Shown here: piece after piece, positions 1 to 37,165 of the stretch
Layout: every line of letters starts with the position of its first letter
Position numbering within the stretch: the first letter of the stretch is position 1
From: an uncultured Bacilli bacterium
GTDB lineage: Bacteria; Bacillota_I; Bacilli_A; RF39; UBA660
Direction of reading: 5' to 3'
Assembly (NCBI GenBank): GCA_947623935.1
Contig: CANQIE010000011.1
Span: 1 to 37,165 of the forward strand
Length of the DNA: 37,165 bases
Position numbers and translations under genes: made by a program
Notes under the pieces: model-generated
Told to the model about the DNA's origin: nothing
What the model saw: only the letters and a program-made list of their open reading frames with translations
The model's database searches: none

Positions 1-113
1 AATAAAGTTTACCTTTATTGGTTACTAATTATTTAAATTCGAATATCCATTTCGAATATCCTCTTCAAAATTCACCATCAATATTAATTTTGAAAATGTT
101 TAAGTTTTACAGC

Positions 114-143
114 ATCAAAAAAATCCTCGATTTTAGAGGATTT
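114..143 (-). terminator. Rho-independent terminator of the lipoprotein gene
   Basis: An 8-bp stem (AAATCCTC/GAGGATTT) with a 7-nt loop is followed on the minus strand by a run of Ts. It touches the stop codon of the lipoprotein gene. Bases 1-113 hold nothing else I can support. Confidence 0.8.
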
Positions 144-922
144 TACCAAGTTCTTTGCAATACCTTTACAATATCTTCACGAGGTGTATTTTCCCATATG
201 GTTGGAATGTCTGGATCAGGCATTTCGACCGTTGCATCAATTTCTTTAGATTCAAGATAATAGTTTGCCCAATTATATGGGAATCTCCAATCAAAACTAA
301 AGGCATAAAATCTTTTACCTGATTCTGTTTGATTTTTTATTAACTCAAATCCTAAATGGTCTCCGTGATATTTTAACTCTTTCATAACACCGGCAAAATA
401 CAATTCATCAATGTAATGAATTTCTACTGAGTCACAATCTTGTAAATCAACATCTTGACCAGTCATGTAATCGAATATTGAAGTTTCTGTGTTTTCTTCA
501 CAATTTGCTAAGTAAACATTATATCCCGATTCTTTATGCGTCAAGATAAAAGCTGCTCCTTCTTCTGTTGTAAATTGAATCATATGATTATCGCCATGTT
601 GTGCAATAGTCACTGCTTCTGGTAGCATCTCTTCACTTACATCATAGTGACATTCTGTAAAAACAACAGGTGGTTCAGGAGTTGCCGTAGGTGTTGGTAC
701 TGGAGTAGGTGTCGGCGTAGGTTCAGGTGTAGGCTCAACTGTTGGTGTTGGTACTACCGTAGTGGCATTCACTTTAGCACTAGTACAACTAGTTAAACCA
801 AGTCCTGCTATAAGTGTTAAACTCACAATTCCTAACTTTATCTTTTTATTTTTATTTTTATTTTTTATACTGCGATTATGTTCTTTTTTTATTAAATTAA
901 AATTGTTTGAACTAATATTCAT
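143..922 (-). CDS. Pro/Thr-rich linker lipoprotein of unknown function
   Basis: Predicted secreted lipoprotein of 259 residues. A long basic N-region of about 30 residues precedes a hydrophobic segment and the lipobox LTSC, with the lipidated Cys at residue 46. A Pro/Thr/Glu linker (residues 58-84) then separates the membrane anchor from a globular domain of about 170 residues, which I do not recognise. The start is supported by a GGGGGAG ribosome binding site, and the gene has its own extended -10 promoter. It is the last gene of the minus-strand envelope cluster and ends at a strong terminator. A role linked to the upstream pilus locus is inferred from position only. The N-region is longer than usual for a lipoprotein signal. 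Confidence 0.8.
   Translation of the reverse strand: MNISSNNFNLIKKEHNRSIKNKNKNKKIKLGIVSLTLIAGLGLTSCTSAKVNATTVVPTPTVEPTPEPTPTPTPVPTPTATPEPPVVFTECHYDVSEEMLPEAVTIAQHGDNHMIQFTTEEGAAFILTHKESGYNVYLANCEENTETSIFDYMTGQDVDLQDCDSVEIHYIDELYFAGVMKELKYHGDHLGFELIKNQTESGKRFYAFSFDWRFPYNWANYYLESKEIDATVEMPDPDIPTIWENTPREDIVKVLQRTW
671..751 (-). repeat. Pro/Thr/Glu low-complexity linker repeat
   Basis: Degenerate (P-T/E)n codons encode the spacer between the lipid anchor and the folded domain of the lipoprotein. Such linkers usually span part of the cell wall. Repeats of this type can vary in length between strains. Confidence 0.8.
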
Positions 923-948
923 ACAATCTCCCCCTTAATCGATTGCCT

Positions 949-957
949 ATTATACCA
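949..957 (-). promoter_or_regulatory. Extended -10 promoter of the lipoprotein gene
   Basis: The minus strand reads TGG-TATAAT about 27 bases upstream of the start codon. This is a perfect -10 with the TGn extension, and no good -35 is visible at 16-18 bp spacing. Confidence 0.55.
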
Positions 958-1015
958 CTTTTTACCATAAATGGTTATTTTCTTCCTTATTTGGTAACTT
1001 TTTGAACTTATTTGG

Positions 1016-2110
1016 TTATTTTATACGATATGGATCGTCTAGTGTACCTGTTCCAGATTTATATTGAACATTTTGTTGAAGGTAAATAACTGGACGTACA
1101 TCACCATAAGTAAAGGCATTAGCAGGAGTTGGAACTCCATTATTAACCATATAAACATGCGAACTAATTCTACTATTTGCAGTCAAAGTCCACCAACCAC
1201 GACTAAATATACGTGCTAAATAGTTGTAGTTTTGGCAAGTTTGGGCTCCTGGCTTACAAGTACTATCCAAACTTGCATTCATAACATCATACGCTGGAAT
1301 AAGTCCGATTACTTCATTTTCAAGTACCTTACTACATTCTGCACTACCATCTAATGAAGTGGTGTCGCTATTACGCATACCAATACAAATAGAATGAGAA
1401 CTGATTTGTTTCTTTTCTTTATCGGTAAAGTTATTGTTATAGAAATTGTTTACCGTAGTACGAATGCGGCTTTTCTCATAGTCGTTAATTCCTTCATTAC
1501 CATTGGTTTCGTTGTTATAACGATCATCCCAAACATAACGATCAAGTTCATCATCTTGTAATAAAAGCATAATATTTCCATCTTTATCAATTTTAATAAT
1601 ACGCCAATTAACGCCTGCAAAACGAAGAATATTTTGTGGTCTTTCTCCACGATATACATATTCGTTGTTTAATTCATATAAACCACTTTGATCTTGTGTT
1701 AAAACGCCTAATTGATCTTTAATATGACTAGTTAATAACTCCGTTTCATAAGCATCTCCACAACTAATGTAAGAAGTATAATAATATTCTCCTCTTACAT
1801 TTGTAACAGTTGCAGATCCATTACAAGAAGTGTTTTCATCTTTGGTCATATCTATAAATGATTTGATTAGTTCTTCCTGCACTAAAGTAGATGCATCCAC
1901 CGTTGCTTCTCCTCCATCTTCTTCTGGAAGTAATTCTTTATGAAGGGCATAATATCTTTGTCCAGCTTCAAGTAGTCTTTCTTCCATTTGACTATAAGAT
2001 AAACTGCGATTTTGTAATAAGAAGAAAACGGCAACAATGATAATTAATAAAACGATTCCCCCTACTACACTTCCTAAGATAATATACATTTTTTTCTTTT
2101 TAGAATCCAT
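1016..2110 (-). CDS. Membrane-anchored exoprotein with DUF6273-like domain
   Basis: The start is placed at the ATG at 2110 (364 residues). It has a GAGG ribosome binding site 8 nt upstream, whereas the longer ORF would run back over the preceding gene and its terminator. The protein has a short cytoplasmic KKKK tail, one transmembrane helix (about residues 9-31) and an extracellular part. That part starts with a YY...LP...C...YISCG module (about residues 40-130), also found in the 617-residue protein of the same locus. A DUF6273-like domain follows (WRIIK, WWTLT, VRPVIYL), ending in a GTGTxxDPY motif. Several Cys residues suggest disulfides. It has its own promoter immediately after the pilus operon terminator. 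The function is unknown, and a surface or minor pilus component is an inference. Confidence 0.8.
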   Translation of the reverse strand: MDSKKKKMYIILGSVVGGIVLLIIIVAVFFLLQNRSLSYSQMEERLLEAGQRYYALHKELLPEEDGGEATVDASTLVQEELIKSFIDMTKDENTSCNGSATVTNVRGEYYYTSYISCGDAYETELLTSHIKDQLGVLTQDQSGLYELNNEYVYRGERPQNILRFAGVNWRIIKIDKDGNIMLLLQDDELDRYVWDDRYNNETNGNEGINDYEKSRIRTTVNNFYNNNFTDKEKKQISSHSICIGMRNSDTTSLDGSAECSKVLENEVIGLIPAYDVMNASLDSTCKPGAQTCQNYNYLARIFSRGWWTLTANSRISSHVYMVNNGVPTPANAFTYGDVRPVIYLQQNVQYKSGTGTLDDPYRIK

Positions 2111-2134
2111 AAAACATGCCTCATTTCTTCTTTT

Positions 2135-2163
2135 ATTATAGCAAAAAAAAAATATGGTTACAA
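2135..2163 (-). promoter_or_regulatory. Sigma-A promoter of the DUF6273-like gene, overlapping a terminator
   Basis: The -35 TTGTAA (2158-2163) and -10 TATAAT (2135-2140, preceded by TGC) are separated by 17 bp on the minus strand. The -35 lies in the loop and descending stem of the terminator of the upstream gene. Confidence 0.7.
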
Positions 2164-2173
2164 TAACCATATT
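2143..2173 (-). terminator. Terminator of the Tad-like operon
   Basis: A perfect 10-bp stem (AATATGGTTA/TAACCATATT) with a 3-nt loop is followed by a run of Ts on the minus strand. It lies just after the 119-residue pilin candidate and closes the pilus operon. Confidence 0.9.
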
Positions 2174-2180
2174 GATTTTA

Positions 2181-2540
2181 TTAATCTCTACCAGCGTCTG
2201 TTGTATTTGTACCCATTGGGTTATTCCAACAATCACTCCAGTTACCAGTACCCTCAACACCTGTACCACTTGTTCCAAACATTCCCATTAGAAGTGAAAC
2301 AATAGTAGCAACGAAGAATACTGCAACAGCCGCAATAGCACGTTTAATTAATTTACCAGTTGCTGCTTTGATTTCCTTATCATCACTTGATAAAACAGCT
2401 TTTCCTAAATCGATAGATCCCATCACAATTAAGATAATTGGGATACCAATTTGAATAATTGGGAAAATACCATTTTTAACAAAAGCAACAATAGGACCAA
2501 TACCATTACAGTTATCTGCTAAAATTTGAAATAAATCCAT
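2181..2540 (-). CDS. Small two-span membrane protein, VirB2/TrbC-like pilin candidate
   Basis: A 119-residue protein with two hydrophobic helices (about residues 24-45 and 67-90) joined by a short charged loop (SSDDKEIK...GKLIKR), and a Gly/Thr/Asn-rich tail with a Cys. This is the architecture of VirB2/TrbC-type pilins, but the sequence match is only general. A GGGAGG ribosome binding site supports the start. The gene has its own TTGACA-N17-TATGAT promoter and is the last gene of the Tad-like operon, as expected for an abundant subunit. It lacks a type III (Flp/TadE) prepilin signal, so it would not be processed like Flp. It could instead be a small holin-like or channel protein. The pilin role is inferred. 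Confidence 0.75.
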   Translation of the reverse strand: MDLFQILADNCNGIGPIVAFVKNGIFPIIQIGIPIILIVMGSIDLGKAVLSSDDKEIKAATGKLIKRAIAAVAVFFVATIVSLLMGMFGTSGTGVEGTGNWSDCWNNPMGTNTTDAGRD

Positions 2541-2566
2541 TAAAATACCTCCCTTTGTATGAATTT

Positions 2567-2595
2567 ATCATACGTTTTTTTTATTTCTTTGTCAA
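2567..2595 (-). promoter_or_regulatory. Strong internal promoter for the VirB2-like gene
   Basis: TTGACA (2590-2595) and TATGAT (2567-2572) are separated by 17 bp on the minus strand. The -10 lies in a small palindrome (GTATGA-N5-TCATAC) that could act as an operator or a 5' hairpin. Confidence 0.75.
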
Positions 2596-2626
2596 TAACA
2601 ATTGACAACATTTGTCAATTGTTATT
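2594..2626. repeat. Perfect 13-bp inverted repeat between the TadZ-like and VirB2-like genes
   Basis: AATAACAATTGAC and its exact complement are separated by 7 nt. The repeat contains the stop codon of the TadZ-like gene and overlaps the -35 of the next promoter. On the minus strand it is followed by A-rich sequence rather than Ts. It is therefore not a classical terminator and could be an operator, an mRNA-end stabiliser or a processing site. Confidence 0.75.
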
Positions 2627-3647
2627 CATTATTTCCACGGAATAAGTTAAAGAGTCCTCCTGCATGACCTCCATCACTTTCGCTTGGAGTTTCCAAAAGT
2701 CCTAATTTAGCTAAAAAATCCGTTAAAATCGAATTTTTGATACGTTCATTAAGTGGGGGTAAATTATAAAAGAACTTTGCTTTAGATTCATATTCCAAAT
2801 CATTAATATCCGTTTGATTTAACATGCTTTGACAAAGAACAATCTTCTTTCCCCTCATTTTCTCAAAAATTCTACGATCCCTTTTCATCAATTTATTGAG
2901 TCTGATCGTCGAAGGCGAAAGCAAGTAAATAACATCGGTGCATGCTTCCTCTTGATTCGAGTCATTTAAATCTACCAAAATAATATTTTTATCTTGGTGC
3001 TTCATGACCTCAGTTGGAAATTGATCCGCATTCGATGAATACATGTCCTTTTCTTGAAAATATTGAAAATCTCTTTTATTTAATTCGATGGCTGCTACAC
3101 TTCGACCATGGGATTCAAGTGTTTGCTTTAACATGTAAATAAGTGTAGTAGCACCGGTATGATCGGTTAAATTTTTAACACCTAGGATAACGGTACTATT
3201 CATCATGATGATGGTATCTCCCCCACTCATGGTAGGAGATGTCATCATAGCAGGTTGAATTTGACCTAGTTGATGAATATGGGCTACATCACGATAACTA
3301 TTTGGGTGAGAATACAAATATTGAAGTCCTTCTAGATTGGTTGTGAAGTTATAAAATCCCATTGAAATAAGTTGCGATAAGAACCCATTCGATGTACTAT
3401 CCGGATCCGTCGGAGGCAATAATAAAATGATCTTATCAACTTCTAACGACATCGACAGTTTTTGGAAATTGGATAGATTTTTATAATCTTTAATTGCTGT
3501 AACATCGAGAATCATTTTTCCAAAATAGAAATTTTGAAACATGCTGATTAATTCATCAACATCAAATTGTCCATTAAGCGATTTAATGACATCGATATCG
3601 AGCCCAGCGACCACCGCCTGCTGTTCATTCGTTATAATTACGTTCAT
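2622..3647 (-). CDS. TadZ/CpaE-like MinD-family protein with degenerate P-loop
   Basis: A 341-residue protein that probably acts as a cytoplasmic localisation or assembly factor of the Tad-like machine. The N-terminal part (residues 1-130) resembles the atypical receiver-like domain of CpaE/TadZ. The second half looks like a ParA/MinD fold, beginning with a strand and the loop VKNLTDHTGATTL in place of the canonical KGGVGKTT. The catalytic Lys is absent, as described for some TadZ proteins. Further hydrophobic strands (NIILVDLND, KIVLCQS) fit the fold. It sits between the TadE-like and VirB2-like genes. The family call rests on fold pattern and context, not on a strong motif. Confidence 0.7.
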   Translation of the reverse strand: MNVIITNEQQAVVAGLDIDVIKSLNGQFDVDELISMFQNFYFGKMILDVTAIKDYKNLSNFQKLSMSLEVDKIILLLPPTDPDSTSNGFLSQLISMGFYNFTTNLEGLQYLYSHPNSYRDVAHIHQLGQIQPAMMTSPTMSGGDTIIMMNSTVILGVKNLTDHTGATTLIYMLKQTLESHGRSVAAIELNKRDFQYFQEKDMYSSNADQFPTEVMKHQDKNIILVDLNDSNQEEACTDVIYLLSPSTIRLNKLMKRDRRIFEKMRGKKIVLCQSMLNQTDINDLEYESKAKFFYNLPPLNERIKNSILTDFLAKLGLLETPSESDGGHAGGLFNLFRGNNE

Positions 3648-3665
3648 AAGATCACCCTTTTTATT

Positions 3666-4178
3666 CTAATAATTGGTTCCTCCGGAATTGTTTAACTCAC
3701 TATTCGTTCCCGAAGAATAGATTGTTTTTGTTTCACCACGTACGGCAAAGACACGCGATAAAGCAGGTAATAGTTTATCTAAAATCGGAAAACGAATTTG
3801 TACGAAAGTCTCTACCGCATAGTGAGACCCTACGTATTGTGCACCCATATTTTGCGTATTATGAGTTCCTTCGATAATTCTTTTTAAGCAATATCCGCCA
3901 TACTGTTTTTCATAGTCGGTATCGCACCTAAATTCATTCGTATTATATCCTACTTGGTTCAAATACGTTTGAATTTGATTACAAGCATTATCACCATTTA
4001 CACATCCACCGTATTGTCCACCAGTAAAACCTTCGTTCTTTTCGATAATACTAATAATTTCGTTTTTTACACGGAAAGCTTTGGTATAGTTAACGGTAAA
4101 CGCTAAATAAGCATTTACAATCAACAAAAAGATAATGATAATTTGGATGCTCATTGCTCCACCAATCGCTTCTCTCAT
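3666..4178 (-). CDS. TadE-like pseudopilin with extracellular Cys residues
   Basis: A 170-residue protein starting MREAIGGAMSIQ, then a hydrophobic helix (about residues 9-29). This resembles the TadE/TadF pseudopilin N-terminus with a possible prepilin cleavage site after Gly. The extracellular part contains four Cys (GGCVNGDNAC and RCDT...YCLKR), probably paired in disulfides. An upstream GGTGAT serves as ribosome binding site. It lies in the operon between the 61-residue pilin candidate and the TadZ-like gene, matching the usual place of TadE/F near the end of tad operons. The assignment is supported by context and N-terminal pattern, and the downstream domain is not recognised. Confidence 0.7.
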   Translation of the reverse strand: MREAIGGAMSIQIIIIFLLIVNAYLAFTVNYTKAFRVKNEIISIIEKNEGFTGGQYGGCVNGDNACNQIQTYLNQVGYNTNEFRCDTDYEKQYGGYCLKRIIEGTHNTQNMGAQYVGSHYAVETFVQIRFPILDKLLPALSRVFAVRGETKTIYSSGTNSELNNSGGTNY

Positions 4179-4203
4179 ACATTATCACCACTCTCTAATT
4201 ATT

Positions 4204-4389
4204 CTAATCAGATACGCATGAACCATCAGCATTTTGATGCATTCCAGTTGGGCAGTTACTAATTCCTTCCCATTGTGCATTAATCGTATTTTGGATTTGT
4301 GGCCATAAAATCCAGAAAAATGCAACAATAGCACCAATTGCAATAATGGTAACAACAGTCATATTTAACTCTCCTGTCGCCTCTTTCAT
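4204..4389 (-). CDS. 61-residue pilin-like peptide (Flp-like candidate)
   Basis: A very small protein starting MKEATGELN, with one helix (about residues 9-30) and a short tail holding two Cys (SNCPTGMHQNADGSC). The N-terminus echoes the neighbouring TadE-like protein (M-K/R-E-A-x-G), suggesting a shared processing or export signal. Its size suits a Flp-type major pilin, although the usual G-x4-E-Y motif is not exact. AAAGGAG provides a clear ribosome binding site, and a dedicated promoter lies 25-60 bp upstream. The high-expression architecture and position after tadC support a structural subunit role. That role is an inference. Confidence 0.75.
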   Translation of the reverse strand: MKEATGELNMTVVTIIAIGAIVAFFWILWPQIQNTINAQWEGISNCPTGMHQNADGSCVSD

Positions 4390-4414
4390 TATTTAACACT
4401 CCTTTCTATTATTA

Positions 4415-4443
4415 GTTATAGCACAATTTACTTTATTGTACAA
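4415..4443 (-). promoter_or_regulatory. Internal promoter before the 61-residue pilin candidate
   Basis: TTGTAC (4438-4443) and TATAAC (4415-4420, preceded by TGC) are separated by 17 bp on the minus strand, in the 80-bp gap after tadC. Confidence 0.6.
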
Positions 4444-4469
4444 CGGCTATTAACAATTACTTTACATTT

Positions 4470-5246
4470 TTAGAACATCATTAACATTGATACAAGAATA
4501 AGAACCATTACGCCTCCACCGGTAGCAACTAGCATGATCATGGTCTGTCCTTCCATGTGATTTAAACGTTCCTTATATTTTTGCTCTCTTGCTTTATTCT
4601 GAAGTGAAGAAACGGTTCTTGAGAACATGAGTAAACGTTCTTGTTTTTTCTCTTGTCCACCGATTCCTAAACGATAAAGAAGACGCATCATCCGCATGGA
4701 ATCACGTACAGGATAAGTATTTGCAAATTCCATGTATGGATCAATGCTAGAATCTCCTGCATCAATTCGATCAATCAATGTTCTAAGTCCTGGTTTAAAA
4801 ATTTCAGGTGCATCGGCAATCGATTTACCAAGGGCTACTGGAACCGTGTAATGCTGTACCAAAATTTCTAATCCCTTTAAATAGTATGGCAACATTATAT
4901 CAATATCATGCAAATGTGCCTTATAATATTTTTTTAATTGACTGTAGGAAGATTTAAAAACCAAATAGCCTACACCCAGTGATAATACAATTGTTAAAAG
5001 GTTTAAATCCGATAAGAAAATAAACAAGAAAATGGCTGCCGTTACAATTCCATATAAAATACGTTTGTTAAAAAGTTCTCTTGGATTTACTTGTTCTCCG
5101 TATCTTGCATATACTAAGAATTCGTAATCATCTTCTTTTAACATTTGGAAATATTGTTCATTATCTTTTATAAATTTTTTTCCATCAATCGTATTGTTAT
5201 ATAAAAGAACAAAGATAATAATCGCTGCTACTATTAGTATTTCCAT
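4470..5246 (-). CDS. tadC: TadC-like inner-membrane platform protein (GspF domain)
   Basis: A 258-residue protein with an N-terminal helix, a double-span region (about residues 66-100), a cytoplasmic helical T2SSF/GspF-type domain (about residues 110-220) and a C-terminal helix. It pairs with the preceding TadB-like gene, and its start codon overlaps that gene's stop (TAATG), indicating translational coupling. In Tad systems TadB and TadC form the membrane platform on which the TadA ATPase drives assembly. An AGGTG ribosome binding site supports the start. The order tadA-tadB-tadC makes the assignment firm. Confidence 0.85.
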   Translation of the reverse strand: MEILIVAAIIIFVLLYNNTIDGKKFIKDNEQYFQMLKEDDYEFLVYARYGEQVNPRELFNKRILYGIVTAAIFLFIFLSDLNLLTIVLSLGVGYLVFKSSYSQLKKYYKAHLHDIDIMLPYYLKGLEILVQHYTVPVALGKSIADAPEIFKPGLRTLIDRIDAGDSSIDPYMEFANTYPVRDSMRMMRLLYRLGIGGQEKKQERLLMFSRTVSSLQNKAREQKYKERLNHMEGQTMIMLVATGGGVMVLILVSMLMMF

Positions 5247-6139
5247 TATTCAGCACCTACATTCTCGTTATAATATTTTTCTCCTTTAAGAAGAAAATAA
5301 CTATTAAAAATTAATATGCCATGGAGTAATATTTTCATATACCACAAATCGAGTATTTTTAAATAGGTTTCATTCCCTAATAGGTACTGTACTAACATGA
5401 CCATTAGATAGAGCATCATACCATATTTTAAGAAGGATTTATGGAAAGTAGCCCGCTCCATGCGATCACGATAAACGCCTTCTACCAACATATCGATATC
5501 GAGCTGCATATTTTCTAAAGATTCTCCCGAGTCTTGTGCTCCTTCTTTAGTAATTTGTAAGAACAACTGATGCATGTTTTTAACAATATAGTAATGATAG
5601 ATGTTATCGAAATATTGAAGCGATTCATCAATGGAACCGTTCTCATAGGCTAGTTCAATCATGTGATTAACATCTCCCAAAACGGGATCTTCCAATACTC
5701 CACTTCCTGCTACTCCCTCCAAAGCTTTAACGAAGCTTTGGGTAGTAGCAAACTCCATAATGGTGTTGGTGGTATAAATTTGAATCTGCTCGAAAATAAA
5801 TTCACTATATACTCTTTTACAACGTAAGAAAGCAAGGTAGGGAATCGTAGCATCGACAACTATGATATAAACAATCGATATTACAATGTTATAGAAATAA
5901 AGATACGATACAATTCCTGCAAAAGCGGAGAACATGAGTACTTGCGTGAGGTATTGACGTGCCGTGTACTCTTGTCCTAACTCTTTGGTCTTCTCTCTTA
6001 CTAATTTAAAGGAATAAGGAGCGAATTTATCGTATACGAGACCTACTTGGTCGACGATAAAACGATAGACATTTTGTCCACGGTAATTACGATAGACGAT
6101 AACAAAGATAGCAATTAACAGTAAGACAAATAATTCCAT
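5246..6139 (-). CDS. tadB: TadB-like inner-membrane platform protein (GspF domain)
   Basis: A 297-residue membrane protein with an N-terminal helix, paired helices (about residues 65-105), a cytoplasmic GspF-like helical bundle (about residues 110-235; YTTNTIMEF, SGESLENM) and C-terminal helices (about residues 238-285). This is the TadB arrangement. It lies 14 bp after tadA and is translationally coupled to tadC. AAAGGAG serves as ribosome binding site. It would form the assembly platform with TadC. No unusual features were seen apart from the divergence typical of the locus. Confidence 0.85.
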   Translation of the reverse strand: MELFVLLLIAIFVIVYRNYRGQNVYRFIVDQVGLVYDKFAPYSFKLVREKTKELGQEYTARQYLTQVLMFSAFAGIVSYLYFYNIVISIVYIIVVDATIPYLAFLRCKRVYSEFIFEQIQIYTTNTIMEFATTQSFVKALEGVAGSGVLEDPVLGDVNHMIELAYENGSIDESLQYFDNIYHYYIVKNMHQLFLQITKEGAQDSGESLENMQLDIDMLVEGVYRDRMERATFHKSFLKYGMMLYLMVMLVQYLLGNETYLKILDLWYMKILLHGILIFNSYFLLKGEKYYNENVGAE

Positions 6140-6153
6140 GATTTATCACTCCT

Positions 6154-7338
6154 TTAAATTTCTTCTAATTCTTGAGCTTGTCCTCTTTGAACAGGCACTG
6201 TTTGAGTCGTTTTTGCTTCTACGAAAGAGACTCCTTTATTCTTGAGTTCCTCTTCTTTTCTTAATTTTTCCTCTTCTTCTTCCGTTAGGACATTTTCAAA
6301 TTTGGTATTTAGTTGAATGTTTTGTCCTTGCAAGTATTCCATTAAATGGCTACTTGGATTTCTTTTAATGACTTTTTCACCAATCTTTTGATAAAGGATG
6401 CGATGTTGTACTTCATTGTCATCATCGACATAGAATTCGCACACTTCATCAATTTCACGATGAAACTTTTGATATTTTTGACTATAGTACGCCTTGATGT
6501 GTACGCCTAACTGAATATATCGATAAATCGTTTTTAAGAATTGATCGACATCGACTTCCGTCTCCATAAGACTGTACATACGGAAAGGTATAGCACTTGC
6601 TTTATCGGAGTGAATCGTCGATAAAATATTGTGTCCTGAAGATATCGAGTTACGAACCGCACTTACGGCTTCGGCACTACGAACCTCAGATAGTAAAATC
6701 CATTTTGGGTTTTGTCGCATACATGTAACCAACACTTCACTATAGGAAGCAATGTTATTGGTCTTCATCGCCACAATATCCCTTTGAGGGAAAATACGAT
6801 CCAAGTGTAACTCTAATGTATCCTCAATCGTTATTAATTTTTCATTGGTCTTGGTATGAGCTGCTAAATATTTAACAAACTCGGTTTTACCAGAACCCGT
6901 TTCTCCACAAACAATGATATTGCAATGTCCTTCGACACATTTAATCAAAAAGTCGTGGATATCTTTGGTAACATAATCTTCTTTTAAAAGATTTTCTTCT
7001 TTCAACCTGATTTTAGCAGGTGTTTTACGTATAACTAACGCAACCCCATTCGTCGCAATTGAATCGTGTACAAAGTTAAGACGAAGTTCGGTACTCTCTG
7101 CATCTAGAAAGGGACTTGCCATATTGAAGGTTTTTCCCATGACGTTAGAACACTGAAAGGCAAGTTTTTCGACTAGTGCATTATTAATAGCTGGATTTTC
7201 TACTCGAACCGATCCTTGTGTTAAGGAGCGAATCCAAATCTGTCCACCATTATCATAAGAAATATCGGTTATATCGTCGTTGTCAATGTACGTTTGAAAG
7301 GGCCCAAAGTCTATTTGCTCAAATACATTATCATTCAT
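6154..7338 (-). CDS. tadA: TadA/CpaF-type secretion ATPase
   Basis: A 394-residue ATPase of the VirB11/GspE superfamily that powers pilus assembly or secretion. Walker A GETGSGKT is at residues 145-152, the Asp box TIEDTLELHL at about 170-179, Walker B ILLSEVRS with catalytic Glu at about 214-221, and the His box GHNILSTIH at 235-243. The N-terminal domain (residues 1-100) is shorter than in typical CpaF, and the C-terminal 50 residues are charged. An AAGGGGG ribosome binding site precedes the ATG. It follows cpaB and precedes tadB and tadC. All catalytic motifs are intact, so the motor is probably active. The short gene spacing indicates cotranscription. Confidence 0.92.
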   Translation of the reverse strand: MNDNVFEQIDFGPFQTYIDNDDITDISYDNGGQIWIRSLTQGSVRVENPAINNALVEKLAFQCSNVMGKTFNMASPFLDAESTELRLNFVHDSIATNGVALVIRKTPAKIRLKEENLLKEDYVTKDIHDFLIKCVEGHCNIIVCGETGSGKTEFVKYLAAHTKTNEKLITIEDTLELHLDRIFPQRDIVAMKTNNIASYSEVLVTCMRQNPKWILLSEVRSAEAVSAVRNSISSGHNILSTIHSDKASAIPFRMYSLMETEVDVDQFLKTIYRYIQLGVHIKAYYSQKYQKFHREIDEVCEFYVDDDNEVQHRILYQKIGEKVIKRNPSSHLMEYLQGQNIQLNTKFENVLTEEEEEKLRKEEELKNKGVSFVEAKTTQTVPVQRGQAQELEEI

Positions 7339-7353
7339 AGTGAGCCCCCTTTT

Positions 7354-8184
7354 CTATTGTATTGCACCACTACCTGACATATCTTCGGTCCAATAAGTTA
7401 CATTGTTAATCCAATCTCTTAATTCTTCACTACTGATGCGTACTTCACCTGGTTGTTCTTTTAAGGATTCTCTGGTTGGTACTGGTAAAAGTGTTGCATC
7501 ATACGTTCTTAGATACATCGTCTTTCTTAATAAGATATGATATTCTTCTGGAACGGCAAAGATCATCATCGCAGGTGTACGTTCTTCTTCAACATTATCG
7601 AAAACATTTTGTCCATTTCCATCAAGAACGGCTAAAACTTTTACATTTTCAATAAGTTTTCCAACCATAATGGTATCTTTTTGATTGGCTACATTTTCAT
7701 CTAAGTTATTGATGGCTTTTAAGTAGATATCAACATAGTTCCCAGGAATAATTTGGTTACCATAAGATAACGTCATATTCAAGGTCATATTGACAAGTAC
7801 ATAACCATCTGGATAATCTTCACGGATTAAAGAATCCGGTAAAGCCGATTTTTCTACGACCGCTCTTCTATAAAACAGGCTTCCTGCTGGAATCACAGAA
7901 TCGAAGTTACTATATTTGTTAACCACTTCACTTGCAGTTAGATAAATACTACTGTTTTGAACCATCGAACGAGGAATTTGCATCATACCAATCATATCCG
8001 ATGTGATTTGTGTCTTTGGATTAATGGTCACGGTAGCATAAGGTACTGAAATAGGCGTAATCGCTTGATTAACACGCATATTGTATCCAATATAAAGGAC
8101 TAATACGCCTAGAAGAACACCTACTACTGTAACGGTATTTCGATTTGATAAAAACTTTTTTATTCCTGTAATTAAGTTACTCAT
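7354..8184 (-). CDS. cpaB: CpaB/RcpC-like SAF-domain protein
   Basis: A 276-residue membrane-anchored protein with one N-terminal helix (about residues 17-36). A SAF domain follows (about 45-110: VPYATVTINPKTQITSDMI...IPRSMV), then the RcpC/CpaB beta-rich domain (about 120-240; GNYVDIYLKA). In diderms it stabilises the secretin. Here, in a monoderm, it would act between membrane and wall. It lies 15 bp upstream of tadA, and the start is supported by AAGGAAGGG. The family assignment rests on the SAF pattern and operon position. Confidence 0.85.
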   Translation of the reverse strand: MSNLITGIKKFLSNRNTVTVVGVLLGVLVLYIGYNMRVNQAITPISVPYATVTINPKTQITSDMIGMMQIPRSMVQNSSIYLTASEVVNKYSNFDSVIPAGSLFYRRAVVEKSALPDSLIREDYPDGYVLVNMTLNMTLSYGNQIIPGNYVDIYLKAINNLDENVANQKDTIMVGKLIENVKVLAVLDGNGQNVFDNVEEERTPAMMIFAVPEEYHILLRKTMYLRTYDATLLPVPTRESLKEQPGEVRISSEELRDWINNVTYWTEDMSGSGAIQ

Positions 8185-8201
8185 CTTTATCCCTTCCTTC
8201 C

Positions 8202-8642
8202 CTATTCTAGTTCATCTTGAATATCTTGTACTCTTCTGTCTTCTTCGTATTTGGTTTCAAGTATAGCATCGATTTGATTTTTAATTTGGAAACTTTCTCC
8301 TGCAAATACAACGGAAGTAGAAGATCCTACTTTAACACTCACTTTTGGAGGCGTCTCATTGATATCGTAAATACGAATGTCATAGTTACGATCATTATTA
8401 ACATTTTCAGCAAAGCGACGAACGAAACTTTCTACAAATTTTTCTTTGTCCATTCGAATTTCGCCACCCGATACTTGATAAAATCCATAATCGACAGCAT
8501 CGAGCATGGCTGCTTCCGTCGTATCCTTTAGTAAATAGTAATCCAGTTCGTTTCCTGAGGAGTAGTTTTGAATAATGTTGACCATTCCTAGGGTAAAAAC
8601 ACCTAGCAAAATGATTCCGGTTAATAAAATACCTTTACTCAT
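8202..8642 (-). CDS. Small single-span envelope protein of the Tad-like locus
   Basis: A 146-residue protein with an N-terminal helix (about residues 5-24) and an extracytoplasmic domain of about 120 residues rich in charged residues. The region after the helix (NELDYYLLKDTTEAAMLDAVDY) resembles the N-terminal alpha region of TadE/TadG-type pseudopilins (hydrophobic helix, then a helical segment with DAVD), but I do not recognise the family. Its start overlaps the stop of the 973-residue gene, so the two are translationally coupled. GAGGAGG serves as ribosome binding site. A minor pseudopilin role is an inference. Confidence 0.75.
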   Translation of the reverse strand: MSKGILLTGIILLGVFTLGMVNIIQNYSSGNELDYYLLKDTTEAAMLDAVDYGFYQVSGGEIRMDKEKFVESFVRRFAENVNNDRNYDIRIYDINETPPKVSVKVGSSTSVVFAGESFQIKNQIDAILETKYEEDRRVQDIQDELE

Positions 8643-11563
8643 TATTGATTTCCTCCTCTCATATCAACGTATTTACGTTCACATACATTTCCTTTTTGAT
8701 TGTTACATCCCACCATGCCTCGTTTTTTCAATTCCATATAGTAACTACTCGTTCCATTTAAATCGTAATCACTATTGGCTCCACCATTTAGGAACTTACT
8801 TTGACATACATTGATTCCTAATTTAGTATCATTATAACAATACATATCATAATCTAAGTATTCACCATTATGTTCACGATTGTATTGACGAATTGCATTG
8901 ATGTTTTGTTTGGTTAAGACAATTTCGTAATCAAGTTCATCAGATGGATCATTTTCTTGATTACTTGTTTCATAAATCGTGTTCCCCTTTTGAATGATTT
9001 CTAATCTCGTTTCATCTGGCATGATGTTATAACGTAAGCTATTTGCTGACGTCGTCCAGTTCCATCTTGGGTTACGTCCAATTTCTTGTTGTTCTTCTAA
9101 GAATGGTTGATTTAAGTTAATAGGACGATAAATATAACTTAATCCACAAGTATTGATACAGTTTTGTTCATTTGGTCCACAAGCGGTACATCCTGGATCT
9201 AAGTAAATACCCGTATTATCTTTAATTCCATAAAAGCAATGTAAATCAATGTTGGACCATTGTCCCCAAGAGCCAAGATTAGCAAAATTGAAATAAATAT
9301 TTTGAGAAATCCCTTGCTCTTCAAAATCTCCATTGATAAGAGCATCTTTATTATCCCAACCAATTACACTAGGCCAACGTTCCAATAAATTTACGCCTTT
9401 TGCATTGATATTGGTGTAGAATTTATTTCCTCCATCGTAATAATATTTAGCCAAATCTGGATTGCCAACAAATTGTTTTTTACCATATCGAATATCTCCT
9501 ACATCAACTTGTGATACATAAGCTTGGTCTAGATTTAAAGTGTATTCTCTTTCTGATGTATATTTAGTAATCGTAAATGATCTAGATTTACCTCCACTTG
9601 ATCCACCAATAGTATAAGAATAAGAGCCTGCTTCTTCTAAACTATACTCTAAGTTATTATTTTCAGGATAAGTCTTTTTATCTACTTTCACTTCTTTATC
9701 CGTAGCGTTCTTATAGGTAATTACATTTTGAGTATGTGAATCAACAATAGCGGCTGTAAAGACTTCTTTTCCAATAGATCCTCCAGTATATTGTTTAATG
9801 GCTTCTTGTACTTTCAAATATTCATTATAACTGTCATCAACTTCTTTATTATAATCTGCCACCGGGTCCATTGAACAATCAGGTCCACTAACCCTAACTT
9901 CATAACATGCAGTTCCATTGCAGCCAGTTATATAGCTAAAGTCAACGCCATGATCAGTAACACAAATCTCATTCTCGCAAGTCCAAGTAATAACGTTACA
10001 AGAGGTTATAGGGTTCCCTTTAGGAGTAGTACCACAGTTTTCACTCAAATAAGTTTTAGCAGAAACATTGCCTAAAATGGTTGTATTGTTTTTGTCTAGA
10101 TAAGTAGTCGTACGATATAAATCTATACTTATATTATTAGCGCTAGAAATAGCGTCAGAATTTATTTGATTTTGATAAATAGAAGCATAGCATTGATCGA
10201 TACAACTCTGCGAATAAGCTCCGTTATCACAAGAAGCTACACAGCGATCAAATAATTCATTTGGTCCTGCACATGGCTCTCCGCTGTGATCAAATGGTCC
10301 TCCATAGCATTCTACTCCATATTTACATAGAGAAAGCATTTTTGGTCTTTTTCGTTCAACCGGTTCGCAAGTACGGGTCATTGTAATAACTGGTGTATAA
10401 CTGAATCCTTCTCCAGCTCTTAAGGCTTTTGGTTCCTCATAAGTAATAACCAATTTTTCCGTACATCGAGCACCCCAATAGGAACCTCCAACACCTTCCA
10501 GAAAATGTGTATATTCTTGTGCAGATTCATGATAACTAGATCCTTCTTTAGTATTTATATTAGAGTTGTACTCATCACCAAAGTAACACTGTAGACTATC
10601 TGTTACAGGGGTTTTAGAGGATAGACCATCAATAAGTTTTCCAGCCCTATCAATATCTTCTTGTATAACAGCATCTGTATAATCTTTAATCAATGAATAG
10701 TCTATTTTTTCGTCAAAGCATTCATTGACATATTGTTCAGCAATACTTTTATTAACATTATTTTTAATAGAACTGGCAAAATCAGAGCATATTTTTCTTT
10801 CACGAATTGGATTAGGTACCCATGAACTAGCAACTCCTGTAATATAACCTACATAGGCACCGTCACATGGATTATCAGAACCACCATCAAAATAAAAAGC
10901 TACAGCATACTGAGCACCAGGATTTGCATAAAAAGAGAATGTTCCGTTACTTCCTGAAAGCCAATGATTATCTTCTACTTTCAGCCCATAAGAAGTGCAC
11001 TCATTTCCTTGGTAACTTAAACATACTTCTGAATAGATCATATTTCCCTTGCTTGATTTTTCTCCATTAGCAAGCCCAACACGATATCCTTTGGCATCTG
11101 TAATAGTGATTTTCCATTGGTTAAGTTTAGGATCCCAATTCTGATGAAAATGTTCTTGCGAATTTAAGTCATCGACCGAAACCAAATTATCAAAATCGTG
11201 TTTCAAAGGACATATTGCAGAAAGATACTCACTTGCTCCTATTGCACCAGAAGTAATTATACAACTTTTTCCCATAGCATTTTTTTTAAATTGCGTTGAT
11301 CCTGTTTGACAAGAGTTTGTCGAACGATCAAATAAACAATTATTTTCAAGGTCGATTGAGGTAACCGAGGCAGGGTTAACATCTTCTCCTATATCGTATA
11401 GTTGATACATACTTCCTGATACACAAATGATCTTATCACTTTCCGTACTGTAAAATATTTGTCCTGAATCATCCTTTGTTTCACCTAAAACATTAAACGG
11501 AAAGACTAAAACTAATAGAAAAAAAAGTAACAGGATATGCGAATATTTTGTTATTTTATTCAT
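8642..11563 (-). CDS. Large Cys-rich secreted protein of the Tad-like locus
   Basis: A 973-residue exported protein with a Sec signal peptide (about residues 1-27, hydrophobic LLLFFLLVLVFPF, probable cleavage after VLG). I count about 36 Cys residues across the mature part, many in closely spaced pairs (for example CVASCDNG, CTACGPNEQNC), pointing to extensive disulfides. Asn/Tyr/Gly-rich segments suggest a beta-rich surface protein. No LPxTG or NPxTx sorting motif, C-terminal helix or known adhesin repeat was found. It lies between sortase B and the small envelope protein, with AGGAGG before the start. It could be the tip adhesin or an exported effector of the machine. Both roles are inferences from position, size and Cys content. 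Confidence 0.85.
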   Translation of the reverse strand: MNKITKYSHILLLFFLLVLVFPFNVLGETKDDSGQIFYSTESDKIICVSGSMYQLYDIGEDVNPASVTSIDLENNCLFDRSTNSCQTGSTQFKKNAMGKSCIITSGAIGASEYLSAICPLKHDFDNLVSVDDLNSQEHFHQNWDPKLNQWKITITDAKGYRVGLANGEKSSKGNMIYSEVCLSYQGNECTSYGLKVEDNHWLSGSNGTFSFYANPGAQYAVAFYFDGGSDNPCDGAYVGYITGVASSWVPNPIRERKICSDFASSIKNNVNKSIAEQYVNECFDEKIDYSLIKDYTDAVIQEDIDRAGKLIDGLSSKTPVTDSLQCYFGDEYNSNINTKEGSSYHESAQEYTHFLEGVGGSYWGARCTEKLVITYEEPKALRAGEGFSYTPVITMTRTCEPVERKRPKMLSLCKYGVECYGGPFDHSGEPCAGPNELFDRCVASCDNGAYSQSCIDQCYASIYQNQINSDAISSANNISIDLYRTTTYLDKNNTTILGNVSAKTYLSENCGTTPKGNPITSCNVITWTCENEICVTDHGVDFSYITGCNGTACYEVRVSGPDCSMDPVADYNKEVDDSYNEYLKVQEAIKQYTGGSIGKEVFTAAIVDSHTQNVITYKNATDKEVKVDKKTYPENNNLEYSLEEAGSYSYTIGGSSGGKSRSFTITKYTSEREYTLNLDQAYVSQVDVGDIRYGKKQFVGNPDLAKYYYDGGNKFYTNINAKGVNLLERWPSVIGWDNKDALINGDFEEQGISQNIYFNFANLGSWGQWSNIDLHCFYGIKDNTGIYLDPGCTACGPNEQNCINTCGLSYIYRPINLNQPFLEEQQEIGRNPRWNWTTSANSLRYNIMPDETRLEIIQKGNTIYETSNQENDPSDELDYEIVLTKQNINAIRQYNREHNGEYLDYDMYCYNDTKLGINVCQSKFLNGGANSDYDLNGTSSYYMELKKRGMVGCNNQKGNVCERKYVDMRGGNQ

Positions 11564-11580
11564 TATAGAGACCTCCTATC

Positions 11581-12330
11581 TTACTTGATTATATCATAGT
11601 TTGCTGTTTTTTCAACCTTGTAACCATCAATTTTTTCATTTTCGCGTATCTTTCGTGCATCCACTCTAAATTGTTTTTTACCGTTTAAACCAAAAAACCT
11701 CGTGCATGTAATTAAGGAAAGTAATTCATCGTTTTCATCAACCGATACACTATAGTTATACAAACTGTTTTCCTTAGCGTTTCTAATGTATTCTAAAGTT
11801 TCGCTAGAAGACTCAGTAACTTTTCCTTTTTCTTCATCTCCTACAAACCCTATTGCATAAATAAGATAAATATCATCTTGATTATCATGTGAATATTGTA
11901 TATATAAATTATTTTTAGCAAAGTCTTCATAAACAAATGACATTAAGGATTCAAAGCGTATTAAAGAATCATCGTTTATTAATGGTTGATTTGATATATT
12001 TCTGATATTGTGTCCATATATTACTAAACGATTTTCCCCTTCGGCAGGGCGATGTTCTACCCAAGTATAGTCGGTATCACCTTTCATAGCCTGCCATGAT
12101 TCATAAATAACTGGATAGTCAATATTGGTTCCTTGAACACGAATCCATCCAACAGCTGGAGCATTTTCCACCATAGTATTTTTTATTTGTGAAGAGCGAG
12201 GCTCTATATTAAAAGGAGTAAAAGAAACTTCTTTTTTTCCAAACGTTCCCCAAATCATCATGAAAACTAGAATAGCAGCAAAAACAACAAGTGCGTAACC
12301 ATAAATTTTAAAATTATTTTTTTTCTTCAT
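11581..12330 (-). CDS. srtB: Class B sortase
   Basis: Membrane-bound Cys transpeptidase of 249 residues. The start is placed at the ATG at 12330, which has AGAGGTG just upstream; the longer ORF start at 12357 has no ribosome binding site. An N-terminal anchor helix (about residues 10-28) is followed by the sortase fold. Catalytic residues are His107 (VIYGHN), Cys209 (LLSLITC) and Arg222 (KQFRVD). Sortase B enzymes attach or polymerise surface proteins with NPxTx-like signals, but no such substrate was found in the window. It sits between the 617-residue and the 973-residue exoprotein genes, so its target may be in the pilus locus or elsewhere. Confidence 0.92.
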   Translation of the reverse strand: MKKKNNFKIYGYALVVFAAILVFMMIWGTFGKKEVSFTPFNIEPRSSQIKNTMVENAPAVGWIRVQGTNIDYPVIYESWQAMKGDTDYTWVEHRPAEGENRLVIYGHNIRNISNQPLINDDSLIRFESLMSFVYEDFAKNNLYIQYSHDNQDDIYLIYAIGFVGDEEKGKVTESSSETLEYIRNAKENSLYNYSVSVDENDELLSLITCTRFFGLNGKKQFRVDARKIRENEKIDGYKVEKTANYDIIK

Positions 12331-12372
12331 TTTTTCACCTCTTATTAGAAAATACACTTTTTTAATACATTT

Positions 12373-14226
12373 TTATTGTTTTATAAAATAAGGATCCCAA
12401 AAAGTTCCTTTTCCCCCTGCCAAACGTGCATCCTTATTTATAAAAGCAACTATCTTAAAAGAATTCAAAGGAAAAATCTCTCCTAGTACATTGAAGGTAT
12501 GTCCATTGGTTGTATTTGTCATTAAGAAATAACCGTTTTGATTTACAACATCCATCAAATAATAATTAGTTCCTATCAGCATATTATTACTATTGACCCC
12601 TGAAAACAAATCATAACTATTAGGAATAGCAAAAGTAGCATGGAAAGTATCGGTAGTACATTCATTATATTTCTTAGTATCATCAAAGTAAGAACGGGTA
12701 AATTCATGTTCTATCAAAAGATCATCATTTAAATAATTTCCAATTTCATAATTTAATTTGTAACCAAGATTACCTTCTTTCGTAGGATCAAACAGCAAGA
12801 TTTCATCCATCTTATCATAGCCTGCTTTTAACTCTAACGCAGTAGTACTATTTTTAATTGTTCCTGCACTGATGACCTTAATGTTTTTCTCTTCATCAAA
12901 ACCGATGATTCGGAAGTATTGTCCAGAGTAATTAAGATATTCCCCAATATAGCGATCCGATAATTTATCATTATCTTTTCCGTAAGTATAATCGTTTAAT
13001 TTATAAGGATCACTTGCTGTACCGTTGCCATCAATAACAAAACTGTTTTCTGTCTTTAGGTTAATTACCGGTCTAACTCCCCCTAGTTCTTGATTATCAC
13101 GCATAATAACACGTTCCTTTGATGAAGGATAAAATAAATATCCACTCTCTTCATTTTTATGATCTAATAGCCAGAAAGAAGTGTTAACACTAAAATAAGT
13201 TCTATTATTTGAATCATAGGTATCTAAAAATTCTTTGACAGAGAGTAAGCCAACAGGTAAACCATTAGAATAAGTTTCGCATGTCTGATTTATTTTAGAA
13301 AGATTCTCCAGTGGGGATTCACACCATGTACTTTGCTGACTAATGTACGTATCTGCATTATGAAGCAAAGAATAAAAATAATCATTTAGCCAATGAGCAA
13401 TATTTGATTGTTCAAAACTTTCTCCATCTTGACGGTATATTAAATTAGCAGCATTATCATCTAAAATCAATTTTAGTGTTCCATCTTCATTAACTTTGAC
13501 AATTCGCCAAAGCATTCCGGAAAAAAGAAGATAATTAGAAGCATTGGCTCCTTTATAGATATTGGATGAGTCCGTTTGAGCAATCACTTCATCTTTGATA
13601 TTACGAATAACTTGAACTTCTCTTGTTACATCGCTTCGATTATGCATTTTATCATAAGCAGTATAACGAACAGTATAAGAACCTATTTTTTTAGTATTAA
13701 CATTCGAAGTATCACTGAGAACTTCTTCTACCGGTAATTCTTGGTCAACATCGTCAAAAACTTTTTCTATTCCAGGGTCTTGATATTCACCTCCCACCGT
13801 TACATAATAAGGATTATCTCCATTCAAGGTAATTGTAGGTCCCTCATGATCCACGTTAGATTGATATTTTCCACAGGATAAGTAAGTGTAGTAACGATAC
13901 TCTTCTCCTTCTTTAAATACCCTCACCCATGAATCAAGTGAACAAATGTCATTTTCTTTAGGAATCATTAACTTCTCGATCCGTTCTAAATCGTTTAATT
14001 CCTTTAAAGTAACCGAGGTCATTTCGCCTTCCTTTTTAGGAAGTCTCGAGGGATACTGAAAGTAGTAATATTCAGCCGCTTCTTGGAACTTCTTTTCTTC
14101 TTGTCTAAAAAGGAAATATCCTTCAACAAAAAGAGTATAAACCAAATACAAAAGAAGAAGACTTGCACCTAAAATGGCTAGAATTAAAGCTAATCTTTTT
14201 TTCTTTTTAACTTCCACTGGTTGCAT
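12373..14226 (-). CDS. Membrane-anchored Ig-like / DUF6273-like surface protein
   Basis: A 617-residue protein. The second ATG (14226) is chosen because AAGGAGG lies 8 nt before it but only 2 nt before the first. One helix (about residues 11-35) anchors an extracellular part. This begins with the YYY...LP...C...YLSCG module shared with the 364-residue DUF6273-like protein. Next comes a DUF5011-like Ig domain (PTITLNGDNPYYVTVGGEYQDPG...KIGSYTVRYTAYD, about residues 130-210). Two DUF6273-like units follow (WRIVKV...GVRPVINL; FRIIGF...FKIVAFI), each ending in GxGTxxDPY. It overlaps the upstream gene by 20 bp. It is probably a wall-spanning structural or adhesive protein, and the exact role is unknown. 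Confidence 0.82.
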   Translation of the reverse strand: MQPVEVKKKKRLALILAILGASLLLLYLVYTLFVEGYFLFRQEEKKFQEAAEYYYFQYPSRLPKKEGEMTSVTLKELNDLERIEKLMIPKENDICSLDSWVRVFKEGEEYRYYTYLSCGKYQSNVDHEGPTITLNGDNPYYVTVGGEYQDPGIEKVFDDVDQELPVEEVLSDTSNVNTKKIGSYTVRYTAYDKMHNRSDVTREVQVIRNIKDEVIAQTDSSNIYKGANASNYLLFSGMLWRIVKVNEDGTLKLILDDNAANLIYRQDGESFEQSNIAHWLNDYFYSLLHNADTYISQQSTWCESPLENLSKINQTCETYSNGLPVGLLSVKEFLDTYDSNNRTYFSVNTSFWLLDHKNEESGYLFYPSSKERVIMRDNQELGGVRPVINLKTENSFVIDGNGTASDPYKLNDYTYGKDNDKLSDRYIGEYLNYSGQYFRIIGFDEEKNIKVISAGTIKNSTTALELKAGYDKMDEILLFDPTKEGNLGYKLNYEIGNYLNDDLLIEHEFTRSYFDDTKKYNECTTDTFHATFAIPNSYDLFSGVNSNNMLIGTNYYLMDVVNQNGYFLMTNTTNGHTFNVLGEIFPLNSFKIVAFINKDARLAGGKGTFWDPYFIKQ

Positions 14227-15805
14227 TTTCATTTCCTCCTTTTAAATAATATTCATACGTTCTATCACGAACAACAAACTTAAACGCCACATCGGTTGCA
14301 TTCATAACTTCTTTAGGTACTAACAAGTAAACGTATTTCCCTTTCCAATCCCTCGATAGCGGTAAAGAAAGGGTTGCTTCTTTTTGTACCTGATCGATGG
14401 TATACCTAAGTTTTGCTTGTTTTGCTAAGAAACCGCTTAAGGCTAACCCTGTTGTATCTTCACTAAAATTAAGTCGTAAGATGCTTTTATTTCCGCTATA
14501 GTTTGAAGCCTTCATTTTACCCTCATAAACTTTGCAATCCCATACATAACAGCTGGTGTATAAGTAAGGAGTTTCTTCCATTACTTGATAATTGTAAAAA
14601 GCAAGCGTTTTTTTAGTCGTATCGTAGAACTCTAAATCCATCGATGTATTGAGGTAAGCTAAAGAGGTTTCAGTAGAAGAAGAAAGATCCGTTAAATCAG
14701 TATGAATAAGGCGAAGTTTTAAATCATTTGATCCTCTTATCTCTTGATAGTAAAGCGTATACTTAGAACCAAAATCGATGGGTTTTATTTCATAGATTAA
14801 CAACATGGAATTGGTAACACCTGGAGCAAGAGTTTGATTTTGATAGCCTTTTCCTAAATCCGTAAAATATTGGTCATGACTTTGAATAGGTACATAGTAA
14901 TTATGGTTTGCTGTAATGATAAATTTTTTAGTATCCATTGTAAGATTTTGATTGGTTATATTTTTTACAGATAAATCGAGAATAATGTATTTTCTTCCTT
15001 CTTGATTAATCACATTTCCCGCATAGTCCTTATTGGTAAGATACATTTTATTAATCTTTAATTCATAAGAATTGGCACGAAAAGTTTGTCCCATCTTATA
15101 AGTTCTATTCTCCACAAAAATCTGTTGGTATAGAAAGTAACTCCCCCCTAAGAAAAGAACTGAGACAATCGTAAGGCAAATACCTTGATGTTCTTGAATA
15201 ACGTATTTGACTCGACGGAACCGGTTTTTAACTATTCTTTTAACTTGATAAGGGTCCAGTCCTACCGACACTTCGACTTCTTCTCTATCTTCTTCATTAA
15301 TATCTAAGTACTCTTCGTCTTCTCTAAATCCAAACTTTTTTAAATCGAGTCCTAAGAAACGAATCAGCAAAATTACTAAAATCGCATATTGTGGAATACT
15401 CACAATAAACAAGAAATCTCGTATTAGTAATGTTTGTTGTAAATTAATTGCATCGAATCCAATATGGTCAAAATAAGATCCTGCATAAATAAACGTGATC
15501 ATTACAAGGAAATATTCTAATAAGATAAGTCCATAGACCACGACTGGTTTCTTTTTATAATAAAGTAAGAAAATTAAAATAAGACAAATGGCGAAAATGG
15601 CTACAATACAAGCAAAAAACAAAAAAGAAGTATATTCAGACATCGGAGTAGCAATCGGGTTATAGTATTTTGTATCCAAATAATTCCTTACCATATCTTG
15701 GAAGGCTAAATTTCGAAAAAGCACATAAGTAGAAAGAAGGAATAGAAGAAAATTGATTTTTTGGAAATGCTTTATTAGAAAAGCATAGGGTTTTCTAAAA
15801 ATCAT
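14207..15805 (-). CDS. Multi-span membrane protein with DUF4352-like domain
   Basis: A 532-residue protein and the first gene of the Tad-like operon. Four hydrophobic helices lie in the first 155 residues, followed by a charged cytoplasmic loop with acidic residues (about 160-195). A fifth helix (about 207-228) leads to an extracellular beta domain resembling DUF4352 (GQTFRANSYELKINKM...KYIILDLSVKN, about 240-330). A further beta-rich domain extends to the C-terminus. AGGAGG lies 10 nt before the start. The overlap with the next gene implies coupled translation. The function is unknown; it may be a membrane scaffold or sensor of the machine. No enzyme motif is visible. Confidence 0.82.
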   Translation of the reverse strand: MIFRKPYAFLIKHFQKINFLLFLLSTYVLFRNLAFQDMVRNYLDTKYYNPIATPMSEYTSFLFFACIVAIFAICLILIFLLYYKKKPVVVYGLILLEYFLVMITFIYAGSYFDHIGFDAINLQQTLLIRDFLFIVSIPQYAILVILLIRFLGLDLKKFGFREDEEYLDINEEDREEVEVSVGLDPYQVKRIVKNRFRRVKYVIQEHQGICLTIVSVLFLGGSYFLYQQIFVENRTYKMGQTFRANSYELKINKMYLTNKDYAGNVINQEGRKYIILDLSVKNITNQNLTMDTKKFIITANHNYYVPIQSHDQYFTDLGKGYQNQTLAPGVTNSMLLIYEIKPIDFGSKYTLYYQEIRGSNDLKLRLIHTDLTDLSSSTETSLAYLNTSMDLEFYDTTKKTLAFYNYQVMEETPYLYTSCYVWDCKVYEGKMKASNYSGNKSILRLNFSEDTTGLALSGFLAKQAKLRYTIDQVQKEATLSLPLSRDWKGKYVYLLVPKEVMNATDVAFKFVVRDRTYEYYLKGGNENATSGS

Positions 15806-15888
15806 ACACTGCTACCCTCCTATTCTAGATACTATAATAAGTATAACGCAAATGGTATAAAAAAGAAAGGTTTTTTTATGAAAGAGAT

Positions 15889-15917
15889 TTGCCAATTTCT
15901 TTAATCGATGCTATAAT
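15889..15917 (+). promoter_or_regulatory. Sigma-A promoter of the thioredoxin-like gene
   Basis: TTGCCA (15889-15894) and TATAAT (15912-15917) have a 17-bp spacer, followed by AAGGAGG at 15928. The opposite strand must carry the main promoter of the Tad-like operon. There I see only weak -10-like sequences (TATACT, TATAGT at about 15830-15845) with no convincing -35. Confidence 0.8.
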
Positions 15918-15941
15918 GACTTTAGTCAAGGAGGAAAAACA

Positions 15942-16358
15942 ATGAAAAAGATATTTGCTTGTATTACGATACTTCTTGCAAGTCTTTGTCTTACCGGATG
16001 TGGTGGAAGTAAATACATTCAAGAAATAGACTTAAAAACATTGAATGAAAAAGTAGAAAATAAGGAGTCTTTTGTGTTAGAAGTCATGCGTACTTCTTGC
16101 TCCGCTTGTCAAGATTTTGCTCCCAAATTAGAAGAGGTTACTTCGAATTATGAAGTAACGGTTTACCAAATTAATACGGAGCATCTTTCCGAAGAAGATT
16201 TTAATGCTTTTAAAGACGCTTATAGTGTAAGTTCTACTCCTACTATTGTCTTCTTTACGGAAGGACAAGAATTGACGGTAGGTACCCGTATTGTTGGAAG
16301 TGTTAGCAAAGACAAACTTATTTCACAATTAAAATTCATGGGTTATATCCAAGAATAA
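15942..16358 (+). CDS. Thioredoxin-like lipoprotein
   Basis: A 138-residue lipoprotein with lipobox LTGC (Cys20) and a thioredoxin fold. The redox motif CSAC is at residues 53-56 and the cis-Pro loop STPTIVFF is near residue 100. The fold is anchored on the outer face of the membrane and would act as a thiol-disulfide oxidase, reductase or isomerase. It is transcribed divergently from the Tad-like operon, whose products are unusually Cys-rich. A role in their disulfide formation or repair is therefore plausible but inferred. A strong promoter, a good ribosome binding site and a terminator make it a single-gene unit. Confidence 0.85.
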   Translation: MKKIFACITILLASLCLTGCGGSKYIQEIDLKTLNEKVENKESFVLEVMRTSCSACQDFAPKLEEVTSNYEVTVYQINTEHLSEEDFNAFKDAYSVSSTPTIVFFTEGQELTVGTRIVGSVSKDKLISQLKFMGYIQE

Positions 16359-16368
16359 AGTAAAGAAA

Positions 16369-16399
16369 AGCCTCTAGAAATCCTAGAGGTTTTAGTTTG
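16369..16399 (+). terminator. Terminator shared by convergent genes
   Basis: A CCTCTAG/CTAGAGG stem with a 5-nt loop is followed by a T-rich run on the plus strand, and a weaker T-rich run on the minus strand. It lies between the thioredoxin-like and Nudix genes, which converge. Confidence 0.8.
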
Positions 16400-16408
16400 T
16401 ATAAATGT

Positions 16409-16936
16409 TTATTTCGTTTCCTTATTTTTAATTCTATTATATTCTTTAAAGACTGCAAGCATTTCACCTACTATCACTTCGTTGATCGGATTATCAGGAA
16501 TGCTATCGATTAATACTTGTTCTACCTTGTCTAGTGGAATTGTTTTTGCAACATAATTTCCTTCTTTTTCCCAATCGTCCAAATGCGCTTGATTCATATC
16601 AAACTTAGCATCGGTTTTAACAATATAGTAATAGAGTTCATTTTGCCTATTTTTACCCGTGCCACGATAATTCTTACTATAATAAGTAATCTTTACAAAA
16701 GGCTCCATTTCAGCATCCTTAATTTCAATTCCAGTCTCTTCTTTGATTTCTCTTAGTAAGCAGTCTGTTAAAGATTCGCCTTTTTCCAAATGTCCTCCTG
16801 GAAATTGATATGTTTTATGCGAATAACCTAACGTAATTTCATTATGGTGATTAATAATAAGGCCTTTGGTACGAACTACCACTTCATCAATATCTTCTTT
16901 TGTCAGATGATCGTCGTTATAAAAAATTTCTTTCAT
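16409..16936 (-). CDS. Nudix hydrolase
   Basis: A 175-residue cytoplasmic Nudix hydrolase. It carries the full Nudix box G-x5-E-x7-REI-x-EE-x-GI (GHLEKGESLTDCLLREIKEE) at about residues 48-70, with the catalytic Glu residues present. Such enzymes cleave nucleoside diphosphate-linked substrates, and the substrate cannot be told from sequence. The ribosome binding site is weak (AGGG). The gene is monocistronic, convergent with the thioredoxin-like gene and divergent from the VanY-like gene. Confidence 0.88.
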   Translation of the reverse strand: MKEIFYNDDHLTKEDIDEVVVRTKGLIINHHNEITLGYSHKTYQFPGGHLEKGESLTDCLLREIKEETGIEIKDAEMEPFVKITYYSKNYRGTGKNRQNELYYYIVKTDAKFDMNQAHLDDWEKEGNYVAKTIPLDKVEQVLIDSIPDNPINEVIVGEMLAVFKEYNRIKNKETK

Positions 16937-17062
16937 TTTATTTCCCTACTTTCTCTTCTTTCATTTTAACATATTATTCTTTTTTAGAAAGTATTTTAGG
17001 ATAAATAACATAATTTAACATTTTTTTAAAAGTTCGTGATAAAATTAAAATAGGTGGTAATC

Positions 17063-17971
17063 ATGAACAAGAAAAAAAGAAAAGTTAAAAAAGGTTGGAT
17101 GGTACTGCTTATCTTTATTCTTCTTTTAGGAGGAGTCTTATGGATAAGTACGAATAGAAAAGGTCCCGAAGAAACTAAGTTTGAAGAAAAAGTGCCTAAT
17201 GAATCAAATGAGTCTTTTGATAACGAAACCAAGCAAAAGTTAGAGAAACTGGATAACATTCAAGAGAAAATTAATTATTTCCACATGGACTATATTGATC
17301 GATATATTTCCTATCATGAAAAAAATCCGAATCTATCTATGGAAGATGTTATAACAAGAGTCAATATTGGTCTTGATCAAGACTACTATACCCATACCAA
17401 AGAGAGTCCTTATTTAAACCAAGTCTATATCTTAAGTAATAAATACATCACTCTATCCGATTATGTTCCAGAAAATTTAGAAAAGGTCTCTTCTTCTTGT
17501 AGCACAGGAACCAGATATCTAGTAAGAGAAGCACGACTTGCTTTTGAAGAAATGTGTGCGGATGCGAAAAAAGAAGGCTATACCATCAATGCGATGTCTA
17601 CTTATCGTAGTTATGAATATCAAGTAGGACTTTACCAACGTTATGTCGATCAAGATGGCGTAGAAAAGGCTGATACTTATTCTGCTCGTCCTGGTTTTTC
17701 AGAACATCAAACAGGGCTTGTTGCCGATGTGGATAACCGAAAGACCGCTTATACTAGTTTTGATACAACGAAAGAATATACCTGGATGCAAAATAATGCT
17801 TATAAATATGGATTTATTTTGCGTTACCCCAAAGGGAAAGAAGATATTACAGGATACACTTATGAATCTTGGCATTACCGGTATGTAGGAAAAGAAATTG
17901 CTTCTTACATTCAAGAAAACCACATTACCTTTGATGAATACTATGTAAGGTTTATCGAAGGCAAAAAATAA
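17063..17971 (+). CDS. VanY-type D-alanyl-D-alanine carboxypeptidase
   Basis: A 302-residue membrane-anchored peptidoglycan carboxypeptidase that trims the terminal D-Ala of stem peptides. The ATG at 17063 is used because AGGTGG lies 5 nt upstream; the ORF track started at an upstream GTG. A basic N-terminus and one helix (about residues 11-28) precede the VanY domain (about 145-285). Its zinc ligands appear as SEHQTGLVADVD (His215, Asp222) and ESWHYRYVG (His271). The preceding region (about 35-140) is helical and unrecognised. It is more likely a housekeeping wall enzyme than a vancomycin resistance gene, because no van regulators or ligases are nearby. Confidence 0.9.
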   Translation: MNKKKRKVKKGWMVLLIFILLLGGVLWISTNRKGPEETKFEEKVPNESNESFDNETKQKLEKLDNIQEKINYFHMDYIDRYISYHEKNPNLSMEDVITRVNIGLDQDYYTHTKESPYLNQVYILSNKYITLSDYVPENLEKVSSSCSTGTRYLVREARLAFEEMCADAKKEGYTINAMSTYRSYEYQVGLYQRYVDQDGVEKADTYSARPGFSEHQTGLVADVDNRKTAYTSFDTTKEYTWMQNNAYKYGFILRYPKGKEDITGYTYESWHYRYVGKEIASYIQENHITFDEYYVRFIEGKK

Positions 17972-17999
17972 AAGCGCCTCGTACGCTTTTTTATTTTTA
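17970..17999 (+). terminator. Bidirectional terminator between vanY-like and HAD genes
   Basis: An AAAAGCG/CGCTTTT stem has T-rich tracts on both sides. It lies between convergent genes and overlaps the end of the VanY-like stop codon. Confidence 0.8.
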
Positions 18000-18003
18000 T
18001 TAA

Positions 18004-18558
18004 TTAATGGTATTTATCAAGAAAATTACTTATTTCTTCAAAGAGATTGGTCTCTTTATTCACTTGAATCGTATTAATATTGATTTTTTTAGCACCCTCT
18101 ATATTTTTGACATTATCATCCAAAAACAATAATTCATTCGGTAAAAGATGAAATTTATTCAATATATGATTATAAAAATCACCATCCGGTTTTATCTTAT
18201 GTATTTCAGCAGAAATTAAGACATCATCCAAATCCTCAACACCAAATGCTTCTCCAATAAAGTTCCTTATAAAAGAAACATGATTCGTTGCAATAATGAT
18301 TTTTACATTTGGGTATTTTTGTTTGATTTCATGAAACAAATATGGATCTTTAACGGCATATAGTTTATCTATTAATTCTTCTGTTGTTCGCATAATGATA
18401 GCATCTTTAGAAATAAATTTGCGAGCCTCCATCAAATAATCTGAGTCATTTATATTATCTCCAAACATACGCTCTAACCGTTCTTCTTCGGCAGTCATTA
18501 ATATATCTTTTTCTGTAACTAAAACCCCTACTAAATCAAAAGCAATTACTTTAATCAT
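18004..18558 (-). CDS. HAD-family hydrolase with altered motif I
   Basis: A 184-residue HAD-superfamily protein. Motif I reads FDLVGVL, so the nucleophile Asp is present but the second Asp of DxD, normally the acid/base, is Val. Motif II is ATN (about residue 91), the motif III Lys is in HKIKPD (about 131), and motif IV is FLDDNVKNIEGAK (about 146-158). The loss of the second Asp suggests altered phosphatase activity, as in a few HAD subgroups. It lies 18 bp after the pyrimidine-nucleoside phosphorylase gene and is probably cotranscribed with it. A nucleotide or sugar phosphate substrate would fit the neighbour but is not shown. Confidence 0.82.
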   Translation of the reverse strand: MIKVIAFDLVGVLVTEKDILMTAEEERLERMFGDNINDSDYLMEARKFISKDAIIMRTTEELIDKLYAVKDPYLFHEIKQKYPNVKIIIATNHVSFIRNFIGEAFGVEDLDDVLISAEIHKIKPDGDFYNHILNKFHLLPNELLFLDDNVKNIEGAKKININTIQVNKETNLFEEISNFLDKYH

Positions 18559-18575
18559 AAATGACCTCCATTATT

Positions 18576-19799
18576 TTAATTAATTTCATAATATTCTTCG
18601 ATGGAAAGGGATGAAGGAATTTTACCATATAATGTAAATAAAGTATCGCCCTCTTTTACTTCTTCTCCTACTATTTTATTTAAATAAATTCCAGCTCCTG
18701 GGTCGATTTCTTCTTCTAAAGACATTCTACCTGCGCCCAAGGAAAGAGCAAGTTCCCCTATTTTATATGCATGTACTTTGGTGACTTTTCCAGTCGTAGG
18801 TGATTTTATCACTTGAACATTTTCACTTAATGAAAGATCGGTTAGTAATCCTCCTTGACTTTGAATGAAGGTGACAAATTGTTGATAAGCCTTTCCATTT
18901 TGAAGACTCGCGGCTACTTGTTCTTTTGCTTCATCATAAGGAATCTTTTTCCCCATCGAGACCATATGAGAAGCAATTTGAATACATAACTCAGCTAAAG
19001 TAGAATGAACATTTCCTTTTAATACCTCCATAGCTTCTAGAACTTCGATGCGGTTTCCAATCGCACGTCCTAAAGGCGTATCCATAGGGGTAATTAATGT
19101 TTGCACTTCACGGTTATAGAAAGAAGCCACCCTTTTCATTAAGTCGGAAAGTTTAAGTGCATCTTCCATTGTTTTTACGAGTGCCCCTTCTCCTACTTTG
19201 ATATCAATTAGTATCTGGTTGGCACCTCCTGCTATTTTTTTAGATAAAATAGAAGAGACAATCAAAGGAAGGGATTCTGTAGTTCCGGTAACATCCCTCA
19301 ATTTATAAATCTTTTGATCCATTGGTACTAAGTCTTCGGTTTGAGAAGTAACTGCAAAAAGATTCTTTTGAAGTAATGTTAAAAATTCCTCTTTCGATAA
19401 CGCTGTACGAAAACCTGGAATACTTTCCAATTTATCGATGGTACCTCCCGTGATGCCTAAACCTCTTCCACTCATTTTAGGCACTACGACACCTAAAGAA
19501 GATACGATAGGGCCTATAATAAGAGTCGTTTTATCGCCGATTCCACCGGTCGAATGTTTATCTACTTTGGGATATAGTATAGTCGATAAATCAAGGGTAT
19601 TTCCACTTTTAATAAAAATATCCGTCAAATGATAAGTCTCTTCTAAAGTCATTCCTGTAAAACAAATAGCCATTAGTAAAGCACTCATCTGGTAACTAGG
19701 TACTTCTTCTTTTAAATAACCATTAAAAGCAAAAGAAAGTTCTTCCTTAGAAAGCACCTCTCCTCTTTTTTTCTTAGCAATAATTTCTTTCATATTCAT
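18576..19799 (-). CDS. pdp: Pyrimidine-nucleoside phosphorylase
   Basis: A 407-residue enzyme that cleaves uridine or thymidine with phosphate to base and (deoxy)ribose-1-phosphate, in nucleoside salvage. The ATG at 19799 is chosen because GAGG lies 9 nt upstream; the longer ORF start directly abuts the ribosome binding site. The family signature KHSTGGIGDKTTL is at about residue 80, followed by PKMSGRGLGITGGTIDKLE. The C-terminal domain (SPTTGKVTKVHAYKIGELALSLGAGR...DPGAGI) is typical of family members. Its length matches the family, and it heads a two-gene unit with the HAD protein. Confidence 0.93.
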   Translation of the reverse strand: MNMKEIIAKKKRGEVLSKEELSFAFNGYLKEEVPSYQMSALLMAICFTGMTLEETYHLTDIFIKSGNTLDLSTILYPKVDKHSTGGIGDKTTLIIGPIVSSLGVVVPKMSGRGLGITGGTIDKLESIPGFRTALSKEEFLTLLQKNLFAVTSQTEDLVPMDQKIYKLRDVTGTTESLPLIVSSILSKKIAGGANQILIDIKVGEGALVKTMEDALKLSDLMKRVASFYNREVQTLITPMDTPLGRAIGNRIEVLEAMEVLKGNVHSTLAELCIQIASHMVSMGKKIPYDEAKEQVAASLQNGKAYQQFVTFIQSQGGLLTDLSLSENVQVIKSPTTGKVTKVHAYKIGELALSLGAGRMSLEEEIDPGAGIYLNKIVGEEVKEGDTLFTLYGKIPSSLSIEEYYEIN

Positions 19800-19819
19800 A
19801 AACGTCATCCTCTATTTTC

Positions 19820-19848
19820 ATTATATAGAGTTTCTTTTCAAAATGCAA
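19820..19848 (-). promoter_or_regulatory. Promoter of pdp
   Basis: TTGCAT (19843-19848) and TATAAT (19820-19825) are separated by 17 bp on the minus strand, just downstream of the XRE gene's terminator. Confidence 0.7.
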
Positions 19849-19852
19849 ATTT

Positions 19853-19896
19853 ATATGAGAAAAAAAGAGCATGCGAAAAAAGTTTTGCAAAGCTCT
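19853..19896 (-). terminator. Terminator of the XRE regulator gene
   Basis: A long stem (AGAGC, then TGC and AAAA, pairing with TTTT, GCA and GCTCT, with two single-base mismatches or bulges) is followed by seven Ts on the minus strand. Confidence 0.8.
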
Positions 19897-19927
19897 ATTT
19901 TTAGCAAAAATAACGATTCTAAAAAGA

Positions 19928-20281
19928 TTAAAGCTTTTTAGCAATCAAATCGACATAACGTTTTGGATCCTTAACGATTTTCTCATGAAGAGGTACATTC
20001 TTACGTAGTTCTAAAATAAAGTCGATCTCTTCTCTTGCCATGGTGACTCCATAACCAGACTTATCCTCTGTAACAGCAAAATCATCTCTTCCTAGAAAAT
20101 AACCATAATCTACGTTTAGTACGGTTGCAATATCGATCATGGTATCCATGGTCGGAGTTCTTCTTCCTTTTTCATAGCAGCAAATACTCACCTTGGTGAC
20201 TCCAACAAGATCTCCTAACTGTTGTTGAGTAAGTCCTTTTTGGATCCGTAATTCCTTTAATCTAGTTCCAAACATTAACAT
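19928..20281 (-). CDS. XRE-family transcriptional regulator
   Basis: A 117-residue DNA-binding protein with a Cro/C1-type helix-turn-helix (about residues 8-64: LTQQQLGDLVGVTKVSICCYEKGRRTP is the recognition region). A C-terminal helical segment may serve dimerisation. The ATG at 20281 has GGAG 8 nt upstream; the ORF track began at an earlier GTG within the ribosome binding region. A TATAAT at 20314-20319 is the likely -10. Its targets are unknown. The IS insertion now separates it from ssb, which was its immediate upstream neighbour before insertion. Confidence 0.85.
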   Translation of the reverse strand: MLMFGTRLKELRIQKGLTQQQLGDLVGVTKVSICCYEKGRRTPTMDTMIDIATVLNVDYGYFLGRDDFAVTEDKSGYGVTMAREEIDFILELRKNVPLHEKIVKDPKRYVDLIAKKL

Positions 20282-20363
20282 AAAAACCACTCCATTTGTT
20301 AGTTTGCAACTTCATTATAGAAAAATACTTTAAAAATGACGTCAAAGTTAACTAGAAAGAAAC

Positions 20364-20382
20364 AAAAAAACAGAGTTTTTTT
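20364..20382. repeat. Left copy of the 19-bp direct repeat flanking the IS
   Basis: aaaaaaacagagttttttt here is identical to 21976-21994. The part that is true target duplication is between 5 bp (cagag) and 19 bp, depending on whether the poly-A/T belongs to the IS ends. Confidence 0.85.
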
Positions 20383-20394
20383 CAGACTGTAGAC

Positions 20395-20422
20395 AAACCC
20401 CTAGATTTTTCTAAGGGTTTTC
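20395..20422 (-). terminator. Hairpin after the transposase gene
   Basis: AAACCC/GGGTTT with inner TAGA/TCTA forms a stem just past the transposase stop codon. The T tract is short, so its terminator strength is uncertain. Confidence 0.5.
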
Positions 20423-21811
20423 TTATGCATATTTTTTTTGAAACCATATTTTTGTATTTTTAATAAATTTTGTTAATTTTTCAAAAATTTCTGTTATATT
20501 CTTAGCTCCTTTCGGTTTATTTGATTTCCTAATTGCTATTATTTTCATATTTTGGGCAGCACAAATAAGCCATGTATAATTTTGATTCTTTTTAACTCCT
20601 TTATACATGGCATATCTATATCCATGATTGTTTTTTGAATCTGCAAAACTTCTTTCTACTTTTTGACATCTATTCGCATATAATTCTTTTCCTTCTTTAG
20701 ATAACCTGTTTATTCTCATTTCTTCTTTTAATTCTTCTTTTATATGTCTTCTCATTTTTGTACTTTTATCTATGTTTGCATAAAGTTTATATCCTTGTTT
20801 ATCAATATGCTTAGTATATTCTAGTACTTCTCCTGTCTCTTTCTCTATGTAAATATCTAATTCCTTGTTGTATTCATATTTACTCTTTTCAATTCTTGAT
20901 TCTTTTGTCCCATATCTTCTATATCCAATTACTCCTAATATTTGATTGTCATGATAATATTTCCTTATTTCCAATGTATCATATCCTGAATCTACCGCAC
21001 ATTTCTTTATTTTAAATTCATATTTATTTTTTATATATTCCATTCTTTCTATATAAGGAACCGAGTCATGCACATTTCCTTTCGTTATATAACAATCTAC
21101 TATTATGTTACATTTATGATCTACCGTTCTATGGTCTAGATACATAAATCCTTTTTCTTTGTTATCTCTATGATAATATCCACTTTCTTTATCTGTTGTA
21201 CTCTCTTTTATATGTTTCTTTTCTATTTCTTCTTTATATTCAAATGGTTTCTCTCCATTTTTTATTCTCTCTTCATTAATTTCTTCTTCTAGCCATCTTT
21301 TTCTTGTCTTTACTACTTCTTCTGTTTTATCTTCATATTTATTTTTATTTGCATTTGCTTTTTTATGAGTCGAATCGGTATAAAAGGTTGTTCCATCTAT
21401 TAATTTATTCTTTATAGCTTGTTTTACTATATTTGTAAATATATCTTCAAATATCGTAGACTCTTTGAATCTTCTTTCATAGTTTTTACTAAATGTTGAA
21501 AAATGAGGTGTTTCTTTTCCAAATGGTATCCCTAAAAACCATCTATATTCTGCATCCACTTTTATCTTCTTGCACGTTTGTCTCATCGATTTTATTCCTT
21601 CGATGGTTTGTATAAATACCATTTTAAATAATACCACTGGATCTATACTTGGTCTTCCATTGTTTTCACTATATTTATCTTTTACTAAGTCATAAATAAA
21701 AGTGAAATTCACATGCTTATCTATCTTTCGGAATATACTATCTTCTGGAACTAGTTCTTCCATAGTAGTCATTAAGATTTCACTTTGTATTTCTTTATTT
21801 ATTGTTATCAT
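20423..21811 (-). CDS. IS1182-family transposase (DDE)
   Basis: Transposase of 462 residues from the ATG at 21811 (MITINKE), which is preceded by AGGAAGTG; the track start at 21835 lies upstream of this ribosome binding site. A DUF772-type N-terminal domain (GRPSIDPVVLFKMVFIQ) is followed by an RNase H-like DDE core. The likely catalytic residues lie in FYTDSTHKKANANK (D), KKCAVDSGYDT (D) and QKVERSFADSKNNHG (E). The C-terminal motif GYRYAMYKGVKK is characteristic of the IS1182 group. There are no frameshifts. It catalyses transposition of its own element and has no relation to neighbouring genes. Confidence 0.92.
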   Translation of the reverse strand: MITINKEIQSEILMTTMEELVPEDSIFRKIDKHVNFTFIYDLVKDKYSENNGRPSIDPVVLFKMVFIQTIEGIKSMRQTCKKIKVDAEYRWFLGIPFGKETPHFSTFSKNYERRFKESTIFEDIFTNIVKQAIKNKLIDGTTFYTDSTHKKANANKNKYEDKTEEVVKTRKRWLEEEINEERIKNGEKPFEYKEEIEKKHIKESTTDKESGYYHRDNKEKGFMYLDHRTVDHKCNIIVDCYITKGNVHDSVPYIERMEYIKNKYEFKIKKCAVDSGYDTLEIRKYYHDNQILGVIGYRRYGTKESRIEKSKYEYNKELDIYIEKETGEVLEYTKHIDKQGYKLYANIDKSTKMRRHIKEELKEEMRINRLSKEGKELYANRCQKVERSFADSKNNHGYRYAMYKGVKKNQNYTWLICAAQNMKIIAIRKSNKPKGAKNITEIFEKLTKFIKNTKIWFQKKYA

Positions 21812-21864
21812 TTCTTCACTTCCTATTCCCGACATCTTTATTATATCATTTTTCCATTATAAAA

Positions 21865-21906
21865 GCGAGTCATGATAACTTATTTGTCGAGAATAAGTGG
21901 ACTCGC
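21865..21906. repeat. Long hairpin near the right end of the IS
   Basis: GCGAGTC/GACTCGC and ACTTATT/AATAAGT form two stacked stems with a 7-nt loop and an asymmetric bulge. On the minus strand it is followed by TTTT, so it may block read-through transcription from ssb into the transposase. Confidence 0.7.
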
Positions 21907-21975
21907 AATTTAATTATAATACTTTTTTTCTAAAATAAAAAGACTATTAACAAATTTTACTTTGTCAACAGTCTG

Positions 21976-21994
21976 AAAAAAACAGAGTTTTTTT
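21976..21994. repeat. Right copy of the 19-bp direct repeat flanking the IS
   Basis: Identical to 20364-20382. It overlaps the first base of the ssb stop-codon complement and the descending part of the ssb terminator. Confidence 0.85.
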
Positions 21995-22002
21995 TACTCT
22001 GT
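21976..22002 (-). terminator. Terminator of ssb, containing its stop codon
   Basis: ACAGAGT/ACTCTGT form the stem around an A-rich loop and are followed by seven Ts on the minus strand. The ssb stop codon (GAG TAA) lies across the ascending stem and loop. The IS is inserted directly beyond the T tract. Confidence 0.85.
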
Positions 22003-22332
22003 CTTCATTTTGGCCTCTCTTGAGGTCAAAAAAGATACTTTTTCGGCAATGAGATCGGTCAAATATTTTTTTTCGTTCTCTTGGGTGATGACGCGTGATT
22101 GGAGTCTTCCACGAATACCGATGATGTCGCCTTTTTTACAGTATTCCGCCGTGTTGGTTGCCACGACATCCCATAAAATGCAATCGATAAAATCTGTATC
22201 GTATTCTCCGTTCATGTTTTTATAGCCGCGTGGCACGGCTAAAGTGATATAGGTCATTTTCTTTCCTTGATCCGTATCCCGTAGTTCAGGATTACGAACT
22301 AAGCGACCCACCAAAACCACATTATTGAGCAT
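21994..22332 (-). CDS. ssb: Single-stranded DNA-binding protein (short form)
   Basis: A 112-residue OB-fold protein starting MLNNVVLVGRLVRNPELR at the ATG at 22332, which has AAGGAGGG upstream; the track start is not supported. It contains the ssDNA-binding core (ITLAVPRGYKN, DFIDCILWDVVATNTAEYCKKGDIIGIRGRLQSR). It lacks the flexible linker and acidic DDxIPF tail that recruits partner proteins, ending KMKTE. This resembles short SsbB-type paralogues, so it may not be the main replication SSB. It is a single-gene unit with its own promoter and terminator. Confidence 0.92.
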   Translation of the reverse strand: MLNNVVLVGRLVRNPELRDTDQGKKMTYITLAVPRGYKNMNGEYDTDFIDCILWDVVATNTAEYCKKGDIIGIRGRLQSRVITQENEKKYLTDLIAEKVSFLTSREAKMKTE

Positions 22333-22353
22333 TTTTCCCTCCTTTCTAAGGCC

Positions 22354-22382
22354 ACTATAACAAAGAAAAAACGGGATTGCAA
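22354..22382 (-). promoter_or_regulatory. Promoter of ssb
   Basis: TTGCAA (22377-22382) and TATAGT (22354-22359) are separated by 17 bp on the minus strand. Confidence 0.6.
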
Positions 22383-22420
22383 ATCGCACTTTTTGAGTTT
22401 TTGGGCGCTAAAGTAGGGAC

Positions 22421-22456
22421 AAAAAAAGAATTCGCCTAAGGCGAAAATTCTTTTTT
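22421..22456 (-). terminator. Terminator of the suf operon
   Basis: A GAATT-CGCC/GGCG-AATTC stem with a TAA loop and two extra A residues on one side is followed by seven Ts on the minus strand. It lies between sufB and ssb, and T-rich sequence lies on both sides. Confidence 0.85.
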
Positions 22457-22494
22457 CAGCTGTTTTCAAGTTTGAATTTTTAAAAAGTAAGGTT

Positions 22495-23805
22495 TTATAA
22501 ATTTTTTTTCAAAAGTTGATTTAACTCCACTGCATACTCCATTGGTAGAGCTTCTCTAAACTCTTCTAGGAATCCTAAGACGATTAATTCTTCGGCACGG
22601 TTACGGTCAATTCCTCTGCTCATCAAATAGAACAAGTTCTCATCACTAATCTTAGAAACAGTTGCTTCATGGTTGATGGAAGAAGTGGTGTTTTCACATT
22701 TATTGACTGGAACCGTATCGCTTTTGGAATCTTTATCTAAAATTAAGGTATCACATTTAACTAAAGCTTCACTTTCACTCGAGGAAGGTTTGATATCGAC
22801 TTTTCCCCTATAGGTAGCAACCCCTCCACGACCCGCAATACTTTTAGAGATAATTTTACTCTTCGTATGACGTCCTAAATGAATCATCCTGGCACCAGTA
22901 TCTTGGTTTTGATTGGCGGTTGCAGCACTTATAGTGATACAAGTCCCCTTAGCATAATCTCCTTTTAAAATACAACAAGGATATTTCATTGTTACAAAGG
23001 AACCAATATTACCATCGATCCATTCCATGGTGCCATTTTCTTCAACGAGTGCTCTCTTTGTTACTAAGTTATAAACATTATGAGCCCAGTTTTGAATGGT
23101 GGTATATCTACATTTACTATTTTTTCCTACATAAATTTCAACCACCGCGGCATGAAGACTTGCTTCACTATAACTAGGTGCTGTACAACCTTCGATATAA
23201 TGTAGTTCACTATCATGGTCTACGATAATTAAGGTGCGTTCGAACTGTCCCATATTACGACTAGCAATACGGAAATAGCTTTGTAGAGGTCGATCCAGTT
23301 TCGTATGAGGAGGAATGTAGATAAAACTGCCTCCTGAGAAAACAGCTCCATTTAAAGCCGCAAACTTGTTTTCATGATTGGAGACAATGGTACCAAAGTA
23401 TTTTCTTACTAAATCTGGATACCTCTTCATGGCGTCTTCAATCGAGGTAAAAATAATGTCCTTCTTTTTTAACTCTTCAATCATATTGTGATAGATGACT
23501 TCACTTTCGTACTGCACGCCCATGCCATCCATATGATTTTCGCTTTCCAAAACGCCTAAATCTGTTAATTCACTGCGCACTCTTTTATCAATCCGATCCC
23601 AACTATCTTCGATTCGCTTTTCTTCGTCCTGTTTATAATAGATAATAGAGTCAAAATCAAGGTGAATCTTAGGTCCAAAAGAAGGCATCTCTAAGGAAGT
23701 AAACGCTTGGTATGATTTCGTTCTAAAATCTTTTACCCAAGTATCTTCCTTTTTTTGAGACGAAATTTGTAAAACATGTTCTAAAGAAAGTCCTTTTACT
23801 TCCAT
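22495..23805 (-). CDS. sufB: Fe-S cluster assembly scaffold SufB
   Basis: A 436-residue SufB/SufD-family protein, the main scaffold of the SUF (SufBCD) complex on which [4Fe-4S] clusters form. Recognisable segments include SGGSFIYIPPHTKLDRPLQSYFRI, EGCTAPSYSEASLHAAVVEI, TTIQNWAHNVYNLVTKR and VNKCENTTSSINHEATVSKI, the last containing the conserved C-terminal Cys and His region. AAAGGAGGTG precedes the start. It is the last gene of sufC-D-S-U-B, lies 16 bp after sufU, and its length is normal for the family. Confidence 0.95.
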   Translation of the reverse strand: MEVKGLSLEHVLQISSQKKEDTWVKDFRTKSYQAFTSLEMPSFGPKIHLDFDSIIYYKQDEEKRIEDSWDRIDKRVRSELTDLGVLESENHMDGMGVQYESEVIYHNMIEELKKKDIIFTSIEDAMKRYPDLVRKYFGTIVSNHENKFAALNGAVFSGGSFIYIPPHTKLDRPLQSYFRIASRNMGQFERTLIIVDHDSELHYIEGCTAPSYSEASLHAAVVEIYVGKNSKCRYTTIQNWAHNVYNLVTKRALVEENGTMEWIDGNIGSFVTMKYPCCILKGDYAKGTCITISAATANQNQDTGARMIHLGRHTKSKIISKSIAGRGGVATYRGKVDIKPSSSESEALVKCDTLILDKDSKSDTVPVNKCENTTSSINHEATVSKISDENLFYLMSRGIDRNRAEELIVLGFLEEFREALPMEYAVELNQLLKKNL

Positions 23806-23821
23806 TTGGACACCTCCTTTT

Positions 23822-24256
23822 CTATTTATTAAATAAATCTTTATTTTCTAATATTTGATGAATGGCTCTAAATGGTAAAAGAGCACATTTTTTACGGTTC
23901 GGTTGTTTATAGATTTCATCGTATACGTTTAACTCACCTAGTAATTCTTTATCGTAAGGCTTTTCATCGATCATAGCTTCGTAGGATTCTAATAAAGCTT
24001 TTGCTTCTTCGTATGTTTTCCCCATAAAATTTCGAATCATAATCGAAGTAGCAGAAGTCGAGATGGCACATGCTTCTCCATCGAAACGAATATCTTTGAT
24101 TTTTCCCTCTTCCACTTTGACCATAATCATTAAGTCGTCAATACAAGATGAGTTATTGGTACGAATCTTTTGATAGCCTTCTTCTTCCACTAAGCCTTTG
24201 TGAAGTGGATGTTGGTAATTATCTAAAATTATTTCTCGTCTTAGGTTACTATCCAT
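23822..24256 (-). CDS. sufU: Sulfur-transfer / scaffold protein SufU
   Basis: A 144-residue IscU-like protein. In Firmicutes SufU is a Zn-dependent sulfur acceptor for SufS. The three conserved Cys appear in NNSSCIDDL (about residue 38), GEACAIS (about 62) and RKKCALLP (about 123). The usual CGD motif after the first Cys reads CID, so the Gly is replaced by Ile while the Asp is kept. It lies between sufS and sufB in the operon, 20 bp after sufS. Assignment is firm from motifs and context. Confidence 0.93.
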   Translation of the reverse strand: MDSNLRREIILDNYQHPLHKGLVEEEGYQKIRTNNSSCIDDLMIMVKVEEGKIKDIRFDGEACAISTSATSIMIRNFMGKTYEEAKALLESYEAMIDEKPYDKELLGELNVYDEIYKQPNRKKCALLPFRAIHQILENKDLFNK

Positions 24257-24276
24257 ACTATTCCCTTTCTTTCTAC

Positions 24277-25473
24277 TTATAAAACAATATCAAAAATATG
24301 TTCTGCATCTTTTAAAACGCGGATTAACTCATCGATTTCTTCTTTCGTATTATATAAATAAAGACTAATACGGCAGGTATTTTTTACCCCTAGTTGTTCT
24401 TTTAAGATTTTAGCACAATGGTTTCCTGCTCTTACACAGATGTGATAATGATTTAAATAAACAGCCGTATCTTGGCTAAAGACACCTTCAATATTGAAAG
24501 CAACAATAGAAGAAGCCGTCTTTTCATTATAGATTTGAATTTTAGGAACTTCTTTGAGTCTTGCTAAAAGATAACTTTTAAGTTCTTGTTCATAACTTTC
24601 AATTTTATCTAAGCCTATTTCTTCTAAATAATCGATGGCACGTCCTAGACCAATTACTTCCGCAATGGCAGGAGTTCCTGCATCAAATTTGGTAGGAACC
24701 TCTTTTAATTCAAAATCGCCTGTGGATTCAAAACTCGTATTCATTCCTCCACCATAACAAAGCGGTTTGGTCCTTTCTAACAATTCCTTCTTTCCCCATA
24801 AAACGCCAACCCCCGTTGGTCCTAACATTTTATGTCCTGAGAAAGCGAGAAAATCGGCATTCATCTCTTGTACTGAAACTTTACGATGCGGAACACTTTG
24901 AGCCCCATCTACCACAAAATAGATACCTCTTTGGGAACAAATTTCTCCAATTTCCTTCATTGGACGAACATCCCCTATGACATTGGTTACTTGGGCAAGG
25001 GAAATGACTTTGGTTCTATCGGTAATTGTGGATAAAACGTTTGGAATCGTTACTTCGTTATCTTCGGTTAAAGGAATATACTTAATCACAATACCGATTT
25101 CTTTTTCAAGTTCCATCCAAGGTAGTAAGTTGGATGCATGTTCACTTTTAGTAAGCAGTACCTCGTCTCCTTCTTTTAGTTCGTTTTTCATAAAGCCAAA
25201 GACCACTAAGTTTAAAGATTCAGTCGTACCTTTGGTAAAGACTACTTCACTTGCATCCTTAGCATCAATTAGTTTACGCACCTTGCCACGAACGCCTTCG
25301 TATAAAACATCGACTTTCATGCTGTTATCGTAGTCTCCTCGATGAGCATTAGCTGTATAGTTACTATAATAGTCCGTCATGCTATCGATAACACATTGTG
25401 GCTTCATCGTCGTAGCCCCGTTATCAAAATAAATTAAATCCTGTTTAAAAATTGGAAAATCTTCACGGTTCAC
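24277..25473 (-). CDS. sufS: Cysteine desulfurase SufS
   Basis: A 398-residue PLP-dependent enzyme that converts cysteine to alanine and passes the sulfur to SufU. A GTG start at 25473 is preferred, with AGGAGG 9 nt upstream; the track ATG lies inside sufD and lacks a ribosome binding site. Motifs: YFDNGATTMKP near the N-terminus, DGAQSVPHRK (PLP-binding Asp), AFSGHKMLGPTGVG with the Schiff-base Lys, and RAGNHCAK with the catalytic Cys. It is in the operon after sufD, and its length matches group II desulfurases. Confidence 0.95.
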   Translation of the reverse strand: MNREDFPIFKQDLIYFDNGATTMKPQCVIDSMTDYYSNYTANAHRGDYDNSMKVDVLYEGVRGKVRKLIDAKDASEVVFTKGTTESLNLVVFGFMKNELKEGDEVLLTKSEHASNLLPWMELEKEIGIVIKYIPLTEDNEVTIPNVLSTITDRTKVISLAQVTNVIGDVRPMKEIGEICSQRGIYFVVDGAQSVPHRKVSVQEMNADFLAFSGHKMLGPTGVGVLWGKKELLERTKPLCYGGGMNTSFESTGDFELKEVPTKFDAGTPAIAEVIGLGRAIDYLEEIGLDKIESYEQELKSYLLARLKEVPKIQIYNEKTASSIVAFNIEGVFSQDTAVYLNHYHICVRAGNHCAKILKEQLGVKNTCRISLYLYNTKEEIDELIRVLKDAEHIFDIVL

Positions 25474-25486
25474 TTCTTTACACCTC

Positions 25487-26206
25487 CTAGATTTTAGACA
25501 TGTATGGAGCAAAAAGTTCTTTTTCTTCGGTCGAAAGAGGCATTTTTCCTAAAAGGAAGCCTTTAGTTAAGAGCCTAAGGGCATCTTCTTCTTTAATTCC
25601 TCTTGCTTTTAAATAGAATACTTCTTCACTTGGAAATTTCCCAACAAACGCCTGATGGGTCGCATCGACATCAAAACAATCAATCAACAGATTGGGAAGA
25701 ATCGTACAGATAGAAGTTCCTAAATTGATAATCTTGTTATCTTGATTACAAATACATTCTTTGCTAGAACTTGGAACAACGCCATCTACTTTCAATACCG
25801 TAGAACCTTTTAAAGCCACGACATGTTGAACATAATTGCTAATAGTATGGGACGCTTTATGATGGATATTAGTATAGATACTCACATCTTGATCATTAAT
25901 CATAGAAAAATAATAATCGATGTGGGCTTTTTCTTCTAAGGAAATATCGATTGAGCTTTCTGTATTTAAGGCTAAAGCCGACACTGAAAGAGAACTACCT
26001 TTTCCTAACTGATAACGAAAAGATACCTTACTATTTTCTAGTAAAAGAATTACATTCGCTTCTTTTCCTTCTTCCACTACAAAAGTAAAATCCCCTTCGT
26101 ATTCTTTAAAAGTAAGAATTCTTTTTTCGTCTTCTAAAAAGGAATACGTTTTGTCTTTTAGAGAAATATTAGTCCCTTTACTATCAGTCATTACTATTTT
26201 ATTCAT
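25487..26206 (-). CDS. sufD: SufD-like protein (short form)
   Basis: A 239-residue SufB/SufD-family protein, about half the usual SufD length. The N-terminal portion of typical SufD is missing, and what remains is the beta-helix core (KASHTISNYVQHVVALKGSTVLKVDG) plus the C-terminal SufBD part (FVGKFPSEEVFYLKARGIKEEDALRLLTKGFL). It presumably pairs with SufB and SufC. It overlaps the end of sufC by 8 bp, so it is translationally coupled. The reading frame and ribosome binding site (AGAGGGA) are intact, so this is a compact form and not a fragment. Confidence 0.88.
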   Translation of the reverse strand: MNKIVMTDSKGTNISLKDKTYSFLEDEKRILTFKEYEGDFTFVVEEGKEANVILLLENSKVSFRYQLGKGSSLSVSALALNTESSIDISLEEKAHIDYYFSMINDQDVSIYTNIHHKASHTISNYVQHVVALKGSTVLKVDGVVPSSSKECICNQDNKIINLGTSICTILPNLLIDCFDVDATHQAFVGKFPSEEVFYLKARGIKEEDALRLLTKGFLLGKMPLSTEEKELFAPYMSKI

Positions 26207-26963
26207 GATATCCCTCTTGACTTATAACATTCTCACTAATATATCCTTCTTTTTCAATTTTTCGAGCAAGAGAAATATCGCCACTTTGAACAATTTTTCC
26301 TTTTCCCATTTGATGTACATAATTTAGAGGAAGATATTCTAAGATTCTAGGATAATGGGTAATAATTAAGACACTGGTCTTTGGATTTTCTTTTAAATAT
26401 TGATTGATGTTTTCTGCACAAATACGAAGACTATCCACATCTAGTCCTGAATCTAATTCATCTAAAATAATAAAGGAGGGCTTTAATAGTTTCATTTGCA
26501 AGATTTCGTTTTTCTTTCGTTCTCCTCCTGAAAAGTCTTGATTGATAGAACGACTCATCATCGAAGAATCCATCTTTAAATCTTTAAGAGACGCATCCAT
26601 TAATTCTAAGAAAGGATATAGTCCAATCGCTTCTTCTCTTCTACTGTTGATAGCCGTCTTTAAGAATTCAGTATTACTTACCCCTTCTATACTAATAGGT
26701 GATTGAAATGATAAGAAAATACCCAGTTTTGATCTTTCATCAACCGATAAAGGAAGAATAGATTTTCCATCCGCTAGAATATCCCCTTCGGTCACTTCGT
26801 ATTCAAAACTTCCCATTAAAACTTTCGCAAGTGTACTTTTTCCAGTTCCATTAGGTCCCATGATGGCATGTACTTCTCCATCGTTTATTACTAAAGAAAA
26901 ATCTTTTAAGATTTCTTTTTTATCTTTGGCATTTACGGTTATATTTTTTATCTCTATTTTCAT
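26199..26963 (-). CDS. sufC: Fe-S cluster assembly ATPase SufC
   Basis: A 254-residue ABC-type ATPase that drives conformational changes of the SufBCD scaffold. Walker A GPNGTGKST (about residues 36-44), the signature FSGGERKKNEILQ (about 143-155), Walker B SFIILDELDSGLD (about 162-174, followed by the D-loop) and the switch His (LIITHYPRI) are all present. It is the first gene of the suf operon with a GAGG/GGTG ribosome binding site. It has no membrane segment, as expected for SufC. Confidence 0.95.
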   Translation of the reverse strand: MKIEIKNITVNAKDKKEILKDFSLVINDGEVHAIMGPNGTGKSTLAKVLMGSFEYEVTEGDILADGKSILPLSVDERSKLGIFLSFQSPISIEGVSNTEFLKTAINSRREEAIGLYPFLELMDASLKDLKMDSSMMSRSINQDFSGGERKKNEILQMKLLKPSFIILDELDSGLDVDSLRICAENINQYLKENPKTSVLIITHYPRILEYLPLNYVHQMGKGKIVQSGDISLARKIEKEGYISENVISQEGYHE

Positions 26964-27018
26964 ATCCTCACCGCTTTCGACTATTATTTTATCACTTTTT
27001 TTATTTATTCACAAATAT

Positions 27019-27024
27019 ATTATA
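27019..27024 (-). promoter_or_regulatory. Likely -10 of the suf operon
   Basis: TATAAT on the minus strand, about 55 bp upstream of sufC. No good -35 is visible at standard spacing. No Fur or IscR site was recognised. Confidence 0.4.
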
Positions 27025-27132
27025 TAGGAAATGAAAAAATATTTTGTCGTTAAATAGAAAAAGTATAAAAATTCAAAATAGTTCCATAATAAGAAATGGA
27101 TACTCGCTGTATTCACAAAGTTTTATTCCATA

Positions 27133-27160
27133 GAAAAACCGTCTAACAGGACGGCTTTTA
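27133..27160 (-). terminator. Terminator of the 120-residue paralogue gene
   Basis: A GCCGTC/GACGGT stem (one G-T pair) with a 6-nt loop is followed by TTTTT on the minus strand, overlapping the stop codon region. Confidence 0.75.
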
Positions 27161-27520
27161 TTTTACTTTTTGTTTTTCTTTGGCAGTAGCGTGTACAATT
27201 AAAGAGCCAAATTTCTTCTTTAATGTCCAATCACGTTCTGTTTGTACTGCATAATCAGAAAGACGCCATTCGGGATCTACATAATGCGAGACTGCCTCTT
27301 TAATCGTTGATGATGAAATAGAAATTTGAAAAGGGACATTTGCTTTTCCCAAATCATCTTCTCCCTTACCAAAAGCTTCTAAAAAGACTCCCATCGGATT
27401 ACAATATTCTTTTACATTAAATACCACTTCATTTAAAGTAATATGGGCAGTATCTTTATAATAAGACTTTAGGATATCCCCTAAGGCTTTAGCATCAAAA
27501 GTATATGTTTTAACAACCAT
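27158..27520 (-). CDS. Unrecognised small protein, paralogue A
   Basis: A 120-residue probably cytoplasmic protein with no signal peptide or helix in the membrane. It is clearly homologous to the 118-residue gene next to it: YYKxTAH, EVVF, FLEAFGKG, VPFQ, AVSHYVDPxW and the C-terminal KQKVK are shared. I do not recognise the family. It has its own TTGACA-N17-TATAAT promoter and AAAGGAG ribosome binding site, nearly the same as the other copy, so the whole unit was duplicated. It is a stand-alone transcription unit with a terminator. Confidence 0.8.
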   Translation of the reverse strand: MVVKTYTFDAKALGDILKSYYKDTAHITLNEVVFNVKEYCNPMGVFLEAFGKGEDDLGKANVPFQISISSSTIKEAVSHYVDPEWRLSDYAVQTERDWTLKKKFGSLIVHATAKEKQKVK

Positions 27521-27551
27521 TTGCTTTTCTCTCCTTTTTAAGTAAGGCTTA

Positions 27552-27580
27552 TTATACTATTTAAAAAGGGATTTGTCAAA
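27552..27580 (-). promoter_or_regulatory. Consensus sigma-A promoter of paralogue A
   Basis: TTGACA (27575-27580) and TATAAT (27552-27557) with a 17-bp spacer on the minus strand give a perfect consensus match. Confidence 0.85.
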
Positions 27581-27636
27581 ATATTCTATTTCAAGTGCAA
27601 TAATATTAAAAGATAAAAAACGGATTTTGCTTTATC

Positions 27637-27993
27637 TTATTTTACTTTTTGTTTCGTATTGGTAATAACGCTTACGGTTAAAGATTCCAATTTTTCCTTT
27701 GATTCATTAGATATACGTCCTATGGATACATCAGATACAACCCAATTGGGATCTACATAATGAGAAACCGCTTTTTTAATATCGTCCATCGAAATAGCCG
27801 TTTGAAAAGGGACTATGACTCTAACAAAATCAACTTTTCCCTTACCGAAAGCTTCTAAAAAGGCCTCTCCATCGGTATTCGGATATTTGAGTCCGAATAC
27901 CACTTCATCCAAAATAAGATGGGCCGTTTCTTTATAATAGGCTTTTACAATATCCTCTAGAGTATCCGTATTGATATCATATTTTTTTACCAT
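27637..27993 (-). CDS. Unrecognised small protein, paralogue B
   Basis: A 118-residue paralogue of the neighbouring 120-residue protein, with the same conserved blocks (YYKETAH, DEVVF, FLEAFGKG, VPFQ, KKAVSHYVDPNW, KQKVK). No family is recognised and no membrane segment or catalytic motif is visible. Conserved charged and aromatic positions suggest a folded domain under selection. It has its own promoter, divergent from hit and sharing the -35 region with it. It is probably the original copy, because its upstream region still leads into an intact hit gene. Confidence 0.8.
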   Translation of the reverse strand: MVKKYDINTDTLEDIVKAYYKETAHLILDEVVFGLKYPNTDGEAFLEAFGKGKVDFVRVIVPFQTAISMDDIKKAVSHYVDPNWVVSDVSIGRISNESKEKLESLTVSVITNTKQKVK

Positions 27994-28022
27994 ATTTTTT
28001 CTCTCCTTTTTAAGTAAGTCTT

Positions 28023-28051
28023 ATCATACACTTTAAAAAAGCATTTGTCAA
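28023..28051 (-). promoter_or_regulatory. Promoter of paralogue B
   Basis: TTGACA (28046-28051) and TATGAT (28023-28028) with a 17-bp spacer on the minus strand. The -35 overlaps the -35 of the divergent hit promoter. Confidence 0.8.
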
Positions 28052-28073
28052 AGGATTCTATTTCTAGTACAAT
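28045..28073 (+). promoter_or_regulatory. Promoter of hit
   Basis: TTGTCA (28045-28050) and TACAAT (28068-28073) with a 17-bp spacer. The near-palindrome TTTGTCAAA serves as -35 for both directions. Confidence 0.65.
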
Positions 28074-28094
28074 AAGTTTTAGGAGATGAAAAAG

Positions 28095-28487
28095 ATGGAC
28101 GACTGCATTTTTTGTAAAATTATGAAAGGTGAAATTCCTAGTTATACTATTTATGAAGATGATGAAGTGAAAGTATTTTTAGATATTAATCCTTCGACCA
28201 ATGGGGATGCTTTATTAGTACCTAAAAAACATATCGTGACGATTGATGATTTATCGAGTGATGCTCTTCTTCACTTTTTTGAAGTCACACTTAAAGTTAA
28301 AAAATTAATGGAAGTACGGCTTCATATCGATGGTCTTACCATTTGTCAGAATAATGGACATGGACAAGATGTTAAACACTTTCATGTGCACTTGACCCCT
28401 CGTTATGTAAACGATAATTTAAAACACGACTTTAACAAAGAAATCTTAGTTGATATTGCTAAAGTACACGAACAATTAACGAAATAG
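28095..28487 (+). CDS. hit: HIT-family nucleotide hydrolase
   Basis: A 130-residue histidine-triad protein. The second ATG (28095) is used because AGGAG lies 9 nt before it and directly abuts the first ATG; MDDCIFCKIMKGEIP is then the typical HIT N-terminus. The zinc-binding-like Cys pair CIFC, the motif NNGHGQDVKHFHVHLTPRY with the triad HFHVH, and normal family length (about 130-140) all fit a hydrolase of nucleoside phosphoramidates or dinucleotides. It is a single-gene unit with a terminator shared with the convergent YjcZ-like gene. Confidence 0.93.
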   Translation: MDDCIFCKIMKGEIPSYTIYEDDEVKVFLDINPSTNGDALLVPKKHIVTIDDLSSDALLHFFEVTLKVKKLMEVRLHIDGLTICQNNGHGQDVKHFHVHLTPRYVNDNLKHDFNKEILVDIAKVHEQLTK

Positions 28488-28488
28488 A

Positions 28489-28514
28489 AAAAGAGGAAAA
28501 TTTTCCTCTTTTTT
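28489..28514 (+). terminator. Bidirectional terminator between hit and a YjcZ-like gene
   Basis: A perfect palindrome AAAGAGGAAAA/TTTTCCTCTTT is followed by Ts in both directions. It reaches the stop codon of the minus-strand small gene. Confidence 0.85.
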
Positions 28515-28629
28515 AATAGGTTACGCATCCACCAAGAATGATGGCTAGTAAGATATATAATACGACAACGATAACAAATCCTGCGCCACCTTTTGAAGTA
28601 GTCGTATTTTCATTGTTTTGACAAGACAC
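28513..28629 (-). CDS. YjcZ-like tiny membrane protein (38 aa)
   Basis: This gene is too short for the ORF track. A GTG start with AAGGAGG 11 nt upstream encodes 38 residues: a polar N-terminus (MSCQNNENTTTSK), then GGAGFVIVVVLYILLAIILG and a Cys near the end. The Gly-rich start of the helix and the VVVLYILL core match the tiny transmembrane YjcZ-type sporulation proteins of Bacilli. It follows a second, 26-residue gene of the same kind. The function of this family is poorly known; many members are expressed in the spore or mother cell. Confidence 0.75.
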   Translation of the reverse strand: MSCQNNENTTTSKGGAGFVIVVVLYILLAIILGGCVTY

Positions 28630-28652
28630 GATTTACTACACCTCCTTACTAA

Positions 28653-28733
28653 TTAGATCCAAGCACCAAGTATGATAACTAATAAAATGAATAATACTAA
28701 AACGATAGCTGCGCTTGATACATTATTTCCCAT
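28653..28733 (-). CDS. YjcZ-like tiny membrane protein (26 aa)
   Basis: A 26-residue ORF with an excellent AAAGGAGG ribosome binding site and ATG start: MGNNVSSAAIVLVLFILLVIILGAWI. It is almost entirely one helix, and its VLVLFILLVIILGAW core resembles YjcZ-family tiny proteins. It precedes the 38-residue gene by 23 bp, and the two probably form one transcript. A sporulation-type -10 (CATAAAAT) lies about 32 bp upstream of the start. It is missing from the ORF track because of size. Confidence 0.72.
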   Translation of the reverse strand: MGNNVSSAAIVLVLFILLVIILGAWI

Positions 28734-28764
28734 AATTTATTCCTCCTTTTTTATGACTCACATT

Positions 28765-28791
28765 ATTTTATGGGAATAAGACGAATTTGGT
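28765..28791 (-). promoter_or_regulatory. Candidate sigma-E/sigma-K promoter of the tiny gene pair
   Basis: The minus strand has CATAAAATA, fitting the CATAnnnTA -10 of mother-cell sigma factors, and a GCACC at 17 bp upstream that could provide the sigma-K -35 (AC). The motif is short and the call is tentative. Confidence 0.4.
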
Positions 28792-28824
28792 GCTACTTCC
28801 AAAAGAAATTTCTTTTAGTAAGTG

Positions 28825-28853
28825 TTGTAATTTAAAAAATAATTTGCTATGAT
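28825..28853 (+). promoter_or_regulatory. Promoter of prsA
   Basis: TTGTAA (28825-28830) and TATGAT (28848-28853, preceded by TGC) with a 17-bp spacer; AAAGGAGG follows before the ATG. Confidence 0.7.
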
Positions 28854-28879
28854 ATTGTTGTATTTTAAAGGAGGAAATT

Positions 28880-29863
28880 ATGAAAAAAATACTACTTTGT
28901 TTAGTCCTTTTACTTTTGGTAACCGGATGTGGCAATCAACCCAAACTAGAAAATGGACAAGAGGCTGTTGTATCATTAAATGATGGAATGATCTCAGTTG
29001 ATGAATTATATCAAGAAATGAAAGATAGTTATGCTATCGGAATCTTACTCGATATGGTTGATGAAAGGATTCTTGCTCAAAAATATCCAGAATCGGATGA
29101 AGAAAAAGAATACATCGATAATCAAATTCAAACTTGGTTATTAACCTTTAAAGACCAAGCAACTTTATTACAAGTTACTCAATCAAAATTAGGAATCTCA
29201 ACGATGGATGGATTAAGAAGTTATCTTTCGCTTCAATTCAAAGAAAATAAAGCCATTGAAGATTATGTTAAAAGTTTAGTCACCGATAAAGAGATTCAAA
29301 AATATTACGATGATAAAGTATTTGGAGATATCAAAGCAAGACATATTTTAATTACATCAGAGGCCACTTCAAGTATGACCGAAAGTGAAAAGAGTGAAAA
29401 AGAAGCCGAAGCACTTCAAAAAGCAAAAGACATCATTGCAAGACTTGATAACGGTGAAGACTTTAGTGAACTTGCTAAAGAGTTCTCTAGTGATGACTCT
29501 AACAAAGATAATGGTGGAGATTTAGGATACTTCTCAACAGGTGAAATGGTGGAAGAATTCGAAACGGCTGCTAAGAAACTAGAAGTTGGAAGTTATACTA
29601 AAGAACCTGTTAAAACGACTTATGGATACCACATCATCCTAAAAGACGATGAAAAAGAAAAAGCTCCACTTGACCAATGGACCGATAAAATTAGAGAAAC
29701 GCTTGCTAACCAAAAGTTAGAAGACGATGCAACATTACAAGTAACTGCTTTAATGGAATTAAGAAAAGAAGCAGGTATGTCAATTGTTGATGACAATCTA
29801 AAAGATCAATATGACTTATTAATGCAACAAATGAAAGATTCTCTAAGAGAAAATAATAATTAA
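28880..29863 (+). CDS. prsA: PrsA-type foldase lipoprotein (parvulin PPIase)
   Basis: A 327-residue lipoprotein with lipobox VTGC (Cys17) that assists folding of exported proteins on the outer membrane face. Its N-terminal SurA-like helical region (about residues 30-145) leads to a PpiC parvulin domain (about 148-255), recognisable by ARHILI, FSELAKEFSSDDSNKDNGGDLGYFSTGEM and YGYHIIL. A helical C-terminal part follows. It has its own promoter and a strong terminator. It could help fold the many exoproteins in this window, but it is a general housekeeping factor. Confidence 0.93.
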   Translation: MKKILLCLVLLLLVTGCGNQPKLENGQEAVVSLNDGMISVDELYQEMKDSYAIGILLDMVDERILAQKYPESDEEKEYIDNQIQTWLLTFKDQATLLQVTQSKLGISTMDGLRSYLSLQFKENKAIEDYVKSLVTDKEIQKYYDDKVFGDIKARHILITSEATSSMTESEKSEKEAEALQKAKDIIARLDNGEDFSELAKEFSSDDSNKDNGGDLGYFSTGEMVEEFETAAKKLEVGSYTKEPVKTTYGYHIILKDDEKEKAPLDQWTDKIRETLANQKLEDDATLQVTALMELRKEAGMSIVDDNLKDQYDLLMQQMKDSLRENNN

Positions 29864-29868
29864 AAAAC

Positions 29869-29900
29869 AAAAAGAATAGCGTTCAAACTATTCTTTTTTT
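29869..29900 (+). terminator. Bidirectional terminator between prsA and recX
   Basis: A 9-bp AAAGAATAG/CTATTCTTT stem with T tracts on both strands lies between convergent genes. Confidence 0.85.
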
Positions 29901-30642
29901 ATTCGTGTATCGAAAATCCTTTTTGAAACATTTTTTGTTTAATCCGAAGTTCTAGTTCAGCTCCTGAATACTTTGGGCTTAATTTCTTGTAGAGTTTATC
30001 GTATTCCTTCTTACGGATAGATTCATCTTCTTCGATTGGATAATGGTCTAAAATCGTAGTAATCATGCTTCGGTCATATCCCATTGTAATAAAATGATTA
30101 ATCATACTTTTAAGCAGTAAGTTCTTACTTTTCGTATGATTGTTTTTGACTTCTTTGGCAATGAGTTTATTTAGCTTTTCTCTTTGAAGATCTTCGGTAT
30201 AAACGGTTAATACCTCTTGTTTGATAGACTCATCTACCCCTCTTTTAGTAAGTTCGTTTGCAATCTTATAAGGTCCATCCATACTTAATAGAATTCGGTC
30301 ATGGACAAAACTTTGAGCAAAGATTTGATCGTTAACATAACCTTGTTTTTCTAATAGTTGAAGGGCTTCTTCGACCATGGTATCTTCATAGCCTTTTTTA
30401 ATTAAAGAAGAGGTAAGTTCTTTCCTACTTCGAAGTCTTCGCTCTAATAATTTAAGGGCCTGATTATAAGCCATATATTTTTGATTCTCTACTTCTAATT
30501 GTAACAAGAGATCCTCATCGATCTCTTTTGTTAATAAAAGATTGTATTTCAAAATTAAATCTTCATGAAGATAAATACTTCCTTCATCTAGTATTAATTC
30601 ATATTCTCCATTTTTTAATTTTTTATATTTTAAAATGTGCAT
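29899..30642 (-). CDS. recX: RecA-modulating protein RecX
   Basis: A 247-residue RecX-family protein that regulates RecA filaments. It is composed of three-helix repeats: RLRSRKELTSSLIKKGY (about residues 69-85) and GYVNDQIFAQSFVHDR (about 101-116) are the classic RecX motifs, followed by KIANELTKRGVDE and later helical repeats. Its length matches the longer Firmicutes form. AGGTGATG serves as ribosome binding site. An extended -10 promoter (TGG-TATAAT) follows the rpoZ terminator, so it is independently transcribed. Confidence 0.9.
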   Translation of the reverse strand: MHILKYKKLKNGEYELILDEGSIYLHEDLILKYNLLLTKEIDEDLLLQLEVENQKYMAYNQALKLLERRLRSRKELTSSLIKKGYEDTMVEEALQLLEKQGYVNDQIFAQSFVHDRILLSMDGPYKIANELTKRGVDESIKQEVLTVYTEDLQREKLNKLIAKEVKNNHTKSKNLLLKSMINHFITMGYDRSMITTILDHYPIEEDESIRKKEYDKLYKKLSPKYSGAELELRIKQKMFQKGFSIHE

Positions 30643-30659
30643 TTACATCACCTATCTCT

Positions 30660-30668
30660 ATTATACCA
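30660..30668 (-). promoter_or_regulatory. Extended -10 promoter of recX
   Basis: TGG-TATAAT on the minus strand, immediately after the T tract of the rpoZ terminator. The -35 is poor. Confidence 0.5.
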
Positions 30669-30675
30669 AGAGAAA

Positions 30676-30711
30676 AGAAAAAAGACTTAATCTTTTTTTA
30701 CTGTGATTAAG
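30676..30711 (-). terminator. Terminator of rpoZ, containing its stop codon
   Basis: CTTAATC/GATTAAG stem with a 12-nt loop and six Ts on the minus strand. The rpoZ codons for the last Asp and the stop are part of the descending stem. Confidence 0.75.
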
Positions 30712-30887
30712 CCTGCCTCAACTTCTTCTAAAGCTCTTCCAATCGGTTTCTTGGAAGTATATTCATTAATTGGCATTTGGTAATGTCCATTTTGCATCAT
30801 TTCTTTACTTCTTTGTGCCACTATATGAACTAGTTCATACTTTGAATCTACCAAGTTTAAAATCTTATCAATCGATGGAAACAACAT
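30687..30887 (-). CDS. rpoZ: RNA polymerase omega subunit
   Basis: A 66-residue omega subunit. The N-terminal MLFPSIDKILNLVDSKYELVHIVAQRSKEM is typical of Firmicutes omega, and KKPIGRALEEVEAGLI is the conserved second half. It helps assemble the RNA polymerase core. GGGGAGG serves as ribosome binding site. In many Bacilli it sits after gmk; here the preceding gene is a spore-coat-like gene, so this operon order is not conserved. Three 10-bp repeats lie upstream. Confidence 0.93.
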   Translation of the reverse strand: MLFPSIDKILNLVDSKYELVHIVAQRSKEMMQNGHYQMPINEYTSKKPIGRALEEVEAGLITVKKD

Positions 30888-30946
30888 AATATCATCCTCC
30901 CCTTTGCTATTTTAAGAATAACCCCATTTACACTTCTTTGCAACAC

Positions 30947-30974
30947 ATTAGACAAAATTAGACAGTAATTGACA
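30947..30974 (-). repeat. Three 10-bp-spaced direct repeats upstream of rpoZ
   Basis: The minus strand reads TGTCAAT, TGTCTAAT and TGTCTAAT at exactly 10-bp intervals, just upstream of a TTGCAA -35-like hexamer (30936-30941). One-helical-turn spacing suggests a protein-binding array, but no regulator is known. Confidence 0.55.
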
Positions 30975-30989
30975 ATGTAAACTTTTTAT

Positions 30990-31015
30990 TCCAAATAAAA
31001 AGACCCGAAGGTCTT
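30990..31015 (-). terminator. Terminator of the cotD-like gene
   Basis: An AAGACC/GGTCTT stem with a TTCG-type tetraloop is followed by TTTTATTT on the minus strand, overlapping the end of the coding region. Confidence 0.88.
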
Positions 31016-31349
31016 ATCTAAATTGGCAGCATGAACCACATTGCATATTGCTACAAACATTTTCTTCTGAGCAAGTGTAGCAAGGACGATATGTATGTTT
31101 GTAGATGTGATGATTTACTACTCTTGTATGAATAGGGCATACATGAGGTACTTCATGAACGAAAGTACGGTTTACTACTCTTTCTTGAACAGGTCCAACG
31201 ATTGGATTTTGCATTGCTCCACCCATAGCCATCATTGGCATATCTCCCATTTCGGAGTCAACGTTCATATCGATATCTACGGTGTTGTTGTTTCCAACGA
31301 ATTGTGTAGTTAAATCATTGTCTCTATCATAACAACGATCTTGAAACAT
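31014..31349 (-). CDS. cotD: CotD-like inner spore coat protein
   Basis: A 111-residue His/Cys-rich protein. The core RVVNRTFVHEVPHVCPIHTRVVNHHIYKHTY closely resembles CotD of Bacillus (VNRTFYHEVPHVHPVHT...). Met/Gly-rich N-terminal and Cys-rich C-terminal (CYTCSEENVCSNMQCGSCCQ) parts may crosslink in the coat. AGGAGG lies 8 nt before the start. A CATATCTTA element, similar to mother-cell sigma factor -10 sequences, lies about 25 bp upstream, with no clear -35. The gene implies an endospore-forming organism. Confidence 0.85.
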   Translation of the reverse strand: MFQDRCYDRDNDLTTQFVGNNNTVDIDMNVDSEMGDMPMMAMGGAMQNPIVGPVQERVVNRTFVHEVPHVCPIHTRVVNHHIYKHTYRPCYTCSEENVCSNMQCGSCCQFR

Positions 31350-31394
31350 TTTTCATTCCTCCTATCTAACATAAGATATGAAAATAGGAAAAAG

Positions 31395-31425
31395 ATACCT
31401 ATCATGTTTGCCCATTATTAGGTAT
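31395..31425. repeat. Inverted repeat upstream of cotD-like gene
   Basis: ATACCTA and TAGGTAT are separated by 17 nt, between the cotD-like gene and the ffh terminator. It may be an operator; no known motif. Confidence 0.45.
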
Positions 31426-31453
31426 AAAAAAATAATCTCTAAAAGGAGATTAT
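31424..31453 (-). terminator. Terminator of ffh
   Basis: An ATAATCTC/GAGATTAT stem with a 6-nt loop and seven Ts on the minus strand. Confidence 0.88.
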
Positions 31454-31465
31454 CTCTATAAAAGG

Positions 31466-32773
31466 TTAAAACGGAAACTTCATCTTGCCATTTTGCATTT
31501 GTTTCATCATTACTTTCATTTGATCGAATTGATTTAATAGTTTATTGACTTCGGAAACCGATAGTCCACATCCTTTAGCAATTCTAGTCTTTCTACTGGC
31601 TTTAATAATTTCTGGATGTCTTCTTTCTTGAGGTGTCATCGATAACACAATAGCTTCCGTTCTTGCCATTAGTTTAGGATCGATTTGAATATTGTTAAGT
31701 CCCATCTTGGAAGATCCTGGAAGAAGTTTTAATAAGTTTTCAATAGGACCTAATTTTTTCATCTGTTTCATGGTACTTAAGAAGTCTTCTAAATCAAACT
31801 TCCCTGCTTGCATTCTTTTAGCCGTCTTTTCGGCTTCTTTTTCATCGATGGCTTCCGTTGCTTTTTCGACAAGGGATACAATATCACCCATACCAAGGAT
31901 ACGTCCTGCCATACGTTTAGGATCAAAAGAGTCAAGTCCATCTAATTTTTCAGAAACACCGATAAACTTTATTGGAACATGGGTTAGGTGTCTTACCGAT
32001 AAGGCAACTCCACCTCTCGTATCACCATCTAACTTGGTTAAAATAACACCGGTAAGTGGAAGTTTATCGTTAAATCCTTGAATCACATTTATAGCATCTT
32101 GTCCCATCATGGCGTCGATTACTAAAAGTACTTCTTTAGGGTGACAGAATTCATTGATGTTTTGTAATTCTTCCATCAATTCTTCATCAATATGAAGACG
32201 ACCTGCTGTATCAATTAAGACATAATCATAATGATTTTCTTTAGCATAGACTAAAGCATGATCTACTATTTCAACGGGATTTTTCTTCCCTTCTTCGTAA
32301 ACTTCAATGCCTAGTTGTTTTCCAATTTGCTTTAATTGATCAATCGCTGCAGGGCGATAAACATCACACGCAACCAAAAGTGGTTTTTTACTGTGTTTTT
32401 TTCTTAAAAAGTTAGCAAGTTTTCCAATCGTCGTTGTTTTACCTGAACCTTGAAGACCTACTAGCATCAAACATGCAGGTTTTCCTTCTAGATTTAAAGG
32501 TTCACTCTCGCCTCCTAGTAACTCTGTTAATTCATCTTGTACAATCTTAACAAATAAATCTCCCGGTTTAATACTCTTTTGTACTTCTTCACCTAAGGCT
32601 TTTTCTTTAACCGTATTGGTAAATTCTTTTACCACTTGATAGTTTACATCGGCCTCGAGTAACGCAAGACGAATTTCGCGCATCATATCGGAAATATTCT
32701 CTTCGGTAATCTTGCCATAGCCTTTCATTTTATGAAGTGCATTTTGTAAACGGTCTCCTAAACTTTCAAACAT
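31466..32773 (-). CDS. ffh: Signal recognition particle GTPase Ffh
   Basis: A 435-residue SRP54 protein that binds signal sequences and targets nascent membrane proteins. The start is the ATG at 32773 (MFESLGDRLQ), with AGGTG upstream; the track start at a GTG is inside the ribosome binding site. N domain (residues 1-85), G domain with GLQGSGKTTT (G1), DTAGRLHIDEEL (G3) and TKLDGDTRGG (G4), then the Met-rich M domain (about 295-435; KQMKKLGPIENLLKLLPG, MKVMMKQMQNGKMKFPF). It is transcribed from its own promoter after the upstream gene's terminator. Confidence 0.97.
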   Translation of the reverse strand: MFESLGDRLQNALHKMKGYGKITEENISDMMREIRLALLEADVNYQVVKEFTNTVKEKALGEEVQKSIKPGDLFVKIVQDELTELLGGESEPLNLEGKPACLMLVGLQGSGKTTTIGKLANFLRKKHSKKPLLVACDVYRPAAIDQLKQIGKQLGIEVYEEGKKNPVEIVDHALVYAKENHYDYVLIDTAGRLHIDEELMEELQNINEFCHPKEVLLVIDAMMGQDAINVIQGFNDKLPLTGVILTKLDGDTRGGVALSVRHLTHVPIKFIGVSEKLDGLDSFDPKRMAGRILGMGDIVSLVEKATEAIDEKEAEKTAKRMQAGKFDLEDFLSTMKQMKKLGPIENLLKLLPGSSKMGLNNIQIDPKLMARTEAIVLSMTPQERRHPEIIKASRKTRIAKGCGLSVSEVNKLLNQFDQMKVMMKQMQNGKMKFPF

Positions 32774-32798
32774 TGTTATCACCTAGTTCCTACATTTT

Positions 32799-32827
32799 AT
32801 TATATAATAAATAGCTTTAATTGCAAA
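32799..32827 (-). promoter_or_regulatory. Promoter of ffh
   Basis: TTTGCA (32822-32827) and TATAAT (32799-32804) with a 17-bp spacer on the minus strand. Confidence 0.6.
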
Positions 32828-32851
32828 GAAAAAGAGCAAATTGTACTCTTT
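32824..32851 (-). terminator. Weak terminator after the 125-residue gene
   Basis: An AAAGAG/CTCTTT stem with a 9-nt loop and TTCTTT on the minus strand; it overlaps the stop codon region and the ffh -35. Some read-through into ffh is likely. Confidence 0.6.
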
Positions 32852-33227
32852 ATTTCTTTCGATAGACAAGCAGTTTCATCGGATTTTCTTTTTCTTGTTC
32901 TTTATTTTCTTCTAACGTGATAGCATCGGTTGCAAGACCTAAAGCAATTAATTTATCAACAGGATCAAAATACCAAGTCCAAGGTTCTTTTTCTATAAGT
33001 CCCATTTGTTGGATAGAAATACCTTCTTCCTTGTCTTTTGTTAATCCAATTTGATCCAAGTACATTTCGACAAACGGTTTTACACGGTTCGTAGCTGATT
33101 TACAAAAATAATACTTTTGTAATAATCCTGCTATTTGAATATGTTCATCAAGAGCAAGGTAAGTAGCATCTTCAAAAAGCATGTCAACATTTTCAACTGT
33201 TAATCTTTTTTTTCTTTCTAAATTCAT
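32850..33227 (-). CDS. Unrecognised 125-residue protein in the SRP/HerA cluster
   Basis: A 125-residue soluble protein starting MNLERKKRLTVENVDML at the ATG at 33227, with GGGAGG 8 nt upstream; the longer track ORF starts inside the preceding promoter. Helical pattern, with conserved-looking LFEDATYLALDEHIQIAGLLQKYYFCK and EPWTWYFDPVDKLIALGLA segments. I do not recognise the family. It has its own TTGACA promoter overlapping the HerA-like gene terminator. It may work with the HerA-like ATPase, but it does not resemble NurA, the nuclease that usually partners HerA. Confidence 0.78.
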   Translation of the reverse strand: MNLERKKRLTVENVDMLFEDATYLALDEHIQIAGLLQKYYFCKSATNRVKPFVEMYLDQIGLTKDKEEGISIQQMGLIEKEPWTWYFDPVDKLIALGLATDAITLEENKEQEKENPMKLLVYRKK

Positions 33228-33252
33228 CTGTATTCCTCCCCAAGCGTTGCCT

Positions 33253-33281
33253 AGTTTAGCAGAAAAAAAAGAAGCTGTCAA
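33253..33281 (-). promoter_or_regulatory. Promoter of the 125-residue gene, inside a terminator loop
   Basis: TTGACA (33276-33281) and TAAACT (33253-33258, preceded by TGC) with a 17-bp spacer on the minus strand. The -35 sits in the loop of the upstream terminator. Confidence 0.7.
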
Positions 33282-33290
33282 TACTTCTTT
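33261..33290 (-). terminator. Terminator of the HerA-like gene
   Basis: An AAAGAAG/CTTCTTT stem with a 9-nt loop and eight Ts on the minus strand. It begins at the stop codon of the HerA-like gene. Confidence 0.82.
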
Positions 33291-35569
33291 TAAATTGCAG
33301 TATTAGAATCTATTGGAGTGTCTCCTATAAAATCTGGAACCGGTGATACCACAGGAGCAGGATTATTTATCACATTAGTAGGATCTGGAATATTAGATAC
33401 GGTATTAAAATCGATGACATTTGGTATGGTACTTGTCGTGTTTGAAGTGATATTTATATCTGCAACCGGCTCCGTTGTATTAATATCTATTGTGTTTGAT
33501 ATGGTGTTTGGCATGGTATTCGATGTCGTATTCAAAGGTGCAACGGGATCTGGAGTAATAGATGCTGTATTAAAATCAATAGTATTTGGAATAACTTTTG
33601 TAGGGTCGTTTGCAGTAGTATTCATACCTGTAACTGGCTCCGTTGGTTTGACTAAAAGATCAGGAATTGATGTCGTACTTTCTTGTGGTTCATCTTGAGG
33701 TGCATCAAGAGCATTATCAGTTCCAAAATGGATAAACTTACCATTAGGTTCTTCTTTTGGAGGAGTAACGGTAACTTCCTTTTTTTCTTCGACAACAGTG
33801 GTCTCTACTTGAGAAGTAGTCCATCTATTAAAGACATCGGCATTGGCACTGTATGGAGCAGGATCGGGCATTTCCATATGCACAATCAATGGAATTTTAA
33901 ATGCTGTCCCAAAAGCCATACAGTTTCCAGGCTGTAATGTTTTTTGTTTTTCCACGATTTCTTCACTAATGTTAGGTACCATTTTTTTGATGTATTCAAT
34001 ATCACGAGGATGGTTCATTTTAAAGATTAAGAAATTGGAACACTGCGAAATTACAGTTTCACTAATTTCTACTGGACGTTGTGAAATAAGATTTAAAATA
34101 ATTCCATATTTACGACCTTCTTTGGCAATACGATCGAAGATATTATATCCTAAGATAAATTCGTCGGTATCGTGTTGAATATAACGATGAGCTTCTTCCA
34201 AGAAAAGGTTAAATGGAAGACTGCCTCGATCTTTTAAAGCCTTAGTAAACTCAAATAAAATTCTAGAAAAGATTTTGGTCAATGTCTTAGCAAAGCTATC
34301 ATCGACATCGTCCAAATTAAAGTTTACAATCTGGCATTTATTTTTTCCATCACTGGACATAATTAAGGACGTAATAAATTGTTGGGTCGTCATGTACGTT
34401 CTACATTCAAAGTACTTGGCATAGTTTCCTGTAATGAGCGAATGAAGTCGTACTCTAATGGTTACCGCATCTCCGTACGTGTTTTCATTTCGTAACCAGC
34501 CTTCACTAATAAGGGTGAAGTTTAAGGCTTTCTCTAAATCTTCTAGCGTAAAGAAACATTTTTCTTGTGGTTCATAATTATCTAATTCCGGTTGAATAAA
34601 ATCAGATACATATTGGGTAATTAACACACTTTCAGCAAATTGTCCATTGGAATCAATTGCAAAACATTCTCTAAATTTACGCACATAACCAATACCTTGG
34701 ATCTCTGCTTCTAAGTTAAATTGAGGAGTTGAGCAACTTCCAATAATCGAGAAAATATCGTTTCGTTTAGAAGTTGAAGTTTCATTCGAATATAGAACGG
34801 TCATAATGGCCTTAGCAATTAAATGGTTTTTATAAGTATCTGCATTGACATTCTTTTGATTAAAGATGTAGACAAGTTTACACATCCGTTCAATAATTGG
34901 TAATTGAGAGTGTGCGGTGACTCCAAGTAACAAAGCAAAGTCATCGGTATTTAAAAGCCATAAAGGCACTTTCAACTGTTCGGTATCGGGTTCGTTATAA
35001 TTGGTGGTATAAAATTTAAAATGATAATTGGGGTTTAATTTGTTGATATCTTTAAACGCATTTCGATATTCACCGGAAGAATCAAAGATGAAGAAATTAG
35101 AACGTGATGGAACAAAAGAAGGATCGTTAAATACATTTTGTAAAAGACGGGCAACTCCACACGATTTACCACTTCCACTATTACCAAAAATAGCCATGTG
35201 GTTACTAAAGATATCGTTGATGTTGACACGAATGAAACAGTTATCGTATAAAGGACTAACACCTAATTTCATGTTATCCTTTTTTTCTACTCCTACAATT
35301 AAAAGCATTTCTTCGGGCGTAATAATACGCACCCTAGCATTTAAGTTCGGTTTACGAATAACTCCTCCTACAAAGCGATCTCCTTCAAGTTCTCCTAAAA
35401 AATGTACTTTAACTGCATCTTCGGTAATATCGTCTACTTCTCCTAAAATCTTCTTTTTCTCATCCTCAAAAACAACGTGTAAGTTCATTAGGTTCGTAGC
35501 CAAAAGTGTATTTTGGGCGACCTTTACCGTTGCTCCTTCATCACTGATATAAATAATTTTCTCAAACAT
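33290..35569 (-). CDS. HerA-like FtsK/VirB4-superfamily ATPase with repetitive tail
   Basis: A 759-residue ATPase of the HerA/DUF87 group. An N-terminal HAS-barrel domain (about residues 1-95) precedes Walker A GNSGSGKSCG (about 129-138) and Walker B FNLFLEEAHRY (about 455-465), then ISQRPVEIS and a conserved C-terminal part up to about 575. The last 180 residues are a Pro/Thr/Asn/Ile-rich low-complexity tail with imperfect repeats. HerA proteins are hexameric DNA translocases for end resection or defence. The usual partner NurA is absent here. It lies between ylxM and ffh, probably cotranscribed with ftsY-ylxM. AAGGGG serves as ribosome binding site. Confidence 0.88.
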   Translation of the reverse strand: MFEKIIYISDEGATVKVAQNTLLATNLMNLHVVFEDEKKKILGEVDDITEDAVKVHFLGELEGDRFVGGVIRKPNLNARVRIITPEEMLLIVGVEKKDNMKLGVSPLYDNCFIRVNINDIFSNHMAIFGNSGSGKSCGVARLLQNVFNDPSFVPSRSNFFIFDSSGEYRNAFKDINKLNPNYHFKFYTTNYNEPDTEQLKVPLWLLNTDDFALLLGVTAHSQLPIIERMCKLVYIFNQKNVNADTYKNHLIAKAIMTVLYSNETSTSKRNDIFSIIGSCSTPQFNLEAEIQGIGYVRKFRECFAIDSNGQFAESVLITQYVSDFIQPELDNYEPQEKCFFTLEDLEKALNFTLISEGWLRNENTYGDAVTIRVRLHSLITGNYAKYFECRTYMTTQQFITSLIMSSDGKNKCQIVNFNLDDVDDSFAKTLTKIFSRILFEFTKALKDRGSLPFNLFLEEAHRYIQHDTDEFILGYNIFDRIAKEGRKYGIILNLISQRPVEISETVISQCSNFLIFKMNHPRDIEYIKKMVPNISEEIVEKQKTLQPGNCMAFGTAFKIPLIVHMEMPDPAPYSANADVFNRWTTSQVETTVVEEKKEVTVTPPKEEPNGKFIHFGTDNALDAPQDEPQESTTSIPDLLVKPTEPVTGMNTTANDPTKVIPNTIDFNTASITPDPVAPLNTTSNTMPNTISNTIDINTTEPVADINITSNTTSTIPNVIDFNTVSNIPDPTNVINNPAPVVSPVPDFIGDTPIDSNTAI
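33365..33607 (-). repeat. Imperfect repeats encoding the tail of the HerA-like protein
   Basis: IPNTIDFNTASITPDP and IPNVIDFNTVSNIPDP recur with a period of about 55 residues, with a half-unit (MPNTISNTIDINT) between them. The segment is Thr/Asn/Pro-rich and probably disordered. Confidence 0.75.
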
Positions 35570-35595
35570 CTTTAAGACCCCTTTTTATATTCCTT

Positions 35596-35889
35596 TTATA
35601 TTATTTTTTCGATTTCCTCAATTAATTTTTTATCCTCTATCTTGGTTAACAATTCTTTTATTTTTATTCTTTTTTCATACAGATGTAATGTTTCTTCGTA
35701 ATATTTTAATTTTTCTTCAACTTGTTTTAATTGATGATGAACAGCATTCCTGCTTACACCTTTATTGTCGGCAATCTCACTTAGAGAATAATCTTCAAAG
35801 TAATAATCTTCGAAATAAGAACGTTGTTTATCGGTAAGTAGTTCTCCATAATAGTCATACAAGTTATTAAAATAAATTTTATCGTTCAT
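35596..35889 (-). CDS. ylxM: YlxM-like SRP-associated helix-turn-helix protein
   Basis: A 97-residue YlxM/p13-family protein. The sigma-like HTH is at about residues 19-52 (TDKQRSYFEDYYFEDYSLSEIADNKGVSRNAVHHQL), followed by a helical C-terminus (VEEKLKYYEETLHLYEKR). Family members bind or regulate the SRP. It lies 7 bp after ftsY, with AGGTG as ribosome binding site, and precedes the HerA-like gene instead of ffh, where it is normally found. Confidence 0.92.
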   Translation of the reverse strand: MNDKIYFNNLYDYYGELLTDKQRSYFEDYYFEDYSLSEIADNKGVSRNAVHHQLKQVEEKLKYYEETLHLYEKRIKIKELLTKIEDKKLIEEIEKII

Positions 35890-35896
35890 AAGGCAC

Positions 35897-37000
35897 CTAC
35901 ATCAAATCTTTAAAAAGACCATAGATATATTTTTCAATATCAAATACTTGTAAATCTTCTTTTCGTTCCCCAAGGCCTATGAATTTAACTGGAAGAGCCA
36001 CTTCTTCTTTAATAGCAAGTACAATTCCTCCTTTGGCTGTTCCATCCAGTTTAGTAAGCACAATCCCCGTAATATCGGTAATTTCTTTAAAGCTTTTCGC
36101 TTGGCTAATACCATTTTGTCCTGTTGTAGCATCAATTACTAGTAAAGTCTCTTGGGGAGCACCTGGGATAAGATTGTTAATTACTTTATTAATTTTCTCC
36201 AATTCTTTCATCAAGTTGACTTTGTTTTGAAGCCGTCCTGCGGTATCGACAAGTACTACATCATAAGCTTCTTCTTTAGCTTTTGTAACCCCATCGAAAA
36301 CCACACTGGCAGGATCTACTCCTTCTTCTTTTCCAATAAAGTCTACTCCTACTTTTTCGCTCCATTCCTTTAACTGCATCGTAGCACCTGCTCTAAAGGT
36401 ATCACCTGCAACTAATAGTACTTTCTTTCCTTCTTCTTTGAGTTTCCAAGCAATTTTGGCAATCGTTGTAGTCTTTCCTACTCCATTTACACCTACAAAT
36501 AGGATAACAGTAGGCCCCTCTTTAGCAAAATTAATTTTATTGACTAAGACTTCATCGTTTACATAAATAATAAACAACTCGTCAACAATCACTTCTTTTA
36601 ATTCGTTTGGATCTTCGATTTTTTCTTGTTTTACTCTTGTCCTTAGACGATCCATAAAATTCATGACCGTGGAAACCCCAATATCAGCCATGATTAAGAT
36701 TTCTTCTAATTGATCGAAATAAGCATCATCGATTTTCTTGGTGCTAGAAGTTAATTCCACTAACTTGGAAACAAAACTTTGTCTCGTCTTTGTAAGTCCT
36801 TTTTCATAAATTTTAACTTCTTTTAAAGTCTCTTTCTCTTCTTTTTCCTTTGCTTTTTCTTTCTTTTCAGTCTTTTTTTCAACACTTACTTCCTGTTTTT
36901 CTTCTTCTAAAGAAGGCTTCTCTTCATAAAGGGTATCCTCTTCGATTCTTTCGACTTCTTCTTTATTAAATAAATTTTTTATCTTTTGAAATAATCCCAT
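35897..37000 (-). CDS. ftsY: SRP receptor GTPase FtsY
   Basis: A 367-residue receptor that docks the SRP-ribosome complex at the membrane. The acidic, Lys/Glu-rich A domain (residues 1-70) is followed by the N domain (about 75-155) and the G domain with GVNGVGKTTT (G1, about 168-177), DTAGRLQNKVNLM (G3) and TKLDGTAKGG (G4). It starts MGLFQKIKNLF, an amphipathic membrane-binding helix. AAAGGAG serves as ribosome binding site. It is the first gene of a likely ftsY-ylxM-herA-like operon. Its motifs are complete. Confidence 0.97.
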   Translation of the reverse strand: MGLFQKIKNLFNKEEVERIEEDTLYEEKPSLEEEKQEVSVEKKTEKKEKAKEKEEKETLKEVKIYEKGLTKTRQSFVSKLVELTSSTKKIDDAYFDQLEEILIMADIGVSTVMNFMDRLRTRVKQEKIEDPNELKEVIVDELFIIYVNDEVLVNKINFAKEGPTVILFVGVNGVGKTTTIAKIAWKLKEEGKKVLLVAGDTFRAGATMQLKEWSEKVGVDFIGKEEGVDPASVVFDGVTKAKEEAYDVVLVDTAGRLQNKVNLMKELEKINKVINNLIPGAPQETLLVIDATTGQNGISQAKSFKEITDITGIVLTKLDGTAKGGIVLAIKEEVALPVKFIGLGERKEDLQVFDIEKYIYGLFKDLM

Positions 37001-37029
37001 TGTGTTCTCCTTTATTTCATTCTAGTACT

Positions 37030-37058
37030 ATTATATCTTAGAAAATGTAATTATTCAA
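37030..37058 (-). promoter_or_regulatory. Promoter of ftsY operon
   Basis: TTGAAT (37053-37058) and TATAAT (37030-37035) with a 17-bp spacer on the minus strand, about 30 bp before the ftsY start. Confidence 0.75.
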
Positions 37059-37103
37059 TTAAAAACAATCATTTATAAACATGAAAAAACTTAGTTTAAT
37101 AGT

Positions 37104-37165
37104 AAAATGCAATTAATGTTAATTTGTTGCAATATCTAGAGAAAATGCAATATTTTCTCTTTTAT
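37104..37165. repeat. AAAATGCAAT repeats and hairpin at the window end
   Basis: AAAATGCAAT occurs at 37104-37113 and 37142-37151, with a further TGCAAT between. AGAGAAAAT/ATTTTCTCT forms a hairpin (37138-37160) followed by TTTTAT on the plus strand. With no plus-strand gene in reach, its role is unclear; the gene it belongs to may lie outside the window. Confidence 0.4.

Follow-up and report, generated by a model that had tools for sequence, protein, structure and literature searches.

A predicted secretion-related operon of Roseburia, Ruminococcus and Eubacterium, published by Miller et al. (2022, PMC9523054), encodes CpaF, PilC/GspF and DUF5411 together with a remotely internalin-B-like protein, and that paper is the only one in the literature that we searched to mention DUF5411. 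The locus described here is located in a stretch of 37,165 nucleotides (the window; contig CANQIE010000011.1 of assembly GCA_947623935.1) from an uncultured Bacilli bacterium (RF39; UBA660), and has in common with the published operon a CpaF ATPase, a putative PilC/GspF-type membrane protein, DUF5411, a large surface protein and an origin in gut Firmicutes. The two are set apart by description: the published operon is from Clostridia, with a surface protein that is remotely internalin-B-like and with neither a sortase nor VirB4 in the paper's text, whereas the present locus is from Bacilli and combines a sortase and a cysteine-rich protein of no known domain with a collinear half of a type IV secretion system (T4SS). 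This is a surface protein associated with pilus and T4SS genes in an already predicted machine, and a new protein family. With Tad/Flp pili, the locus shares a CpaF-type ATPase, a CpaB-like protein and TadB/C/E-like positions, but no Flp pilin is recognised in the window, the gene order runs into VirB/VirD4-type genes, and the cysteine-rich protein and the sortase are extra.

In the streptococcal FCT pilus region, the sortase, the pilins and the tip adhesin are variable alleles, and the LPXTG pilins are polymerised by the sortase. That region also has a variable block of surface protein and sortase between conserved flanks; the present locus, however, has a Tad-type motor and no sorting signal, and its breakpoint falls in the surface-protein gene, sparing the C-terminal domain. 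The T4SS operon of the Bacillus subtilis plasmid pLS20 encodes an adhesin, TIE, which lacks a sorting signal and on which efficient mating depends, especially in liquid (PMC8092201). Like the window protein, TIE and PrgB of pCF10 are large exported proteins encoded in a Gram-positive T4SS operon, and TIE also resembles it in having no sorting signal. TIE carries thioester and Cna-type domains and PrgB a lectin-like domain with LPXTG, whereas none of these was found in the window protein, and the locus here is a Tad/T4SS hybrid without plasmid context.

The operon and the hybrid machine

The sequence-only reading of this DNA had described an exported 973-residue protein with about 36 cysteines, encoded between sortase B and motor genes. 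The open reading frame stands exactly as drawn (8642 to 11563): it starts with ATG behind a strong ribosome-binding site, TAGGAGGTCTCTATAATG, and encodes 973 residues, of which 36 (3.7%) are cysteine, with a signal-peptide-like N-terminus and no hydrophobic segment elsewhere. The sortase gene (11581 to 12357) lies on one side and those for DUF5411, CpaB and CpaF (8642 to 6154) on the other, and the stop codon of the cysteine-rich gene overlaps the start of the DUF5411 gene in the sequence TAATG. The features of the region are as follows, with the genes from the DUF4352 to the VirB2-like protein in order of transcription.

14207 to 15805, minus strand: DUF4352-domain membrane protein, first gene of the operon (PF11611, E 1.5e-8)
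12373 to 14232, minus strand: bacterial surface Ig-like domain protein, N-terminally anchored (PF16403, E 4.3e-16); codons beyond ~120 are in the apparently exchanged block
11581 to 12357, minus strand: class-B-like sortase, apparently exchanged along with the head (TIGR03064, E 6.6e-13, below cut-off)
8642 to 11563, minus strand: cysteine-rich exported protein, 973 residues, 36 Cys; variable head at residues ~30-765, constant C-terminal domain at ~770-973
8642 to 9268, minus strand: constant C-terminal part of that protein (~residues 766-973), mostly at least 90% identical in a close relative
8202 to 8642, minus strand: DUF5411 protein, pseudopilin-like, one N-terminal hydrophobic segment (PF17424, E 1.5e-51)
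7354 to 8184, minus strand: CpaB/RcpC-like protein (TIGR03177, E 4.6e-9, and PF16976, E 3.1e-6, both below the curated cut-off)
6154 to 7338, minus strand: CpaF/VirB11-type (TadA-type) motor ATPase (PF00437, E 1.9e-26)
5246 to 6139, minus strand: membrane protein in the TadB position, named from position and topology (no Pfam match)
4470 to 5246, minus strand: membrane protein in the TadC position, a putative name (no Pfam match above cut-off)
3666 to 4178, minus strand: TadE-like pseudopilin candidate (no Pfam match)
2622 to 3647, minus strand: gene in the CpaE position, labelled from position only
2181 to 2540, minus strand: small membrane protein like the T4SS pilin VirB2 (PF18895, E 1.8e-4, below cut-off)
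1016 to 2278, minus strand: DUF6273 protein (PF19789, E 7e-9); the true start is probably the downstream ATG of MDSKKKK
15942 to 16358, plus strand, divergent from the operon: thioredoxin-like lipoprotein, CSAC (PF00085, E 1.1e-11)

No Pfam model for the TadB, TadC, TadE or CpaE families matched the genes named from position, T2SSF was absent at E<=1, and no member of the Flp family was found among the scanned proteins of the locus. Against TIGR03064 the sortase scores 48.5 bits (curated cut-off, 153.75), and among 75 homologues its catalytic residues H116 and C218 are invariant and R235 is 93% conserved. The Ig-domain protein and the protein at 1016-2278 show weak, DUF6273-like similarity to each other around the motifs FRIIGF/WRIIKI.

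On a long contig of a relative, L192, which continues locus L024, the locus runs on into genes for TrbL-like, TcpE-like, VirB4, SpoIID and VirD4 proteins (2122-12367). The genome under study has the same T4SS genes in collinear order on a separate contig (C21, locus L217), with VirB4 82% and VirD4 73% identical to those of L192; its VirD4 matches PF02534 (E 1.4e-59), and the VirB4 of L192 matches AAA_10 (E 2.8e-12). The two halves are joined in L192/L024, and part of the T4SS half is on the contig of the Tad half in two further genomes, G001 and G002 (L016, L017). Our survey demonstrated that VirD4 is present in 56 of 59 family genomes, while a relaxase (PF03432) exceeded its cut-off in 10 of 59 relatives and was absent from the genome under study, and that no plasmid record encodes a relative of the cysteine-rich protein. 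An origin as a mobile element is rejected on the lack of a plasmid match and of a PF03432 relaxase in this genome. The machine is a hybrid of Tad and T4SS parts, conserved family-wide and probably non-conjugative in most members. This hybrid, the status of the protein as a family-wide component, and the head and sortase as an apparently exchangeable allelic block all go beyond the sequence-only reading.

A conserved slot for a cysteine-rich protein

Nearly all the genomes that we compared are metagenome assemblies. A profile of the cysteine-rich protein matched in 64 of 193 genomes of the same family, and scanning GTDB genomes yielded ~100 relatives, 80 of which we kept; these are proteins of 840-1130 residues with 25-50 Cys, and their hosts are nearly all uncultured gut Bacilli, including Candidatus Onthousia and Candidatus Scybalousia. 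Gene order strongly supports the proposed link to the pilus genes: in the window and 80 loci a sortase gene is directly upstream of 75 of 84 family genes and a DUF5411 gene directly downstream of 70 of 84, with the exceptions mostly at contig ends. Outside the family, there were three weak matches within the class, all to the N-terminal segment only. Across a phylum-wide sample, DUF5411 itself exceeded its cut-off in this family alone, and it is present in 120 of the 146 family genomes with at least 90% completeness. A genome of the same genus (G003, 94% complete) has neither the cysteine-rich protein nor DUF5411, and thus the system can be lost.

The slot extends beyond the reach of this profile. 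In 17 of 20 sampled profile-poor DUF5411 loci, an exported protein of 914-1522 residues with 25-60 Cys is encoded directly upstream, and a cysteine-rich exported protein takes that place in most loci of an initial set that was chosen less randomly. When a profile of 16 of these divergent slot proteins was aligned to the window family with hhalign, only the C-terminal domain aligned (residues 673-942, 99.1%, E 1e-18); the slot is therefore defined by a constant C-terminal domain, with the remainder variable.

Median cysteine content is 3.45% across 76 relatives, versus medians of 0-0.76% for the exported or membrane proteins encoded nearby (DUF4352, Ig-domain, SrtB, CpaB and DUF5411); the cysteine richness exceeds chance. 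Conservation of the cysteines among homologues, a check that the sequence-only reading had itself proposed, also came out in its favour. In an alignment of 69 sequences, cysteine is far better conserved than any other residue type (mean identity 61%, with tyrosine second at 31%), and 12 cysteine columns are invariant in 69 of 69 (C326, 367, 399, 419, 441, 445, 454, 458, 548, 553, 563 and 776), with four more conserved in at least 91% (C101, 259, 282 and 413). In about half of the loci, the operon is flanked by the gene for the CSAC thioredoxin-like lipoprotein. Only two other genes of the thioredoxin family were found in the genome under study, which gave no match to thiol machinery of the DsbD/CcdA type; this lipoprotein is a candidate disulfide helper.

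Searches for a known domain gave no match at E<=1 in Pfam or NCBIfam with the 973-residue protein and nothing in PDB sequence searches, and searching with a 69-sequence profile gave nothing either. Structure prediction and fold search were likewise run: the AlphaFold2 model of the full protein, built from 69 homologues, is of moderate confidence (pLDDT 71, pTM 0.62), and Foldseek found no match for it at E<=0.001 among PDB and viral models. The top Foldseek row, IsdB (E 0.0067, prob 0.20, TM 0.06), is not meaningful. A model of the C-terminal domain alone (82 sequences, pLDDT 68, pTM 0.44) had no fold match either. Sequence and fold comparisons thus place the protein in no known secreted family, and the earlier statement that it has neither a known adhesin domain nor a sorting signal stands. 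The last 60 residues lack a hydrophobic segment in all 76 relatives, and on these grounds we reject a C-terminal LPXTG/NPxTN sorting signal for the cysteine-rich protein.

We also sought the thioester-domain motifs [YFL]C(hydrophobic)(hydrophilic) and TQxx(hydrophobic)W, after PMC6194298. A thioester domain is rejected for the window protein, with the motif in 0 of 120 close-type sequences, the window's included. Three divergent slot proteins (L184:4997-8224, L205:1302-4301 and L180:5751-8303) have thioester-adhesin-like motifs near the N-terminus, of the form FCIEPG...AQMYIW and similar, i.e., C-I-E/D ... A-Q-x-x-I/V-W, and the strict pattern occurs in 2 of 40 divergent slot proteins, against 0.1 expected in shuffles.

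Apparent exchange of the head with its neighbours

We compared the window with a close relative, genome G002 (L017/L057). The motor genes of the two are 97-99% identical in amino acids, with differences at 0.18-0.25 of 4-fold degenerate sites, and the flanking DUF5411 (97%, 4-fold 0.25) and DUF4352 (94%, 4-fold 0.38) genes are similar. Between them, the sortase is 58% identical (4-fold 0.67) and the cysteine-rich head 43% (30-65% per 100 residues, 4-fold mostly 0.5-0.8), versus 94-96% (4-fold 0.05-0.30) for residues 801-973 of the tail. The Ig gene, which is 67% identical overall, divides in the same manner, with codons 1-100 at 93% and those beyond codon 200 at ~50-64% (4-fold 0.5-0.77). Both junctions lie inside single contigs and inside genes. 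Synonymous divergence that is high in the block and low in the tail would not arise from rapid amino-acid substitution alone, but would follow from replacement of the block by recombination. Judged from these alignments, the head, the sortase and most of the Ig gene look to be an allelic cassette with one breakpoint within the cysteine-rich gene, from few events, one clear and one weaker; in the second pair (L095 versus L104/L110) the amino-acid pattern is alike and the synonymous contrast is weaker and mosaic.

The same linkage appears across 57 loci, where distances between heads correlate with those of the Ig-domain protein (IgDUF, partial r 0.64) and SrtB (0.52) once TadB, CpaB, DUF5411 and DUF4352 distances are removed. 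This indicates that the head, the Ig gene and the sortase are inherited together, which does not in itself prove a physical interaction. Cassette behaviour of this kind was not found in the literature that we searched. Second copies of the Ig-gene, sortase and cysteine-protein cassette, with no motor genes next to them, are present in L086, L116, L082 (1193-4348) and contigs C26 and C30 of genome G008, and the extra cassette on C26 includes DUF4352, with no motor seen on the contig.

Proposed function and variant loci

Our preferred reading, to which we would give an even chance, is that the cysteine-rich protein is a surface-exposed, adhesin-like recognition subunit of the Tad/T4SS hybrid machine. 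It is favoured since the protein is exported and cysteine-rich, occurs once per machine, and has a constant, putative docking end and an exchangeable head. In this model, in which disulfide formation, docking, adhesion and the sortase substrate are inferred, the protein would be exported by Sec and folded by many disulfides, perhaps with the help of the neighbouring thioredoxin-like lipoprotein. The constant C-terminal domain would hold it on the machine or on a wall-spanning part, beside the pseudopilin-like DUF5411, and the N-terminal three quarters would form a hypervariable, disulfide-stapled head that touches the target (another microbe, a host surface or mucus). The head, the sortase and most of the Ig gene would be inherited and replaced as one block, and because they share an allelic block the most likely role of the sortase is to act on the head or in concert with it. 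The thioester-like motifs of the three divergent relatives and the pLS20 adhesin support an adhesin by analogy. Counting against it, the window protein gave no match to an adhesin fold or domain, the thioester-like motif is missing from all 120 close-type sequences, the sortase is not explained by any sorting signal, the second case of replacement is weaker, and the genomes are metagenome assemblies. Where the sequence-only reading had suggested a tip or effector protein, the tip is compatible with a constant C-terminal domain and an exchangeable head.

We consider it rather unlikely that the protein is instead a structural part, i.e., a scaffold that spans the wall or forms the filament base, with disulfides for rigidity and with a head that varies under phage or immune pressure and not through target binding. 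The near one-to-one occurrence with DUF5411, the translational coupling of the two genes and the constant C-terminal domain would all suit a scaffold, but the head is much more variable than the motor parts, and the extra head-sortase cassettes (L086, L116 and the first copy in L082) lack adjacent motor genes.

An effector or toxin delivered by the hybrid machine into neighbouring cells is a decidedly less probable reading. VirD4 in nearly all family genomes (56/59), set beside a relaxase in 10/59 and none in this genome, hints at traffic in protein and not DNA, and the protein is large and variable. The Sec-type N-terminus and the conserved cysteines, however, imply residence outside the cell; no toxin domain is present, no immunity-like partner gene was recognised in the fixed operon, and it is rare for effectors to hold a single invariant slot in each machine. 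For the effector half of the earlier suggestion we have no positive evidence. If a conjugation system has been domesticated here, the protein could serve as its mating-pair adhesin between conspecific cells, as TIE of pLS20 or PrgB does. This would fit the VirB4, VirD4, TrbL-like and SpoIID genes of this genome and their collinearity in relatives; it is quite improbable, given that a relaxase is rarely detected, that the locus belongs to the core of the family and that no plasmid record encodes a relative. An ordinary secreted enzyme or binding protein whose place in the operon is incidental would be consistent with a signal peptide and no known domain, but is very improbable, as the slot is conserved across many genera of the family and there is no match to a catalytic family or fold.

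In the adhesin-like reading, a broader picture may be drawn, which we offer as a possibility on the doubtful side: that in genome-reduced gut Bacilli a Tad motor and a relaxase-less T4SS have fused into a core contact machine, whose partner would be set by an exchangeable cassette of disulfide-stapled head, dedicated sortase and Ig-domain protein, the sortase acting on a substrate that lacks any classical sorting signal. Uncultured gut bacteria with small genomes probably rely on others for nutrients, and a near-universal contact machine with an exchangeable, cysteine-rich recognition head would be a candidate means by which they choose a partner or surface. The exchangeable head would then serve as a sequence marker of strain-level specificity, and the proteins would be a large exported cysteine-rich family in low-GC Firmicutes, a group with few such proteins.

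Loci without an adjacent sortase (L172-L211; for example, L180:8315-8989 and L184:4329-4982) have in its place a membrane protein of 210-290 residues with 4-7 Cys, an N-terminal hydrophobic segment and a C-terminal membrane segment. This replacement is usual in divergent loci, and the one such protein tested had no Pfam match. DUF5411 proteins from sortase-bearing loci (8202-8642 in the window; L056-L135) have ~9-30 extra C-terminal residues, often ending in LDYSDVDK, in which we recognised no conserved sortase motif, and those from sortase-less loci (L172-L189) mostly end in ILETPY or ILETKY. In three loci (L099:10526-12349, L077:8703-10517 and L191:4295-7816), long C-terminal extensions are fused to DUF5411, giving proteins of 604-1173 residues in total.
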